Positions 1 to 64,000 of a DNA stretch of 64,000 nucleotides are shown piece after piece (position 1 is the first letter of the stretch; every line of letters starts with the position of its first letter). The notes under the pieces were generated by a model that made no database searches, was not told the origin of the DNA, and saw only the letters and a program-made list of their open reading frames with translations. The translations under genes were made by a program, and so were the position numbers. The DNA comes from Sneathiella sp. HT1-7 (GTDB lineage Bacteria > Pseudomonadota > Alphaproteobacteria > Sneathiellales > Sneathiellaceae): NCBI RefSeq assembly GCF_020731145.1, contig NZ_JAJFZN010000001.1, positions 992,001 through 1,056,000 of the forward strand, in the 5' to 3' direction.

Positions 1-1
1 A

Positions 2-238
2 CAAAGCTTTCGTGGAATGGGATTGGGTATTACCCCAAGCGTCGGTAATTTCCTGCTCATCGATTTTGAGGAGAGTGGAAAATCCGCTGCCGATGCCGAA
101 GCGTATCTTGCGAAAAAGGGTCTGCTGCTTCGCGCGGTGGCAGGATATGGCCTGCCGACCTGCCTGCGGATGACAATCGGGCAGGATGATGAAAACCACG
201 CAGTGATAGAGGCGCTGAGCGAATTTCTCGGCAATTAG
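2..238 (+). CDS. hisC: Histidinol-phosphate aminotransferase, C-terminal part (partial)
   Basis: The reading frame is open from the left edge of the window, so only the last 78 or so residues are seen. The piece reads as the C-terminal small domain of a fold-type I PLP aminotransferase: a segment GITPSVGNFLLIDF, followed by LLLRAVAGYGLPTCLRMTIG and a short helical tail. This matches the end of HisC, which makes histidinol phosphate from imidazole acetol phosphate and often also serves aromatic amino acid transamination. The catalytic lysine lies outside the window. The stop is 3 nt before tyrC, an arrangement common in alphaproteobacteria, which supports HisC over other aminotransferases of this class. 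Confidence 0.8.
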   Translation, partial: QSFRGMGLGITPSVGNFLLIDFEESGKSAADAEAYLAKKGLLLRAVAGYGLPTCLRMTIGQDDENHAVIEALSEFLGN

Positions 239-241
239 AGT

Positions 242-1186
242 ATGACGGAAGTAAAATTCAAACGGCTGGCTTTGATCGGTATTGGCTTAATCGGATCTTC
301 GATAGCTCGCTCTGTGCGTCAGCATAACCTTGCAGATGAAATTGTCTGTGCGGCGCGCACGGCGGACAGTCGCCGAGTTGCGAAGGAACTCGGCATCGTC
401 GATGCGGCCTATGAGAGCCCCAAGGAGGCCGTTAAAGGTGCGGATCTTGTTATCCTCTGCACTCCTATCGGCACCTATGAGGCACTAGCAAAAGAGATTG
501 CGCCGATGCTCGAAAAGGGTGCGATTGTCACTGATGTGGGCTCTGTTAAGGGGGCCGTGGTAAAGGCTATCGGCCCTAATTTACCGAGCCATGCCGAATT
601 TATCCCGGGCCATCCGGTTGCCGGAACAGAAAAGTCAGGCCCTGCAGCAGGTTTCGCCGAACTTTTTATCAATCGCTGGCTCATCCTGACGCCATGCGGG
701 CAGGCAAGCGATGCGGCGGTCGCGAAACTGTCGGACTTCTGGGCAGCAATGGGCAGCAAGGTTGAGATTATGGACCCGGATCATCATGATTTGGTCCTCG
801 CCATCACGTCCCATATTCCACATCTGATCGCCTATAATATTGTCGGGACGGCAGATGATCTGGAAGACGTCACTCAGTCTGAAGTGATTAAGTATTCAGC
901 CGGTGGTTTCCGCGACTTTACCCGTATCGCCGCTTCCGATCCGACTATGTGGCGCGATGTATTCCTGCATAACAAGGAGGCTGTGCTGGAAATGCTCGGT
1001 CGCTTTACTGAGGATTTGACCGCGTTGCAGCGGGCAATTCGGCGCGATGACGGGGACACATTGTTCAATATCTTCTCGCGGACGAGGGCGATCCGGCGGC
1101 AGATTATTGACGCCGGACAGGAAACGCCGGAACCGGATTTCGGTCGTGTTCACACTTCCGCGGACACGCCAAAGAAATCCGAATAG
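242..1186 (+). CDS. tyrC: Prephenate/arogenate (cyclohexadienyl) dehydrogenase
   Basis: This enzyme oxidatively decarboxylates prephenate or arogenate in tyrosine synthesis in the cytosol. The N-terminus has an NAD-binding Rossmann motif (LIGIGLIGSS, about residues 11-20), followed by the family segments CTPIGTYE, TDVGSVKG and GHPVAGTEKSGP. The active-site histidine segment is ITSHIPHLIAYN near residue 190. Length (314 aa) is normal for the dehydrogenase without a chorismate mutase domain. It starts 3 nt after hisC and is almost certainly in the same operon, so histidine/aromatic transamination and tyrosine synthesis are co-expressed. Substrate preference between prephenate and arogenate cannot be read from sequence. 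Confidence 0.9.
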   Translation: MTEVKFKRLALIGIGLIGSSIARSVRQHNLADEIVCAARTADSRRVAKELGIVDAAYESPKEAVKGADLVILCTPIGTYEALAKEIAPMLEKGAIVTDVGSVKGAVVKAIGPNLPSHAEFIPGHPVAGTEKSGPAAGFAELFINRWLILTPCGQASDAAVAKLSDFWAAMGSKVEIMDPDHHDLVLAITSHIPHLIAYNIVGTADDLEDVTQSEVIKYSAGGFRDFTRIAASDPTMWRDVFLHNKEAVLEMLGRFTEDLTALQRAIRRDDGDTLFNIFSRTRAIRRQIIDAGQETPEPDFGRVHTSADTPKKSE

Positions 1187-1189
1187 CGT

Positions 1190-2236
1190 CTATTTGCTCC
1201 CGATGACGGCGCCGAGCCGCATCAAATAGACGGGTCCGAGATAAACGCCACCATCCCGCGCCGATAAAGGGAGCGAGATATAGCGTTTGCCGTCGTCCTC
1301 TTCTCTTGCCAGTAACCCTAAGCCAAAACCGATAGTGCGGGCGGCGTTTGCATCTATCTGCCGTGTTTCCGTCAGTGCCGCGAGAATCTTCTCATACCCC
1401 GAAATTCGGGTCTTAAGCTCCCCCAGAGGGCGCATCCGGTCATCCAAGGTGAGCGCACCATTTCCGGTGATGGCGCCATGGCCCCAATCGATATTGAGCG
1501 TCTCTATGTCGACAAACCCGCCCTCATCGCGCCATTTGGTGAGGGTATCGGCGGCTGGAAGTCTCTGTACCTTGCCATAAAGAATGGAGGAAAGAGAGAA
1601 ATCCGTTATTCGCTTTCCGAGCGGGAAATCATCCATCCCCTCTATCACCATGTTATCGGCGCGGACAGCAATCTGCTGGCCTTCCATTCTTTCGGTGCTG
1701 GCTTTTTCGTCTGAACTTTCAGGTCGTTTTGGGCGACCATGAAGCTGCAGTCGCTCTGCCGTGACCGGTGGCCGCCAGGACGGTGCTGCCTCAAGCTCCT
1801 TGATATCAATGGCGACGGTGCGCATTCGACCATCGATATTGAAAGTTGCACTGCCGAGTGCGGAAGCAGCCGTGAAATCAAGTCTTCTTTGCAGGCCTTT
1901 TTCCAGCCAATCGGCTCGGCCCGTGCCCTCTACACCGAAAATCACATGATTTATGCGCCATGGCTCTACCACGGCCCAGAAGGTTGGAACATTTATGCTT
2001 GGTGCTTGTTTATGGGATGGATTGGCGACAGAGAGCATCTCTGCCGTGACCCTCACCCGATAGGGGAAGCCCGATGTGACCAGCGGCTCGTGGCTGATTT
2101 CATAGCCTTCGCTGATCCGTTGTTCACGCCATCTGTCGGCAATTTCCACAAGCTTGTCCGCTACATGGTGCCACCAGTAGACATAACCACCGATAACAAG
2201 GATGAGGGCCAAAATTCCGCTATAGAGAATACGCAT
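1190..2236 (-). CDS. DUF2125 domain-containing membrane-anchored protein
   Basis: A single N-terminal membrane segment (RILYSGILALILVIGGYVYW) is followed by a long, probably periplasmic domain. The segment starting near residue 45 (HEPLVTSGFPYRVRV) is typical of the alphaproteobacterial DUF2125 family, whose function is not known. The start at 2236 puts the hydrophobic segment at the N-terminus. A longer frame to 2275 adds 13 polar residues, and neither start has a strong ribosome binding site. The gene converges on tyrC with 3 nt between the two stops. The AsmA-like, beta-rich appearance suggests an envelope role, but that is inference only. Confidence 0.7.
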   Translation of the reverse strand: MRILYSGILALILVIGGYVYWWHHVADKLVEIADRWREQRISEGYEISHEPLVTSGFPYRVRVTAEMLSVANPSHKQAPSINVPTFWAVVEPWRINHVIFGVEGTGRADWLEKGLQRRLDFTAASALGSATFNIDGRMRTVAIDIKELEAAPSWRPPVTAERLQLHGRPKRPESSDEKASTERMEGQQIAVRADNMVIEGMDDFPLGKRITDFSLSSILYGKVQRLPAADTLTKWRDEGGFVDIETLNIDWGHGAITGNGALTLDDRMRPLGELKTRISGYEKILAALTETRQIDANAARTIGFGLGLLAREEDDGKRYISLPLSARDGGVYLGPVYLMRLGAVIGSK

Positions 2237-2334
2237 CGCCGGTCCGGGTTGATTGCTTGTGAAACGCTTATGCACTCTATATAGAAAGAACTTCAGCAGT
2301 TACAGAATTTCCTTACCTCGGCTTCGCATGCATC

Positions 2335-3243
2335 ATGACAGATAATTCCAGTCAGCTTACTGACGGCCTGTTTATAAAGGCGATGCCAGTTATCTTCGTC
2401 TTTCTATGGAGCACGGGCTTTATCGGTGCGAAAATGGGTCTGCCCTATGTCGAGCCGATGACATTTCTCGCCCTGCGCTTCGGCATTTGCGTTGCACTGA
2501 TGATCCCATTCGTGCTGATGACCCAGACACGCTGGCCCGCGCGCGGCATTGATTATTTTCATATTTCAATCGGGGGCCTCCTGATGCATGGCGGTTACCT
2601 CGGTTTTGTGTTCCTATCCATCTCAAAGGGGACGCCAGCGGGTATTTCCTCTCTTATTGTGGGGATACAGCCGCTTTTCGTGGCGGCGCTAGCCGGGGTT
2701 TTGCTAAAGGAGAGTGTTTCTTTACAGAAATGGGTTGGTCTTTTGCTGGGGCTCCTTGGTGTTTTTCTCGTGGTTTTTAACAAGCTTTCGGTCGGGGAAG
2801 GAACGCTTTTTGGCATGAGCCTTTCCTTTATCGCGCTGATCAGCATTTCTGCGGGCACCCTCTATCAGAAGAAATTCTGCTCGCACATGAATATAAAAAG
2901 TGGGAACCTGATTCAGTTCATGGTCGCCGGAGTTTATTTTTATCTCATGTCTCTCTTGTTCGAAACAGGAGAAGTTATCTGGTCAGAAGAGTTGGTTTTT
3001 GCCCTGCTCTGGCTCGTCATTATTTTATCACTTGGCGCCATGACGCTTCTCTACATCCTGCTGCGAAGAGGCGCGGCGGCAAATGTGTCCAGCCTCTTTT
3101 ACCTGACACCGCCCTGCACAGCGGTGGTTGCCTATTTCCTGTTTGATGAGACGTTGGGCGCACTTGCCTTGATCGGAATGGGGATTGCCGTGGTTGGGGT
3201 GGCGCTTGTTAATTTCCGGTTCAACAAGGCGAGAAAGACATGA
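2335..3243 (+). CDS. DMT superfamily (EamA) transporter
   Basis: A 302-residue inner-membrane protein with about ten hydrophobic segments arranged as two EamA repeats. The first repeat contains FLWSTGFIGAKMGLPYVEPMTF and ends with LLKE near residue 124. The second carries LLRRGAAANVSSLFYLTPP and LFDETLG. Both are usual landmarks of drug/metabolite exporters. The substrate cannot be predicted. The last 4 nt overlap the start of the ChaC-like gene (ATGA), so the two are translationally coupled. Confidence 0.85.
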   Translation: MTDNSSQLTDGLFIKAMPVIFVFLWSTGFIGAKMGLPYVEPMTFLALRFGICVALMIPFVLMTQTRWPARGIDYFHISIGGLLMHGGYLGFVFLSISKGTPAGISSLIVGIQPLFVAALAGVLLKESVSLQKWVGLLLGLLGVFLVVFNKLSVGEGTLFGMSLSFIALISISAGTLYQKKFCSHMNIKSGNLIQFMVAGVYFYLMSLLFETGEVIWSEELVFALLWLVIILSLGAMTLLYILLRRGAAANVSSLFYLTPPCTAVVAYFLFDETLGALALIGMGIAVVGVALVNFRFNKARKT

Positions 3244-3842
3244 CGCGAAAATTTGATTTGGTATTGGAACCGGACCTTCCGCCCGTTGATTATCCGCTAC
3301 CGGAACTGCCTGCGAATGAAGATCTCTGGATTTTTGGTTATGGCTCGTTAATGTGGCGGCCTGGTTTCGACCACCTTGGTATTCAGGATGCCCAGCTTTA
3401 TGGTTATCACCGCGCTTTCTGTGTGACCTCCGTCGTGCATCGGGGAACGCGGGAGAATCCGGGGCTTGTGCTAGGGCTTGATCGTGGCGGCTCTTGCCGT
3501 GGGAAAGGAATCCTGTGCCCATCGGATATCCGGGAACCGGTAATCGATTATCTTTATCGGCGGGAAATGGTGACCAGTGTTTATCGACCCAAGACAGTGC
3601 GGATCAGGCTTTTGCAAGATGGCACTATGGCGTCCGCGCTTACTTTTGTTGCTGATCCGGGCCACGAACAATATTGCGGCAAACCGTCATTGGGAGAGGC
3701 CGCAAAGATTATTGCCCGCGCCCATGGTCGAGGCGGCCCCAATGTAGATTACCTGAAAAGCACGCTGACGCATCTCGATGAATTTGGCATTGCTGACGGC
3801 CCGCTTCACCGCATTATGGCGTTGATCGAAAAGGACAGCTAG
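3240..3842 (+). CDS. ChaC-like gamma-glutamylcyclotransferase
   Basis: The glycine-rich signature LWIFGYGSLMWRPGF (about residues 29-43) is the substrate-binding loop of the gamma-glutamylcyclotransferase fold. Length (200 aa) fits ChaC/GCG proteins, which in known cases cleave glutathione to 5-oxoproline and Cys-Gly in the cytosol. The start overlaps the preceding transporter by 4 nt. The stop overlaps the stop of the convergent VOC gene. A role in glutathione turnover is inferred from the family and was not seen directly. Confidence 0.85.
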   Translation: MTRKFDLVLEPDLPPVDYPLPELPANEDLWIFGYGSLMWRPGFDHLGIQDAQLYGYHRAFCVTSVVHRGTRENPGLVLGLDRGGSCRGKGILCPSDIREPVIDYLYRREMVTSVYRPKTVRIRLLQDGTMASALTFVADPGHEQYCGKPSLGEAAKIIARAHGRGGPNVDYLKSTLTHLDEFGIADGPLHRIMALIEKDS

Positions 3843-4267
3843 CTTGCGAACAGCTGGTCCATATTCTTGAACGCCTTTAACTCAATAGCATTTCCGGCAG
3901 GGTCGGCGAAGAACATCGTCGCCTGTTCGCCAGTCTCTCCCTGAAAGCGGACGTAAGGCTCGATAATAAAATTTACGCCCGCCTTGGTAAGGCGGTCAGC
4001 AGTGTTTTGCCACTTATCCATCGACATCACCAATCCGAAATGACGGCAGGGAACGCCATGGCCATCCACTGTACTGGTTCTGGCTGTGCCGAGTTCTTCC
4101 GGCGCGAGATGGGCGACGATTTGATGACCATGGAAATCGAAATCGACCCAATCGTCGGAACTACGGCCTTCAGCACAGCCCAGCAGTCCCTTGTAGAAAC
4201 CACGCGCGGCCTCCAGATCATCGACGGGAAAGGCCAGATGAAAAGGGAAAATCGGTTTGTCCGTCAT
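3839..4267 (-). CDS. VOC superfamily (glyoxalase/dioxygenase-like) protein
   Basis: A 142-residue protein of the vicinal oxygen chelate fold. It has two beta-alpha-beta-beta-beta modules, the first starting at FHLAFPVDDLEAARGFYKGLLG and the second ending FADPAGNAIELKAFKN. The histidine in the first strand and the late glutamate (AIEL) are the usual metal ligand positions. Proteins of this shape include lyases, dioxygenases and antibiotic-binding proteins, and the reaction cannot be chosen from sequence. It stands alone between the convergent chaC-like gene and the ribonucleotide reductase. Confidence 0.75.
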   Translation of the reverse strand: MTDKPIFPFHLAFPVDDLEAARGFYKGLLGCAEGRSSDDWVDFDFHGHQIVAHLAPEELGTARTSTVDGHGVPCRHFGLVMSMDKWQNTADRLTKAGVNFIIEPYVRFQGETGEQATMFFADPAGNAIELKAFKNMDQLFAS

Positions 4268-4336
4268 AGTTATCTCCGTTGCAGAATATCGCGCGTTAAT
4301 AGCGGTCTTTACGCCATGTTGAAAGTGATATTACGG

Positions 4337-6667
4337 TCAGCTGCATTTGGAAAAGCCGCATGCCGTGCAGGTATCGCAGCCTTCGATCCTCAGTAATCCG
4401 GCCTCGCCACACTGCGGACATTGCCGGAGCAGACCTTCTTTCGGCTTGCTTGTACCTCCCGCGGCCATTGAGACAGCCTCGCTTGCTTCTTCTTTTTTGC
4501 CCTCTGGTGGTGGGAGAAAGCCGATCTGGATCATGTGGGTCTCGATCACCTCGCCGATCGCCGCAAGGAGGGAGGGGACATATTTGCCCTTCACCCAGGC
4601 ACCGCCGCGCGGATCAAAAACGGCCTTCAACTCACCCACAACGAAACTGACGTCGCCGCCACGGCGGAAAACAGCAGAAATCATGCGGGTCAGCGCGACC
4701 GTCCAGGCGAAATGCTCGACATTTTTGGAGTTGATGAAAATCTCGAACGGGCGACGGCGGCCGTCCTGAATGATGTCATTAAGTGTTATATATATGGCGT
4801 GATTACTCTCCGGCCAGCGGAGTTTATAGGTCTGACCGGGCAATGTGCCGGGCCGGTCCAGTGGTTTCGTCATATACACAATGCCACCCGCCTCGAAACT
4901 GTCGGAGGGTTTGCTATATGGTACATCGAGTGGCAAGTCAGGCTGCGCACTTGCCTTCGCATCATCCTTCTTTACTTCAAGCACTGCGCCGGTGATATCA
5001 TTGGGTCGGTAGGTGGTGCAGCCTTTGCAGCCCTGCTCATAGGCTTGCAGATAGATATCCTTGAAATTCTCAAAATTGATATCCTCAGGGCAGTTGATGG
5101 TTTTCGAAATTGAGCTATCGATATATTCCTGCACGGCGGCTTGCATCCGCACATGATCTGGCGGGGTCAGCACTTGCGCATCGACAAAGTAGTCGGGAAG
5201 AGGCGTATCGGCACCCTTCAATCGCCGGAATAGGCGAAGGGCATAATCGGTTACTTCCTCAGATTTGCGCGTATCGTCCGGCATCAGAACATTGCGGGTA
5301 TATGAAAAACTGAAAACCGGTTCAATCCCGCTTGAGATATTGTCCGCGAGAAGAGAGATCGTACCCGTCGGCGCAACGGAGGTAACAAGCGCATTGCGAA
5401 TGCCTTTTTCCGCAATCGCTTCCTGAATATCCTTATCGAGGGCACTAATCGTTTCCCCGGCAAGGTATTTTTCCTTGTCAAAGAGCGGGAACGCGCCTTT
5501 TTCCGCGGCGAGATCGGCAGACGCAAGATAGGCGGAGCGCTGGAGTTGCGCCATCCATTTGCGAGTGAGAGCCAGCGCCTTGTCTGAGCCATAGCGCACG
5601 CCGCACATGATAAGTGCATCGGCAAGACCTGTAATACCGAGGCCGATGCGGCGCTTCGTGCGGGCCTCATTTGCCTGCTCGGGAAGCGGATAACCGGAGA
5701 CATCCACGACATTATCCATCAGACGGATTGCATCGCGGACAACGCCATCAAGTTTTTTAAGATCAATGGCAGCCTTCTTCTCGAATGGATGGGCGACCAT
5801 TCTGGTGAGATTGACTGATCCCAGCAAGCATGCGCCATAGGCGGGCAGGGGTTGCTCCCCGCAGGGATTAGTACCGGTGATGGTTTCGGCATAATATAGG
5901 TTATTGCGGGCATTGATGCGGTCGATAAAGATAACACCGGGCTCCGCGAAGGCGTAGGTTGAGCGCATAATCTCGTCCCACAGCTCACGAGCCTGCACCG
6001 TCTTATAAAGGGTGCCGTCAAAACGAAGTTCCCACGCATCGTTCTTCTTGACCGCCTCCATAAAGGCATCTGTCACCAGAACGGAAAGGTTAAACATCCG
6101 GAGGCGACCGGGATCCTGTTTCGCCTTGATGAAGTCGAGAATATCTGGATGATCACATCTCATCGTCGCCATCATGGCGCCACGGCGGGAACCTGCGCTC
6201 ATAATCGTGCGGCACATACTATCCCAGACATCCATAAAGCTGAGCGGGCCGGAGGCATCGGACCCCATACCATGGACCGGCGCGCCTTTCGGCCGGAGAG
6301 TCGAAAAATTATAGCCGATCCCACCCCCCTGCTGCATGGTAAGCGCGGCTTCCTTCAGATTGTCAAAGATTGATGACATGTCATCATCGATATCGCCCAT
6401 GACGAAGCAATTAAACAGGGTAACCTGCCGTTTCGTTCCGGCGCCGGACAAAATGCGCCCTGCGGGAAGAAATTTATAGTCTTCTAGGAGGGCGTAAAAG
6501 CGATCTTCCCATTTTTCCCGATTTTCTTCTTTTTCTGCGGCGGCCATGGCGCGGGCGACACGCCGCCAGCTATCCTCGATTGAGCGCTCCTTGACGCTGT
6601 CATCGGCGGATTTGAAGCGATACTTCATATCCCATATCTGTTGAGAGATCGGGGCGACAGGCGACAT
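4337..6667 (-). CDS. nrdJ: Adenosylcobalamin-dependent (class II) ribonucleotide reductase
   Basis: This enzyme reduces ribonucleotides to deoxyribonucleotides using a cobalamin radical, independent of oxygen. The N-terminus (ISQQIWDMKYRFK) and LFNCFVMG belong to the compact class II form of about 750-800 aa. The finger-loop cysteine motif NPCGEQ lies near residue 267 and the barrel motif SVAPTGTISLLADNISSGIEP is further on. The C-terminus has a cysteine cluster (CPQCG, CDTCTACGFSKCS) that probably serves as the thioredoxin-accessible redox tail or a zinc site. GAAGG lies 6 nt before the ATG. A palindrome over the -10 region suggests NrdR control. No class I partner subunit is adjacent. Confidence 0.92.
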   Translation of the reverse strand: MSPVAPISQQIWDMKYRFKSADDSVKERSIEDSWRRVARAMAAAEKEENREKWEDRFYALLEDYKFLPAGRILSGAGTKRQVTLFNCFVMGDIDDDMSSIFDNLKEAALTMQQGGGIGYNFSTLRPKGAPVHGMGSDASGPLSFMDVWDSMCRTIMSAGSRRGAMMATMRCDHPDILDFIKAKQDPGRLRMFNLSVLVTDAFMEAVKKNDAWELRFDGTLYKTVQARELWDEIMRSTYAFAEPGVIFIDRINARNNLYYAETITGTNPCGEQPLPAYGACLLGSVNLTRMVAHPFEKKAAIDLKKLDGVVRDAIRLMDNVVDVSGYPLPEQANEARTKRRIGLGITGLADALIMCGVRYGSDKALALTRKWMAQLQRSAYLASADLAAEKGAFPLFDKEKYLAGETISALDKDIQEAIAEKGIRNALVTSVAPTGTISLLADNISSGIEPVFSFSYTRNVLMPDDTRKSEEVTDYALRLFRRLKGADTPLPDYFVDAQVLTPPDHVRMQAAVQEYIDSSISKTINCPEDINFENFKDIYLQAYEQGCKGCTTYRPNDITGAVLEVKKDDAKASAQPDLPLDVPYSKPSDSFEAGGIVYMTKPLDRPGTLPGQTYKLRWPESNHAIYITLNDIIQDGRRRPFEIFINSKNVEHFAWTVALTRMISAVFRRGGDVSFVVGELKAVFDPRGGAWVKGKYVPSLLAAIGEVIETHMIQIGFLPPPEGKKEEASEAVSMAAGGTSKPKEGLLRQCPQCGEAGLLRIEGCDTCTACGFSKCS

Positions 6668-6697
6668 TGTGCACCTTCATTTTAGAAAAAACTCATC

Positions 6698-6713
6698 CTA
6701 CTAAATATAGTAG
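6698..6713 (-). promoter_or_regulatory. Probable NrdR box in the ribonucleotide reductase promoter
   Basis: The sequence CTACTAAATATAGTAG has perfect 6-base inverted arms around AATA. It agrees with the known NrdR box (ACACWATATWTWGTGT) over the central positions. On the minus strand it contains TATATT, a good -10 hexamer, with TTACGT 16 nt upstream as a possible -35. A repressor bound here would block the promoter, as in known NrdR-controlled nrd genes. Only one box was found, whereas nrd promoters often carry two. Confidence 0.6.
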
Positions 6714-6756
6714 CAAAGGGGTCTTACGTAAAATTTAATATGAGGACCGATACTTA

Positions 6757-7482
6757 TCAAAGATATTTCTCGCGCCCCTCTGCGACCAGGGCCTCGGTTT
6801 TATCTTCAATGCGGGATTTAAGTTCCTTCATGAAGGTTTTGCGGTCTATTCCGGCGGCGATTGGTGGTAGAAACTCGATCACCATGACGCCGGGCCGACA
6901 GAAAAAGCTCTTGCGCGGCCAGAAAAGCCCCGTATTGAGAGCAACGGGCGTAACTGGCTGCTGCAGTTTCGTATAGAGTGCGGCGATGCCGGGCTGGAAA
7001 GGAAGGTCCTCATCCAGCGGGGAACGTGTCCCTTCCGGGAAAATAACGATGGGGCGGTCATCCTCAATTGCTTGCTGAGCTTGCGACAACATGGATTTCA
7101 GCGCCGCCGCATGACCCTTGCGGTCCACAGCAATCATCTTTGTCTTGCGGCAATACCAGCCATATACTGGAATGCTAAGGAGCTCTTTTTTCAGGATAAT
7201 CGCCGGATCGTCCGTGATCAGGTGAAATATCATGGTCTCAAACGCAGATTGATGCTTGGCTGCTACAATCGCGGCTCCCTTGGGAAGATATTCCTCTCCC
7301 CTGATTTCCAGCTTGAGGTTACAGAGGGTGCGAAGGAGAAACACAATGCCGCCAGACCAGATCCGCTGACCCAGTACAATCCACTTCCGGTCAAAGGGAA
7401 GAAAGGGCAGGAAGGCCAGGTTCATGACCGTAGACCACGCAAAAAAGCAGATAAAGAAGGCTAGGGATCTAATTTGGGTCAA
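6757..7482 (-). CDS. plsC: 1-acyl-sn-glycerol-3-phosphate acyltransferase
   Basis: This enzyme makes phosphatidic acid from lysophosphatidic acid at the inner membrane. An N-terminal hydrophobic segment is followed by the acyltransferase motif AAKHQSAFETM. Here the usual H-x4-D is H-x4-E, a variant also common in related alphaproteobacterial enzymes. FPEGTRSP follows, and then the GVMVIEFLPPI strand. Length is 241 aa. It is the last gene of the minus-strand run ftsE-ftsX-gmhB-ydcF-plsC, with an 18-nt gap after ydcF, so it probably shares their transcript. Confidence 0.88.
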   Translation of the reverse strand: MTQIRSLAFFICFFAWSTVMNLAFLPFLPFDRKWIVLGQRIWSGGIVFLLRTLCNLKLEIRGEEYLPKGAAIVAAKHQSAFETMIFHLITDDPAIILKKELLSIPVYGWYCRKTKMIAVDRKGHAAALKSMLSQAQQAIEDDRPIVIFPEGTRSPLDEDLPFQPGIAALYTKLQQPVTPVALNTGLFWPRKSFFCRPGVMVIEFLPPIAAGIDRKTFMKELKSRIEDKTEALVAEGREKYL

Positions 7483-7500
7483 TCTGTCCTCTTTCGGTGC

Positions 7501-8085
7501 CTAATCGTCAAGCCTTGCCCGGACAAGGCTAAAGACATATTTGTTGAATTCTCCAGCGAGTACCATAAAGGCTCGCGGGTTTTTCCACCAACCGGTCAAC
7601 TCAAGCGTATCACTGGCGACGGGATAGGCAATCAGATTAATATCCGGCATCTGGCGTTTCAGCTCCACAAGGCTGCGGGGCATATGATACGCGCTGGTGA
7701 CAATGGCCAGACTGTCGAAACTATTCGACTTGGCCCAAAGAGACGTTTCATACGCATTACCCTCCGTATTCCGGGCAAGGCGACCTAGATCGACACAGCA
7801 GTTCATTAATTCCGAGCTTTGGCCCGTAGCCTGCCGCAATGTTTCACGTGTAACTTTCGAGTTCACGCCGGATACCAGCAATCGCGCGCCCTCATTTTCC
7901 TTCAGTAGATCAAATCCTGCCGTCAGTCGAGCTGGTGTGCCAGTCAGGACGACAATGCCGCCGATGTTATGAGGGAGCGAAGGTGGTCTATTTTCAACAT
8001 CTTCCATGAAGGTGAGAAAGGCACCTGTCCAGAGGCAGAGGAAGATAAAGACAAGGGCGAATATTATTCTCCAGCGAAAGGGCAT
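7501..8085 (-). CDS. YdcF family (DUF218) membrane-anchored protein
   Basis: One N-terminal transmembrane segment (IIFALVFIFLCLWTGAFLTF) is followed by a DUF218 fold with GGIVVLTGTPARLTAG, GARLLVSGVN and VTSAYHMPRSLVEL. These are hallmarks of the SanA/ElyC/YdcF group. Members act in the envelope, and ElyC affects peptidoglycan precursor metabolism. The exact reaction is unknown. The 3-nt gap to gmhB and closeness to plsC and ftsX support an envelope role. Confidence 0.82.
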   Translation of the reverse strand: MPFRWRIIFALVFIFLCLWTGAFLTFMEDVENRPPSLPHNIGGIVVLTGTPARLTAGFDLLKENEGARLLVSGVNSKVTRETLRQATGQSSELMNCCVDLGRLARNTEGNAYETSLWAKSNSFDSLAIVTSAYHMPRSLVELKRQMPDINLIAYPVASDTLELTGWWKNPRAFMVLAGEFNKYVFSLVRARLDD

Positions 8086-8088
8086 ATA

Positions 8089-8634
8089 TTAGAACCTTCC
8101 CTCAAGAATGAAATCTGCGGCCTCATCAAGGTCGTTCGCGACATGGACAGGCATAAGATCACGCGATAGCCCTTCTGCTAAAGTTTTTTGACCCTTTCCG
8201 GTCCGGACAAGGACCCGATGGCAGTCCGCAGATCGAGCCGCCTCGATATCACGTGCGCTATCCCCGATAAAGATACTTTCTTTAGGAGAAACCTGATACT
8301 TCCTCATCGCTTCGAAAAGCATTCCGGGGCCGGGTTTGCGGCGATCGGTCGCAGCCCAGGGAGCATCAGGCGCGAATAAGATATCGTCCAGCTCCCCGGA
8401 TAGCTTTGCCAGATGATCGCGTAGCTTACCATGAATGGCCGTTAGTTGCTCTTCATTGATTATTCCACGGCCGATACAGGACTGGTTGGTGACAATAACC
8501 AGCCTGTGTCCATGCGCCTTAAGCCGGGCTATTGCTTCCAACGCTTTTGGAATGAAGATCAGCTCTGCCGGGGATTTTACGAAATCCGCGCGGTCTTCAT
8601 TGATCACACCGTCTCTGTCAAGCAATACAAGCAT
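8089..8634 (-). CDS. gmhB: D-glycero-manno-heptose 1,7-bisphosphate 7-phosphatase
   Basis: A HAD-superfamily phosphatase of 181 aa with the nucleophile motif LLDRDGVINED near the N-terminus, motif II in VIVTNQS, and FIGDSARDIEAA as motif IV. This spacing and the DRDGVIN sequence are characteristic of GmhB and the related HisB phosphatase domain. GmhB removes the 7-phosphate in ADP-heptose synthesis for the LPS inner core. No other heptose gene is in the window, so histidinol phosphatase remains an alternative. It lies 1 nt from ftsX and 3 nt from ydcF in one transcript. Confidence 0.72.
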   Translation of the reverse strand: MLVLLDRDGVINEDRADFVKSPAELIFIPKALEAIARLKAHGHRLVIVTNQSCIGRGIINEEQLTAIHGKLRDHLAKLSGELDDILFAPDAPWAATDRRKPGPGMLFEAMRKYQVSPKESIFIGDSARDIEAARSADCHRVLVRTGKGQKTLAEGLSRDLMPVHVANDLDEAADFILEGRF

Positions 8635-8635
8635 A

Positions 8636-9523
8636 CTACATCATCCGACGAAGCGACTTTAATACAACCCGTCGGACGGTATATTTCGTCAGCAAGGCCA
8701 CCAATAAGGGGAGTAACAGCAGGGCAATCGCTCCTTCGATACCAACTGTGAGCGGGGGTAGCATCGACGCCTCCAGCGATCCAACAAGAAAATTAAAAAT
8801 AAACATGACAATGATGGCGACGATAAGGCCCGGCACGGCCCCGAGGAGGCTCAGCCTGGAAAAATAATTCTGGAATTGTTCAGCGATGTAGTTGTCGCGC
8901 GCACCGATCAAATGCAGAACCTGAATAACTTCCGCATGCATAATTAACCCCGTGCGGACGGCAAAAATCACGATAATCACGGTTACGCAGCCGATCAGCA
9001 GCATAATTCCCGCTGCCAGAAACTGAATGGAGCGGCCGAGAAGGACCATTTTGTCAAGCCAGGGCCGGTGTATGTCAAGCCTTGCTCCCGGAACAGCCTC
9101 GGCCAGTTTTTTGTTAAGCGCGGCAAGATCGATGGCGCTGTCCTCTGCGATAATCACCTCGATCAGGCGGGGAATGGGCAGATCGCCGAGCGATGCATTT
9201 TTGCCAAGGAATGGTTCCAGCAGTAGCAGTGTTTCTTCCTGCTCGATCGCCCGGGCAGTGGCAACGCCCGGCGTGTTTGAAAGAAGGGCAACGGCATCGG
9301 CAACCTTCTTATCAAGATCTGCGACGGGATCGAACGCGATTTCCACAGTCAGGTTTTCCGTCAGGGTTTCAGACCAGTCGCTGATCGCGTTACTTAAAGA
9401 GAACAGCCCACCGATGGAAAGAGCCGCAAGAAAGATCATGGCGGAGATCACGACGGGCAAATACCGCGTCGATACATCTTTTTCCAACTGCAATTCCGCG
9501 GATTTACCGAAAAACTGTATCAT
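8636..9523 (-). CDS. ftsX: Cell division protein FtsX (ABC-type permease)
   Basis: A 295-residue membrane protein with one N-terminal transmembrane helix (VISAMIFLAALSIGGLFSL), a periplasmic domain of about 110 residues, then three C-terminal helices. This is the FtsX topology. The periplasmic part contains LTVEIAFDPVADLDKK and LIEVIIAED. FtsX with FtsE couples ATP hydrolysis to activation of septal murein hydrolases. The start overlaps the ftsE stop by 4 nt (ATGA), which supports the pairing. Confidence 0.9.
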   Translation of the reverse strand: MIQFFGKSAELQLEKDVSTRYLPVVISAMIFLAALSIGGLFSLSNAISDWSETLTENLTVEIAFDPVADLDKKVADAVALLSNTPGVATARAIEQEETLLLLEPFLGKNASLGDLPIPRLIEVIIAEDSAIDLAALNKKLAEAVPGARLDIHRPWLDKMVLLGRSIQFLAAGIMLLIGCVTVIIVIFAVRTGLIMHAEVIQVLHLIGARDNYIAEQFQNYFSRLSLLGAVPGLIVAIIVMFIFNFLVGSLEASMLPPLTVGIEGAIALLLLPLLVALLTKYTVRRVVLKSLRRMM

Positions 9524-10218
9524 GCCGGATCCTTGCTGAACTGCGAGGGAAGTTCGTCCTGCGCGCGGGTGGTCAGCATACCGTCTTTGAGGATCATGAC
9601 CGGGTTACCAAATCGCTTGATCAGTTCCAGATCATGAGTGGCAACAACAACCGTAGTGCCGATTTTATTAAGCTCCTGAAAGAGATACATAAGCCGTAAT
9701 CCCATTTCAGCGTCCATACTGCCGGTCGGTTCATCGGCGATGAGGAGCTGTGGCCGGTTGATCACGGCACGCGCGATGGCAACCCGTTGTTTTTCTCCGC
9801 CGGAGAGGGTCGGGGGTTTTGCATCCACCTGGCGGCCAAGGCCCACCCATTCCAGCAGTTCGGCCACATGCTGGTAAACCTGATCGTTTTTCGCACCGGC
9901 AATTTTGAGCGGTAAGGCCACATTCTCGAGTGTTGAAAGATGATCGAGTAGCCGGAAATCCTGGTAAACCACCCCAATTTTTCGCCGCATTCCGGGCAGG
10001 TCTTCGCGGCTGAGCGTAGAGACTTCCTTATTGAAAAGCGTCACCAGACCGCGACTCGGCCGATGTGACAGGGCAAGCAATTTCAGGAGGGAGCTTTTAC
10101 CGGCTCCCGTGGGTCCCGTCAAGAAGTGAAAGGACCCGGGCCGCAGGTGAAAGTTGATATCGCGCAATACTTCAGGTCCCAGCCCATAGCGCATGCCGAC
10201 ATTTTCAAACCTGACCAA
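9520..10218 (-). CDS. ftsE: Cell division ATP-binding protein FtsE
   Basis: An ABC ATPase of 232 aa with Walker [10 protein letters not shown] (about residues 36-44), Q-loop [11 protein letters not shown], signature LSGGEKQR, Walker [10 protein letters not shown] and H-switch [27 protein letters not shown] at the N-terminus is typical of FtsE. It is the first gene of the minus-strand envelope operon, and its ATGA overlap with ftsX indicates coupled synthesis of the complex. Confidence 0.93.
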
Positions 10219-10342
10219 ACTGTCCTCCCAAAATTACGCGGCAGAATATAAACTATGATAGATTTATCAGCCAGTCTTGTGCATGTCCAAGCAAACGCCT
10301 ATAAAAAAGAAACTTTAATTCGTGAGCTGGTGTCCCTGGCCG

Positions 10343-11050
10343 ATGATTCTAACCTGTTCTAGTTGCGCAACCCGTTATTCGATTGACCCGACGACGATCG
10401 GTCCGGAAGGCCGTGCGGTTAAGTGCGCCAAATGCGGCCATAAATGGCGCGAGTTCCCACCAGAGGACACGCCCAAGAAAGTGGTCGCTGACCCTGCCCC
10501 TGAAAAACCGGAAATTGAAGCTCCTGTTGCTGTGCCGGATCAGGGGATGAGTATCGAACAGATGACAGCGGCGAAGGCTGGTGCGGCTGTCGCTGGAAGT
10601 CCCGGCAGGAAGCGGCGTTGGATCGCTTGGGCTCTCCTCCTTCTGGTTTTGGTCGGACTTGTTTGTGGAGCCTATTTTGCCCGTAATTATGTGGTGCAAA
10701 TTTGGCCCGGATCCGCCGCCGCTTATCAATATCTGCAGATAGATGTAGAAACCCAAAACATGCTAGGCCTTGAAATACATGACTTGAAAACGAAGTCGGT
10801 ATTGCAAGACGGCGTGACGACGCTGACTGTGTCGGGCGTGATAAAAAATGTTACCGAGAGCCCTCAACCTGTGCCGCGTATTAAGGTCGCCCTCATTGAT
10901 GAGGTGGGGCAAAGCGTTTATAGCTGGACGACAACTGTTGAGGATCCAGTGGTTCCACCCTGGGGCCAGATTGAGTTCTCCAGCAGTATGAACCAACCGC
11001 CGGAAGAGGCAAAGAATGTTAAGGTCGATCTGGTCGACCCCGAGAATTAA
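10343..11050 (+). CDS. MJ0042-type zinc-ribbon membrane protein
   Basis: The N-terminus is a short zinc ribbon with two CxxC knuckles (LTCSSCATRY and VKCAKCGHKW) of the MJ0042 type. A proline-rich linker, one transmembrane helix (about residues 93-115) and a C-terminal beta-rich domain follow, the latter with VSGVIKNVTESPQPVPRIKVALID, resembling DUF3426-type domains. The ATG at 10343 is chosen because family members begin immediately before the first cysteine. A GTG at 10322 is possible. It precedes hpt and cpdR in the same orientation. Function is unknown. Confidence 0.75.
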   Translation: MILTCSSCATRYSIDPTTIGPEGRAVKCAKCGHKWREFPPEDTPKKVVADPAPEKPEIEAPVAVPDQGMSIEQMTAAKAGAAVAGSPGRKRRWIAWALLLLVLVGLVCGAYFARNYVVQIWPGSAAAYQYLQIDVETQNMLGLEIHDLKTKSVLQDGVTTLTVSGVIKNVTESPQPVPRIKVALIDEVGQSVYSWTTTVEDPVVPPWGQIEFSSSMNQPPEEAKNVKVDLVDPEN

Positions 11051-11111
11051 ATCCGTCACGATCTTTTGTTTGAATGCGGGTACACATTGATCGCGTATTG
11101 AAAGGGCTACC

Positions 11112-11657
11112 ATGAATATCGCTGATCCCAAATCAGATATTGAAATCCTCTTTGCGAGTGCGGATATCGCCAAGCGGAATGAAGAATTGGCGGAGGAGAT
11201 TGCCAAGTCCATGGGTCCGGATATCCTGGTTATTGCCGTGCTGAAGGGAAGCTTTGTGTTTGCGGCGGACCTGATCAGGGCATTGCATCATGCGGGGGTC
11301 AAGCCGCAGATTGACTTCATGGCGCTTTCCTCTTACGGCGATAAAACCGTCAGCAGCGGAAATGTGATGATTACCCGCGATATCGTGGATACGGTCAAGG
11401 GCCGCAAGGTGTTGCTGATCGACGATATTCTGGAGTCTGGTCGAACTATGGCGTTCGCGACTCAGGAGCTTCTCGATCGTGGGGCGGATACGGTAAAAAC
11501 CTGCCTGATGCTGGACAAAAAAGGAAAAAGAGTTTCCGGGTTCGAAGCAGATTTCGTTGGCTTCGACTGTCCTGACCTATTCGTTGTCGGATATGGTCTT
11601 GATTACGCTCACTATTACAGGGAGCTCCCTTACATAGGCCATATCGTCAAGCATTGA
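11112..11657 (+). CDS. hpt: Hypoxanthine phosphoribosyltransferase
   Basis: This purine salvage enzyme transfers phosphoribose from PRPP to hypoxanthine or guanine. The PRPP-binding loop VLLIDDILESGRTMAFA and the segment VLKGSFVFAADLIRAL are diagnostic. The substrate loop SSYGDKTVSSG and the late DLFVVGYGLDYAHYYRELPYIG also fit. Length is 181 aa, as usual. It is followed 13 nt later by cpdR, so the two may share a transcript. Confidence 0.93.
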   Translation: MNIADPKSDIEILFASADIAKRNEELAEEIAKSMGPDILVIAVLKGSFVFAADLIRALHHAGVKPQIDFMALSSYGDKTVSSGNVMITRDIVDTVKGRKVLLIDDILESGRTMAFATQELLDRGADTVKTCLMLDKKGKRVSGFEADFVGFDCPDLFVVGYGLDYAHYYRELPYIGHIVKH

Positions 11658-11670
11658 ACGGAATATAAAG

Positions 11671-12090
11671 ATGGCGCGAATATTGATTGCAGAGGATGAG
11701 GCCGCTCTTCGGGAGTTTGTCAGTCGCGCCTTGACCCATCATGGGCATGATGTCGTCGCTGTGGCAGACGGCGCGGAGGCGCTGGCGACCCTGCAAAAAG
11801 GGGAAATGTTCAACCTTCTGCTCTCAGATATTGTGATGCCGATAATGGATGGCATTGCACTTGCGCTTAAAGTGACCAAGGACTTCCCCGATCTCAAGGT
11901 TCTCATGATGACGGGATATGCGGCCGAAAGACAGCGGGCCTATAACCTTGAGATGCTGATCCATGATGTCATCGCAAAGCCTTTTACGCTCGATGAGATA
12001 TGTGAGAAAGTCAGCGAAGCACTTAAGAGTGATCGGGCGGTTCTGAAACCCGCCACGACGAGCGATGAAGGACTTCGGTCCAAAAAATAG
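11671..12090 (+). CDS. cpdR: Cell-cycle response regulator CpdR
   Basis: A stand-alone receiver domain of 139 aa with no output domain. Acidic residues ILIAEDEA, the phospho-acceptor aspartate in LLLSDIVMPIMDG and the conserved lysine in VIAKPFTLDEI are all present. The segment MMTGYAAERQRAYNLEMLIHDVIAKPF is very characteristic of CpdR. In alphaproteobacteria, unphosphorylated CpdR acts as an adaptor that brings substrates to ClpXP protease during the cell cycle, with phosphate delivered through ChpT. Its place after hpt is commonly seen. A hairpin with a T tract follows the gene. Confidence 0.88.
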   Translation: MARILIAEDEAALREFVSRALTHHGHDVVAVADGAEALATLQKGEMFNLLLSDIVMPIMDGIALALKVTKDFPDLKVLMMTGYAAERQRAYNLEMLIHDVIAKPFTLDEICEKVSEALKSDRAVLKPATTSDEGLRSKK

Positions 12091-12129
12091 CCGCCTCTGT
12101 CTCTTTCTTGCAGACTGGGAACTCTTGCC

Positions 12130-12170
12130 GGGCGGATATAGCTAAATATCCTGCCTCGCCCTTCCTTTTT
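12130..12170 (+). terminator. Possible intrinsic terminator after cpdR
   Basis: GGGCG pairs with CGCCC, and inside this GGATAT pairs exactly with ATATCC around a 6-nt loop. A T-rich stretch (TTCCTTTTTGTT) follows. The position between cpdR and the next gene fits a terminator. The internal bulge makes it less than ideal. Confidence 0.45.
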
Positions 12171-12234
12171 GTTAAGGTTTTTGATGTAACTTTCACATTA
12201 CAAAGCCGCGTCAATTGGCATCAAGGAATTATCT

Positions 12235-14043
12235 GTGACCGTCGAACGTGTAGTAATGTTTTGTCTGCTTTGGCTGACTTGCTTTGTGATTCTGCCAGTG
12301 CAGATCGCATCGGCGCCGAATGCGTTTCAACCCGAAGGGCCGGATGCGTTTATGCGCTTGGAACGGGTGAATTTGCTGGTAGAGACTGGCGACTGGTATG
12401 ATGGCCATATCGCCCGTGCCGCCGGTGAAGGTGGGGCAGATATTCACTGGACGCGGCCAATGGATCTTCTCATCATTGGTGCAGCAGCGCCGATCATGCC
12501 ATTTATGAGTACTCATGATGCCATCGAAACGGCAGGTGTTGTTCTACCGGCGCTGATGTCACTGTTACTCGTCCTGGTATGTATATGGGCGGTTATCCCG
12601 TTAATGCAGCCGGGAAACCTGTTCTCGATCATCATTCTTCTCGCCGTTCAGCCGGTTATTCAGAACTATTTTCACATCGGACGGGCGGATCATCATATGG
12701 TTCTGGCGGTGCTGACGGGGGCTGTTCTGGGCTGCATGATCCGGCTTAACGCCCATTACGGATTGTCTCGCGACGCGTTCATTGGCGGGATGTTGAGCGG
12801 CCTTGGTTTATGGATCAGCCTTGAATTCCTGATAGTCTTCGTTCCGGTTACGCTGGGCGTTGGTCTTTGCTGGCTCATCTGGGGGAAAGAATGGCGCCGC
12901 GTTAACAGAGACTTCGCAATGGGTACGGTTCTCGTGTGTTTGGCGGCAATGGCGACGGATGTAATGCCGGAAAGCTGGCTGATTGCGCGCTATGACCGGA
13001 TATCGATTGCCCAGCTATTCTTGGTAGTGTGCCCCTTTTTCTTCTGGTCCGTGATTGCCGAAATTTGTGACAGAAGGGGCCAGACTATCGGACGGATTAC
13101 CGGGGCCGGAGTATTTGCTATTGTATGCCTTAGCCTGATTCTGTTTTATTTTCCTGATCTTCTTGTCGGACCAGTGGCGGAGGCGGATCCACGTATCGGA
13201 CCAATATGGCACGATAAAGTAAGCGAAATGCTGCCTTTGCTAGGCAATACCCGGATGATCATACTCAATTGCCTTTTGCCATTTATTGCCATTGTTTATG
13301 GCTGTTTCGTTTTGTTTGGAAGAAAACATCTGGAGCGTCGACAAATGTGGATGCGGTTGTTGCCGGTATTGATCTGTACGGGCGCCCTCGCGCTATTTCA
13401 TATGCGGGCATCGCTTTATCTCGCGGTGGTCGGTGTGATTGCTGCGGGCCCGCTTCTGGAATACTCCCTGAGCCGCGTCGCCAGCCACTATAGCGGATGG
13501 AGAAATAGTGCAACGGGACTTCTGGTTCGCGCCGCCATTATTCTGGGGCCGTTTTTCCTGGCCGTATTGGTCGGAACGGTGAGCAATGGTCTGAAACCTT
13601 CAGAGGCAATTGCTGCGGTAAAACCAACAGCAGCAAAATGTAACGCGGCAGAAATTGCGACATTTCTAAGCGACGACGAGTTTATCCGTGGACGCGGCGT
13701 TCTCAAATTTGCCAACAATCTTGATTATGGCCCAGAGCTCATATATCGCACGCCGCATCATTTTCTTGCTGTCCCGTATCATCGAAATGGCGATAGTATT
13801 TTCGACACCCATGCTCTTTTAACCGCGAAAGAATATTCGAAAAGTGACAAAATTCTTCGAAAGTATGACATTGACTATATCTTAATATGTCCGGATGATT
13901 CCTCGCAATCCTATTTTCAGGAGTCAAATTCGCAGGAAGTTCTCTATAATCGCCTACTTGCCGGGAGTTTCCCAGATAACCTAACGGAGATTGATGTGCC
14001 GTCTCCTTGGAGACTGTTCGAAGTTAGGAATGGTAAAGAATGA
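12235..14043 (+). CDS. STT3-like GT-C integral membrane glycosyltransferase (putative)
   Basis: A 602-residue polytopic membrane protein. The first loop has PEGPDAFMRLERV (about residues 33-45) followed by DWYDG and HWTRPMDLL (71-79), the acidic motif layout of oligosaccharyltransferase STT3 relatives. GRADHHMV (149-156) is a second acidic motif. About ten further helices end near residue 450. A soluble, probably periplasmic tail contains YRTPHHFLAVPYHRNG and YDIDYILICPDD. It starts at GTG with AAGGA 8 nt upstream. The next gene overlaps by 4 nt. By analogy it could transfer a lipid-linked sugar to a periplasmic acceptor, but donor, acceptor and activity are unknown. Confidence 0.6.
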   Translation: MTVERVVMFCLLWLTCFVILPVQIASAPNAFQPEGPDAFMRLERVNLLVETGDWYDGHIARAAGEGGADIHWTRPMDLLIIGAAAPIMPFMSTHDAIETAGVVLPALMSLLLVLVCIWAVIPLMQPGNLFSIIILLAVQPVIQNYFHIGRADHHMVLAVLTGAVLGCMIRLNAHYGLSRDAFIGGMLSGLGLWISLEFLIVFVPVTLGVGLCWLIWGKEWRRVNRDFAMGTVLVCLAAMATDVMPESWLIARYDRISIAQLFLVVCPFFFWSVIAEICDRRGQTIGRITGAGVFAIVCLSLILFYFPDLLVGPVAEADPRIGPIWHDKVSEMLPLLGNTRMIILNCLLPFIAIVYGCFVLFGRKHLERRQMWMRLLPVLICTGALALFHMRASLYLAVVGVIAAGPLLEYSLSRVASHYSGWRNSATGLLVRAAIILGPFFLAVLVGTVSNGLKPSEAIAAVKPTAAKCNAAEIATFLSDDEFIRGRGVLKFANNLDYGPELIYRTPHHFLAVPYHRNGDSIFDTHALLTAKEYSKSDKILRKYDIDYILICPDDSSQSYFQESNSQEVLYNRLLAGSFPDNLTEIDVPSPWRLFEVRNGKE

Positions 14044-15044
14044 ACAAGACCGATTTGATCGAAAAGCCAGAGATGGCAATGCCGATACCGGAGCATAGGG
14101 TGACCGGGGCGTTGGCTGTCATGATCCCCTGCCTCAATGAAGAAATGACAATCGGCACCGTTGTCCGGGATTTTCGCGCGGCATTGCCGGAGGCGCGAAT
14201 TGTCGTCTGTGACAATGCGTCGACAGATAAAACTGCCGAAGTCGCTAAAACTGCCGGTGCGGAAGTAATCTATGAGGATATGCCCGGAAAAGGGAACGCG
14301 ATCCGCCGCCTGTTTTCGGATATTGAGGCGGATATCTATCTGATGGTGGATGGCGACGCCACCTATGAAGCTTCCCTTGCGCCGGTATTGGTGGATCATC
14401 TTTTGAAACGGCGACTGGATATGGTTTGTGCCAAGCGCGTGGCAACCGGTCAGGCCGCCTACCGCAAGGGGCATGTGCTGGGTAATCGGATGTTCTCTGG
14501 CATTGTTGCACGGGTATTCGGCCGCCGTTTCGAGGATATTCTGACCGGATACCGGATTTTTTCACGTCGGTTCGTCAAATCATTCCCGATCCTCTCCGAG
14601 GGGTTCGAAATTGAAACCGAACTAACCATTCATGCGCTGGAACTCAATATGCCTGTGGCCGAAATCGCGAGCACCTATATAGAGCGCCCGGAAGGCTCTG
14701 CCAGCAAGCTTAATACTTTCTCGGATGGATTAAAAATCACCAAACTGATCGTCAAGCTGATTAAGGATGAACGTCCGATGACATTCTTCGGGGGCCTGTT
14801 CCTGTTGCTGGCAATGATATCAATCATTCTCGCGACACCTGTCGTATTTACCTTTCTGGAGACGGGGCTGGTACCGCGCTTTCCTACCGCTATTCTGGCA
14901 AGTGCTTGCATGCTGTTATCATTTCTATTTCTGGCATGTGGATTTATTCTTGATTCCGTCACGCGCGGGCGGCGGGAAAGAAAACGACTTTCCTATCTCT
15001 CGATTGCGGGTCCGGCTTCAATTAGGGCGCAACGCACAAAATGA
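14040..15044 (+). CDS. GT2 family, DPM1/ArnC-like polyprenyl-phosphate glycosyltransferase
   Basis: The GT-A domain has VMIPCLNEEMTIGTVV, VVCDNASTDKTAEVA, the PGKGNAIRR segment and the DGDATY metal-binding motif. A receptor segment SEGFEIETELTIHAL follows, and then two C-terminal transmembrane helices (about residues 246-270 and 280-302). This is the plan of dolichol/undecaprenyl-phosphate sugar synthases, which load a sugar onto the lipid on the cytosolic face. The start overlaps the STT3-like gene by 4 nt and the stop overlaps the small EamA gene by 4 nt, so the three products are likely made together. Confidence 0.82.
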   Translation: MNKTDLIEKPEMAMPIPEHRVTGALAVMIPCLNEEMTIGTVVRDFRAALPEARIVVCDNASTDKTAEVAKTAGAEVIYEDMPGKGNAIRRLFSDIEADIYLMVDGDATYEASLAPVLVDHLLKRRLDMVCAKRVATGQAAYRKGHVLGNRMFSGIVARVFGRRFEDILTGYRIFSRRFVKSFPILSEGFEIETELTIHALELNMPVAEIASTYIERPEGSASKLNTFSDGLKITKLIVKLIKDERPMTFFGGLFLLLAMISIILATPVVFTFLETGLVPRFPTAILASACMLLSFLFLACGFILDSVTRGRRERKRLSYLSIAGPASIRAQRTK

Positions 15045-15388
15045 GTAAAGATATCCTCATCCTCATTATGCCGTTCATTATTTCAGGTGGGCAGGTTCTG
15101 TTCAAAATTGCTAGCCGGGATGTGGCAGCCTTTGATCATAACTCTTTGGTCAGACTTTCGATGAATGGCTACTTTATTGTCGCCCTGATCCTGTATGGAA
15201 TTGCAACATTACTTTGGGTCTATATTCTTAAGCATTTTCCGCTGAGTAAGGCGTATTTGTTCATGGGGCTCAGTTTTATCCTGGTCCCTGTGATGAGTTA
15301 TATTTTCTTGAAAGAGCCGCTAAGCCTTCGGTTTATGGCTGGCGCCTTTTGTATTGTTTTCGGCATTTGGCTCGCCCGAGCGGCCTGA
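15041..15388 (+). CDS. Small four-helix EamA/SMR-type membrane protein (ArnE-like)
   Basis: A 115-residue protein with four hydrophobic helices and the terminal segment FLKEPLSLRFMAGAFCIVFGIWL, as in half-size DMT proteins such as ArnE/ArnF and EmrE. Full-size EamA transporters are more than twice this length. Because it overlaps a polyprenyl-phosphate glycosyltransferase gene and follows an STT3-like gene, a role as flippase for the lipid-linked sugar is a reasonable inference. A drug efflux role is the alternative. Confidence 0.65.
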   Translation: MSKDILILIMPFIISGGQVLFKIASRDVAAFDHNSLVRLSMNGYFIVALILYGIATLLWVYILKHFPLSKAYLFMGLSFILVPVMSYIFLKEPLSLRFMAGAFCIVFGIWLARAA

Positions 15389-15391
15389 GAA

Positions 15392-15913
15392 TTACAATAC
15401 CCGGAAGAACTGGTAGAATACCACAAAACCTGCGACAGCGATGGCGACGCCATAGGGAAGTTTTAGGCCGAGGGCGGTTCCTGTTTGGAGATGCGGAGCC
15501 CGCGTTCTTAAGACTTTTACAAAAATCCAGTCGATCCCATTTGATATCATTGGGTTGCGCGACAGAATAATTGGCAACACATAAGCAAGAGCCAGGGCGC
15601 CGCCTGCTAGGCAAGTCATCAACAGAAGGAGAATTAGATGGTCCGGGCCGGCCCATAGCGCCAAAGCCGCGAGCAGTTTGACATCGCCGCCGCCCAGCCA
15701 GCCAAGGGCAAATATCATAATCCCGACAACAAGAACGCCCATGCCGCATAGCAAATGCCAGGGAAGATTGGCCCAGTCACCGGCGATTGTCGCTTGTAGC
15801 AAATAGAGCGCTGCAATGATCAGCGGCAGCAAATTCGGAATTCGGCGGGAGAAAACGTCCCATAGCGCAGCTATAAGAACCAAACCACCGGCTGACATCA
15901 TCAGGACAGGCAT
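15392..15913 (-). CDS. cpaA: Prepilin peptidase, CpaA-like (A24 family)
   Basis: A 173-residue polytopic membrane protein containing WLGGGDVKLLAAL, the GxGD-type aspartyl protease motif of A24 prepilin peptidases, and an N-terminal aspartate in LIAALWDVFSRRIPN. It lacks the N-methylation domain of PilD, as CpaA proteins do. CpaA cleaves leader peptides of Flp/Tad pilins at the inner membrane. No tad genes lie nearby. A perfect 8-bp inverted repeat lies 26-47 nt upstream of the start. Confidence 0.8.
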   Translation of the reverse strand: MPVLMMSAGGLVLIAALWDVFSRRIPNLLPLIIAALYLLQATIAGDWANLPWHLLCGMGVLVVGIMIFALGWLGGGDVKLLAALALWAGPDHLILLLLMTCLAGGALALAYVLPIILSRNPMISNGIDWIFVKVLRTRAPHLQTGTALGLKLPYGVAIAVAGFVVFYQFFRVL

Positions 15914-15938
15914 TTATACACCCTTTAACGGCTAAGCT

Positions 15939-15960
15939 GTAAGATTGCCTGTAATCTTAC
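15939..15960. promoter_or_regulatory. Perfect inverted repeat upstream of cpaA
   Basis: GTAAGATT and AATCTTAC form exact 8-base arms around a 6-nt loop, ending 26 nt before the cpaA start codon. It could be an operator or a hairpin in the 5' leader. There is no T tract on either side, so it is not a standard terminator. The factor that might bind is unknown. Confidence 0.35.
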
Positions 15961-16027
15961 GAGCCAGATATTAGCATATCGTTAAGGAAATCTGTCGGCC
16001 GATAGCGCAGAAAGGATGAATAATTGA

Positions 16028-16113
16028 TGGTGCCCCTGGCCTGACTCGAACAGGCACGCCCTAAGGACAACAGATTTTGAATCTGTCGCGTCTACCAATT
16101 CCGCCACAGGGGC
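16028..16113 (-). tRNA. tRNA-Leu (anticodon CAA)
   Basis: Read on the minus strand, GCCCCTG at the 5' end pairs with CAGGGGC before the 3' end, and CCA is encoded. The anticodon stem ACAGA/TCTGT encloses the loop TTCAAAA, giving CAA. The long variable arm and GTTCGAGTC T-loop fit a class II leucine tRNA of 86 nt including CCA. Confidence 0.95.
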
Positions 16114-16129
16114 TGCGTCGAAAATCCGC

Positions 16130-16157
16130 ACTATAGCGATGAATGGAGGCGGGTCAA
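16130..16157 (-). promoter_or_regulatory. Promoter of tRNA-Leu
   Basis: On the minus strand TTGACC and TATAGT are separated by 16 nt. The -10 hexamer ends 16 nt before the 5' end of the tRNA. Both hexamers differ from the housekeeping consensus by one base. Confidence 0.6.
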
Positions 16158-16278
16158 TAGGCGTTCTGCCTGGACACGCATCCTTAGGATAAATAACGAT
16201 AAAGATTGAGACACTTTACAAAAACGTCTAAAAAGAGCGGTCTTCTTTTTTTGATTTATTCAGGTTCTGGCCCGCTCT

Positions 16279-16860
16279 ATGCTGCGACGTTTGTATGATT
16301 TCACCATGGGACTGGCGGCTAAGCCGCGGGCAAAGTGGTTTCTGGGGGGCATTTCCTTTGCCGAAAGCTCCTTTTTTCCCATTCCGCCGGATGTTCTTCT
16401 GATCCCAATGGTGCTTGCCAATCGACGGGAAGCTTGGCGGCTTGCGTTTATTTGTAGCCTGACATCGGTTGTTGGGGGGCTGTTCGGTTATCTCGTCGGG
16501 TACCTCTTTTTTGATTTGGTTGGTGCACCGATCATTGATTTCTACGGCTATACGGACAAGTTTGATAGTTTTACGGATGCCTATAATGAGTGGGGCGGAT
16601 GGATTGTCGCCTTTTTTGGCCTGACCCCCTTTCCCTATAAGGTCATCACTATTGCAAGTGGCGTAACCCATCTTGATGTCCTCATATTTATCCTTGCCTC
16701 TGTCATTTCGCGGAGCCTTAGGTTTTTTATTGTTGCTGGCCTTCTATGGAAATTTGGAGCGCCAATTCAGACATTTATCGAGAAATATCTTGGCCTGCTG
16801 ACACTTCTTTTCTTTGTATTACTGATTGGTGGATTCGTTGCCATCAAATATATGCTATAG
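16279..16860 (+). CDS. YqaA-like (SNARE-associated/VTT domain) membrane protein
   Basis: A 193-residue inner-membrane protein with the segments FAESSFFPIPPDVLLIPMVLA and SVVGGLFGYLVGYLFF, then TPFPYKVITIASGVTH. This is the pattern of the YqaA/DedA group, in which re-entrant helices carry acidic and proline residues. DedA relatives are implicated in lipid or proton-dependent transport, but the role of YqaA proteins is not settled. No clear Shine-Dalgarno precedes the ATG. A methionine at residue 10 is an alternative start. dsbB follows after 23 nt. Confidence 0.78.
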   Translation: MLRRLYDFTMGLAAKPRAKWFLGGISFAESSFFPIPPDVLLIPMVLANRREAWRLAFICSLTSVVGGLFGYLVGYLFFDLVGAPIIDFYGYTDKFDSFTDAYNEWGGWIVAFFGLTPFPYKVITIASGVTHLDVLIFILASVISRSLRFFIVAGLLWKFGAPIQTFIEKYLGLLTLLFFVLLIGGFVAIKYML

Positions 16861-16883
16861 CGTAAAGGAAAGGGCGGACCAGA

Positions 16884-17372
16884 TTGACTTACCTGATGAA
16901 GAACGCGTTATGGGTAGCTCTGTTGGGAAGTGTTGGCGCGCTTGGCGCGGCCTTTATTGCGCAATATGTATTTGATCTCTGGCCCTGTGTACTTTGTCTG
17001 TATCAGCGCTGGCCCTATGCCGCAGTCATTGTAATATCTCTTGCCGGTATCGCCTTGCATAAGCGCATCGGTGCAGGACCGTTTCTTTTGCTCTGTGCGC
17101 TCGGGTTCGCGGTGACTGCTGCCGTTGCCGGATATCATGTGGGTGTAGAGCAGGGTTGGTGGGAAGGAACGGCGGAATGCGTCGGCGATACGGCCAAGGC
17201 CAGCAATTTGCAGGAGTTAAAGGCCAAGATTATGTCTACGCCCATTGTTCGCTGCGATGAAGTTGCTTGGTCTCTTTTCGGTATTTCGATGGCAGGCTAT
17301 AATGTTATTGCCGGTGTAATTCTGACTGTTTTTTCGCTGTTTGCTGCGCTAAGTTCTTTTAAGAGTAAGTAA
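16884..17372 (+). CDS. dsbB: Disulfide bond formation protein B
   Basis: DsbB reoxidises the periplasmic thiol oxidase DsbA and passes electrons to ubiquinone. Four transmembrane helices are visible. The first periplasmic loop has the redox pair in WPCVLCLYQRWPY, and the second loop holds cysteines in AECVGD and VRCDEVAW. Length is 162 aa. The TTG start has GGGCGG about 7 nt upstream. An ATG 12 nt further in is possible. coq7 follows after 9 nt, so the quinone-dependent oxidase and a ubiquinone synthesis enzyme are adjacent. Confidence 0.9.
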   Translation: MTYLMKNALWVALLGSVGALGAAFIAQYVFDLWPCVLCLYQRWPYAAVIVISLAGIALHKRIGAGPFLLLCALGFAVTAAVAGYHVGVEQGWWEGTAECVGDTAKASNLQELKAKIMSTPIVRCDEVAWSLFGISMAGYNVIAGVILTVFSLFAALSSFKSK

Positions 17373-17381
17373 GGGACGGCA

Positions 17382-17954
17382 ATGCCTGATAAATTATTGA
17401 ACAATGAGAAACCCGCCTTCGGACGGCAGCCCGGCGACCTTAGCCCGCGTGAACAGCTGGAGAGAATTATCCGTGTCGATCACGCCGGGGAATTTGGTGC
17501 TGTCCGGATATATGAAGGACAGCTCGCCGTTCTGAAAGAAACTGAAGCCGCAGATACCCTTCAGCATATGAAGGAGCAGGAAGAGGTTCATAGAAAGAAA
17601 TTTGAAGAGCTCCTTCGGGATCGACGTGTACGCCCGACCTTGTTAAGCCCGCTTTGGCATGTCGCGGGGTTTGCCCTTGGTGCGGGAACGGCCATGCTTG
17701 GGAAAGAGGCGGCGATGGCTTGCACCGAAGCAGTCGAAGAGGTCATCGATGAGCATTATCGCGATCAACTTGACACTCTTGGAGAGGACGAGCCAGAGCT
17801 GAAAGAGACAATTTCCAAATTCCGCGACGAGGAAATCGAGCATCGCGATACCGCGCGGGAAGAGGGGGCCAGCCAGGCTCCGGGTTATGAGCTACTGAGT
17901 TCTGCCGTTAAAGCGGGATCAAAGATGGCGATCTGGCTCTCTTCGCGAATCTGA
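17382..17954 (+). CDS. coq7: Demethoxyubiquinone hydroxylase, COQ7 type
   Basis: This di-iron enzyme performs the C6 (last) hydroxylation in ubiquinone synthesis. The iron ligands are seen as two sets: IIRVDHAGEFGAVRIYEGQ with MKEQEEVHRKKFEEL, and ACTEAVEEVIDEHY with FRDEEIEHRDTARE. These give the paired E and ExxH motifs of the COQ7 family. Length is 190 aa, normal for bacterial members. It converges on an unknown gene with 13 nt between the stops. Confidence 0.93.
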   Translation: MPDKLLNNEKPAFGRQPGDLSPREQLERIIRVDHAGEFGAVRIYEGQLAVLKETEAADTLQHMKEQEEVHRKKFEELLRDRRVRPTLLSPLWHVAGFALGAGTAMLGKEAAMACTEAVEEVIDEHYRDQLDTLGEDEPELKETISKFRDEEIEHRDTAREEGASQAPGYELLSSAVKAGSKMAIWLSSRI

Positions 17955-17967
17955 GTAACGGTATTAT

Positions 17968-18696
17968 TTACGGAAAATCACACCGCGTTGCAGAAATGGT
18001 GGCGAAGCTTTGCTTGCCTGCCAAAATACTGAAACGATATTCATTCGCCCCAAAAACCACACTCTTGTGAAGCGGAAGAACGCCTGTCAGGAGTTCTTTT
18101 TGGCCACCTAACTGTGTGAAGGTGATTTCGACCGGCTGATCAGGATCATACCAGGCTTCTACCTTGCCTTCCGCATTCACGACCGATTTTCCATTTCCAG
18201 TAACTGTAATTGAGCCATTACCAAGGCTGACTGAATTTCCGGGGCTGGAAAAGATTGGGGTATTGACGATGAAGCGCTTCGTTTCCGGCGCCGCGTCGCA
18301 ATTCTGGCTGTTCTGGGCGAGTGTAATGAGGGACAGTAGCCGATCCGGCTCCAGACCGTCAGTCATACGGGTTTGCACCAGGTCCAGAATTTCGCGTGTG
18401 GGTCCGCTCGGGATTTCGTTCTCGAACTTGTCGCGCCACTGACGGGCCTCCGCCAAGGCAGCACTTTGTTTATCGAGGGCGGCACGGGCCTGATCATTCA
18501 GCCGGTCATTCTCACTGGTAAGAACAATAACCTGCCCTTCGATATCGGCGATGCGGCGATCGGCGTTGGCCTGGCCCTCATAATATCCATAGACACCGGC
18601 TGCGGCGACCAGCGCAATATACAAAACAAACTTGAAAAATCGGTTGCGGCGTTGCCGCGCTTGCTTTTTCTCAGAAAGACCAAGGCCATAACTCAT
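17968..18696 (-). CDS. Unknown membrane-anchored coiled-coil protein
   Basis: Not recognised. A basic N-terminal stretch (EKKQARQRRNRFFK) precedes one transmembrane helix (about residues 23-41). A coiled-coil of about 60 residues follows (ADRRIADIEGQVIVL onward), then a C-terminal beta-rich domain containing SVSLGNGSITVTGNG and the end SATRCDFP. The basic-inside rule puts the bulk of the protein in the periplasm. Two cysteines (in SQNCDAA and the last residues) might pair. The neighbours dsbB and coq7 lie on the other strand and give no firm clue. Confidence 0.6.
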   Translation of the reverse strand: MSYGLGLSEKKQARQRRNRFFKFVLYIALVAAAGVYGYYEGQANADRRIADIEGQVIVLTSENDRLNDQARAALDKQSAALAEARQWRDKFENEIPSGPTREILDLVQTRMTDGLEPDRLLSLITLAQNSQNCDAAPETKRFIVNTPIFSSPGNSVSLGNGSITVTGNGKSVVNAEGKVEAWYDPDQPVEITFTQLGGQKELLTGVLPLHKSVVFGANEYRFSILAGKQSFATISATRCDFP

Positions 18697-18793
18697 AGTG
18701 CGTCACATCTTCAGCAATAAGGGAAAGACTATAGATTTGTTTCTATATAGACGCCGAAACGCAGGAAAGGCAAGTGGGGGCGGGGAAATTCGT

Positions 18794-19345
18794 CTATTCT
18801 TCGAGTTCGGTATCCCAATAAAGATAGTCACGCCAGCTTTCATGAAGATAATTAGGCGGGAAGCCGCGACCCTGATGATTAAGCATTTGCGGGGTCGGGA
18901 TATAGGGTCGGATTTCGGGGAACATGCCCACTTCCCGGGTAAGCCTGCCCCCTTTTTTCATGTTGCAGGGCGCGCAGGCGGTCGTGATGTTCTCCCAGCT
19001 TGTCTGTCCCCCAAGACGGCGCGGCAAGACATGATCGAACGTCAATTCTTCCGGTGAGCCACAATATTGGCAGCGAAAACCATCACGCAGAAAAAGATTA
19101 AAGCGGGTAAAGGCAGGTTGCTTGCCTTGTTTGACATAACGCTTCAGGCAGATCACGCTGGGAAGGCGCATCTCAAAACTCGGGGACCGGACAACCCGGT
19201 CATATTCCGAGACGATATTGACCCGTTCCAGAAAGACCGATTTAAGTGTGTCCTGCCAGGACCAAAGCGATAAAGGAAAATAGCTTAAGGGCCTGTAATC
19301 GGCATTCAGAACCAGGGCTGGGTATTTTTCCACAGACGTTTGCAA
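18794..19345 (-). CDS. HNH endonuclease family protein
   Basis: The C-terminal half carries a zinc-bound HNH fold: FRCQYCGS, TFDHVLPRRLGG with the catalytic histidine, and NITTACAPCNMKKG with the second cysteine pair. The N-terminal half (PALVLNADYRPLSYFPLSLWSWQD) is a conserved extension in a widespread bacterial HNH family of unknown role. The frame is open to 19411. TTG at 19345 is preferred because homologues begin just before PALVLNADYRPL, but the start is uncertain. It stands alone between two short intergenic gaps. Confidence 0.8.
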   Translation of the reverse strand: MQTSVEKYPALVLNADYRPLSYFPLSLWSWQDTLKSVFLERVNIVSEYDRVVRSPSFEMRLPSVICLKRYVKQGKQPAFTRFNLFLRDGFRCQYCGSPEELTFDHVLPRRLGGQTSWENITTACAPCNMKKGGRLTREVGMFPEIRPYIPTPQMLNHQGRGFPPNYLHESWRDYLYWDTELEE

Positions 19346-19546
19346 GGCTCTATTTGTCTCCAAACGGGATATTATGGAGGAAAGTTTGGCCCTTCCCTTT
19401 GTAAATTGCAAACTCTAATACAGTATTTTGTGTGAAATAATTATGAAGCCACCGCATCTAGGGGGCGCCCTGAAGCCAAAATATTTTTCCGTAGGGTAAG
19501 TCGGAGTGTGCTCGTTTGTTTTCGCGGACCCTCTCTAAAACTATGT

Positions 19547-20188
19547 TTATTCAGGGTTTTTTTTGCGTGTTGGTGCCTGAACCACATCGGCATAATAACG
19601 CCACAAAATGCGCGCCGCGACCGTCCTGTAAGGACGGAGGGGTTCCGCCAGTTCATCCATTTTCGCCGCGTCCGGCCGGGTTGGGAGTTTTTTAAGATGC
19701 CCAAAGGCACTTTGAAGTGCCACATCACCGGCTGGCCAGATATCTGTTCGACCAAGACAGGCGATCATGTATATCTCTGCAGTCCAGCGTCCGATCCCTT
19801 TCACGCTGGTCAGCTGCGTGAGAACATTGTCGTCGTCATGCATGTGAAGGGCGTCGAGTCCTAGTCGCTCTGTCAGGATATCTTCGGCAAGGGCGCGGCA
19901 ATAACGCGCTTTTTGGCGACTAAGCCCTAGTCCGCGGAGTTCTTCCTCCGTATGCGCGAGCATTCGTTCCGGGACAAATGGCGTCACGGCGCCCGCCAAT
20001 CTCTTCCAGATGGCCTCCGCACTGGCCAGGGAGACCTGTTGTTCGACAATGATCTTTGTTAGATGTTCAAAACCGGCGGGCCGCCGCCGTTCCGGCAACG
20101 GTTGAATCAGGGTGAGAGCATGGGCAAAATCGGGGTCCTGATTGCTAAGGAATGCAAGAGCCTCAGCGATATCCCCCTCATTCTTCAT
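19547..20188 (-). CDS. DNA-3-methyladenine glycosylase II (AlkA/HhH-GPD family)
   Basis: A base-excision repair glycosylase that removes alkylated purines. The helix-hairpin-helix and Gly/Pro-rich loop are in LTSVKGIGRWTAEIYMIACLGRTDIWPAGDVALQ, with the catalytic aspartate in the last part. Upstream GFEHLTKIIVEQQVSLASAEAIW is the typical domain entry. Length is 213 aa, lacking the N-terminal AlkA domain. The start overlaps the S41 protease stop by 4 nt (ATGA), indicating coupling. A run of eight A residues near the 3' end encodes two lysines. Confidence 0.88.
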   Translation of the reverse strand: MKNEGDIAEALAFLSNQDPDFAHALTLIQPLPERRRPAGFEHLTKIIVEQQVSLASAEAIWKRLAGAVTPFVPERMLAHTEEELRGLGLSRQKARYCRALAEDILTERLGLDALHMHDDDNVLTQLTSVKGIGRWTAEIYMIACLGRTDIWPAGDVALQSAFGHLKKLPTRPDAAKMDELAEPLRPYRTVAARILWRYYADVVQAPTRKKNPE

Positions 20189-21471
20189 TGGGCAGTAACG
20201 AGCGCCGTTTTCATATCCGTAGAGCAGTTCAGGGATTGTGCAGCGATGGCGATTTGTGCTTCATCGCTTTCACCTTCATGAACAATATGCGGAATATCCG
20301 GTGTTAGCCCAACTCCGTGAAATGTTGGGCCGCCGCCCGTAGTGAACCTCCCCGTCGTTAACCGAAGGCCGCCACCATTCCGCAGTGGCATCAGCGACTG
20401 CATCAGGCCCTTTCCATAGCTCTTTTCGCCAAAAAGCTTGGCCCGTGCCTGATATTTCAGAGCGCCGGCAACAATTTCCGAAGAAGAAGCGGATTTCTTG
20501 TTTAGCATAACCACAATTGGTGCACCTTGGGTCTCGTCCCCCTGCACGGCATCACGTGATACAAGTTCCTTTCCGCGATTTCTGACGGAATAGATATTTC
20601 CGCTATCAAGAAAGGCGTCGGCAACAATCTCGGCCGCGGAAACCAGTCCGCCGGGGTTGTTTCGCATGTCCAGAACGATGCCACAAAGATTGGAACCAAG
20701 GGTGTACTGAATATCTTTCAATGCAGTGGCGACACCAGGACCGGTATTCCGAGTAAATGAAAAGATACGAATATAGCCAACATTTCCTTCAATACGGTGT
20801 TCTACGGCGACAACTTCCACATCCCGGCGCAAGACATCAATCTGTAGTGGTGTAGGCGCGCCTTCCCGCTGAATAGTCAGTGGCGCGAATGTATCTTCCG
20901 GTCCACGCAGCATTTCACGCGCTTGAGAGAGCGTGAGGCCCTTAATCGGCTCACCATCAACATGTGTGATAATGTCTTTTTCCAACAGGCCGGCCTCTTC
21001 CGCACCGGAACCGCGCAGCAGGCTCATGATTGTGAGATTATCGTCAATCATCCGGATATGAATGCCAAGTCCGACAAAATGACCATCCAAGCTTTCACGG
21101 TAAGAGGAAAAGCGCTGCGGCGCCATATAGCCGGTATATCGATCCATTGAGGCCAACATCGCATTCAGCGCACGGGTGGTGGGATCACTATCCCCTTCAC
21201 CTTCTGCCGGGATGGCTTTCAGTCCTTCAATCGCCTTGTCGATCAGGTCGCCAGGGTTAACGGTATCGACATACCGTTGGTCAACCGTTTGCAGAACATC
21301 TGCCATGACATTGATATTCTCTGCCATCATGGGGTCGTTCTTCACGGTTTCACGATAAGCAACTTCATACCGGTCCATCGCAGCATTGACATCATGGTTT
21401 CTGGTAATCGGTATCGCACAAGCCGTTGCCAGCATTAAAATATTCAGCGCGATCAATATTCTTCTAAACAT
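20185..21471 (-). CDS. S41 family C-terminal processing peptidase
   Basis: An exported serine protease with a signal-type N-terminus (ILIALNILMLATACAIP). The ATAC could be a weak lipobox. A PDZ domain (about residues 125-210) with LLRGSGAEEAGLLEKDIITHVDG is followed by the protease domain. There GIVLDMRNNPGG, the nucleophile serine in KKSASSSEIVAGAL and the catalytic lysine in GEKSYGKGLMQ are present. Length is 428 aa, as in CtpA enzymes. Substrates are not known. Its translational overlap with a DNA glycosylase gene is unexpected functionally. Confidence 0.87.
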   Translation of the reverse strand: MFRRILIALNILMLATACAIPITRNHDVNAAMDRYEVAYRETVKNDPMMAENINVMADVLQTVDQRYVDTVNPGDLIDKAIEGLKAIPAEGEGDSDPTTRALNAMLASMDRYTGYMAPQRFSSYRESLDGHFVGLGIHIRMIDDNLTIMSLLRGSGAEEAGLLEKDIITHVDGEPIKGLTLSQAREMLRGPEDTFAPLTIQREGAPTPLQIDVLRRDVEVVAVEHRIEGNVGYIRIFSFTRNTGPGVATALKDIQYTLGSNLCGIVLDMRNNPGGLVSAAEIVADAFLDSGNIYSVRNRGKELVSRDAVQGDETQGAPIVVMLNKKSASSSEIVAGALKYQARAKLFGEKSYGKGLMQSLMPLRNGGGLRLTTGRFTTGGGPTFHGVGLTPDIPHIVHEGESDEAQIAIAAQSLNCSTDMKTALVTAQ

Positions 21472-21611
21472 TCGTCTCGCCCGTTGACAATTTTTATAAT
21501 TAATAAAGTATTAACAAAGGCTAGCGTCGGCCTTAGCGGCTGACAAGAAAAACAGATAAAATTTTACGCGTATTAGAGATTTATTTTCGGAATCACTCCC
21601 TTGTTAACTAT

Positions 21612-22457
21612 ATGGTAACTATAACGCGTTTTGCGCCGAGCCCAACCGGTTTTCTCCATCTTGGACATGTTTATTCCGCTTCTCTTGCCTGGAAGGCGGC
21701 GCGAGAGAGCGGGGGACGATTCCTTCTCCGCATGGAAGATATTGACCAGAACCGAAGTCGCCCGGAATTTGAAGATGCGATCTATGAAGATCTCTCATGG
21801 TTAGGCCTTGATTGGGATCCGCCAGTCCGCCGCCAGAGCGAACATTTTGAGGATTATGCGGTGCTCCTGGAAAAGCTGAGTGATCGTGGCCTGATTTACC
21901 CCTGCTTTTGCACCCGAAAGGAAATCGCAGCCGAAATCAATCGTAGTAATTCAGCGCCGCATGGGCCGGAAGGGCCCCAGTATCCGGGGACTTGCCGCGT
22001 GTTGGCGGAAGACGAACGGCAGGCGCGCTTCGCCCGTGGTGACGCTTATGCGCTGCGGCTAAATATGGTTAATGCGATTGCGGAAGTGGGGTTATCGACG
22101 CTGCGGTTTCAAGAAATGGGCAAGGGCTTCATCCAGTGCGACCCGGTACCATTTGGAGATGTCGTTCTTGCCCGGAAGGATACCCCGACCAGCTATCATT
22201 TGGCGGTGACATTTGACGATGCAATTCAGGGTGTTAACCATATAATACGGGGTCAGGACCTGTTCCCGTCAACACATATTCATAGGTTGTTGCAGGCCCT
22301 GCTCGACCTGCCAACGCCGACCTATTTTCATCATGGATTGATCTCGGATACGAAGGGGCGTCGCCTGTCAAAACGTGATAAGGATGCAACAATCAAATCT
22401 TTACGAGAATATGGTTACCAGCCGGAAGAGGTGCGGAAAATGGTCGATTATGGTTAA
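21612..22457 (+). CDS. gluQ: Glutamyl-Q tRNA(Asp) synthetase
   Basis: This GluRS paralogue attaches glutamate to queuosine in tRNA(Asp). The class I signatures are present: TRFAPSPTGFLHLGHVYSA (HIGH equivalent) and RRLSKRDKDATI (KMSKS equivalent). The anticodon-binding domain of GluRS is absent, giving 281 aa. Zinc-ligand cysteines are in YPCFCTRKE and YPGTCR. Start ATG is at the conserved position just before TRFAPSPTG. The gene converges on ecm with about 40 nt between stops. Confidence 0.92.
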   Translation: MVTITRFAPSPTGFLHLGHVYSASLAWKAARESGGRFLLRMEDIDQNRSRPEFEDAIYEDLSWLGLDWDPPVRRQSEHFEDYAVLLEKLSDRGLIYPCFCTRKEIAAEINRSNSAPHGPEGPQYPGTCRVLAEDERQARFARGDAYALRLNMVNAIAEVGLSTLRFQEMGKGFIQCDPVPFGDVVLARKDTPTSYHLAVTFDDAIQGVNHIIRGQDLFPSTHIHRLLQALLDLPTPTYFHHGLISDTKGRRLSKRDKDATIKSLREYGYQPEEVRKMVDYG

Positions 22458-22497
22458 TTTTCGGCGCTTTTCCGCGAATCTCCCGCTAATGCATTGA

Positions 22498-24510
22498 TCA
22501 GGCGACATCCTCATATTTCATGATCATGTCGACCATGTCGATGACGATACCAGCCATATCAAAATCCTTTGGCGTATAGATCGCACTTACGCCCGCTTTT
22601 TTAAGCTTGTCTATATCTTCTGGTGGGATGATCCCGCCAACTACGACAGGAATGTCATTCATACCGGCGGCCTGTAGCTTCTCACAAACTTCGGTCGCGA
22701 GTGGGACGTGAGATCCGGACAGAATGGAAAGGCCGACAAGATCGACCGTGCCGTTCCGGGCAGCGGTGACAATCTGGTCCGGCGTTAGGCGGATGCCCTC
22801 ATAGACTACGTTCATTCCGCTGTCGCGAGCTGCCACGGCAATTTGCTCCGCGCCGTTCGAATGGCCATCCAGACCGGGTTTTCCGACCAGAACCTTGAGC
22901 GGTCGCCCAAGTGCTGCCGCCGCCGCTGCGACTTTCTCGCGCGCCGGTTCCAGAATATCGTTTTCGGCGTTGGAAACTGCAGAACCGACACCTGTCGGTG
23001 CACGATACTCCCCATATACGTGACGGAGTGCTTCGGACCATTCGCCTGTGGTAACGCCAGCCTTGGCGGCGGCGATGGAGGGGGGCATGATATTCTGCCC
23101 TTCCCTTGCCGCTTTCGATAAGGCGTCGAGTGCTTTTGCCACGGCGGTCTCGTCCCGATCCGTGCGCCAGGCCTGCAATCGCTCAATCTGCTCTGCCTCT
23201 GCGGCTGGATCGACGGTCATGATTCCGCCATCAGCTTCCTGCGTGAGTGGAGAGGGGGCGGACTCGGTGAATTTGTTCACGCCAATGACAGGTAAGTCAC
23301 CGGTAATTACCGACTGGACGCGGTTCGTGTTGGAATTCACCAGGCTTTCCTTCAGGTAGCCCGTATCGACGGCGGCAACGGCGCCACCCATCTCCTCGAT
23401 AAGCTTCAACTCCGCGCGCGCGGCGATCTTCAATTCCTCAACCTTACGATCAATCTCAGTCGATCCCTCAAATATATCGCCAAACTCCAGCAAATCGGTC
23501 TCGAAAGCCACAATCTGCTGCAAACGCAAGGACCATTGCTGATCCCAAGGACGGGGCAGACCGAGCGCTTCATTCCAAGCGGGAAGCTGAACGGCACGCG
23601 CCCGCGCATTCTTCGAAAGGACCACGGCCAGCATTTCAAGGAGAATGCGATAAACGTTATTCTCCGGCTGCTGTTCTGTCAGACCGAGCGAATTTACCTG
23701 TACGCCATAGCGGAATCGACGGAACTTCTCATCCTCAACACCATAGCGGTCGCGCAGAATTTCGTCCCAAAGATCGACGAAAGCGCGCATCTTGCACATT
23801 TCAGTAATAAAACGGATGCCGGCGTTGACGAAAAAGCTGATTCTTCCCGTGGCAGCAGGGAAATCCTCTGCGCTGATCTGCCCGCCTTCTTTCACTGCAT
23901 CTAGGACCGAGATAGCGGTGGCGAGTGCAAAGGATAGTTCCTGCACCGGAGTGGCGCCCGCTTCCTGCAGATGATAGGAACAGACGTTGGTTGGGTTCCA
24001 CTTCGGCATTTTCTGATAGGTGTAGCTTACCACATCGGTAATCAGCTTCATGCTCGGTTTGGGTGGAAAGATATAGGTTCCGCGGGAAAGATACTCCTTG
24101 ATAATGTCATTTTGAACAGTGCCCTGCAGGGCGGACACGTCCGCGCCCTGTTCCTCGGCAACCGCGACATAAAGTGCCAGAAGCCAGGCAGAGGTCGCAT
24201 TGATCGTCATCGATGTGTTCATTTTTTCAAGTGGAATATCATCAAACAGGGTGCGCATATCCCCGAGATGGCAGATGGGTACACCCACCTTGCCAACTTC
24301 TCCCCGGGCCAGGACGTGATCCGAATCATAACCGGTTTGGGTTGGCAGATCGAAGGCGACTGACAAACCAGTCTGGCCACGTGCGAGATTTGTTTTATAA
24401 AGCTCGTTCGACGCACTTGCGGAAGAATGGCCGGAATAGGTGCGGAACAACCACGGGCGATCTTTCTTCGGTGTGCCGGATTTTACGGCGTCCGTCTTGT
24501 CTTGTGCCAT
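22498..24510 (-). CDS. ecm: Ethylmalonyl-CoA mutase (MeaA)
   Basis: This coenzyme B12-dependent enzyme converts ethylmalonyl-CoA to methylsuccinyl-CoA in the ethylmalonyl-CoA pathway. The N-terminal catalytic barrel has TYSGHSSASASNELYKTNL, GLSVAFDLPTQTGYDSD and MNTSMTINATSAWLLALY, close to methylmalonyl-CoA mutase but with the Ecm/MeaA pattern. The C-terminal B12 domain has the DxHxxG ligand in GLDGHSNGAEQ (about residue 550), then GLSILSGSH and VVVGGIIPPED. Length is 670 aa in one chain. The divergent ccr-mcd pair on the other side of the promoter region settles the assignment as Ecm. Confidence 0.93.
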   Translation of the reverse strand: MAQDKTDAVKSGTPKKDRPWLFRTYSGHSSASASNELYKTNLARGQTGLSVAFDLPTQTGYDSDHVLARGEVGKVGVPICHLGDMRTLFDDIPLEKMNTSMTINATSAWLLALYVAVAEEQGADVSALQGTVQNDIIKEYLSRGTYIFPPKPSMKLITDVVSYTYQKMPKWNPTNVCSYHLQEAGATPVQELSFALATAISVLDAVKEGGQISAEDFPAATGRISFFVNAGIRFITEMCKMRAFVDLWDEILRDRYGVEDEKFRRFRYGVQVNSLGLTEQQPENNVYRILLEMLAVVLSKNARARAVQLPAWNEALGLPRPWDQQWSLRLQQIVAFETDLLEFGDIFEGSTEIDRKVEELKIAARAELKLIEEMGGAVAAVDTGYLKESLVNSNTNRVQSVITGDLPVIGVNKFTESAPSPLTQEADGGIMTVDPAAEAEQIERLQAWRTDRDETAVAKALDALSKAAREGQNIMPPSIAAAKAGVTTGEWSEALRHVYGEYRAPTGVGSAVSNAENDILEPAREKVAAAAAALGRPLKVLVGKPGLDGHSNGAEQIAVAARDSGMNVVYEGIRLTPDQIVTAARNGTVDLVGLSILSGSHVPLATEVCEKLQAAGMNDIPVVVGGIIPPEDIDKLKKAGVSAIYTPKDFDMAGIVIDMVDMIMKYEDVA

Positions 24511-24548
24511 AATTATCTTTCGTATTTATAGTCTTATAAGTTCGGTTG

Positions 24549-24574
24549 TTACGTGTTTTTAATGTCGCACGTAA
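24549..24574. promoter_or_regulatory. Inverted repeat in the ecm/ccr intergenic region
   Basis: TTACGTG and CACGTAA are exact 7-base arms separated by 12 nt. It lies between the divergent ecm and ccr genes, ending 39 nt upstream of the ecm start. Size and spacing suit a dimeric activator or repressor. The regulator is unknown. Confidence 0.4.
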
Positions 24575-24589
24575 TAACATAACTTTGTG

Positions 24590-24600
24590 TTGCAGCGCAA
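24590..24600. promoter_or_regulatory. Short palindrome TTGC-N3-GCAA between ecm and ccr
   Basis: TTGCAGCGCAA has exact 4-base arms around 3 nt. It resembles, with one shorter core, the TTTGCAAA-type half-sites bound by short-chain acyl-CoA regulators of the ScfR/PccR/RamB group known to act on related genes. A second match, AATTTGCAATT, lies at 24710-24720 near ccr. Confidence 0.3.
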
Positions 24601-24709
24601 AAAAAACTTGTTATCTGGACAAAGGTCAGTAATCTTCTCATAAACCGGGCTAATGTAAAGGTCTCCGTTTCGTTTTTTGATGCAATGCGATATATGAAGG
24701 CGGATAAGG

Positions 24710-24743
24710 AATTTGCAATTTCTAAAGACTAACGCCCTATACA
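24710..24743 (+). promoter_or_regulatory. Putative ccr promoter with overlapping TTTGCAA motif
   Basis: TTGCAA at 24713-24718 could serve as -35 and TATACA at 24738-24743 as -10, with a long 19-nt spacer. The -35 lies within AATTTGCAATT, the motif type recognised by ScfR-family regulators in alphaproteobacteria. The long spacer suits an activated promoter. Confidence 0.35.
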
Positions 24744-24777
24744 GTAGACTACACACAAAATACGAGGGATGTTTTTG

Positions 24778-26082
24778 ATGTCAAATACGCAAGCTTCTGC
24801 GCAGTCTGAAGCAGGAAATGAAACGCCGGCAGGTGAGATTAAGGATCTCTACGAAGTAGGAGAGATTCCCCCGCTCGGCCATGTCCCCTCCAAGATGTAT
24901 GCTTGGGCGATCCGCCGGGAACGTCACGGGGAGCCTGAAAAAGCTATGCAGGTGGAAGTCGTGGAAACGCCGGAACTGGATAGCCATGACGTGCTGATTC
25001 TGGTTATGGCGGCCGGCGTCAACTATAACGGTGTCTGGGCAGCCCTTGGTGAGCCTATTTCCCCGTTCGATTATCATAAGCAGCCCTACCATATTGCGGG
25101 ATCGGATGCCTCCGGCGTCGTCTATGCGGTCGGCAACAAGGTGAAGCGCTTCAAGATTGGTGATGAAGTCGTTGTTCATTGTAACCAGGATGATGGGGAT
25201 GATGAGGAATGTAATGGCGGCGATCCCATGTTTTCGCCGAGCCAGCGCATCTGGGGCTATGAAACGCCAGATGGTTCCTTCGCCCAGTTCGCCCGCGTGC
25301 AGGACCGCCAGTTGATGCCGCGCCCGAAACATCTGACCTGGGAAGAAAGCGCCTGTTACACGCTGACCCTCGCGACTGCTTATCGCATGCTGTTCGGTCA
25401 TCGGCCGCATATCCTGCGTCCTGGCCATAATGTTCTGATCTGGGGGGCGTCAGGCGGTCTCGGTTCCATGGCGATCCAGATTTGTGCTGCCGCGGGTGCT
25501 AACGCCATTGGCGTTATCTCCGATGAAAGCAAGCGCGACTTTGTGATGTCGCTCGGCGCGAAAGGCGTTCTTAACCGCAAGGACTTTGATTGCTGGGGCC
25601 AGCTGCCGACAGTGAACGGTGAAGGCTTCGGCGATTATATGAAGAAAACACGCGAATTCGGCAAGGCCATATGGGAAATTACCGGTAAAGGTAATGACGT
25701 TGACTTCGTGTTTGAACATCCCGGAGAGCAGACTTTTCCGGTTTCCTGTAACGTGGTCAAGCGGGGCGGTATGGTCGTTTTCTGTGCGGGCACGACGGGC
25801 TTTAATCTGACAATGGATGCCCGCTTTGTCTGGATGCGCCAGAAACGTATCCAGGGTAGTCATTTTGCCAATCTGAAGCAGGCTTCGCAGGCAAATAACC
25901 TGGTTGTAGAGCGGCGTATTGATCCCTGTATGTCAGAGGTTTTCTCCTGGGATGATATCCCGCGCGCGCATACAAAAATGATGAATAATAAGCATAAACC
26001 GGGCAATATGGCTGTGTTGGTTTCGTCGAAGTATCCGGGTCTGAGAACGATCGAGGATGCGATTGAAGCCGGTAACGAGTAA
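24778..26082 (+). CDS. ccr: Crotonyl-CoA carboxylase/reductase
   Basis: This enzyme reductively carboxylates crotonyl-CoA to ethylmalonyl-CoA with NADPH and CO2, the defining step of the ethylmalonyl-CoA pathway. It is a medium-chain dehydrogenase/reductase with a family-specific N-terminus (DLYEVGEIPPLGHVPSKMYAWAIRRERHG). AAGVNYNGVWAALGEP follows, and the nucleotide-binding loop is LIWGASGGLGSMAIQ. The C-terminal part (VFEHPGEQTFPVS, RIQGSHFANLKQASQAN) also matches. The ATG at 24778 is chosen because GAGGG lies 9 nt upstream. An ATG at 24769 directly abuts that Shine-Dalgarno. mcd follows after 31 nt. Confidence 0.95.
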   Translation: MSNTQASAQSEAGNETPAGEIKDLYEVGEIPPLGHVPSKMYAWAIRRERHGEPEKAMQVEVVETPELDSHDVLILVMAAGVNYNGVWAALGEPISPFDYHKQPYHIAGSDASGVVYAVGNKVKRFKIGDEVVVHCNQDDGDDEECNGGDPMFSPSQRIWGYETPDGSFAQFARVQDRQLMPRPKHLTWEESACYTLTLATAYRMLFGHRPHILRPGHNVLIWGASGGLGSMAIQICAAAGANAIGVISDESKRDFVMSLGAKGVLNRKDFDCWGQLPTVNGEGFGDYMKKTREFGKAIWEITGKGNDVDFVFEHPGEQTFPVSCNVVKRGGMVVFCAGTTGFNLTMDARFVWMRQKRIQGSHFANLKQASQANNLVVERRIDPCMSEVFSWDDIPRAHTKMMNNKHKPGNMAVLVSSKYPGLRTIEDAIEAGNE

Positions 26083-26113
26083 GCGCAAGCCGTAATCAAA
26101 AGGAAAAATAATA

Positions 26114-27808
26114 ATGACAATGTCTGAAATGACTGAAACGTCCGGCACAATCTTGTTGGACGGGCTGGATGGCCTATGCGAATCAGCGCTTGGCGCGGCT
26201 GAATCTTTCAAGCAGCAGGCGATCATGGCCGTCGCGGATATGACCCGCGGCAGCAATGGCCGGATCAGCGCGGAGCTGGTTGAGGCCAATCAATACGCTA
26301 CCCACGGCCTTGCCTGGCTCGCAACCTACGTGGAGGCTTTGCGCGAAACCCTGAATTGGTCACGCCATCTTGCATCGGAAGGTAAATATGGAGAGTTGGA
26401 ACAGCTCACCCTGCAGGCGGGCTTCGGCGAGTATCTAAGCCAGATCACCGGCGGTATTCCCATGTCTCTCGGGGAAATTATTCGCCCGCAGGACCTAGGT
26501 CTGGATGACGCCGCGATCGCAAAATTCAAGACGGCAGACGTCTTGACGCTTCTTGAATCGGGTTATAGCGCGGCGGTTAAGGAAAGAATTGCTGAACTGA
26601 TAGCCGACGGAATGGACACTGGTCATTTCGGCGATCCGGGACTGGATGAAACCTTCTCGATGATTCGGGATCAATTCCGCCGTTTCGCCAATGAAGAGGT
26701 GATGCCCTATGCCCATGAGTGGCATTTGAAGGACGAGTTGATCCCGATGCCAGTGGTCGAGAAAATGTCGGAACTTGGTGTTTTTGGCCTGACTGTGCCA
26801 GAAAAATATGACGGCCTTGGTCTTGGCAAGATGTCCATGTGTGTCGTGTCAGAAGAACTCTCCCGTGGATATATCGGAGTGGGATCGCTAGGAACACGCT
26901 CTGAAATTGCGGCAGAGCTAATCCTGACAGGCGGTACCGACGCGCAGAAGGAAAAATGGCTTTCCCCGATTGCAACAGGCGAAATACTGCCGACGGCTGT
27001 CTTCACGGAACCCAACACTGGCTCCGACCTTGCGTCTTTGAAAACCCGCGCTGTGAAGGACGGTGATGTATATAAAGTCACAGGCAACAAGACATGGATC
27101 ACCCATGCGGCGCGTGCGGATGTCATGACCATGCTGGTGCGCACCAATCCTGATGAGCCGGGCTATAAAGGTCTTTCCATGTTCCTCGCGGAAAAGCCTC
27201 ACATGACCGAGGAGGAGGATTTCCCGGCCGATGGTATGACTGGTGGAGAGATCGAGGTTCTCGGCTATCGCGGGATGAAGGAATATGAGCTTGGTTTCGA
27301 TAACTTCGAGATCAAGGCGGAAAATTTGCTCGGCGAAGAAGAGGGTAACGGTTTCAAGCAGTTGATGCAGACATTCGAAAGTGCCCGTATTCAGACAGCG
27401 GCCCGTGCCCTCGGTGTGGCGCAGAACGCCATGGAACTTGGACTTCGTTATTCGTTGGACCGCGTTCAGTTTGCTCGCCCCATCATCAAATTCCCGCGTG
27501 TTGCCGGTAAGCTTGCCTGGATGGCTGTGGAAATCATGATGGCGCGTCAGCTCACATATGCGTCTGCCCGTGCGAAAGACGAAGGCCGACGTTGTGACCT
27601 TGAGGCGGGTATGGCTAAATTGCTTGGTGCCCGCGTTGCCTGGAGCACGGCGGATAACGCCCTGCAAATCCACGGCGGCAACGGCTTTGCCCTCGAATAC
27701 CCGATAAGCCGGGTTCTCTGTGATGCGCGTATTCTAAACATCTTTGAAGGTGCCGGTGAAATACAGGCGCAGGTCATTGCCCGCCGTCTGCTAGAAGGCG
27801 CGAATTAA
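26114..27808 (+). CDS. mcd: Methylsuccinyl-CoA dehydrogenase
   Basis: An acyl-CoA dehydrogenase of 564 aa with an N-terminal extension of about 150 residues (GLCESALGAAESFKQQ to GGIPMSLGEIIRPQDLGL). The extension distinguishes methylsuccinyl-CoA dehydrogenases from ordinary members of about 400 aa. The FAD enzyme core has ELGVFGLTVPEKYDGLG, AVFTEPNTGSDLASLKTRA and the C-terminal QIHGGNGFALEYP. It oxidises (2S)-methylsuccinyl-CoA to mesaconyl-CoA and should pass electrons to ETF, encoded 3.4 kb downstream. AAGGA lies about 9 nt before the start. A strong hairpin follows the stop. Confidence 0.92.
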   Translation: MTMSEMTETSGTILLDGLDGLCESALGAAESFKQQAIMAVADMTRGSNGRISAELVEANQYATHGLAWLATYVEALRETLNWSRHLASEGKYGELEQLTLQAGFGEYLSQITGGIPMSLGEIIRPQDLGLDDAAIAKFKTADVLTLLESGYSAAVKERIAELIADGMDTGHFGDPGLDETFSMIRDQFRRFANEEVMPYAHEWHLKDELIPMPVVEKMSELGVFGLTVPEKYDGLGLGKMSMCVVSEELSRGYIGVGSLGTRSEIAAELILTGGTDAQKEKWLSPIATGEILPTAVFTEPNTGSDLASLKTRAVKDGDVYKVTGNKTWITHAARADVMTMLVRTNPDEPGYKGLSMFLAEKPHMTEEEDFPADGMTGGEIEVLGYRGMKEYELGFDNFEIKAENLLGEEEGNGFKQLMQTFESARIQTAARALGVAQNAMELGLRYSLDRVQFARPIIKFPRVAGKLAWMAVEIMMARQLTYASARAKDEGRRCDLEAGMAKLLGARVAWSTADNALQIHGGNGFALEYPISRVLCDARILNIFEGAGEIQAQVIARRLLEGAN

Positions 27809-27817
27809 AAAGTTTAG

Positions 27818-27857
27818 CCGGAAGCGGTCTGTTTAGGGCGCTTCCGGTAGTTCCTTT
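27818..27857 (+). terminator. Intrinsic terminator after mcd
   Basis: CCGGAAGCG and CGCTTCCGG form an exact 9-bp stem with a 12-nt loop, followed by TAGTTCCTTTTTC. It lies 9 nt after the mcd stop and closes the ccr-mcd transcript. Confidence 0.7.
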
Positions 27858-27876
27858 TTCGTTGAGGCTCGCCAGT

Positions 27877-28707
27877 CTACCGTTTTTCCATATCAGCAGT
27901 GAATTCAAAGCCGAGGACGGCGGCAATGGTCGCGCCGAACAGAACAATCCCCCAACTGACATAAAGCCAGATCAGAAAGAGCGGAATGGCCGCCATAGCG
28001 CCATAAACGACCTCATAGGACGGGAAGAATTCCAGATAAAGCTTGAACATAAATTTTCCAAAAAGGAAAAGCGCGGTTGCAATTCCGGCACCGATGAAGG
28101 CATGGCGCCATTTCACATCGCAAGCCGGTACGATGCGATACAGGACAAATAGTATGATGAAGGGGAGCAACATGGGCATGACTTCGCTGAGTAGGGAATA
28201 GGCTCCTTTCACCTCAAATCCCGTTGCTTCCTCGCTGATATCGATCACCCAGTTTATGAGCGTCAGGCTGGAGCCGACCGCAATGGGCCCAATCAGCGTT
28301 ATCAATATATAGGTCATCAGCCGTTTAAACGGATTGCGTGTTGCCGCTACCTGCCAGATCTGACTGAATATTTCCTCGATACTGGACATCAGCATAAGTG
28401 CGGTAATCGCGATACCCGCAAGACCGAAATAAGTCAGTTGGCTCGCATTGACAGCAAAGTCATTGAGTACGGCATCGACCGTTGATATTTTTGAAGGCAG
28501 CAGATTATTGAACAAAAGCGTTGTCAGCTTGACCTTCAGGTGCGTGAATGCCGGGATCGCGGTGAAGAGGGCAAAGACTACAGCTGCCAGCGGCACGATT
28601 GCGAGCAGAGTTTGATAACTCAGGGCCGTCGCCATGCGCAGGCAATGCTGATCCTTGAAATGGTGCCAGATGCGGATTAGCAGCGCGACAATGAAAATAT
28701 TCTGCAC
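27877..28707 (-). CDS. YihY/UPF0761 family inner-membrane protein
   Basis: A 276-residue protein with about six transmembrane helices. The family entry LRMATALSYQTLLAIVPLAAVVFAL and the later WRHAFIGAGIATALFLFGK and IPLFLIWLYVSWGIVLFGA are hallmarks of the YihY (formerly BrkB-like) family. The old ribonuclease BN label does not apply. Function is unknown. It lies 22 nt from the tautomerase gene on the same strand. Confidence 0.85.
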   Translation of the reverse strand: MQNIFIVALLIRIWHHFKDQHCLRMATALSYQTLLAIVPLAAVVFALFTAIPAFTHLKVKLTTLLFNNLLPSKISTVDAVLNDFAVNASQLTYFGLAGIAITALMLMSSIEEIFSQIWQVAATRNPFKRLMTYILITLIGPIAVGSSLTLINWVIDISEEATGFEVKGAYSLLSEVMPMLLPFIILFVLYRIVPACDVKWRHAFIGAGIATALFLFGKFMFKLYLEFFPSYEVVYGAMAAIPLFLIWLYVSWGIVLFGATIAAVLGFEFTADMEKR

Positions 28708-28729
28708 CTCGTCTCCTCAGTCGGTTGAT

Positions 28730-28924
28730 CTAGTCTGGGAATTTAGTGACTGCGAGTTCTCCGCCAATGCTCCAATCTTCCTTGGAAACATCATTGATCA
28801 CCACATGGACACTTGCCTCACTGCAACCCGTGATTCGAGCCATTTCTGTGGTCATTGATTTGACCAGCTTCTGTTTGGTCTCCCGATCCCGTCCTTCAAA
28901 CATTTCAATTCTGATAATCGGCAT
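28730..28924 (-). CDS. 4-oxalocrotonate tautomerase family protein
   Basis: A 64-residue protein beginning MPIIRIEMFEGRD, so the mature N-terminus is the catalytic proline used by the tautomerase superfamily. The tail VVINDVSKEDWSIGGEL is also typical. Members interconvert keto and enol forms of small acids, and the specific substrate is not evident. The gene sits between a YihY gene and a flavin-dependent oxidoreductase. A link to the latter is possible, since such oxidases can release imino or keto products, but this is inference. Confidence 0.85.
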   Translation of the reverse strand: MPIIRIEMFEGRDRETKQKLVKSMTTEMARITGCSEASVHVVINDVSKEDWSIGGELAVTKFPD

Positions 28925-28944
28925 TCTTTGTCCTATTGATTTAG

Positions 28945-30123
28945 TTAAACGATATTATGCTCTGATATAGCCTCTCCTGTCACCAGCCTAGAGAAGGAGA
29001 AGCGATTTAGATCGAGGCTGCGGTATTCTCCGAATGTGATTAACTCGGCGATGGCACGTCCAACGGCGGGTGATTGTTGCAGCCCATGGCCGGAGAAACC
29101 ATTGGCGAAATAGAAGTTGGTGACGTCGGGATGCGATCCCAGAATGGCATTTTGGTCTAGAATGTTATAGGCGTAGTGTCCGGCCCACGCGTTTTCGAGC
29201 TTGATGGCCTCGAAGGCGGGAACACGATGTGCCAGAACCGGCCAGATATGTTCCTCGAACCATCCGTAATCAACATTGAAATCTGTGCAATCGGGATCAT
29301 TCTCCGGCCCGGGCGAACAGCCCGCTAGAAATTGATGCCCTTCGGGGCGAAAATGCACGCCGCTTGGATCAATGATCAAAGGACAGCCGGTAATTTCCGT
29401 TCGACAGCTGAAGCTATAGGCAAATCTCTTCCGGGATCGAACAGGTAGATCAATGCCCGCCCATTTGGCGACTATCGCCGCGGCCGGGCCCGCCGCGTCA
29501 ACAATATAACCTCCAGGAATGCGTGTGCCATCTGCAAGAAGAACGGCGGATACCTTGTTTCTGTCACCGTCAAGTCCCACAACCTCCTTCGCCATATAAG
29601 AGGCCCCGAGGGAAATTGCTTTCTTCCGGAACGCCTGATTAAGACTGTAGGCATCGAGCCAGCCTTCCCCGGAAAGGCCCAAGGATCCCCCGGCGAGATC
29701 AGTGACATTCATCCAGGGAAACCCCCTTGCAAGATCATCTGCGTCCAGCAGGCCGACATTGACGCCAAGCCCTCGTTGGATGGCATTATTGCTGTACAGG
29801 CGTGGAATATGACGATCTTCCGCCAGAAAGAGATAGCCCTGTTCATGGTAGCTGACGTCAACCGGGGTATCATCTACTCCAAGTAAACTTGATATCTGCC
29901 CCAGGAATTCTTGCGTGTACTGAGACATCTGGATATTTTCCGGCGTTGAAAACTGTTGCCGGACACCTCCCCAGGAGCGGGCGGTGGAGCCAAATTCATA
30001 ACTTGGATCTTTTTCGATAACGGTGACAGTGCCGGAAAACCCCGGCGTGGCCTTAAGGAAGTATGCAATGGCGGAGCCGATGACTCCACCGCCGACAATC
30101 ACAACATCTCGGGTTGCTTCCAT
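28945..30123 (-). CDS. FAD-dependent oxidoreductase (DAO family)
   Basis: A 392-residue flavoprotein of the D-amino acid oxidase/sarcosine oxidase group. The dinucleotide-binding motif is at the very N-terminus (VVIVGGGVIGSAIAYFL) and SWGGVRQQFSTPEN follows. YIVDAAGPAAAIVAKWAG is mid-protein, and ANGFSGHGLQQSPAVGRAIAELI at the end contacts FAD. No signal peptide is seen. It probably oxidises an amine or N-methyl amino acid, but the substrate cannot be read. The tautomerase gene follows after 20 nt and may be in the same transcript. Confidence 0.85.
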   Translation of the reverse strand: MEATRDVVIVGGGVIGSAIAYFLKATPGFSGTVTVIEKDPSYEFGSTARSWGGVRQQFSTPENIQMSQYTQEFLGQISSLLGVDDTPVDVSYHEQGYLFLAEDRHIPRLYSNNAIQRGLGVNVGLLDADDLARGFPWMNVTDLAGGSLGLSGEGWLDAYSLNQAFRKKAISLGASYMAKEVVGLDGDRNKVSAVLLADGTRIPGGYIVDAAGPAAAIVAKWAGIDLPVRSRKRFAYSFSCRTEITGCPLIIDPSGVHFRPEGHQFLAGCSPGPENDPDCTDFNVDYGWFEEHIWPVLAHRVPAFEAIKLENAWAGHYAYNILDQNAILGSHPDVTNFYFANGFSGHGLQQSPAVGRAIAELITFGEYRSLDLNRFSFSRLVTGEAISEHNIV

Positions 30124-30198
30124 TAGAGTTCCTGTCCATATAAGGTGTAACGATGTAGTTTTGACTGCTGCATTTCTATATGACAGATCGGACCGTTC

Positions 30199-30393
30199 AT
30201 GATCAATTATTTCATTCTCGCCGCCGTTGTCGCAACAGCTCTGGTTCTGTTATTCGGCGTGCTGACTTTCGCCCGGGGGGGCGAGTTCAATCGCCGCTAT
30301 GGGAATAAACTGATGCGTTTGCGCATCCTGATGCAGGCAATAGCTGTTGTCCTCATGTTGATCGGGTTTTGGATCGTGAATACTGGTAGTTAA
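30199..30393 (+). CDS. Twin-transmembrane (HIG1-type) protein
   Basis: A 64-residue protein with two transmembrane helices (about residues 3-24 and 42-61) joined by a basic loop RRYGNKLMRLRILMQ. This is the HIG1/hypoxia-induced protein signature. Mitochondrial relatives associate with cytochrome oxidase, and a respiratory role in bacteria is likely but inferred. It is 22 nt upstream of the cobalamin adenosyltransferase, an arrangement also seen in other alphaproteobacteria. Confidence 0.78.
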   Translation: MINYFILAAVVATALVLLFGVLTFARGGEFNRRYGNKLMRLRILMQAIAVVLMLIGFWIVNTGS

Positions 30394-30415
30394 ACGTATA
30401 AGGCGAAGGCAGCAC

Positions 30416-30979
30416 ATGGTAAAACTGACCAAAATCTATACGCGTGGCGGAGATAAGGGAAAAACCTCGCTGGGCGATGGTGCCCGGGTGAGCAAGACAG
30501 ATCCAAGGGTCGAGGCCTATGGTGATGTAGATGAAACCAATGCCGTGATTGGCCTCGTCCGGCTTCATGTGTCTGGGGAAGCGGATGAGATGCTCGCGCG
30601 TATCCAGAACGATCTCTTCGATCTTGGGGCTGATCTTTGTACGCCTGAACAGGAAAATCCGAAATATCCTCCCCTCCGGATTGCACTGGAACAGGTTGAA
30701 CGGCTGGAAAAGGAAATTGATCGCCTCAATGCAGAACTTTCACCGCTCAACTCTTTTATTCTACCGGGCGGATCGACTGCTTCTGCAAATTTGCACTTGG
30801 CGCGGACAGTCTGCCGGCGGGCGGAACGGCGGATGATCTCTTTTGGCGATTCGAACATCCTCAATCCTGTTGCCATCGCCTACATCAATCGACTGTCTGA
30901 TTTTCTGTTTGTTCTGGGCCGTTACCTCAATAACAAGGGGGTGGAGGACGTTCTGTGGGTGCCGGGCGCAAATAGGTGA
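30416..30979 (+). CDS. Cob(I)alamin adenosyltransferase, PduO type
   Basis: This enzyme attaches the adenosyl group of ATP to cob(I)alamin to make coenzyme B12. The N-terminal KIYTRGGDKGKTSLGDGARVSK is the ATP-binding signature of PduO/MMAB enzymes. VEAYGDVDETNAVIGLVR and the trimer-forming CRRAERRMISFG helix follow. Length is 187 aa. It provides the cofactor needed by Ecm and by the class II ribonucleotide reductase in this window. The gene lies 210 nt upstream of etfB. Confidence 0.93.
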   Translation: MVKLTKIYTRGGDKGKTSLGDGARVSKTDPRVEAYGDVDETNAVIGLVRLHVSGEADEMLARIQNDLFDLGADLCTPEQENPKYPPLRIALEQVERLEKEIDRLNAELSPLNSFILPGGSTASANLHLARTVCRRAERRMISFGDSNILNPVAIAYINRLSDFLFVLGRYLNNKGVEDVLWVPGANR

Positions 30980-31048
30980 CCTTTTCTGGTAAATTTTGGC
31001 CGGAAATAGACATCTTTCAACTGTGCTAAAATGTCCTGCTTCGGCGAA

Positions 31049-31077
31049 TTGACAGATAGTCATTAGCTATTTATTGT
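31049..31077 (+). promoter_or_regulatory. Putative promoter of etfB-etfA
   Basis: TTGACA and TATTGT are separated by 17 nt, about 110 nt before the etfB start. The -35 is perfect and the -10 matches 4 of 6. This implies a leader of roughly 105 nt. Confidence 0.5.
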
Positions 31078-31189
31078 GCACTGCCGAATAAGAGTAGAAA
31101 CAACGTATCTAATAACCTGAAATTCATACCGTCGGAATACGGGCTTTCGTCGGATGTGAAAAAACTATGACCCTGGAGTAGACCGATCC

Positions 31190-31939
31190 ATGAAAGTTCT
31201 CGTCGCTGTTAAACGTGTCGTGGACTACAACGTTAAGATCCGTGTTAAAGCGGACAAGACTGGTGTAGACCTCGCAAATGTCAAAATGTCCATGAACCCC
31301 TTCGATGAAATCGCTGTAGAGGAAGGGCTTCGCCTGCGCGAAGCTGGTGTCGCAACGGAAGTTGTCGCCTTGTCCGTTGGCCCACAAGCCGCCCAAGAAA
31401 CCCTGCGGACTGCGCTTGCGATGGGTGCCGACCGGGGCATTCTTGTCAAAACCGATGAAATGGTGGAACCGCTTGGCGTTGCGAAACTGATGAAGGCCGT
31501 GGCAGAAGAAGAAAAGCCGGACCTTATTATTGTTGGTAAGCAGGCGATTGATGATGACTCCAACCAGACAGGCCAGATGCTGGCTGCTCTTCTGGGTTGG
31601 TCGCAAGGTACATTTGCCTCCAAGGTCAGCCTTGAAGACGGCACGGCGAAAGTCACCCGCGAAGTTGACGGTGGTCTGCAGACGATTGATCTGAAAATGC
31701 CGGTTGTGGTGACAACGGACCTTCGCCTGAACGAGCCCCGCTATGCGTCCCTGCCGAACATCATGAAAGCGAAGAAAAAGCCGATTGATGAAAAAACACC
31801 GGAAGATCTTGGCGTTGATATCGCGCCACGTCTGACGACGTTGAAAGTGGAAGAACCGGCGAAACGTGAAGCTGGCGTAATGGTAGAATCTGTCGCGGAG
31901 CTGGTCGACAAGTTGAAAAATGAAGCGGGGGTTATCTAA
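31190..31939 (+). CDS. etfB: Electron transfer flavoprotein, beta subunit
   Basis: The small ETF subunit, binding [23 protein letters not shown] at the N-terminus is diagnostic. The signature [13 protein letters not shown] equivalent appears as [16 protein letters not shown] near residue 190, with the preceding [15 protein letters not shown]. Length is 249 aa. The stop overlaps the start of etfA (TAATG). ETF accepts electrons from acyl-CoA dehydrogenases, here including Mcd, and passes them to ETF-ubiquinone oxidoreductase. Confidence 0.95.
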
Positions 31940-32868
31940 TGACTGTTCTTGTTCTTGCTGATCATGACAATGAAGCGTTGGGTGCCGCAACTTTAAACGC
32001 AGTTACTGCCGCAACCAAGTTGGGTGGCGATGTTCATGTGCTGGTCGCCGGAAATGGCTGCGCGGCTGTTGCAGACGAAGCGGCGAAAGTCGCTGGTGTC
32101 GCCAAAGTCCTGCTGGTTGAAGATGCTCTGTATGCGAACGCCTTGGCCGAGAATATGGCTGCTTTGATCGTTTCGCTCGCGGATGGATATGATGGCATTC
32201 TTGCTGCTGCGACGACGTCGGGTAAAAACATTCTCCCACGCGTTGCGGCACTTCTCGACGTTGCACAGATTTCAGAAATTGTTGAGGTTGTCTCTCCGGA
32301 TACCTTCGTTCGTCCGATCTATGCCGGTAACGCCATGGCAACAGTGCAGTCTGGCGACGCCAAGAAGGTGATTACAGTTCGTTCGACCAATTTCCCGGCA
32401 GCGGAAGCAACAGGCGGTTCCGCCTCTGTTGAAGCGGCTAGTGCCGCCGCAGATAGCGGACTGTCGACTTTTGTTAGTGATGAACTCTCTGAATCGGAGC
32501 GCCCGGAGCTTACATCGGCGAAGATCGTTATTTCCGGTGGTCGCGGTATGCAGTCCGGCGATAACTTCCACCTTCTGGAGAAGGTGGCCGATAAGCTTGG
32601 TGCCGCAGTCGGCGCAAGTCGCGCCGCTGTTGATGCAGGCTTTGTTCCCAATGACTATCAGGTTGGACAGACCGGTAAGGTCGTTGCGCCGCAGCTTTAT
32701 ATTGCTGTTGGTATTTCCGGCGCTATTCAGCATCTTGCCGGCATGAAGGACAGCAAGGTGATTGTGGCGATTAACAAGGATGAGGAGGCACCGATTTTCC
32801 AGGTTGCCGACTACGGACTTGTCGCGGATCTGTTCAAGGCCTTGCCAGAGCTCGATGAAGCTCTGTAG
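31939..32868 (+). CDS. etfA: Electron transfer flavoprotein, alpha subunit
   Basis: The large, FAD-binding ETF subunit of 309 aa. The C-terminal FAD signature is clear: [21 protein letters not shown], then [53 protein letters not shown]. It forms a heterodimer with EtfB, encoded immediately upstream with a 1-nt overlap. A gap of 64 nt separates it from the hydroxybutyryl-CoA dehydrogenase gene. Confidence 0.95.
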
Positions 32869-32932
32869 TGGCGCAAATGAGTCAGGATTTCGGCGTAATG
32901 ATCACGCTCACCTCTATGCTTGGAATTAGGCA

Positions 32933-33805
32933 ATGATAAATAAAGTAAGTGTGATTGGCGCCGGTCAGATGGGCAATGGTATTGCCCATGTCCTGGCGGT
33001 CGCTGGTATTGATGTGTTTCTTAAGGATATTTCCAAGGAACAGCTTGATAAGGCTCTAAAAACGATTGAGCGCAATCTGAGGCGTCAGGTCGGTCGGGGT
33101 GCGCTCTCTGAGGGCGATATCACGAAAGCCTTAAGCCATATCCAGACGGTGACTGATGATGATCATTTATCCGAAGTGGATCTGGTGATCGAAGCGGCGA
33201 CTGAGAATGAGGAAATCAAGAAGAAGATTTTGGCCGCTCTCTGTCCGCGACTTAAACCTGAAGCGATAATTGCCACCAATACCTCTTCCATTTCTGTGAC
33301 TCGTCTTGCGGCGATTACGGATAGGCCGGAGAAATTCATCGGCATGCATTTCATGAATCCGGTGCCGGTGATGCAGCTTGTCGAGCTGATCCGAGGTATT
33401 GCGACGAATGAGGAAACATTCGAGACGATCAAGGAACTTACCATCCGCTTGGATAAGACGCCAACTCCGGCGGAAGATTTCCCGGCTTTTATCGTCAATC
33501 GAATTCTTCTGCCTATGATTAATGAGGCGGTGTATACGCTCTATGAAGGCGTCGGTTCGGTTCGGGCGATTGATACAGCAATGCGTCTTGGTGCCAACCA
33601 TCCGATGGGGCCGCTCCAGCTTGCCGATTTTATTGGTCTGGATGTATGTCTGGCAATCATGCAGGTGCTCTATGAGGGCCTCGCGGATACCAAGTACCGG
33701 CCCTGTCCGCTTTTGGTTAAGTATGTCGAAGCGGGTTGGCTTGGTCGGAAATCCGGCCGTGGCTTTTATGATTACACCGGGGATGAACCGATCCCCACGC
33801 GCTAG
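32933..33805 (+). CDS. 3-hydroxybutyryl-CoA dehydrogenase
   Basis: A 290-residue NAD(P)-dependent dehydrogenase interconverting acetoacetyl-CoA and 3-hydroxybutyryl-CoA. The Rossmann motif VIGAGQMGNGIAHVLA is at residues 6-21. NTSSISVTRLA carries the conserved Asn/Ser and GMHFMNPVPVMQLVE holds the catalytic histidine. The domain 2 sequence NHPMGPLQLADFIGLD also fits. It follows etfBA, making an acyl-CoA metabolism operon, and ends at a strong terminator. It could feed crotonyl-CoA formation for Ccr. Confidence 0.92.
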   Translation: MINKVSVIGAGQMGNGIAHVLAVAGIDVFLKDISKEQLDKALKTIERNLRRQVGRGALSEGDITKALSHIQTVTDDDHLSEVDLVIEAATENEEIKKKILAALCPRLKPEAIIATNTSSISVTRLAAITDRPEKFIGMHFMNPVPVMQLVELIRGIATNEETFETIKELTIRLDKTPTPAEDFPAFIVNRILLPMINEAVYTLYEGVGSVRAIDTAMRLGANHPMGPLQLADFIGLDVCLAIMQVLYEGLADTKYRPCPLLVKYVEAGWLGRKSGRGFYDYTGDEPIPTR

Positions 33806-33828
33806 GCTAAACGCTGCATATCAAATAA

Positions 33829-33870
33829 AAAGCCCCGGAAATCTAGTTAGACTTCCGGGGCTTTCTTGAT
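33829..33870. terminator. Bidirectional intrinsic terminator
   Basis: AAAGCCCCGGAA and TTCCGGGGCTTT form an exact 12-bp stem around a 12-nt loop, followed by CTTGATT on the plus strand and preceded by an A tract that serves as a T tract on the minus strand. It lies between the convergent hydroxybutyryl-CoA dehydrogenase and thiolase genes and can stop both. Confidence 0.85.
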
Positions 33871-33883
33871 TGTAGAGCTGGGC

Positions 33884-35068
33884 CTAATTGACTTCGAAAA
33901 GTCCCGCTGCACCCATGCCGCCGCCAATGCACATCGTCACAACGACATATTTCGCACCGCGACGCTTGCCTTCGATCAGCGCGTGGCCCGTCAGGCGTGC
34001 ACCGGACATGCCGAATGGATGACCAATGGAGATGGCGCCGCCATCAACGTTAAGCAAATCATTCGGAATGCCGAGTTTATCGCGGCAGTAGAGTACTTGT
34101 ACGGCGAAAGCTTCGTTCAGTTCCCAAAGACCGATATCGTCCATCTTGAGGCCATTGCGTTCCAGCAGTTTCGGGATCGCAAATACCGGACCGATGCCCA
34201 TTTCATCAGGCTCACAGCCAGCGACAACAAGGCCGCGATAGATGCCAAGGGGTTCAATGTTCCGCTGTTCAGCAAGTTTGCTATCCATAACAACACAGGC
34301 AGACGCCCCGTCCGACAGCTGGCTCGCGTTACCTGCCGTGATGAAGCAATCCTCACCCAGAACCGGTTTAAGGCTGGCAAGCCCTTCCAGAGTTGTGCTG
34401 GCCCGATTGCCTTCATCCTGCATAAGGGTGACTTCTTCTTCCAAGGTTTCCCCGGTTTCCTTGTTCACCATTACTTTGGTCGTGGTCATCGGAACGATTT
34501 CCTTGTCGAACCGGCCCGCTTCCTGAGCTGCAGCTGTCCGCATCTGGCTTTGATAGCTGTATTCGTCCATTGCCTCGCGGGAGATGCCATAGCGCGTTGC
34601 TACTGTTTCTGCGGTTTTCAGCATGGGATCATAAATGGCGGGTTTATTTTCCAATAGCCATTCATTTTGCGCGTGATACCGGTTCATATGTTCATTCACG
34701 ACAAGGCTGATGCTGTCCATCCCGCCGGCGGCCATGACCGGGACTTTATCAACGATAACCCGCTGCGCCGCCATGGAGATCGTCTGCAGGCCAGAAGAGC
34801 AAAAACGGTTGACCGTGGTGCCCGATGTCGTAATGGGCAGGCCTGCCCTGAGTAGGGCCTGCCGGGCAATGTTGCCACCGGTCGCGCCTTCTGGGTTTGC
34901 GACACCGAAAATAACATCTTCAACTTCTGCCGGGTCTACTCCAGCACGTTCAACCGCGTGCTTGATAACATGACCACCCAGATCAGCACCATGGGTGTTG
35001 TTGAAAGCACCGCGATAGGCTTTGCCTATTGGAGTTCGGGCGGTGGATACGATAACGGCGTCTGCCAT
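33884..35068 (-). CDS. Acetyl-CoA acyltransferase (thiolase)
   Basis: A thiolase of 394 aa. The nucleophile cysteine is in [19 protein letters not shown], the substrate histidine in [18 protein letters not shown] and the second cysteine in [17 protein letters not shown]. The N-terminus [20 protein letters not shown] matches a broad alphaproteobacterial acetyl-CoA C-acyltransferase group, so it may act on acetoacetyl-CoA or on longer 3-ketoacyl-CoAs. Start 35068 is chosen since GAGGAG lies 7 nt upstream. The frame is open to 35083. Confidence 0.9.
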
Positions 35069-35229
35069 AAGATTTCTCCTCAATATTATTTTTTATACGC
35101 CCGGCATATCAGACTGAGACGGGAATTGCCGCTAATTCTATATACAGAGTTTCCTGATGGAAAGGCTGAATCTGCACCGGGTTGTGATGGCGGCGAAATT
35201 TCGACGAAATAGCGGAGGCTTATTCTGAC

Positions 35230-35577
35230 TTACACTATTTCAAGAACCGATTCTGGCGGCCGGCCAATGCGTGCCTTGCCATTGGCAAATACAATGGGGC
35301 GCTCAATCAATTTCGGATGATCAACCATGGCCTGAAGGAGAGCGTCATCGCTGAGTGATGGATCTCCAAGGTTATTGTCCTTATAGTCTGCCTCCCCTTT
35401 TCGCATAAGATCGCGGGGCTTCATATCCAGCTGTTTCAGGATTTCCACAAGACGTTCTTTTGTTGGAGGGGAGGAGAGATATTCGACTACTACAGGCTTA
35501 ATATCGTTCTCCTGCAAGAGCGCGAGGGTTTGTCTGGATTTGCTGCAGCGCGGGTTATGGAAGATCTCGACAGACAT
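35230..35577 (-). CDS. ArsC-family glutaredoxin-dependent arsenate reductase
   Basis: A 115-residue protein of the ArsC/Spx-like thioredoxin fold. The N-terminus VEIFHNPRCSKSRQTLALLQ contains the catalytic cysteine. The arginines expected for oxyanion binding are present in LIERPIVFANGKARIGRPPE. No other ars genes are near, so a housekeeping YfgD-like role is as likely as arsenate resistance. Confidence 0.85.
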   Translation of the reverse strand: MSVEIFHNPRCSKSRQTLALLQENDIKPVVVEYLSSPPTKERLVEILKQLDMKPRDLMRKGEADYKDNNLGDPSLSDDALLQAMVDHPKLIERPIVFANGKARIGRPPESVLEIV

Positions 35578-35727
35578 TATTTTTATTCTCCGGAATAGAT
35601 AGTGGTTCTTATATTCACCTACCTATGTAGCGCAGCGGTGATCTGGATGCTAGCCGCTGAATGACAGGAAAGCCGGTTTCGCAATTGAGTGCTTGCTTGC
35701 GCGCGGTCAATTGCATATTTAAGCCCC

Positions 35728-36567
35728 ATGACTTCTTACACGACAACCCATAGTAACCTGCAGAAGCCGGGCGTTCTGACTCGGATCGGCTCCATGATCG
35801 GCCTTGTGAATTGGCTCGGATTCATCACCTTGCTTTGGAAGGAGGTGCGCCGGTTTTTGAAAGTACCGCTGCAAACCGTGCTGGCACCAATGATGACAAC
35901 AATCCTGTTTCTGGCGATCTTTACTCTCGCCTTTGGCGGCAGCGAGCGCTATGTGGGAGAGGTTTCCTACGCGAATTTTCTGGCGCCTGGCCTGATCATG
36001 ATGGCGGTTATTCAGAACTCATTTGCCAATACCTCTTCTTCCATTCTGATATCCAAAATTCAGGGAAATATCGTCGATATTCTGATGCCGCCTCTCTCGG
36101 CCGCGGAATTAACGCTGGCGTATGTTCTGTCGGGCCTCGCCCGGGGTCTGACGGTGGCCTTGGTTGTCGGGATTGTCATGTGGTTACTTATCGATATTTC
36201 GATTCATTCCTGGGCGGCAGTAATCTACTACGTCATCGGTGCGGGCCTGATGCTGTCTTTGCTGGGAATGATCGCGGGGATCGTGTCTGAAAAATTCGAT
36301 CATATGGCCGCAATGACAAACTTTGTTATCATGCCGTTGTCATTTCTATCTGGTACTTTCTATTCGATCGACCGACTTACTGGTGTCTGGTACCAGATCA
36401 GCCATCTGAATCCGTTTTTCTATATGATTGATGGGTTTCGATATGGCTTTATCGGGACCTCAGACAGCAGTCTTTGGGTCGGTGCCGTGTCGATCGCGGC
36501 GCTGGACATTTTGCTCTATATTGCCGTCTGGGCGCTCATAAAAAGCGGATATCGCCTGAAAGCCTGA
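35728..36567 (+). CDS. ABC-2 type transporter permease
   Basis: A 279-residue membrane protein with six transmembrane helices. KEVRRFLKVPLQTVLAPMMTTILFLAIF begins the ABC-2 domain, and a central NFLAPGLIMMAVIQNSFANTSSSI, IQGNIVDILMPPLSAAEL and FSGTFY-like LSFLSGTFYSIDRL follow. This closely resembles the YadH/NodJ-type family. The ATPase partner is not adjacent, which is unusual for this type, since yadG/yadH-like genes are normally paired. The ATG at 35728 is preferred; a TTG at 35689 in the same frame adds 13 polar residues. Confidence 0.83.
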   Translation: MTSYTTTHSNLQKPGVLTRIGSMIGLVNWLGFITLLWKEVRRFLKVPLQTVLAPMMTTILFLAIFTLAFGGSERYVGEVSYANFLAPGLIMMAVIQNSFANTSSSILISKIQGNIVDILMPPLSAAELTLAYVLSGLARGLTVALVVGIVMWLLIDISIHSWAAVIYYVIGAGLMLSLLGMIAGIVSEKFDHMAAMTNFVIMPLSFLSGTFYSIDRLTGVWYQISHLNPFFYMIDGFRYGFIGTSDSSLWVGAVSIAALDILLYIAVWALIKSGYRLKA

Positions 36568-36594
36568 AAATATTGTCTCTGGCACAAGAGTTTG

Positions 36595-36624
36595 ATTGAC
36601 AGAAACCGGTCTCCTGTCAATACT
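36595..36624 (+). promoter_or_regulatory. Inverted repeat and putative promoter of argD-argF
   Basis: ATTGACAG (36595-36602) and CTGTCAAT (36614-36621) are exact 8-base arms separated by 11 nt. The first arm contains a perfect -35 hexamer TTGACA, and AATACT 17 nt downstream is a fair -10 overlapping the second arm. The layout suggests a repressor that covers the promoter. No repressor gene is nearby. Confidence 0.4.
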
Positions 36625-36683
36625 TCCGCGCTTTCTGACAGCGGAAATTGGCCGTATGTCCCGTCACTTCGTGGAGAAAGCAT

Positions 36684-37859
36684 ATGATTCCTGCTTTGTT
36701 ATCAAATTATGCTCCTGCTGATCTTTCCTTTGAAAAAGGGGAAGGCATGTATCTCTATGGGAATGACGGACGACGATACCTCGATTTCGCGGCTGGCATA
36801 GCAGTGAGTGCCCTGGGGCATGCCCATCCGAAGTTGGTCGCAGCTTTGACGGATCAGGCGTCCAAGGTGTGGCATGTCTCCAATATGTTCCGTATTCCGG
36901 GGCAGGAAGAGCTCGCCGAGAAACTCGTCAATGCGACATTTGCTGATGCCGTTTATTTCTGTAATTCAGGGGCCGAAGCAAACGAATGCGGTCTCAAGAT
37001 GGTGCGAAAATATTTCAGTGCCAATGGTCATCCGGAAAAATACCGGGTCATTGCTTTTGAAAACTCCTTTCACGGGCGTACCCTCGCGACCATTGCGGCA
37101 GCGGGTCAACAAAAACTTTTGGATGGTTTTGGCCCGGCGGTTAAAGGCTTTGATCATGTCCCAGTTGGGGATATTGAGAAGGTGAAGGCGGCGATCACTA
37201 ATGAGACGGCAGCGATTCTGATTGAGCCAGTACTTGGTGAAGGCGGAATTCAGGTCGTTGAAGCAGAGTTCATGCGTGCACTACGAGAACTTTGCGACGA
37301 ACATGGCCTGCTGTTGATGCTCGACGAGATTCAAACCGGTATGGGCCGGACGGGCAAGCTGTTCGCTCATGAGCATGCGGGAATCACCCCGGATATCCTG
37401 ACGTCCGCGAAAGCGCTTGGTGGCGGATTTCCTGTCGGCGCTTGCCTTGCGGTTGAGAAGGTTGCCAAAGCCATGACGGTCGGCAGCCATGGTTCTACCT
37501 ACGGCGGAAATCCTCTTGCCATGGCCGTGGCGGGTGCCGTCGTCGATGTGATAACGGAGGAAGGTTTTCTCGATCATGTGAGCCAGATGGGCAATCACCT
37601 CAAGCAGGGACTTGCCGGTGTTGTTGATCGCCATCCCGATATACTTGAGGAAATACGCGGCATAGGTCTGCATATTGGCCTGAAATGCAAAGTTGAGAAC
37701 ACCAAGGTCGGCGACAAATTGTTGGAACTTGGCGTTTTAACAGCGAAGGGGGGCGATAATGTGGTTCGTCTGCTACCGCCGTTGGTCATAGAAGATACAC
37801 AGATATCAGAATTTATAGGTCTTCTGGATGAAGCCTGCACGGAGCTTGAAAATGGCTAA
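36684..37859 (+). CDS. argD: Acetylornithine/aminotransferase class III (ArgD)
   Basis: This PLP enzyme makes N-acetylornithine in arginine synthesis. The segments [69 protein letters not shown] and the lysine region [17 protein letters not shown] are all present. Length is 391 aa from the ATG at 36684, which has GGAGAAAG 3 nt upstream. The frame is open to 36648. The stop overlaps argF by 8 nt, so the two are coupled. An ArgD-ArgF-Hsp33 order is common in alphaproteobacteria. Confidence 0.92.
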
Positions 37860-38778
37860 GCCACAACATTTTCTGGATTTGAACGAGTTATCGAAGGCCG
37901 AAGTACGGCACATTATTGATGACGGGATTGCGCTTAAGCAAGAGCGTGCCGGCCTGCCGAAAGGTACGGAGGACAAGGAAACTCCGCTTGCGGGGCTGAC
38001 ACTTGCGGCAATTTTCGAGTTTCCCTCAACCCGGACCCGCGTTTCCTTTGATATGGCGATGCGGCAGCTCGGCGGCCATACCATCGTCCTGAACGGCAAT
38101 GACATGCAGCTTGGCCGCGGAGAGACAATCGCCGATACCGCGCGCGTGTTGTCGCGCTATGTCGATGCAATTATGCTTCGGACAGATGAACATTCCAAGC
38201 TGCTTGAGCTTGCGGAATATGCGACTGTGCCGGTTATAAACGGCCTGACAAACGGGAGCCACCCCTGTCAGTTGATGGCTGATGTCATGACCTTCGAAGA
38301 AGCGCGCGGGCCGATCAAGGACAAGATCGTTACCTGGTGCGGAGATGGTAATAACATGGTCACATCCTGGATTCATGCGGCTGGATTGTTTGATTTCGAA
38401 TTTCGTATCGCTTGTCCGGAAGAATTATCACCAGACCCGAAAGCACTCGCCTGGGCTAAGGAAATTGGTGCAAATGTCCATGTCACTCGTGATGCGGCGG
38501 AAGCGGCAGCGAATGCGCATTGCATTGTCGCGGACACTTGGGTGTCTATGGGGGATGATGTTGCCAATCGTCATAACCTGCTGATGCCTTATCAGGTGGA
38601 TGACGCATTGATGGCACGTGCGGCGGCTGATGCTGTCTTTATGCACTGCCTGCCTGCTCATCGCGGAGAGGAGGCAACGGCCGACGTCATGGATGGCCCG
38701 CAGTCGGTGATTTTTGATGAGGCCGAAAACCGCCTGCATGCTCAAAAAGCTGTCCTACGCTGGTGCCTCGGCACCTGA
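37852..38778 (+). CDS. argF: Ornithine carbamoyltransferase
   Basis: This enzyme carbamoylates ornithine to citrulline. The carbamoyl phosphate loop is [36 protein letters not shown] and [16 protein letters not shown] follow, and the ornithine loop appears as DTWVSMGD and [11 protein letters not shown]. Length is 308 aa from ATG 37852, which lies inside the argD tail with GGAG upstream. A start at 37828 is possible but less well placed. Confidence 0.94.
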
Positions 38779-38807
38779 TACTCCTTTAATTTGGTGAGAA
38801 AAGACTG

Positions 38808-39713
38808 ATGGCCCAAGACGGTCAAAAAATAATTACTGATGATCTTATCCAGCCTTTCCAGATGGCCAAGGCCGGGGTACGCGGTCGGATCGTGCGAATG
38901 GGAAGTATCGTCGATTCGATCCTGAACCGGCACGGTTATCCTGACGCGGTGGCCCAGTTTTTGGGGGAGGGGATTGTGCTTGCCGCGATGCTGGGAGGTG
39001 CGCTCAAGTTTGACGGTATATTTACGGTTCAGACCAAGGGGGATGGCGCGATTTCCATGATTGCCTCGGATATGACGACGCCGGGAAATATGCGTGGTTA
39101 CGCATCCTTCGATCAGGAAAAACTTGATCTCATAACTTCCTCTGCTGTGGCGATGAATGTGGAAAACTACTTGGGCAAGGGCTATGCGGCCTTTACCATC
39201 GATGCAGGCGAAGAGCATAAAAGATATCAGGGCATTGTTGATCTGGAAGGGGAGAGCCTCGCCGACTGTATGGAGAATTATTTCGATAAGTCGGAACAGA
39301 TCGACACGCTCTTGCGCGTAGCGGTTACCAAGGTTGATGGGAAATGGCGTGCTGGCGGCCTGATGATCCAGCGGTTGCCGGATGAAAACGCAACGGAATT
39401 CAATCAGGACCAGGAAGAGGAAAACTGGCGCAATGCACAAGCCCTTGCGGGCACAATTACGCCCGAAGAACTGACAAGCTCACGTCTTAAATCGGCTGAA
39501 TTGCTCTACAAGTTGTTCCATGAAGATGGGGTTTGGCTTTATGATCCTCAGGAACTCGCCGATCAATGCAGCTGTAGTGCTGAGCGGGTGATGAATACTC
39601 TTAAAACCTTCGCTGGGGCGGATCTAGAGGACATGGCAGATGATGGTGTGATCACCGCGGATTGCCAGTTTTGCTCCAGTAAATACGAAGTTCGAGTTGA
39701 GGATATCAGCTAG
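38808..39713 (+). CDS. hslO: Hsp33 redox-regulated chaperone
   Basis: A holdase activated by oxidation in the cytosol. The N-terminal domain has FQMAKAGVRGRIVRMGSIVD and QTKGDGAISMIASDMT. The C-terminal zinc redox switch carries the four cysteines in the pattern CSCSAERV and DCQFCSSKYEV (CxC and CxxC). Length is 301 aa. It follows argF after 29 nt and may be read through from the argDF transcript. Confidence 0.92.
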   Translation: MAQDGQKIITDDLIQPFQMAKAGVRGRIVRMGSIVDSILNRHGYPDAVAQFLGEGIVLAAMLGGALKFDGIFTVQTKGDGAISMIASDMTTPGNMRGYASFDQEKLDLITSSAVAMNVENYLGKGYAAFTIDAGEEHKRYQGIVDLEGESLADCMENYFDKSEQIDTLLRVAVTKVDGKWRAGGLMIQRLPDENATEFNQDQEEENWRNAQALAGTITPEELTSSRLKSAELLYKLFHEDGVWLYDPQELADQCSCSAERVMNTLKTFAGADLEDMADDGVITADCQFCSSKYEVRVEDIS

Positions 39714-39812
39714 CGGCAGAATACGCGGCCAACCCGAAACAGAGGGTTGAATTTCGTCCAAGGACCGTAATAGAGTGGGGCCGGTTCAATCCTTCGCAAA
39801 GGTGAGAGTAAC

Positions 39813-40406
39813 ATGGCAGGCCTCCGTCGTTTTCTGACAACCCTATCCCTTCTCATGACAACCGCACTTCTGGGGTGCGTGGATGCGCCGCCAAACCCGG
39901 TATATCCCGAAATAACCTTTCAGCATTTAAATCCGTTGTATTTGAATGTTGGTGAGATCAAGATTGTCGACGAATTTACGCCGCCGCTCAAGCATCCGCA
40001 CGTAGAGCATGAATTGCCTGTCTCCATTGATCAATCGGTGCGTAACTGGGTGCGGGACCGTCTGCGGACAACTGGGAACAGCGGTGCGATAGCGACAATC
40101 ACCATCAAGGACGCAAGTGCCGTTGAAAAGGGCTTGGATAAGGATACCGGTCTGAAAGGGCTGATAACAAAGGATCAGTCGGAGCTTTACGTCTTTCATG
40201 TTCTGGTGGAGCTTAAAATCACCGAGATTTCGGGTTCTTCCGCCTTTGTAACGGCGGAGGCGACCCGGTCGAAATCTGTACCGGAAGGGATTACGCTCAA
40301 TCAGCGGGAAAAAACCTATTTCACACAGGTAGAGGCGCTGATGCAGGCGTTTGATAAGGAAATGGAAAAGAATATCCGGACCTTCATGGGGGGATATCTG
40401 CGCTAA
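39813..40406 (+). CDS. Hypothetical lipoprotein
   Basis: A 197-residue exported protein with a lipoprotein signal (LSLLMTTALLGCVDAPP; lipobox LLGC near residue 22). The mature part contains VGEIKIVDEFTPPLKHPHVEH and a segment with alternating beta structure such as IATITIKDASAVEKGLDKDTG. The C-terminal helix ends FDKEMEKNIRTFMGGYLR. It is recognised as a type of conserved alphaproteobacterial lipoprotein, but no function is known. It stands alone between hslO and a TetR gene. Confidence 0.7.
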   Translation: MAGLRRFLTTLSLLMTTALLGCVDAPPNPVYPEITFQHLNPLYLNVGEIKIVDEFTPPLKHPHVEHELPVSIDQSVRNWVRDRLRTTGNSGAIATITIKDASAVEKGLDKDTGLKGLITKDQSELYVFHVLVELKITEISGSSAFVTAEATRSKSVPEGITLNQREKTYFTQVEALMQAFDKEMEKNIRTFMGGYLR

Positions 40407-40525
40407 GGCGCAAATTGTTCTGCCTTTGACGCTCAGCTGATTCAATATATCTCCGTCGGATATCCTTGTGCTTTCGCCTAATTTGGCTTAGCTTTGCGAA
40501 CAGTTCAAACGATTGACCTAAATTG

Positions 40526-41197
40526 ATGCCTGAAACAAAACAAACAGCTTCCGACCGGATGATAGAAGCCGCGGGCCGACTCTTTTCTGAACGGCCGTTC
40601 GATGCGGTTTCGACGCGGGAAATAGCTTCAGCTGCGGGGGTTAACCTTTCCGCCATTTCCTATCATTTCCAGAATAAGGATGGGCTTTATCGCGCAATCT
40701 TCAAAAAGATTATACTGGATTTGAAACCTGTTCGGGTCGGGCTTGCAATCTTGTTGGAAAACCAACTGACGGCAGCCCGTGATGACCGAAAAGCCTATGC
40801 CGATTTTATCTCCGCGTTTGTTTCCCGCGTTGTTGATAGCGCGTTTTCACCGTCCACAAGATGGAAAATGCGCTTGCTCAAGCGGGAAACAGAAATGCCG
40901 ACGGATTGCTTTCAACTGCTTATGGAGGGGCATGTCGATATCATCCATGACTTGTTGGGAATATTACTCGCCAAGATATCGGGGGAATCGCCGACGAGTG
41001 AGAAAATCAAGCTTGAAGCCAATGCAATTCTCTCGCTCTGCCTGCAATATGCACTCAATGAAGAACTTGTGAAGGCGCGGATGGGATGGTCGTCGATCGG
41101 ATCGTCAGAAATTCAGAAAATTAAAAAAATAACGACGGAAATGGTATTGCGGTCCGTTAACCTAGGGGAATATTGCGGTCAGATAAAAGAAGGATAA
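40526..41197 (+). CDS. TetR family transcriptional regulator
   Basis: An N-terminal helix-turn-helix of TetR type (MIEAAGRLFSERPFDAVSTREIASAAGVNLSAISYHF, residues about 12-49) is followed by an all-helical ligand domain containing WKMRLLKRETEMPTDCF, as in the CerR/YbiH-like subgroup. It is first in an operon with an RND efflux adaptor 5 nt downstream and the RND pump, which it probably represses. A palindrome GAACAGTTC lies 19 nt upstream of the start and could be its operator. Confidence 0.87.
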   Translation: MPETKQTASDRMIEAAGRLFSERPFDAVSTREIASAAGVNLSAISYHFQNKDGLYRAIFKKIILDLKPVRVGLAILLENQLTAARDDRKAYADFISAFVSRVVDSAFSPSTRWKMRLLKRETEMPTDCFQLLMEGHVDIIHDLLGILLAKISGESPTSEKIKLEANAILSLCLQYALNEELVKARMGWSSIGSSEIQKIKKITTEMVLRSVNLGEYCGQIKEG

Positions 41198-41202
41198 AAA
41201 GC

Positions 41203-42444
41203 GTGAAGCTTCTGCTCAAGGTACTGTTGCCGCTTGTTATTTTGGGTGCGGGGATTGCGTTGACTACTTACCTCGTGGCGACAAAGCCAGTGATTGAGCC
41301 GGAGGCTGTGAAGGAACGCGTCTGGACTGTTGCAGCGATTCCTATCGAGTTTAAGGACCAGTCTGTTGACCTGAATCTATTCGGTTCCCTGAAGGCTGTG
41401 CGAGACGTCGAGTTAAGATCGCTGGTCGGAGGTGAGGTGATTGAGGTCAGCGATAATTTTCGTGAAGGGGCGCTTCTCAATAAGGGGGATTTGCTCGTTC
41501 GCGTTGATCCATTCGAGTTTGAGGCAAAGCTCAATGAGAACAAGGCTTCCCTGCTCGAAGCACAGGCGCGCCTTAATGAGCTGTTGGCGATGCAAAAGTC
41601 GGAAGTGACAGCACTGGAACGCGAACGTGAAGTGCTGGAACGGGAAATACGTAACGTCGAAAGATCGAATAGCCTCGCCAAAAGGGGCAACATCTCGGTA
41701 AAATCTCTGGATGATGCTAGATCGGCGCTTAGCCGTCAGCGTCAGACAGTTGAATTGCGCGAAGCGCAGCTTGATATCATTAAACCCCGCATTAGTCAGC
41801 AGCGCGCTGTCATTGACCGGCTTGAGGTGGGGGTCAGGCGAGCCGAACGTGACGTGTCGAATACTAGCCTCCGCGCGCCCTTTAGAGGCTATCTCACGGA
41901 AGTAAGTGCAGAATTTGGCAAGAATATCGGGGCGAGCGATAAAGTGGCGAGGCTGATTGATGCGGCCCAGATGGAAGCGCGTTTTTTACTCTCCGACAGC
42001 CAATTTGGCCTTCTTCTGGGCAGCAGCGCGGGCATCGTCGGCCGACCAGTCATTGTATCTTGGCAATCCGGAGAGAGCGAACTCGTCTTCAGCGGGCAGG
42101 TGGCCCGTCTCAGCCCGGAAATAAGTTCTGAGACTGGTGGGGTGGAGGTTTTTGCCGTTCTGGAGGCGAACGAATATACGCCGCTTCTCCGCCCAGGGGC
42201 CTTCGTCGAGGTGGTTTTGTCCGGAAATCGTTATTCCGATGTGGCCAAGCTTCCCGACAGCAGCATTTATGAGAACTCAAAAGTTTATGTTGTGATGGAC
42301 GGACGATTAGAGCCACGCATGATCGAAATAGTGGCGCGAAATGGCGGCGAGATATTTGTCCGCGGAGATATTAAAGAGGGAGAGTTAGTTGTAACAAGCC
42401 GACTACCTGAGATCGGCCCTAATCTGAAAGTGGATGTCCGCTGA
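41203..42444 (+). CDS. RND efflux periplasmic adaptor (membrane fusion protein)
   Basis: An N-terminal membrane anchor (LLLKVLLPLVILGAGIALTTYLV) is followed by the first half of a lipoyl domain (LRSLVGGEVIEVSDNFREGALLNKGDLLVRVDP). A long alpha-helical hairpin (about residues 105-200, rich in E, R and L) comes next, then the returning lipoyl half TSLRAPFRGYLTEVSAEFGKNI, and a beta-barrel domain. The GTG at 41203 has AGGA 9 nt upstream and lies just after the TetR stop. It should bridge the pump downstream and an outer-membrane channel encoded elsewhere. Confidence 0.9.
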   Translation: MKLLLKVLLPLVILGAGIALTTYLVATKPVIEPEAVKERVWTVAAIPIEFKDQSVDLNLFGSLKAVRDVELRSLVGGEVIEVSDNFREGALLNKGDLLVRVDPFEFEAKLNENKASLLEAQARLNELLAMQKSEVTALEREREVLEREIRNVERSNSLAKRGNISVKSLDDARSALSRQRQTVELREAQLDIIKPRISQQRAVIDRLEVGVRRAERDVSNTSLRAPFRGYLTEVSAEFGKNIGASDKVARLIDAAQMEARFLLSDSQFGLLLGSSAGIVGRPVIVSWQSGESELVFSGQVARLSPEISSETGGVEVFAVLEANEYTPLLRPGAFVEVVLSGNRYSDVAKLPDSSIYENSKVYVVMDGRLEPRMIEIVARNGGEIFVRGDIKEGELVVTSRLPEIGPNLKVDVR

Positions 42445-45400
42445 TGGATCTTAGCCGCCTCGTTAAGATATTTGTCCGTCACAAGAATGCTGCCAATCTG
42501 CTGATGATCATGATGATTGTCATCGGGGTGGCGTCCATCTATCGGCTCAACACGCAGTTTTTTCCGGACTTTGGAACCGAGGTGATCACCACCAGCATTA
42601 TCTGGCCGGGCGCAAGCGCGGAGGATGTCGACGGTAATATCACAACGGCGATTTTGCCGGAGGTTCGCTTTCTCAACGGGGTCAAGCGCGTTACCTCCTA
42701 TTCCGTGGAGGGCAGCAGCGCAATTGTTGTGGAGTTTGAGCCCGAAACCGACATGCAGGCGGCCCTTTCCGATGTCGAACAGGGCGTTACGCAAATCACG
42801 ACCTTCCCCGATACCATCGAAACGCCCATTATAAAGCGGGCTGTGATCTATGATCCCATAGCTCGCCTTTCGATCTCAGGGCCGTATTCAGAGGCGGCCC
42901 TCAAGCAGATTGGCAAGACAATGCGCGACGACCTGCTGGATCTCGGAATTGACAAGATTACTCTTTTCGGCGCACGGGATGAGGAAATCTGGGTTGATGT
43001 CGACAAGAGGGATTTGCGGCGGCTTAATCTCAGCCTTACCGATATTGCTGCGATCATTCGCGATAATTCCCAAGACGTGCCGCTTGGGACTGTTTCCGGC
43101 AGTTTTGAACGTCAATTGCGATCACTCGAACAGAAGACCAATGCGAAGTCTCTTGGAGAGTTAGAGATTAAGTCATTCGACGATGGGCAGAAAATTTACT
43201 TGCGCGATATAGCCAATGTTCGCGACCAGTTTGTCGAAAAAGGATCAACAGGATTGCACCATGGCCGCGCAGCGGTGGAAATCAGTATTCAGCGGGCCCA
43301 GTCGACGGATGCCTTGAAAGCGGCAAAGATAGTTTCTGATTATTTTGAGCAGGAAAAGGGGCGCTGGCCAGCTGAACTTGAGATCAAGCAGTATGATGTG
43401 CAGGCAGGCCTGATTGAAGATCGTATCCGGCTCTTGTTGTACAACGGGGCGAGTGGACTGGCTCTTGTCCTGATTATCTTGTTTATCTTCCTCAATGTTC
43501 GTGTCGCCTTTTGGGTGGCGGCTGGTATCCCGGTTGCGATTTTTGCGACTGCGGGTGTTATGCTTTTGACAGGGCAGTCGATAAACATGATCAGCCTGTT
43601 CGCGATTATCATGTCCCTTGGTATCATTGTTGATGATGCGATTGTTGTCGGCGAACACGCTTCATACCTGCGTTCGACCGGAATGTCTGCGGCTGAGGCT
43701 GCGGAGCGAGGGGCGCTTAGGATGTTGGCACCGGTTTTTGCCTCAAGCCTGACAACGATTGCCGCTTTTTTACCGATTTTCCTGATTGGGGATATCATTG
43801 GACAAATCATTCGTGCCATCCCGTCAGTCGTCGTAGCGGTATTGATCGCTAGCCTGATCGAATGCTTCTTAATATTGCCGGGACATATGCGGCATGCGCT
43901 CCGGTTTCAGGGAAATGGTGCCAGTCGGCTACGCCAGAGTTTCGATGAAAAATTTCGCTATTTCCAAACTCATCTGTTCAAGCGCCTGGTGGAACTCGCC
44001 GTGAGCTGGCGGTATGCGACGCTTGCCGCTGTCGTTGCCATGTTGATCATTTCTTTCGGCTTCTTTTTGGGGGGACGGATCGGATTTAATTTTTTCCCCT
44101 CTCCCGAAGCAAATGTGATTAATGCCAATGTAGTTTTTGCACCCGGCAGTGCGCGCGGTGATACGGAAACCATGGTCAAAGAGCTGGAGCGTGCACTCTA
44201 TAAGGCCGAGAACGATCTGACGGATGGGGAGGGCGGCCTTATTATCATGGCGCTGGGTAAGATCGGCATTAGTACCGGTGATCAGTTCAGCTCTGTTTCT
44301 GGTGATAATCGCGGCGGCATGATGGTGGAGCTCATTTCCGCCGATCTTCGGAATGTTAGGACGGCGGATTTTGTCAAGGCATGGCGGAAAGAGATCATGG
44401 AAATGCCGGGCCTTCAACGGATTGCATTGACTGAGAGGATCGGCGGTCCGCCGGGCCGGGAACTGGATATCCGGTTAAAGGGGGACGATGTAAATACGTT
44501 GAAGGTTGCGGCAGAGGAGGTAAAAGCTCTTCTTAAGAAATTCCGGGGTGTTTCGGATATCGAGGATGATTTGCCGCATGGCAAGCAGGAGATAATTCTT
44601 GAGCTGACGCCGCGTGGCAGGGCACTAGGCTTCACGACAGAGACTATCGCGTCTCAGGTACGTGCCGGATTTGAAGGCGTCATCGCTCGAAAATTTGCCC
44701 GCGGGGATGAGGAAGTGACAATTAGGGTGCAGCTCCCGCGGGATCAGATCGCCATGGAAGCCTTGCGAGACTTTTACCTGAAAAGTGCCTCTGGGATTGA
44801 GGTCCCGCTATCCGCGGTCGTGACCGAACGGAATCAGGTTGGTTTCGCCCGGATCAAGCGCGAGGACGGCGTGCGTGAAGTATCCATTGCAGCGGAAGTG
44901 GATGAAAACTTGACGTCATCGGATCAGGTGCTGTCGGCTCTGCCGGAGGGCGGGCTTGAAGCGATTGCTTCGACATATGGTTTGACCTACCGTTTTGCTG
45001 GCAAATCAGAGGAACAGGCGGATACGATCGCAGATATGCAGTTTGGTGCCACAATCGGCCTCTCTGCGATTTACCTTATTCTGGCCTGGGTGTTTTCATC
45101 CTATTGGCGACCCATTGTTGTGATGTCGATCATTCCTTTTGGCTTGGTCGGGGCAATCTTTGGCCATTACCTACTTGGCTTTAATCTTACCATCCTTTCG
45201 ATGATTGCGTTGTTGGGATTATCGGGGATATTGGTCAATAACTCTATAATTCTGGTTAGTGTGATTGATGAACGCCTTACCAAGGGGCAGGCATATGCGG
45301 AGGCGGTAGTCGACGGCACCTGCGATCGGTTACGGGCGGTCTTGCTCACGTCCCTCACGACAGTTGGCGGATTGACCCCGCTACTTTTTGAAACCAGTCT

Positions 45401-45569
45401 TCAGGCGCAATTCTTGATCCCGATGGCCATTACCTTGGTGTTCGGATTGTTGGCGGCGACGTTTTTGGTTCTTTTTCTGGTGCCAGCCTTGCTAGTCATT
45501 CAGGCAGATTTCGGCCGGGTGACGGGCTGGATAAAGGCGTTCTACTTTCCGAAAGCTCAGGCTGATTAA
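42444..45569 (+). CDS. RND family efflux pump (inner-membrane transporter)
   Basis: A 1041-residue AcrB/MdtB-like pump with two sets of six transmembrane helices and two large periplasmic domains. Landmarks are LNTQFFPDFGTEVITTSIIWPGASAEDVD, the proton-relay segment LGIIVDDAIVVGEHA in helix 4 and PVFASSLTTIAAFLPIF. The second half has LLGLSGILVNNSIILVSVIDE, in which the paired acidic residues are replaced by NN. The start overlaps the adaptor stop by 1 nt. Substrate is unknown. No outer-membrane factor gene follows. Confidence 0.92.
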   Translation: MDLSRLVKIFVRHKNAANLLMIMMIVIGVASIYRLNTQFFPDFGTEVITTSIIWPGASAEDVDGNITTAILPEVRFLNGVKRVTSYSVEGSSAIVVEFEPETDMQAALSDVEQGVTQITTFPDTIETPIIKRAVIYDPIARLSISGPYSEAALKQIGKTMRDDLLDLGIDKITLFGARDEEIWVDVDKRDLRRLNLSLTDIAAIIRDNSQDVPLGTVSGSFERQLRSLEQKTNAKSLGELEIKSFDDGQKIYLRDIANVRDQFVEKGSTGLHHGRAAVEISIQRAQSTDALKAAKIVSDYFEQEKGRWPAELEIKQYDVQAGLIEDRIRLLLYNGASGLALVLIILFIFLNVRVAFWVAAGIPVAIFATAGVMLLTGQSINMISLFAIIMSLGIIVDDAIVVGEHASYLRSTGMSAAEAAERGALRMLAPVFASSLTTIAAFLPIFLIGDIIGQIIRAIPSVVVAVLIASLIECFLILPGHMRHALRFQGNGASRLRQSFDEKFRYFQTHLFKRLVELAVSWRYATLAAVVAMLIISFGFFLGGRIGFNFFPSPEANVINANVVFAPGSARGDTETMVKELERALYKAENDLTDGEGGLIIMALGKIGISTGDQFSSVSGDNRGGMMVELISADLRNVRTADFVKAWRKEIMEMPGLQRIALTERIGGPPGRELDIRLKGDDVNTLKVAAEEVKALLKKFRGVSDIEDDLPHGKQEIILELTPRGRALGFTTETIASQVRAGFEGVIARKFARGDEEVTIRVQLPRDQIAMEALRDFYLKSASGIEVPLSAVVTERNQVGFARIKREDGVREVSIAAEVDENLTSSDQVLSALPEGGLEAIASTYGLTYRFAGKSEEQADTIADMQFGATIGLSAIYLILAWVFSSYWRPIVVMSIIPFGLVGAIFGHYLLGFNLTILSMIALLGLSGILVNNSIILVSVIDERLTKGQAYAEAVVDGTCDRLRAVLLTSLTTVGGLTPLLFETSLQAQFLIPMAITLVFGLLAATFLVLFLVPALLVIQADFGRVTGWIKAFYFPKAQAD

Positions 45570-45572
45570 CGA

Positions 45573-47024
45573 TTAGCGCTGCCAGAAACGGCGGGAGAAA
45601 AGCACGAGTACGGTAAAAAGCTCAAGGCGCCCGAGCAGCATGCCAAGTGACATCAGCCATTTTGCTGGATCAGAGAGCGATTTAAAAGTCCCGGACGGAC
45701 CGACAGTCTCCCCAAGGCCCGGGCCCACATTCGTGATGGATGTTGCCGCGCTTGAAATCGCGGTCAGGAAATCCAGACCGGTGAGGCCGAGCGCGATTGT
45801 GAGCAGGGCGAAGATTACAATAAAAAGAAAAACGAAGCTGGTGACCGATCCAATGGTTTCCTCGGCAAGTGGCTGACCATTGTAGCGCGGTTTATAAATT
45901 GCGCTTGGCCGGATCATCTGCATCAATTGACAGCGTGCGGTTTCCACAAGAATTTGAATGCGGAAGATCTTGATGCTGCAAGAGGCTGAGCCCGCACAAC
46001 CACCAACAAACATAAAAAAGAAGAAGGCTGTCGTACCAAATCCACCCCAGTTGCTGTAGTCGGCGGTGGCATAGCCTGTGCCGGTAATAATGGAGGTTAC
46101 ATTGAAAGTGGCATGTCTCAAGGCGACCCAAAAAGAGATGCCCTCATGCCGTATTTGCCAGATGGTAATGGCTACAATTCCAATCAGGACGATCGAGAGA
46201 AACCACCTGACCTGACTATCCGTAAGAAAGCTGCCCGGTTTTCCTTTGACGATATGCAGATACATCAGAAAGGGTAGGGCGCCCAAAATCATGAAAACGA
46301 CCATGATACTCTCAACAAGCGGGCTTTCAAAATCACCGGCGGATTGATCAGAGGTAGAAAATCCGCCTGTCGAGATTGTCGTCATTGCATGAGTAACAGC
46401 ATCGAATAAGCTCATCCCTGTCATCCAGAGGGCAAATGTGCAAATCAAGCTTAGGACGAGATAGATGTAGCCGATCGCCTTGACGATATCTGCAACGCGG
46501 GGCAGAGCCTTTTCTGATGTCGCCTCGGAGGCTTCCATACGGAAAAGTTGCATGCCGCCAATTCTGAGTAGAGGCATGATCGCAATCGCTGTCACAATGA
46601 TGCCAATGCCACCAGTCCATTGAAGTAAAGCTCGCCACATCAGGATGCCGGGTGGCGCTGTATCAAGACCGGTCAGAACTGTTGATCCGGTGGTTGTCAG
46701 GCCGCTCATCGCTTCAAAAAAGGCGTCCGTATAGGAGATGTTCATCTCGCTGAATGCGAAGGGCAGGGCCGCAGTTGCCGGGAGGATAATCCAGACGGCA
46801 GTCGTGAGCAGGAAAGCCTGACGTCGCCCAAGCTCCAGGCCGCTACCGCGATTTGAAAGAAACAGTCCGCCGCCTACGAAAATCGACACTGTCGCCGAGA
46901 CGAGAAACACCTGCCAGTCCCTGTTGCCAACGGCAAGATCGACGGCGGCGGGTACAAGCATGGCGAGCCCGATAAAGACAAGGAGAATTCCGTTGATTGC
47001 GAAAATCAGGCGAAAGTTGATCAC
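45573..47024 (-). CDS. trkH: TrkH family potassium uptake protein
   Basis: A 483-residue polytopic membrane protein with the four-repeat selectivity architecture. The first pore loop is EAMSGLTTTGSTVL, the second AMTTISTGGFSTSD, the third NVTSIITGTGYATADY and the fourth AATSITNVGPGLGETVGP, each with a central glycine for the K+ filter. It would work with a TrkA NAD-binding partner encoded elsewhere. It converges on the RND pump gene with 3 nt between stops and follows folE by 13 nt. Confidence 0.92.
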   Translation of the reverse strand: MINFRLIFAINGILLVFIGLAMLVPAAVDLAVGNRDWQVFLVSATVSIFVGGGLFLSNRGSGLELGRRQAFLLTTAVWIILPATAALPFAFSEMNISYTDAFFEAMSGLTTTGSTVLTGLDTAPPGILMWRALLQWTGGIGIIVTAIAIMPLLRIGGMQLFRMEASEATSEKALPRVADIVKAIGYIYLVLSLICTFALWMTGMSLFDAVTHAMTTISTGGFSTSDQSAGDFESPLVESIMVVFMILGALPFLMYLHIVKGKPGSFLTDSQVRWFLSIVLIGIVAITIWQIRHEGISFWVALRHATFNVTSIITGTGYATADYSNWGGFGTTAFFFFMFVGGCAGSASCSIKIFRIQILVETARCQLMQMIRPSAIYKPRYNGQPLAEETIGSVTSFVFLFIVIFALLTIALGLTGLDFLTAISSAATSITNVGPGLGETVGPSGTFKSLSDPAKWLMSLGMLLGRLELFTVLVLFSRRFWQR

Positions 47025-47037
47025 GGCCCTGCCGCAC

Positions 47038-47628
47038 TCAGCCTTTATCGATGAAAGAGAGTAACTCGCGCCGAGTAATATCTGACCGGCGGAATATGCC
47101 GAGCATCGTGCTTGTTACCATCGTGACGCCGTCCTTATGGACGCCGCGTGTTGTCATGCATTGATGGGCGCTTTCGATGATGACGGCGACGCCTTTCGGT
47201 TGCAGCGTCCTCTCGATTGTCTCAGCAATCTGTCGGGTGAGTTTTTCCTGAATTTGCAATCTTTTGGCATAGGCGTCCACGACCCGCGCGAGTTTTGATA
47301 TGCCGACAACCCGATTGCTGGGCATATAGGCGACATGAGCGACCCCGATAATCGGTACCATGTGATGCTCGCAATAGCTTTCGACCCGAATATCTTTCAG
47401 GACCACCATCTCGTCATAGCCATTTACCTCTTCAAAGGTGCGGGATAGATACGTGTCGGGATCTTCATTGTAGCCGGCAAAAAACTCAAGATATGATCGC
47501 GCTACCCGATCCGGCGTTCCGACCAGCCCTTCGCGTTCCGGATCATCCCCTGCCCAGCGGATCAGGGTTCGCACGGCCTCTTCGGCCTGATCTTTCGTTG
47601 GTTTCTTAGGGTGGCTATGTTTGTTCAT
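47038..47628 (-). CDS. folE: GTP cyclohydrolase I
   Basis: This enzyme converts GTP to dihydroneopterin triphosphate for folate or queuosine-type products. The zinc ligands are in [20 protein letters not shown] and [11 protein letters not shown]. The GTP loop [27 protein letters not shown] is conserved. Length is 196 aa. It lies 35 nt downstream of apaG and 13 nt upstream of trkH. Operon membership is likely but functionally unrelated. Confidence 0.95.
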
Positions 47629-47663
47629 ATCTGAATATTTCCTGAGATGGGCAGCGCCGCCAT

Positions 47664-48071
47664 TTAGTGGAGGGACGACATGGCGTCCGGGCTATCCAGT
47701 GAGAACGCCGGAATGTCGACTGCGAACAAATTTCCTTCTTCCGATTCCATATCATAGGAGCCAACCATGATGCCCGACGGCGTCGAAAGCGGCGTTCCGC
47801 TGGTATATTCATAAATATCGCCTGGCGCAAGGATCGGTTGTTCTCCGACGACACCTTCGCCGTCCACTGTTTCCGTATGGCCCTCAGCATTTGTAATGCG
47901 CCAATGACGGTTACGAAGGGTTACTGTCCGCCTTCCCTGATTCTCTATCTTGACCTGATAGGCCCAGACATAAAGCCCATCCTCCGGGCGGGAGCGGTCG
48001 CTCAGGTAGATGGGTGTCACTGAAACCTGAACATTTTCCGTGATTTTGCTATAAGCACCCGCGTCCGTCAT
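47664..48071 (-). CDS. apaG: ApaG family protein
   Basis: A 135-residue protein of fibronectin III-like fold. [32 protein letters not shown] is the family core and [33 protein letters not shown] completes it. ApaG is linked to magnesium/cobalt handling and to Ap4A metabolism, but its molecular role is unsettled. It lies downstream of metZ on the same strand, an order common in alphaproteobacteria. Confidence 0.92.
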
Positions 48072-48171
48072 ATCGTTTCCTGCCCGCCTTCATTCCGATT
48101 GGCTCAATTCCCTTGAATATTGCCCTATGGGCCCGTTTTGTCCAGTAAATCGGTAAAAGAACGGTGTCGGC

Positions 48172-48196
48172 GCGGCGGAAATATCAGTCCCGCCGC
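48172..48196 (-). terminator. Hairpin after metZ
   Basis: GCGGCGG and CCGCCGC form an exact 7-bp GC-rich stem with an 11-nt loop, starting 9 nt after the metZ stop. No T tract follows on the minus strand, so termination may be weak or factor-assisted. Confidence 0.35.
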
Positions 48197-48204
48197 CCCA
48201 TACC

Positions 48205-49422
48205 TCAATCTGTTTGGTGGCTTAGCGCGTAGCCAAGATCTTCTATCAGGTCATCCACATCTTCAAGGCCGACTGATAGGCGAACCATGCTTTCGGTGAT
48301 GCCGAGCTCTTTCTTAATGGCGTCATCAACGCTGGAATGGGTCGTCGTCGTCGGATGGGTAATCAGTGATTTCGCATCGCCGAGGTTATTACTGATATCG
48401 ATCAGTGACAGCCGGTTGAGAGCGGAGAAAGCCTCTTCCTGCCCGCCCTCGACTTCAAAGGTGACAAGTGTACCGCCGCGGGCCATTTGTTGTTTGGCAA
48501 GGGCATGTTGCGGATGCGTTTCGCTGCCTGGAAAAATGACGCGGCTTATCGCCGGATGATCTTCAAGAAAGGCGGCAACTTTCTCTGCATTGTTGCACTG
48601 CTTATCGACGCGCAGTTCAAGTGTTTCAAGACCTTTCAGCAAGTTCCAGGCGTTGAATGGGCTGAGGGCCGGTCCGGTATGCTTGAGATAGGGGGCGAGA
48701 GTATCCTCGACAAACTCTTCCGATCCCAAAACGATTCCGCCAAGGCAGCGCCCCTGTCCATCGATGTGTTTAGTGGCCGAATAAACCACGATATCGGCAC
48801 CGAGACTGAGAGGATGCTGCAAGACAGGTGTTGCAAAGACATTATCGACTATTACCTTCGCGCCGACCTTATGGGCCAGATCGGAAATAGCCGCGATATC
48901 CATGATCTCAAGCGCCGGGTTGGACGGCGTTTCAAAGAAAACACAGGCCGTCTTCTCATTGATTGCGCTTTTCCATTGATCGATGTCGGTGCCATCAATC
49001 AAGGTGACATTCACACCGAACCTCGGCAGGACGGTTTCGATAATATAGAGGCAAGAACCAAATAGCGCCTTGGGTGCCACCACATGATCGCCCGCTTTAA
49101 GCAAGGACATCAGCGCGCCATTCACGGCTGCCATGCCGCTCGCGGTCGCGCGTGCTGCCTCCGCTCCGTCTTCCAGAAGGATCATCCGGTCTTCGAACAT
49201 GGAAAGGGTCGGGTTGGCGTAGCGGGAATATATAAATCCCTCATTTTCGCCCTTGAAGCGACCCGCCGCCTGTTCCGCGCTGTCATAGACAAAGCCCGAA
49301 TTCATAAAGATGGCTTCTGATGTTTCGTTAAATTGGGAGCGTTTGGTGCCGCCGCGCACCAGTTTTGTGGCGGTTCGGTAGCTTTTGGCGCGGGCTTGCG
49401 CTGTCTCTTTTTCGTTCGTCAT
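48205..49422 (-). CDS. metZ: O-succinylhomoserine sulfhydrylase
   Basis: This PLP enzyme makes homocysteine directly from O-succinylhomoserine and sulfide in methionine synthesis. The Cys/Met metabolism signature contains the PLP lysine in VYSATKHIDGQGRCLGG. The N-terminus ATKLVRGGTKRSQFNETSEAIFMNSGFVYDSAEQAA and IYSRYANPTLSMFEDRM match MetZ. Length is 405 aa from ATG 49422, which has GAGGATAAC directly upstream. The frame is open to 49455 but that start lies within the leader. A SAM-II riboswitch and a terminator precede it, so high S-adenosylmethionine should shut it off. Confidence 0.93.
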   Translation of the reverse strand: MTNEKETAQARAKSYRTATKLVRGGTKRSQFNETSEAIFMNSGFVYDSAEQAAGRFKGENEGFIYSRYANPTLSMFEDRMILLEDGAEAARATASGMAAVNGALMSLLKAGDHVVAPKALFGSCLYIIETVLPRFGVNVTLIDGTDIDQWKSAINEKTACVFFETPSNPALEIMDIAAISDLAHKVGAKVIVDNVFATPVLQHPLSLGADIVVYSATKHIDGQGRCLGGIVLGSEEFVEDTLAPYLKHTGPALSPFNAWNLLKGLETLELRVDKQCNNAEKVAAFLEDHPAISRVIFPGSETHPQHALAKQQMARGGTLVTFEVEGGQEEAFSALNRLSLIDISNNLGDAKSLITHPTTTTHSSVDDAIKKELGITESMVRLSVGLEDVDDLIEDLGYALSHQTD

Positions 49423-49437
49423 GTTATCCTCGAGGCA

Positions 49438-49466
49438 TAAAAAAACCCCGACCATCGATCAGGGTT
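49438..49466 (-). terminator. Leader terminator of metZ
   Basis: On the minus strand AACCCTGATC and GGTCGGGGTT form a 10-bp stem (two G-T pairs) with a 3-nt loop, running into seven T residues. It lies between the SAM-II aptamer and the metZ ribosome binding site. The 3' arm contains GGTCGGG, also present in the aptamer 3' strand, so mutually exclusive pairing is possible. Confidence 0.7.
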
Positions 49467-49474
49467 CCTACGAG

Positions 49475-49534
49475 CCCCGACCTTTTAGCGTTTCTTTTAC
49501 GTGGCCGCAAGCCGGTCGGCACAAATCACCACAT
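49475..49534 (-). ncRNA. SAM-II riboswitch
   Basis: On the minus strand the leader contains GTGGTGATTTGTGCCGACC, then GGCTTGCGGCCACGT, then an A-rich linker and CGCTAAAAGGTCGG. These are the conserved segments of the SAM-II pseudoknot found ahead of methionine genes in alphaproteobacteria. CCGACC in the first loop can pair with GGTCGG at the 3' end, and GTGG with CCAC. It sits directly upstream of metZ, as expected. Confidence 0.85.
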
Positions 49535-49541
49535 CGAAATG

Positions 49542-49568
49542 ATTATCGCCATGGTTATGGGCTGTCAA
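49542..49568 (-). promoter_or_regulatory. Promoter of the metZ leader
   Basis: On the minus strand a perfect -35 TTGACA is followed after 15 nt by GATAAT, or after 17 nt by TAATCA. Either -10 places the transcript start just before the SAM-II aptamer. Confidence 0.5.
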
Positions 49569-49577
49569 GAATTTCTG

Positions 49578-49606
49578 TTGCGGTGAATAGAGACTTTCTG
49601 TACTTA
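49578..49606 (+). promoter_or_regulatory. Promoter of tRNA-Gly
   Basis: TTGCGG and TACTTA are separated by 17 nt, and the -10 hexamer ends 11 nt before the tRNA 5' end. Both hexamers match 4 of 6 consensus bases. It is divergent from the metZ promoter a few bases away. Confidence 0.45.
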
Positions 49607-49617
49607 ATTGTTGGAAT

Positions 49618-49691
49618 GCGGGCGTAGCTCAATGGCAGAGCAGAAGCTTCCCAAGCTTACGACGAGGGTTCGATTCCCTTCGCCCGCTCCA
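49618..49691 (+). tRNA. tRNA-Gly (anticodon CCC)
   Basis: GCGGGCG at the 5' end pairs with CGCCCGC, followed by T and encoded CCA. The D arm is GCTC/GAGC, the anticodon loop is TTCCCAA and the T arm GAGGG/CCCTT holds GTTCGATT. The outermost anticodon-stem pair is a G-A mismatch. Length is 74 nt including CCA. Confidence 0.95.
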
Positions 49692-49701
49692 TTTTTTTCT
49701 G

Positions 49702-51090
49702 CTACTTCCCTACCATATCTTCGGGGCGGACCCAGTCATTGAATTGCTCCTCTGTGAGGAGGTTCAGCTTGAGGGCGGCTTCTTTCAGGCTGCTGTTGTC
49801 CGCATAGGCTTTTTTGGCTATTTTGGCGGCGTTGTCATAGCCGATATGCGGGTTGAGCGCGGTCACCAGCATCAGTGATTGTGCCATCAACTCGTCAATC
49901 CGGGCTTTGTTCGCCTCGATCCCGGTAACGCAATTATCCGTAAAGCTGCGGAGCGCGTCGCCGAGGAGCCGGATCGATTGCAGGACATTATAGATGATCA
50001 CCGGCTTAAACGCGTTCAACTCGAAATGACCGTTGGAACCGGCGACGGTGACCGTTACATGATTGCCCATGACCTGCGCCGAGACCTGCGTCACCGCCTC
50101 GCATTGGGTTGGGTTAACTTTCCCGGGCATGATCGAGGAGCCGGGTTCGTTTGCGGGGAGAATCAGCTCACCAAGGCCGCTTCGCGGTCCACTCGCCAGG
50201 AAGCGTATATCATTGGCGATTTTCATGGCGCTCGTCGCGATCACATTCAGAACACCGGAAAGCTCGACCAGTGCATCATGGGCGGCAATCGCCTCGAACT
50301 TATTCTTCGCGCTGGTAAAGGGAAGACCGGTCAAGTCGGAAAGGTTTGAGACGAACATTTCCGCAAAACCCGGCGCGGCGTTGAGTCCCGTGCCGACGGC
50401 GGTGCCGCCCTGCGCGAGTTCCATCACACGGGGGAGCGCATCCTTCAGGCGTGCCATGCTGAGTTCTATCTGACGGGCATATGCCGAAAACTCCTGACCG
50501 AGTGTGATGGGCACGGCATCCTGCGTATGCGTTCGGCCGATCTTGATAATATCAGCGAAATCGTCACTTTTTTTCTGTAGAGCCTGATGAATATGCGCGA
50601 GCGACGGGAGCAGGTGATGTGAGACTTGCTCTGCCGCAGCGATGGACATGGCGGTAGGAAAGCTGTCGTTGGAGCTTTGGCCTAAATTAACGTGATCATT
50701 GGGATGGACCGGGCTTTTTTGTCCGAGCGGGGCACCCAGAATTTCATTGGCGCGGTTCGCGATCACCTCATTGGCGTTCATATTGCTTTGCGTACCCGAA
50801 CCTGTCTGCCAGATAACCAGCGGGAAGTGCTCGATGAGCTTACCGTCGATTACTTCGTCAGCCGCCATGATGATGGCATCGGCGAGCTTGCTATCGAGCT
50901 TTCCCAGCATCTGGTTGCTGAGGGCCGCCGTTTTTTTCTGTAGACCAAGCGCACGAATGAGCGGCGCGGGTAGACGTTCCGTACCGATTTTGAAGTTCTC
51001 ATGCGATCGTTCTGTTTGCGCGCCCCAATAGCGATCCGCGGGAACAGAAACTTCTCCCATCGTATCCGTTTCAACTCTAGTTGCAGACAT
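49702..51090 (-). CDS. fumC: Class II fumarate hydratase
   Basis: A TCA-cycle enzyme of 462 aa, oxygen-stable and iron-free. The N-terminus [29 protein letters not shown] and the fumarase/aspartase signature [16 protein letters not shown] are both present, with [17 protein letters not shown] and [10 protein letters not shown]. Family-typical [18 protein letters not shown] completes the set. The start has GGAG a short distance upstream. It follows the small GGDEF-coupled membrane protein gene on the same strand by 43 nt. Confidence 0.95.
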
Positions 51091-51133
51091 GTCAGATCTC
51101 CTTTGAAGTATCAGCTTGTCTCAGTATCTGGTG

Positions 51134-51307
51134 TCACGCCGTCGCATATACAAACAGCGCTTGCAGACAAAGATAAATCGCGATGGCGATCAGGAACAGA
51201 TTGAGGGTGCGGTCGGCGGCCTTTCCCATTTCCTTCAGCTTTCGGGCGAAGAAAATTCGTGTAATAAACAGGACAACAAAAAGAACCGAGAGAATTTTCA
51301 GGATCAT
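51134..51307 (-). CDS. 57-residue two-helix membrane protein coupled to the GGDEF gene
   Basis: A small open frame encoding MILKILSVLFVVLFITRIFF, a basic linker (ARKLKEMGKAADRTLN) and a second hydrophobic helix (LFLIAIAIYLCLQALFVYA). Its ATG overlaps the TGA of the diguanylate cyclase gene in an ATGA arrangement, good evidence that it is translated. It is not recognised as any family. The clear two-helix hairpin and coupling suggest it sits in the inner membrane with, or regulates, the cyclase. It is easily missed because of its length. Confidence 0.6.
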   Translation of the reverse strand: MILKILSVLFVVLFITRIFFARKLKEMGKAADRTLNLFLIAIAIYLCLQALFVYATA

Positions 51308-52503
51308 TCGGCGGCCGCCAGATCTCTGCCTTCAGATTCTCTTTGGGCTTCATCCGTTGGTACATAAACAGCAATATCATTCCCGCCGCGCGATTTCGCC
51401 TCATACATCTGATTGTCCGCGATATCAACCAGTGCGGACCATGCCCCGACATTCGCGGATTGTCGATCGACGATACCAAAGCTTGCCGTCATCATTTTGC
51501 CGTCCGGGCGCGCGCCGAGTCCGATATTCCTAAGCCGACGAATGGATTTGAGCGTCCCTTCCGCATCCGTATTGGGCAATAGAATCACAAATTCCTCTCC
51601 CCCCCACCGGACAATCACATCTGATCCACGAGCGTTGCGGCGGATACTCGCGGCGGCGTTGGCAAGAACCCTGTCACCGGCTTCATGTCCGTAGCGGTCA
51701 TTTATGGCCTTGAAGTTATCCAAATCGACGAAAACGAGAGAGAAGGGCATGTTCTGACGTTTGGATATCTTGAACTGCACATCAATGATTTCCTCGCCGC
51801 TGTTACGGCTATAGCATTGTGTCAGCGAGTCGATGGAAGCCTGATCGACCAGCAGAGATATGTACATAAGCTGGCTGATGGCAGCAAAAATACATAGTAG
51901 GCCTGTCACCATCAGGGTGAGCAGGATCCCAAGCCGTTGATGTGGGTCCGCATTTTCTGGCATGAGGATAAGAATAAACATCTGCACAACGAAGAAGAGG
52001 ATGAGCGTGAGAACCCCTTCCTTGATCGTGAGCGGAAAGATGGCGAGACACCCAACGATTAGGAAGGGGAACAATAGATACCCTGCGGTGGCAAGGTTGG
52101 TGACTGCAAAAATGCCGGTGATATCAAGAAGGGGCTGATACATCGTTTGAAAGGTCAGCAGGATCGCAAAAAAGATGCCGAGTGCTCGATACGCGTCCCG
52201 TAAGGTTTCCCCGCCACTTATCCCGAAGAAAAGGGAAAGAAACAGGACGGCTATCAATGCGCGTGTGATCCCAAGGGTGACATAACTTTCAACATCGAAT
52301 GTCGCAAAATCCAGCAGAAATCCAAGCGGAAAGGCAACCACACAAAGAAGGCTTAAAAACCGGACACGTGACAGGATAACTCGAGCTCTGCGTCGTTTTA
52401 GCAGGGGGGAATGGCTCTCATTGGAAAGAAGGCGATCTACTGCTTCAACGGACAGCGATTGTCTGCTGCCTCCCGAAAACACATTGTATAAGTAAACCAA
52501 CAC
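51304..52503 (-). CDS. Membrane-bound diguanylate cyclase (GGDEF)
   Basis: The N-terminal half has about six transmembrane helices (about residues 45-225). The C-terminal GGDEF domain starts at SLTQCYSRNSGEEIID and includes FVDLDNFKAINDRYGHEAGDRVL and the active site RWGGEEFVILL. An inhibitory I-site RGSD lies five residues before GGEEF, as required for c-di-GMP feedback. It should make c-di-GMP at the membrane in response to a signal sensed by the helices. It overlaps the small membrane protein gene by 4 nt. Confidence 0.9.
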   Translation of the reverse strand: MLVYLYNVFSGGSRQSLSVEAVDRLLSNESHSPLLKRRRARVILSRVRFLSLLCVVAFPLGFLLDFATFDVESYVTLGITRALIAVLFLSLFFGISGGETLRDAYRALGIFFAILLTFQTMYQPLLDITGIFAVTNLATAGYLLFPFLIVGCLAIFPLTIKEGVLTLILFFVVQMFILILMPENADPHQRLGILLTLMVTGLLCIFAAISQLMYISLLVDQASIDSLTQCYSRNSGEEIIDVQFKISKRQNMPFSLVFVDLDNFKAINDRYGHEAGDRVLANAAASIRRNARGSDVIVRWGGEEFVILLPNTDAEGTLKSIRRLRNIGLGARPDGKMMTASFGIVDRQSANVGAWSALVDIADNQMYEAKSRGGNDIAVYVPTDEAQRESEGRDLAAAE

Positions 52504-52606
52504 TTGTTGCCCACCCCCGACGCGGCAAAAATCATCGCTCCTTCATAGCAAAAAATTGTCATGAAAGGTAATGAATTTGCGCGGTGTCGGTGGCGGGATC
52601 GGAATA

Positions 52607-53377
52607 CTAGCGAGGCCGGTTAAGGAATTTTTCCATCATCTTGTGAGGCTCTTCGCTTTCATAGGAATGAGCAAAGGCTTCAATTCCCAACTGGATGCCG
52701 TCGCGCAGCGGATTATTTTCCCAATCGTTGCAGAGCTGCTTTTGAATGGCCATTGCGTTGCGACCACCATCAAGAATTTCTGCGATCACCTTGTCAACTT
52801 CGGCATCAAGTGCATCATCCTCGACCAGGCGCTGGACAAGTCCGGCATCGCGCGCTTCCGTCGCGCTCAAGCTCCTGCCTGTCAGAACAAGATCGCGGGC
52901 GAGATTGAAACCAAGTATCTGCGGCAAAAGCGCGGCGTCAATTACGGACGGGATGCCGACACGTACTTCGGGCATGGCAAACTGCGCACTCTTGCAGGCG
53001 ATAATCATATCGCAGGCTGCAGCAAGTTCCATACCTGCGCCAAGTGAAAAACCGTTCACACGAGCAACAACTGGCGCGTGGAAATATCGCACCTTGTGGC
53101 AGGCGTGATGCATATTGGTGATAAATGTCCGGGCAGTATCAGGGTTCAGACCCGCCATTTCGGATATATCCGCTCCGCCGATGAAACTCTTGTTACCGGC
53201 GCCAGTCAGGATGAGAATGCCAATGTCCGTATCTTTGTCGAGGTGAGTGAGTGTCTCGTTCAACTCTCCGATCACGATAGAGTTCAGCGTGTTAAGTTTC
53301 CGCTGGTTATCGATGGTAACACGGGCGATCTTGCCTTCTGGCGTATCCTCAAGATCGGTCCTGACAAACTTCGTCAT
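52607..53377 (-). CDS. Enoyl-CoA hydratase/isomerase family protein
   Basis: A 256-residue crotonase-fold protein. The oxyanion-hole segments are NKSFIGGADISEMAGL and VARVNGFSLGAGMELAAACDMIIA, followed by PEVRVGIPSVIDAALLPQILG, where one active-site glutamate (PEV) is retained. The second catalytic glutamate position (VGIPSVIDA) appears changed, so it may not be a classical hydratase. It could provide crotonyl-CoA for Ccr, but the altered site makes other crotonase reactions possible. It is divergent from the Nfu-like gene. Confidence 0.82.
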   Translation of the reverse strand: MTKFVRTDLEDTPEGKIARVTIDNQRKLNTLNSIVIGELNETLTHLDKDTDIGILILTGAGNKSFIGGADISEMAGLNPDTARTFITNMHHACHKVRYFHAPVVARVNGFSLGAGMELAAACDMIIACKSAQFAMPEVRVGIPSVIDAALLPQILGFNLARDLVLTGRSLSATEARDAGLVQRLVEDDALDAEVDKVIAEILDGGRNAMAIQKQLCNDWENNPLRDGIQLGIEAFAHSYESEEPHKMMEKFLNRPR

Positions 53378-53478
53378 TGTTTTCTCCGTTTTTTTTATTA
53401 GTTTAAGACTGTGGATGCGGCCTTTATTGCATTTTCACAAGAGTCAGTCTTCACATAAGTGACAATAGAGACGAAAAG

Positions 53479-54300
53479 ATGTTTATTCAGACGAAGCCAG
53501 GCGACACAGCGACCGAGCTTGAATTTTTCCCGGCCGAAAAAGTTTTTGAAAGTGGTCCACTTGCCATTGTGCGCGAGCAAGCCGCCGAGAAATCGCCCTT
53601 GGCGGCACGGCTTTACGCAATTGACGGCGTTACGGCGGTCACCTTGAAAGAGGAGAGTATTGTCGTTGCCAAGGCAGAGACGGCAGACTGGTCATCGCTG
53701 CGGACAGAAATTTTCGGTGCTATCGTTGCACATTTTCAAAGTGGTGATGCGACCGTCAGAGAGACTGCCGATGATGAAGCTCTGGGCGAATTCGATGCGG
53801 AGATTATTGAACAGATTAAAGATCTGCTTTCAACGCGGATTGTACCGGCAGTGACCCAGTCGGGCGGGGATGTTTCTTTTCACAACTACAAAAATGGTAA
53901 GCTTTACCTGAAGTTTCAGGGGCCCGCCTTTTCAATGCTGACCGGCATTCAGAATATGCTCCGTCATTATATTCCGGAGATTACGGCCGTGCTGGATTAT
54001 CGCGAATCATTGCCGAAGCCGGGGCTGAAAACGGCGGAAGGCCTGGCTATCCAAAATCTGCTGGAAGAGAAGGTCAATCCTTCTATTGCTGCTCATGGTG
54101 GACGGATTACTCTCGTAGATCTGCAGAAGGACCGTGCCTATGTCCGTCTTGACGGAGGTTGTCAGGGCTGCGGCATGGCGGATGTGACCTTGAAGCAGGG
54201 TGTTGCCGTGGAAATTCAGAAACTGGTGCCATCCATAGCGGAAGTGCTGGATGTGACCGATCACGCGGACGGAACCAATCCTTACTATCAGCCATCGTGA
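53479..54300 (+). CDS. Three-domain Nfu-type Fe-S scaffold protein
   Basis: A 273-residue protein with an N-terminal Nfu domain (MFIQTKPGDTATELEFFPAE, about residues 1-90) and then two NifU-type domains. The first (about 106-175, IEQIKDLLSTRIVPAVTQSGGDVSF, then NMLRHYIPEITAVLD) has lost the CxxC and the loop around it. The second (about 187-260) has Cys228 and Cys231 in GGCQGCGMADVTLKQG and the tail DVTDHADGTNPYYQPS. The usual alphaproteobacterial protein is about 185 aa with one cysteine-bearing domain. It probably carries a [4Fe-4S] cluster for delivery to target proteins. Confidence 0.85.
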   Translation: MFIQTKPGDTATELEFFPAEKVFESGPLAIVREQAAEKSPLAARLYAIDGVTAVTLKEESIVVAKAETADWSSLRTEIFGAIVAHFQSGDATVRETADDEALGEFDAEIIEQIKDLLSTRIVPAVTQSGGDVSFHNYKNGKLYLKFQGPAFSMLTGIQNMLRHYIPEITAVLDYRESLPKPGLKTAEGLAIQNLLEEKVNPSIAAHGGRITLVDLQKDRAYVRLDGGCQGCGMADVTLKQGVAVEIQKLVPSIAEVLDVTDHADGTNPYYQPS

Positions 54301-54306
54301 TAGGTT

Positions 54307-56169
54307 TTAGTCATTCATTCGGTAGATAGTCACGGGATCATGTCGGCCTTTTAGCAGGGTGTCGCCAATTTTTTCCGCGTGGGCGTTATGGCTGGCGTTA
54401 AAAGTGGCGCCCGTCATCAGGGTAAGCACTTCATCCGTTTGATCCGACGACAATGTCTTGCCATATTGCTCCATGCGCTGAGCGATATTTACCGTATCAC
54501 CGACGACTGTATAATTGAGCCGTCCGGCGGAGCCAATATTGCCAACAACCAGCGGCCCGGTATGAATGCCAATACGCATATAAACCTTGTCGAGGCCGGT
54601 GTTTTGCCTTTTTTCATTGTCTGCCATTATGGCAGTTTTTATGGCTTGTGCCGCACGGCAGGCGCGTGCTGCGTGATCTTCCTGCCGTTCGGGGGCGCCC
54701 CAAAAGGCCATCACTGCATCGCCGATGAATTTATCAACAGTGCCGCCCTCCGCCTCAATGCAGGCGGTAACAAGTTCGAAATGATGATTTAAGAATTCCG
54801 CAACCTCGTCTGTATCCATGTTTTCAGCCTGTGGCGTGAAGCCAGCAATATCTGTAAACATAACGGTCACGACGCGTTGTTCTGACCGCGCCTCTCCACT
54901 CTCCATAAGCTTCCGGACGAGAGACTTTGGAACATAGGTCTCGAACCAGGATAGACCACGGAGCATGCTGTTGTAGGCGTTATTCGCTTCATTCACTTCG
55001 GTAAAGCGGCTTTGGGGAAGGGCTTTGACGGCATTGAAATCAAGCTTGGAGATTTGCCGTGACGCTTCAGAGAGCGCAAGGACGGGGCGCGAGATCTTTC
55101 GTCCAATAACAATAGCAACCACCGTACTCAAGAACATAACGCCGAGCCCAGCTAGCCCTGCCATAAGTAATCGACGCAATTCCGCGGAAACTTCGTCGTT
55201 AAGGAGCCAATACCCAACAGTAAAGGGCTTGTCAGCATATCCCGTAATTTCTTTGTAAAAATAGATGTAGCCCTGTCCACCCACCTCAAGATAATGGCTG
55301 TTAAAGGCAGTTTGATTGCCCATCAGCTTCAATTTTTCTGCCTTTTCGGACCAAATGGCTTTTAACACCGGATCATCAATTTCTTCCAGCGTTGGAACGG
55401 CATCCTTAATATCAAGGACCGTTGAGGTGTGATCGGCACCTTGTTCCATCATTACGCGATCGTTGCCATAGAGTATGAACCGTTTGCTGTTGTCCAAAGT
55501 CGGCGCAGCATTCATCCGGGTGTTCACTGAAGACACTGTAATTGTCGCAATCAGTGCGCCGACAAATTTTCCGTCCTTAAAAACGGGCTCTCTGAAGTTT
55601 AGGACTGTTTGTCGGAGCGTCGGGACATAAACAAGTGGCCCCCAACTGCCTTTTTCATGAGTTGAGAGATCGGCGATGCTCTGTTTTGCAACGGGATCGC
55701 TGCTTTCATCAAACCTCAGGATTTCCTTACTTTGCCGGTGAGAGGCTGTGACCTGCAAATCAGGCGCCACAAAGGTTAGGGTGTTAATTTGCGGGGTGCC
55801 TGCAATGGCACCCAGCAAAAAATTAGCCAACTGTTCACGATTGTTAATGTCGATCCTGCCCGCGTTGATCAATTCTGCGATATAGACGGCCTCGTACGCG
55901 GCCGGATTCAGAAGTTCAATGAAATCATTTTGCGCAGCGGACATTGCGGCCGTCGCCTTATCAATCAGAAGATCCCTTGTATTGGTTAAGCCTGAGACCA
56001 GACTGATACCGAGGACGATGACAACGGTTATGACAACCAAAGTGCCGAAACTAAATGCCAAGACGGTTGCAATTGGCAGGGATTTGATTGATCTTTTCGG
56101 CGGGTTGGTAATAGCGTTTCTCCTGATTTTACGGCTGCCTCCGATAGCATGAAGCAGGAAAATGATCAA
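54307..56169 (-). CDS. Membrane-bound class III adenylate/guanylate cyclase
   Basis: A 620-residue receptor cyclase. A transmembrane helix (about residues 33-60) leads to a large periplasmic Cache-like sensor domain (about 65-330), then a second helix, a HAMP-like stretch and the catalytic domain. That has the metal aspartates in VTVMFTDIAGFTPQAE and DKFIGDAVMAFWGAP, and the final VVGDTVNIAQRMEQ. The TTG start at 56169 has no ribosome binding site. AGGAGA lies 6 nt ahead of an in-frame ATT at 56112, so initiation may be at ATT. The product may be cAMP or cGMP. Confidence 0.85.
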   Translation of the reverse strand: MIIFLLHAIGGSRKIRRNAITNPPKRSIKSLPIATVLAFSFGTLVVITVVIVLGISLVSGLTNTRDLLIDKATAAMSAAQNDFIELLNPAAYEAVYIAELINAGRIDINNREQLANFLLGAIAGTPQINTLTFVAPDLQVTASHRQSKEILRFDESSDPVAKQSIADLSTHEKGSWGPLVYVPTLRQTVLNFREPVFKDGKFVGALIATITVSSVNTRMNAAPTLDNSKRFILYGNDRVMMEQGADHTSTVLDIKDAVPTLEEIDDPVLKAIWSEKAEKLKLMGNQTAFNSHYLEVGGQGYIYFYKEITGYADKPFTVGYWLLNDEVSAELRRLLMAGLAGLGVMFLSTVVAIVIGRKISRPVLALSEASRQISKLDFNAVKALPQSRFTEVNEANNAYNSMLRGLSWFETYVPKSLVRKLMESGEARSEQRVVTVMFTDIAGFTPQAENMDTDEVAEFLNHHFELVTACIEAEGGTVDKFIGDAVMAFWGAPERQEDHAARACRAAQAIKTAIMADNEKRQNTGLDKVYMRIGIHTGPLVVGNIGSAGRLNYTVVGDTVNIAQRMEQYGKTLSSDQTDEVLTLMTGATFNASHNAHAEKIGDTLLKGRHDPVTIYRMND

Positions 56170-56225
56170 AGATTAACGCTATATGGGTTTGTAGACAAAG
56201 CTGTGCAAGAGGGTATACTCCTCGC

Positions 56226-56813
56226 ATGAATCTGGTTGTCGCGTTTGAAGCAATATTGGTTGTATGTTGCCTGATTTCACTAAATCTGGCGCGACAGGCT
56301 TTTTTTCCAGCAAATCTTTTCTGGGCATTCGGTGCGGTTTGCATCGGCATAACAGCGGCACTTGGCGGGCTTAAATTTGCTGGTTTTGAAGCGGTCGAAA
56401 CATATCACCTAACCGCAAAATATTTCGCGGGCTCAATCGGCATGGCTGCATTTGCGCTCGGAGCGGTGGCGGGGCTTTTCGCCGATTTTTTCATCCGGTT
56501 CCATTGGTGGATATTACTGATACTCCTTGTTATTCTGTGCGGAGCGCTATTGCTGGGGCAATGGCGATTTTCACCGACCGTCCAGATGGCGCTCGTCGGC
56601 ATTATTTTTCTGGTCGGCCTTGTCAGGCTTCTCTCCTCCGGCGTGCTGGCAATGTATCTTATTCTTGGCGTTGTCTGCTTTATCTTGTCGGACGTTGCCG
56701 TTAAATGGCTGGCGCTGAATACCGGTATGGATCCGCTGAACATTTATCACGTCTTGATCTCGCTCGCGGTGGTGTCCTTCGGGCTTTCGGCATCGCGTGA
56801 TAATTGGGAATAA
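56226..56813 (+). CDS. Unknown six-helix membrane protein
   Basis: Not recognised with confidence. A 195-residue inner-membrane protein with six to seven hydrophobic segments, almost no soluble loops, and the C-terminal stretch VKWLALNTGMDPLNIYHVLISLAVVSFGLSASR. It is divergent from the cyclase gene, separated by 56 nt, and lies 103 nt upstream of the DUF4170 gene. Polar loops are too short to suggest an enzyme, so a channel or structural role is as far as inference can go. Confidence 0.55.
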   Translation: MNLVVAFEAILVVCCLISLNLARQAFFPANLFWAFGAVCIGITAALGGLKFAGFEAVETYHLTAKYFAGSIGMAAFALGAVAGLFADFFIRFHWWILLILLVILCGALLLGQWRFSPTVQMALVGIIFLVGLVRLLSSGVLAMYLILGVVCFILSDVAVKWLALNTGMDPLNIYHVLISLAVVSFGLSASRDNWE

Positions 56814-56841
56814 CATTTTTCTTATATTGTACCGCAATTTA

Positions 56842-56869
56842 TTGTTTCTTTAGGCAATCTTGCTATAAC
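56842..56869 (+). promoter_or_regulatory. Putative promoter of the DUF4170 gene
   Basis: TTGTTT and TATAAC are separated by 16 nt, 48 nt before the start codon. The -10 matches 5 of 6 and the -35 matches 3 to 4. It supports the small gene having its own transcript. Confidence 0.4.
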
Positions 56870-56916
56870 CGGGCCGTATTTATGAAACGCAGCCGGTATT
56901 TTGAAAAAGGATTGTT

Positions 56917-57132
56917 ATGTCAGAGGCGAACTCAAAGGTAGCGAAGGGCCTGTTTGTTGTCTTCGGTGGTAAGGTAACAGATACTCGGAGTAAGGACTTT
57001 GTCGATCCAGGCGATATGGATGTACGAGGGTTTTTCGACAGTTATGACGACGCGATGGCCGCTTGGCGGGCCGCCAGCCAGATGAAGGTTGATGATGCTT
57101 TTACGAAGTACGTGATTGTCAAACTCTGGTAG
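56917..57132 (+). CDS. DUF4170 domain-containing small protein
   Basis: A 71-residue soluble protein containing GLFVVFGGKVTDTRSKDFVDPG and FFDSYDDAMAAWRAASQMKVDDAFTKYVIVKLW. This is the pattern of the DUF4170 family found in alphaproteobacteria. Function is unknown. AAGGA is 7 nt ahead of the ATG. The ggt gene follows 122 nt later. Confidence 0.78.
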   Translation: MSEANSKVAKGLFVVFGGKVTDTRSKDFVDPGDMDVRGFFDSYDDAMAAWRAASQMKVDDAFTKYVIVKLW

Positions 57133-57254
57133 AAAACACGCCTCTTTTCCACTTGGCGGAAAAGTTCTATTGTGACCCGTTGTGATTTTGCACATCGGTT
57201 CGACATCGCGTAGTATCGCTGTTTCCCAATCATAAATCAAAAAGAGGGTTTTCC

Positions 57255-58844
57255 GTGCGTAATTTCTATAAAGCTGGCCGCTCCGTAACCTATGGTTTGA
57301 CAGGCGCTGTTGCTACGTCCAATACGCAAGCCTCTCAGGCGGCACTGAGCATTCTGAAGTCGGGCGGGAACGCGATGGATGCTGCAATTGCGGCCTGTGC
57401 TATTCAATGTGTCGTCGATCCAATGCAGACCGGTATTGGCGGGGACTGTTTCGCCCTTGTCGCGATGGGCGGCGGTGGTGAGATTGAGGGTCTAAATGGC
57501 TCCGGTAAGGCGCCGATGGCTTTGACGGCTGATTACCTTCTGTCCAATGGCATGGATAAAATGGATCCAACAAATATCCATTCGGTCACAATTCCCGGTG
57601 CGATTGACGCCTGGACCAGATTGCATGAAAAATACGGCACTATGGATTTTGCCGATATTCTGCCGCCAGCTATTGATTATGCGGAAAATGGTTTTGTGGT
57701 CACGCAACGCACTTCTGTTGATTGGGAAGGCGCGGTTGGAAAGCTTCTGAAAAACAAGGCGGCCAGCGATATCTTCCTGAAAAATGGAAAACCACCAGCG
57801 GCCGGTACAGTCTGGCGCTTGCCAAAATTGGCAGCGACTTTGAAAGCAATTGCGAAACAGGGGCGGTCGGCATTTTATGAGGGTGATCTTGCTGAGCAGA
57901 TGGCGGAAAGTCTTAAAGCGGCGGGTGGCCTGCATGAGGCGGATGATTTCGCCGCGACCAGTGCCGATTTCGTAACGCCCATCCATTCCGAGTATCAGGG
58001 GCACCGCATACATCAGATTCCTCCGAGTGGACAAGGCATCACAGCACTTATCATGCTCAATATCCTGAAGCGGTTCGATCTTGATGGGCTCGATCCAAAT
58101 GGCGCAAAGCGGCTGCATCTGGAGGCGGAAGCAGCTCGGCTCGCCTATCTCGCCCGCAACAAATACATTGCGGACCCAACAAAAGCTGATGTTCCGACCG
58201 AAATGTTGCTTTCAGATGAGTTCGCGGAACATCTTTGCGGTTATATCGAAGTTGGAAAAGCCGGCGACCCTACAGGCGCTGACGCGCTTGAGCGACATCG
58301 TGATACAGTCTATCTGAGTGTTGTTGATAAAGATCGGAATGCGGTCTCCTTTATCAATTCCCTCTTTCAGGATTTTGGATCAGGCATTGCTTGTCCTCAG
58401 ACCGGCGTCATTTTCCAAAACAGGGGTTTTGGCTTTGTCGTTGAGCCGGATCATCCAAATTGTGTTGCTCCTGGCAAGCGGCCCATGCATACGATTATTC
58501 CTGGCATGGTCACGAAAAATGGAAAAGCGGCTATTAGCTATGGCGTGATGGGCGGCGGCTATCAACCGGTCGGTCATGCTCATGTTCTCACAAATATCTG
58601 GAACTACGGCATGGATGTGCAGGAGGCCATTGATAGTCCGCGCGCGTTCTATAACGCTGGCACCCTTGAGGTGGAAGAAGGTATTCCTGATAACGTTCGT
58701 GCTGAGCTAACCGCTATGGGATATCAGCTTATGGACACAGCGATGCCCCTTGGCGGCGGGCAAATGATTGCTATTGATCCGGATACCGGGGTTCTCTCTG
58801 GCGGCTCTGAATCTCGAAAAGACGGCTGTGCAATCGCCTATTAA
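57255..58844 (+). CDS. ggt: Gamma-glutamyltransferase family protein
   Basis: A 529-residue N-terminal nucleophile hydrolase precursor. The nucleophile threonine for self-cleavage is in HRDTVYLSVVDKDRNAVSFINSLFQDFGSGI (residue about 350). Upstream GGNAMDAAIAACAIQCVVDPMQTGIGGDCFALV is diagnostic. No signal peptide is seen, so unlike classic periplasmic Ggt it is probably cytosolic. Substrate could be glutathione or another gamma-glutamyl compound. GTG start at 57255 has GAGGG 6-7 nt upstream. Confidence 0.88.
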   Translation: MRNFYKAGRSVTYGLTGAVATSNTQASQAALSILKSGGNAMDAAIAACAIQCVVDPMQTGIGGDCFALVAMGGGGEIEGLNGSGKAPMALTADYLLSNGMDKMDPTNIHSVTIPGAIDAWTRLHEKYGTMDFADILPPAIDYAENGFVVTQRTSVDWEGAVGKLLKNKAASDIFLKNGKPPAAGTVWRLPKLAATLKAIAKQGRSAFYEGDLAEQMAESLKAAGGLHEADDFAATSADFVTPIHSEYQGHRIHQIPPSGQGITALIMLNILKRFDLDGLDPNGAKRLHLEAEAARLAYLARNKYIADPTKADVPTEMLLSDEFAEHLCGYIEVGKAGDPTGADALERHRDTVYLSVVDKDRNAVSFINSLFQDFGSGIACPQTGVIFQNRGFGFVVEPDHPNCVAPGKRPMHTIIPGMVTKNGKAAISYGVMGGGYQPVGHAHVLTNIWNYGMDVQEAIDSPRAFYNAGTLEVEEGIPDNVRAELTAMGYQLMDTAMPLGGGQMIAIDPDTGVLSGGSESRKDGCAIAY

Positions 58845-58914
58845 GGGACTTCATTAAGGTGTGATACGTTCCGCAGGCGTCATTTTGTAGGGCATTATTG
58901 CGCTTTTGGATGGA

Positions 58915-59358
58915 TTACGACCCTTCCCGGGCGGCAATCAGGTTCTTCTTGACTTGGCCTAGTAATGCCAGCAGCTTTTCATTATCTTCTTCCGAGATGC
59001 CTGAAAGGGCTTGGGCGCGGACGCCATCCGCGACCTGCTCAAGTTCGGTTAAGACTGGATAAGCAGTCTTGGCAATGAATATCCGGAAAACCCGCCTGTC
59101 ATTGGGATCTTTTTCACGGCGGATAAACCCTCGTTCCTCCAGCCGGTCAAGAAGACGGCCAATGGTCGATTTGTCGAGTTCGAGATAATCGGCAAGTTCG
59201 GTCTGGGTAATCCCGTCGCGGCGGTCAAGCACACCAAGCGCAAGCCATTTGGCTCGGGTAAGGTTATAGGGCTCGACCCGCCGGTCAATATGGGTTCTGA
59301 GCAGATGCGCCACTTCATGAACCAGCGTGCCGAGCGTATTATCTGTTTTGCTCAACAT
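58915..59358 (-). CDS. MarR family transcriptional regulator
   Basis: A 147-residue winged-helix regulator. The DNA-binding part is RDGITQTELADYLELDKSTIGRLLDRLEERGFIRREKDPNDRRV, with the wing RREKDPNDRRVFRI. N- and C-terminal helices form the dimer. The promoter hexamers (TTGCCA, 17 nt, TATGGT) lie so close that transcription would start 1-2 nt before the ATG, and no ribosome binding site is present, so the mRNA is probably leaderless. Inverted repeats cover the promoter, suggesting autoregulation. Target genes are unknown. Confidence 0.87.
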   Translation of the reverse strand: MLSKTDNTLGTLVHEVAHLLRTHIDRRVEPYNLTRAKWLALGVLDRRDGITQTELADYLELDKSTIGRLLDRLEERGFIRREKDPNDRRVFRIFIAKTAYPVLTELEQVADGVRAQALSGISEEDNEKLLALLGQVKKNLIAAREGS

Positions 59359-59366
59359 ACCAATAG

Positions 59367-59395
59367 ACCATAGTTGCCATGGCTATAGTTGGCAA
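59367..59395 (-). promoter_or_regulatory. Promoter with overlapping operator of the MarR gene
   Basis: On the minus strand TTGCCA (-35) and TATGGT (-10) are 17 nt apart. The spacer holds the palindrome GCCATGGC, and TTGCCA also pairs as an inverted repeat with TGGCAA 10 nt away. A dimer bound here would exclude polymerase. Confidence 0.5.
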
Positions 59396-59401
59396 GGCGA
59401 C

Positions 59402-59431
59402 AAAAAAGGCCGCATATATGATGCGGCCTTT
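59402..59431 (-). terminator. Intrinsic terminator after fba
   Basis: AAAGGCCGCAT and ATGCGGCCTTT are exact 11-base arms with a 5-nt loop. On the minus strand the stem runs into TTTTTT. It lies 14 nt after the fba stop and also separates it from the MarR promoter. Confidence 0.8.
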
Positions 59432-59444
59432 CTGTCAGGTGAGA

Positions 59445-60527
59445 TTAAGCCTCAGCGATGGAATTACCCGTGGCGCCAAGTTCATGACAGGCTTGCTGGA
59501 CACGCTCTGCCATTGATTTTTCACATTCCCTCAGCCATGCACGCGGATCATATTGCTTTTTGAAGGGCGTACCGTCTTCTGGATCGATCTGGTATTTGAA
59601 CGCCTTGGGGTTCGCCTCGACATAGGCTCCGATCGGCTTGGAGAAGGTAAACTGGGTATCCGTGTCGACATTCATCTTGAACACACCATAGCTGACAGCC
59701 TCGGCGATCTCCTCCGGGCTGGAACCCGATCCGCCGTGGAAGACAAAATCAAGCGGCTTGTCCTTTGTGTCGTAAATGCCCTGCACATGATTTTGTGACG
59801 CTTGCAGGATTTCCGGGCGAAGCTGGACATTCCCCGGTTTGTAAACACCATGAACATTGCCAAAGGCTGCTGCGACAGAAAAATGCCCGATTGGAGAGAG
59901 GCGTTCATAGGCTTGCAGCACTTCTTCGGGTTGGGTGTAGAGTTTGCTGTTATCCATGACATCAACATCGCTGCCAACACCGTCCTCTTCACCGCCCGTA
60001 ACACCGAGTTCAATTTCGAGGCTCATGTCAATTTTTGCAAGGCGTGTCAGGATACGCTCACATTCTGCAAGGTTCTCCTCAATCGGCTCTTCGGAGAGGT
60101 CAAGCATATGGGAACTGAACAGCGGTTTGCCAGTCGCGTTAAACTCATCCTCACTAGCGTCAATCATGCTCTCAACCCAGGGGATAAGCCCCTTGTTTGC
60201 ATGGTCGGTATGTAGAACTACGCAGATGCCATAGGCTTTGGCGACCGTGTGTGCGTGGCGGGCGGCGGAGACGGCGCCAATAACCCGCGCCTCGTCAACA
60301 TCCTTGATGCCCTTGCCGGCGAAGAATTGTGCGCCGCCATTGGAAAGCTGAATGATAATGTCGGACTTGCTCAGCATTGCGCCTTCCAGTGCAGCATTGA
60401 GGGTATTGGTGCTGGTGACATTGATTGCGGGCAGGGCAAACCCCTGCGCCTTGCAGTTTTTGACAAGGGCCAGATAGTCGGCACCTGTCACAACACCCGG
60501 TTTCAGTTTCTTGATTTCGTCTTGCAC
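59445..60527 (-). CDS. fbaA: Class II fructose-bisphosphate aldolase
   Basis: This zinc aldolase of 360 aa interconverts fructose 1,6-bisphosphate and triose phosphates. Zinc ligands and signatures are visible: VVLHTDHANKGLIPW, LEIELGVTGGEEDGV, FGNVHGVYKPGNVQLRPEIL, and FHGGSGSSPEEI with VSYGVFKMNVDTDTQ. This is the class IIA, E. coli FbaA-like form. It starts at GTG with GAGG 8-9 nt upstream. The terminator described after it ends the transcript. The next gene upstream, argS, is 71 nt away on the same strand. Confidence 0.93.
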   Translation of the reverse strand: MQDEIKKLKPGVVTGADYLALVKNCKAQGFALPAINVTSTNTLNAALEGAMLSKSDIIIQLSNGGAQFFAGKGIKDVDEARVIGAVSAARHAHTVAKAYGICVVLHTDHANKGLIPWVESMIDASEDEFNATGKPLFSSHMLDLSEEPIEENLAECERILTRLAKIDMSLEIELGVTGGEEDGVGSDVDVMDNSKLYTQPEEVLQAYERLSPIGHFSVAAAFGNVHGVYKPGNVQLRPEILQASQNHVQGIYDTKDKPLDFVFHGGSGSSPEEIAEAVSYGVFKMNVDTDTQFTFSKPIGAYVEANPKAFKYQIDPEDGTPFKKQYDPRAWLRECEKSMAERVQQACHELGATGNSIAEA

Positions 60528-60598
60528 GGTCTAATTCCTCTTAAATGACTGTTTTCTTGTCCTGCGCGAAAAGATAGGAGACAAATATTTAAAATTCT

Positions 60599-62368
60599 TT
60601 ACATCCGCTCCGGCACGTCAATACCCAGAATATAAAGCACCTGTTCCATCTGTCGAAGAGTAATGGCACAAAGCCGAAGTCGGGACGCGCGAATTACGGA
60701 GTCCGGTTCGCCCAAGACTTGACACTCATGATAGAAGGCGTTGAACTCCTGACTCAGGCTATACACATGATCGCAGAGAATATTTGGTGCATTCTTTTCT
60801 GCGGCTCCTTTCACGGCCTCAGGTAGCGCCGCAAGTGCGAGCATCAAATTCCGTTCAGTATCATGTGTGGCCTGCAGGCGGCCTTCGTTCAGACCCTGAT
60901 CCTTGGCCTTGCGGAGCATGGATTTTATACGTACGGCGGCATACATCTGATAGGGACCGGTGCGCCCTTCAAACTTGGTGAACCGTTCAATATCAAAAAC
61001 ATAGTTCGACATGCGTTGATTGTATAGGTCCGCATATTTGATGGCGGCAATGCCAACCTTTGTAGCGATGTCGGCTAGCTCAGCTGAGTCAAACCGATCT
61101 GACATACCCGATTCCGCAACTGTTTTTCTGGCCTCCTCGATTGCATCCTCAATCAAGCTGCGCAGACGAACAACTCCGCCATCCCGCGTTTTGAGGGGTT
61201 TGCCATCCTTGCCATTGACCGTGCCGAAGCCAATATGCTCAAGATGGCACTCCGGCTTTATGCTGTGGCATTTGCGGGCTGCGCGGAAAACCTGCTCGAA
61301 ATGGAGGCTTTGCCGAGCATCGACTACATAAAGGATTGTATCCGGATCATGTTGCTCCCGCCGCATCTCGATGGTGGCGAGGTCCGTTGTGCCATACATC
61401 ACCGCACCGTCTGATTTTTCTAGGATGAGTGGCGGCATCTTTTTCTTGTCGTCCTCTTCCGCTACATCGACAACGATGGCACCTTCGGAAACTTCTGCGT
61501 ATCCTTCCTGCTTCAGGCGGGTCATCATTTCCGGAATATGATCGTTGGTATCCGCTTCGCCGTTCCATTCCGTGAACTGGGCACCCAAAAGATCGAAGTC
61601 AGTACGGGTTTCGTTGATTGAGATATTGCGCATATGCTGCCAGAGCGCATGATAGCCGGCGCGGCCCTTCTGCAGATCGAAGGTGGCGACGCGAGCGCTT
61701 TCGAGAAATGCGGCGTCTTCCTTCGATCGGGCGGAAGCGGCAGGGTAGAGTTCTTGCAATTGCTCTACCGTGACAGGAGAGGTTTCTGGATAAGGGCCGG
61801 TGAAGTTGGCATCAAAATAGGGAAGGTTCGGTTGTTCTCGCTCAATCTCCTTGATGAGCAACCCCATGGGCAGGCCCCAATCACCGAAATGCACGTCGCT
61901 AATCACATCATCGCCCAGAAATTCGCGCAAGCGGCGGAGGCTTTCGCCGATGATGGTAGCGCGCAAATGGCCAACATGCATTGCCTTCGCGACATTCGGC
62001 CCTCCGTAATCGAGAATCACCTTCTGAGAGTCATGTTCACCGCGGCAGCCAAAATGTGTATCCTCGGCCAGATCGCTGATATGGCCAAGAAGAAAGTCAT
62101 CATTCAGTCGCATGTTGATGAAGCCGGGACCAGCGAGGGTTAACTCCAAAAAAAGCCCCGTTTTATCAAGTTCAGAGACAATTTCCTGCGCTATTTCTCG
62201 CGGATTGCGACCGACCTTCTTTGCGGCAGCCAAAGCACCATTGCACTGAAACTGCCCAAGTTCCCGGCGTTGCGATGGGGACACCTTGCCAAAAGAATTT
62301 TCTATGCCAATGTTTGAAAAGGCCTGACCGACGATCTGGCTTAATTGATTGAGAAGCGATGTTGTCAC
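60599..62368 (-). CDS. argS: Arginyl-tRNA synthetase
   Basis: A class I synthetase of 589 aa charging tRNA-Arg. The HIGH motif appears as VAKAMHVGHLRATIIGESLRR after GGPN, and the arginine-specific N-terminal domain precedes it. KMSK-equivalent features lie in KPLKTRDGGVVRLRSLI. The DALR anticodon-binding domain begins at RTGPYQMYAAVRIKSML. Starts at GTG with AGGAAA about 7 nt upstream. It is divergent from groESL. Confidence 0.94.
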   Translation of the reverse strand: MTTSLLNQLSQIVGQAFSNIGIENSFGKVSPSQRRELGQFQCNGALAAAKKVGRNPREIAQEIVSELDKTGLFLELTLAGPGFINMRLNDDFLLGHISDLAEDTHFGCRGEHDSQKVILDYGGPNVAKAMHVGHLRATIIGESLRRLREFLGDDVISDVHFGDWGLPMGLLIKEIEREQPNLPYFDANFTGPYPETSPVTVEQLQELYPAASARSKEDAAFLESARVATFDLQKGRAGYHALWQHMRNISINETRTDFDLLGAQFTEWNGEADTNDHIPEMMTRLKQEGYAEVSEGAIVVDVAEEDDKKKMPPLILEKSDGAVMYGTTDLATIEMRREQHDPDTILYVVDARQSLHFEQVFRAARKCHSIKPECHLEHIGFGTVNGKDGKPLKTRDGGVVRLRSLIEDAIEEARKTVAESGMSDRFDSAELADIATKVGIAAIKYADLYNQRMSNYVFDIERFTKFEGRTGPYQMYAAVRIKSMLRKAKDQGLNEGRLQATHDTERNLMLALAALPEAVKGAAEKNAPNILCDHVYSLSQEFNAFYHECQVLGEPDSVIRASRLRLCAITLRQMEQVLYILGIDVPERM

Positions 62369-62559
62369 AGAAATTTCCTGGCCTTGTTTGATATCTTTAC
62401 TTGTATTTACGCCGCCGCTTTCTTAATTGCGGGGAAAGCAATGACGCTCTATCTAATGGAAAATCGGGATGGGGCCAAGGGATTTGGGATTTCATCTCCC
62501 GCGATTGATCGAATTATTTAATTCGTGACTGAGATTCATAAGGAATTTTTTCTCCTCCC

Positions 62560-62588
62560 TTGACACTCGGTGGACATTTTATTACATC
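62560..62588 (+). promoter_or_regulatory. Putative groESL promoter
   Basis: TTGACA at 62560-62565 is a perfect -35, and TACATC 17 nt downstream is a weak -10. It lies immediately upstream of CIRCE. No convincing heat-shock sigma factor -10 was found. The remaining part of the 303-nt argS/groES interval (62369-62559) shows only an AT-rich inverted repeat CGAATT-N4-AATTCG at 62510-62525. Confidence 0.5.
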
Positions 62589-62601
62589 CATAGCGAATTT
62601 G

Positions 62602-62628
62602 TTAGCACTCCTCTCGATAGAGTGCTAA
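62602..62628. promoter_or_regulatory. CIRCE element (HrcA operator)
   Basis: TTAGCACTC, nine bases, then GAGTGCTAA. It is a perfect match to the CIRCE operator bound by the HrcA repressor. It is 44 nt before the groES start, just downstream of the TTGACA promoter. Confidence 0.97.
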
Positions 62629-62671
62629 CAAAGACAAATATGTTACTTATCCAAAGATGAGGGAGACTTTA

Positions 62672-62959
62672 ATGAAATTTCGTCCTTTGCATGATCGCGT
62701 AGTGGTCAAGCGTATAGAAGCTGAAGAAAAAACAGCTGGCGGCATTATTCTCGTAGACAGCGCGCAGGAAAAACCGTCCCAGGGCGACGTTCTTGCCGTT
62801 GGTAACGGGGCAATCGCCGAAGATGGCTCTGTTCGGCCGCTCGACGTAAAAGTCGGGGACAAGGTTGTTTTCGGCAAATGGTCCGGAACCGAGATCAAGG
62901 TCGACGGCGAAGACGTCTTGATCATGAAAGAATCAGACATCATGGGCATTTTGGCCTAA
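62672..62959 (+). CDS. groES: Co-chaperonin GroES
   Basis: The heptameric lid of GroEL, 95 aa. [44 protein letters not shown] carries the mobile loop. The end [15 protein letters not shown] is typical. ATG 62672 is chosen over 62657 because GAGGGAG lies 7-9 nt upstream. Expression is under the CIRCE element. groEL follows after 30 nt. Confidence 0.96.
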
Positions 62960-62974
62960 TCAACACACTTGTGA

Positions 62975-64000
<1,026 letters not shown>

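Follow-up and report, generated by a model that had tools for sequence, protein, structure and literature searches.

We propose that three adjacent genes of the marine alphaproteobacterium Sneathiella sp. HT1-7 very probably encode a three-component module for periplasmic glycosylation, in which the terminal transferase is of the STT3 type and an ArnE-like flippase takes the place of GtrA. By computation we observed the gene order, the overlaps, the family identities, the fold, the motif conservation and the recurrent association of the components. The window, i.e. the whole stretch of DNA that was analysed, covers 64,000 nucleotides.

In the proposed mechanism, where enzyme activities, flipping, metal use and a single-sugar donor are all predicted, the GT2 would use a nucleotide sugar to load a hexose onto polyprenyl phosphate on the cytoplasmic side of the membrane. 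The polyprenyl-phosphate hexose would be flipped outward by the ArnE-like protein, which probably acts as a dimer, and the STT3/AglB-type GT-C would transfer the sugar to an acceptor outside. In the GT-C, D37, D152, H154 and E331 would hold the metal, with R391 near the lipid phosphate. We infer the single-sugar donor from the type of the flippase and from the lack of a further glycosyltransferase in the cassette. The GT-C is encoded together with a GT2 and a proposed flippase, and these component types (lipid charging, flipping, transfer) match published three-component systems (PMC11127046, PMC8035078).

Gene order and occurrence in Sneathiella

Three co-directional open reading frames were confirmed in the window, and both junctions consist of the ATGA overlaps that had been claimed for them (Table 1). 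The GTG start and the N-terminus of the GT-C are conserved among its relatives.

Table 1. Features of the cassette, its borders and related loci. Positions without a locus number refer to the window
Feature	Position	Strand	Remarks
GT-C glycosyltransferase, proposed terminal sugar transferase	12235..14043	+	602 aa, GTG start, STT3/AglB-type fold
D37 of GPDAFMR, candidate counterpart of AglB D47	12343..12345	+	Asp in 47/47
HWTRPMD, family-specific motif, first outer loop	12445..12465	+	W72, D77 47/47; H71, R74 43/47
DHH: D152, H154 = AglB D161, H163 (metal ligands)	12688..12696	+	D152 46/47, H154 45/47; aligned with AglB NDHH
E331 of VSEM, counterpart of AglB E360	13225..13227	+	47/47; aligned with TIAEV
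R391, counterpart of AglB R426	13405..13407	+	47/47; aligned with GQNRF
C-terminal periplasmic alpha/beta domain of GT-C, residues about 467-602	13633..14040	+	AlphaFold model; 3vu0 Z 10.7
GT2 polyprenyl-phosphate sugar synthase (predicted), AglJ/DPM1-like	14040..15044	+	334 aa, D104-G-D106, two C-terminal TM helices
ATGA overlap GT-C/GT2	14040..14043	+	4 bases
ArnE/ArnF-like (half-EamA/SMR) membrane protein, proposed flippase	15041..15388	+	115 aa, four helices
ATGA overlap GT2/flippase	15041..15044	+	4 bases
Left border: single-domain response regulator, outside cassette	11671..12090	+	conserved border, informative Sneathiella loci
Right border: prepilin peptidase-like gene, outside cassette	15392..15913	-	conserved border; named by sequence reading
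Class I SAM methyltransferase genes	L021:4760-5479, L022:8876-9595, L023:8034-8753, L025:8127-8846
FAD amine-oxidase-like genes	L067:9301-10875, L068:9515-11251, L070:11570-13171, L071:6054-7643, L073:7748-8833
Second GT-C-like family	L117:2409-3914, L106:9733-11388		also in L111, L119, L126

Of 24 Sneathiella genomes, 11 carry the GT-C. Ten of these also have a close orthologue of the 115-aa protein, the contig of the eleventh ending before that gene, and all 13 genomes without the GT-C lack such an orthologue. All informative Sneathiella loci have the same two border genes, the response regulator and the prepilin peptidase-like gene. In two sister genomes (G015 and G013; loci L196 and L197) the site is cleanly empty and the border genes are directly adjacent, so the trio behaves as a cassette that is either cleanly present or cleanly absent. 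The nine Sneathiella GT-C proteins in the tree group together with full support, and the branch leading to their clade is long.

The overlap between the GT-C and GT2 genes, of 4 to 65 bases, is present in all ten Sneathiella loci with a visible junction. The overlap between the GT2 and flippase genes, of 4 bases in the window and in locus L024, is not general; gaps of 33 and 85 bases separate these genes in L028 and L029, respectively. The claim that stoichiometric synthesis is likely was therefore not upheld for the three genes, only the first of the two overlaps being conserved.

A class I methyltransferase gene (Methyltransf_11) lies between the GT2 and flippase genes in four complete loci, and a fifth locus with this gene, L027, is cut by the end of the contig. 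The inserted enzyme may methylate the sugar or the lipid intermediate; given its presence in some species, the sugar is perhaps sometimes methylated.

A foreign origin of the genes by base composition was considered and found unsupported (GC 0.506, 0.519 and 0.445 for the three genes, window mean 0.519). The prepilin peptidase-like gene on the opposite strand ends 3 bases from the cassette. A pilin as acceptor is conceivable from this neighbour, but the neighbour also occurs without the cassette.

The GT-C glycosyltransferase

STT3 enzymes N-glycosylate proteins in archaea and eukaryotes. Single-sequence searches with the GT-C gave no match in Pfam, including STT3 (PF02516) above its cut-off, and none in the PDB, so that its kinship is visible only by profiles and fold. 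The archaeal STT3 family TIGR04154 (archaeo_STT3) was matched by 12 of 17 GT-C relatives (best 5e-13). In the PDB, a profile of the GT-C family picked up the Archaeoglobus AglB C-terminal domain (3vgp, E 1.3e-4; 3vu0, E 4.7e-4), and hhalign aligned the GT-C with A. fulgidus AglB over 486 columns (95.8%, E 7.8e-9), using an AglB sequence that agrees with 3waj over its 614 residues.

The AlphaFold model of the GT-C (pLDDT 89.4, pTM 0.91) has the STT3-type fold, C-terminal globular domain included. Its best match in the PDB is Archaeoglobus AglB, 3wak (Z 27.1, 548 residues, rmsd 3.5 A), followed at lower scores by STT3 (Z about 23), DPY19 (19.9), PglB (17.6) and ArnT (16.5). Of the original prediction of an STT3-like GT-C analogous to ArnT, the STT3 part stands, as STT3/AglB type, and the ArnT part does not. 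The soluble periplasmic tail that it described corresponds to the modelled alpha/beta domain matching the AglB C-terminal domain.

In AglB, residues D47, D161, H163 and E360 serve metal binding and catalysis, and the WWD motif serves recognition of the +2 Ser/Thr (PMC7226087). Residue conservation was counted over 47 diverse GT-C homologues. D37, W72, D77, E197, E331 and R391 are invariant, R41 of DAFMR is conserved in 45, and H153 is nearly invariant. D152, H154, E331 and R391 are both conserved and aligned with their AglB counterparts D161, H163, E360 and R426. D37 is two columns out of register with AglB D47 in the hhalign alignment, and from the sequence the equivalence of the two is probable. 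The acidic motifs DAFMR and DHH are accordingly real and conserved, as had been claimed, and the lack of conservation that was to count against the claim was not seen.

The sequence NLDYG of the GT-C aligns with WWDYG of AglB (family consensus 'nnldyg' under 'wwdyg' in the profiles). The WWD sequon-binding motif is absent here, the position being variable across the 47 homologues. NLDYG is followed by the family-specific motif YHRN, with Y515 in 46, H516 in 41 and R517 in 45 of the 47 sequences. Based on the fold ranking, the aligned and conserved active-site residues and the absence of WWD, we regard the GT-C as a predicted STT3/AglB-type enzyme that has kept the active site and lost the sequon reader.

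The GT2 and the small membrane protein

The GT2 matches PF00535 (3e-16). Its best family is TIGR04182, AglJ, with 206.9 bits, below the curated equivalog cut-off of 325; the ArnC equivalog gives 27.2 bits and its cut-off of 529 is not reached. Two TM helices are estimated at residues 252-270 and 285-303. With these features the protein resembles a membrane-linked GT-A polyprenyl-phosphate sugar synthase, in agreement with the synthase plan first suggested for it, and we assign it as an AglJ-like polyprenyl-phosphate hexosyltransferase, the activity being predicted from sequence.

For the 115-aa protein, the EamA family PF00892 scores above the cut-off (36.4 bits), and ArnF (47.8 bits) and ArnE (35.4 bits) score below their equivalog cut-offs of 99 and 92, respectively. 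Both ArnE and ArnF are matched by all ten orthologues. The modelled structure is SMR-like, with EmrE and Gdx at the top of a fold search that was weak (best E 0.03) and serves as support only. These matches and the four helices bear out the ArnE-type assignment made earlier and are those of a small multi-span flippase, flipping being predicted. No GtrA gene (PF04138) was found in the cassette or in the whole host genome (3.83 Mb), which makes the 115-aa protein the natural flippase candidate.

The family assignments also bear on the possibility that the GT-C transfers an oligosaccharide. The lipid-linked first sugar would then be extended before transfer, a route known from Haloferax, in which AglJ begins the chain and other enzymes lengthen it. 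The GT2 is closest to AglJ and the GT-C closest to AglB, which speaks for extension. We nevertheless consider it unlikely, as the cassette holds no further glycosyltransferase and flippases of the ArnE/GtrA type are linked to monosaccharide donors.

Comparison with known systems

The claim that the three proteins make, flip and transfer a sugar is supported by the families, the fold and the gene context, but AglJ/AglB with an ArnE-like flippase is a closer analogy than the ArnC-ArnEF-ArnT system to which the trio was likened. With the latter it shares the division of labour and the resemblance of the 115-aa protein to ArnF and ArnE; it differs in a GT2 that is only distantly ArnC-like, in a GT-C nearer to AglB and in one small gene instead of two. 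GtrA-GtrB-GtrX and other multi-component transmembrane glycosylation systems likewise have clustered genes for a GT-A synthase with C-terminal TM helices, a small flippase and a GT-C, whereas Sneathiella has an ArnE-like protein for GtrA and a GT-C of the STT3/AglB type.

Compared with the GT66 enzymes AglB, STT3 and PglB, the GT-C has the same full-length fold with a C-terminal domain and the same D/DxH/E/R pattern in the active site. It differs in lacking WWD, in falling below Pfam STT3 detection, in having HWTRPxD and YHRN, and in its link to a monosaccharide-type flippase. Haloferax AglJ is the top-scoring family for the GT2 but not its equivalog (207 bits against 325). The C-mannosyltransferase DPY19 also combines an STT3-like fold with a polyprenyl-phosphate monosaccharide, but it is metal-independent (PMC10154233), whereas the Sneathiella GT-C keeps the OST metal ligands. 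The rhizobial Rgt system as closest kin was found unsupported, RgtF being a GalA transferase in that literature and not a flippase.

The general mechanism of three-component glycosylation is already known. The open-access literature searched did not yield the combination of an STT3/AglB-type transferase with an AglJ-like GT2 and an ArnE-like flippase, though this is no proof of its absence, and the papers searched held no biochemistry for the GT-C family. A published phylogeny has few bacterial STT3/AglB homologues (PMC4973528). The present family is a large STT3-type family across Alphaproteobacteria, without a Pfam model or a family name in the databases searched. As a compact and genetically clean unit with cassette-free sister species, the Sneathiella cassette is suited for the study of donor, flippase and acceptor.

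The acceptor

A protein acceptor and a glycan or lipid acceptor are held nearly equal by us, and both are sub-hypotheses of the three-component reading, not alternatives to it. Decoration of lipopolysaccharide core, lipid A, O-antigen or another envelope glycan, comparable to Arn, Rgt and Gtr, is given a chance not far from even. Most characterised three-component systems modify glycans, Rgt GT-Cs decorate lipid A and core in Alphaproteobacteria, and patchy presence with a swappable cassette fits serotype-like variation. This reading has to account for the clearly weaker fold match of ArnT (Z 16.5 against 27.1), and the Arn, Rgt and Gtr systems are not known to keep the full OST metal site.

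A protein acceptor is a serious possibility which we rate only slightly lower: the GT-C would be a diverged bacterial oligosaccharyltransferase-like enzyme attaching one hexose to proteins that are secreted or surface-exposed, with an acceptor site that differs from N-X-S/T. The top fold matches are the protein glycosyltransferases AglB and STT3 and then DPY19, with ArnT lower, the OST metal ligands are retained, and DPY19 provides a precedent, its STT3-like fold acting on protein with a polyprenyl-phosphate monosaccharide as donor (PMC10154233). However, the WWD reader is gone, being NLD in the GT-C, no candidate glycoprotein gene lies within the cassette, and GT-C acceptors are not readable from the fold. 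More tentatively, this alphaproteobacterial STT3/AglB branch might perform protein glycosylation with a single polyprenyl-phosphate hexose, a new kind of acceptor site and interchangeable GtrA and ArnE-like flippases.

The GT-C family beyond the genus

A draw of 385 alphaproteobacterial genomes gave 56 with the GT-C, 74 with an AglJ-like GT2 and 33 with both, where about 11 were expected (odds ratio 10); related genomes inflate these co-occurrence counts, and an approximate count at family level, with both genes in 20 families, points the same way. An AglJ-like GT2 above threshold is missing from 23 of the 56 GT-C genomes, and most GT-Cs of this draw stand alone, with no GT2 or flippase nearby. 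The expected conservation of the trio is therefore seen in part: synteny is strict within Sneathiella and the association is found again in other groups, but the class has many solitary GT-C homologues, and these common lone copies without conserved synteny weigh to some extent against the original prediction.

A second draw spanned the phylum. Of its 29 loci, 22 have GtrA no more than 1.5 kb from the GT-C; an AglJ-like GT2 is equally close in seven, all of which also have GtrA. Pfam confirmed GtrA in all seven loci tested. The GT-Cs being mostly alone in the first draw and often linked to GtrA in the second, adjacency depends on lineage. Sixty GT-C loci of equal size, the locus of the window being counted twice and some others more than once, were compared with 43 control loci: 23 of the 60 have an adjoining GtrA and 11 an adjoining GT2, and none of the 43 controls has either. 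GT-C, GT2 and GtrA stand side by side in several genomes of one family. That the three genes are accidental neighbours with no common function, as the many solitary homologues elsewhere could suggest, is highly improbable in view of these controls, the pairing in several families, the strict co-inheritance in Sneathiella and the retained GT-C/GT2 overlap.

The GT-C tree implies no fewer than 14 changes of neighbour type, and in other genomes an unrelated GT-C accompanies the AglJ-like GT2 together with GtrA. The parts of the module are thus exchanged, and in Sneathiella the ArnE-like protein is joined by a GT-C of the STT3 type. The unrelated GT-C was considered as kin of the window GT-C and rejected, there being no detectable relation in the one member compared (hhalign probability 1.3%).

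Some further observations were made at these loci. A second GT-C-like family occurs beside AglJ-like GT2 and GtrA in many Alphaproteobacteria, and two members scanned gave no significant Pfam match. In two families, a FAD amine-oxidase-like gene lies between GtrA and the STT3-like GT-C, and its product could modify the lipid-linked sugar. Tandem STT3-like GT-C paralogues, two side by side, are found in L032, L033, L070, L071, L085, L092 and L098, which suggests several acceptors or linkages. Homologues on plasmids (AP026900.1 and NZ_CP155751.1) are annotated as 'hypothetical protein' and 'AcrB/AcrD/AcrF family protein', and the latter annotation looks wrong.
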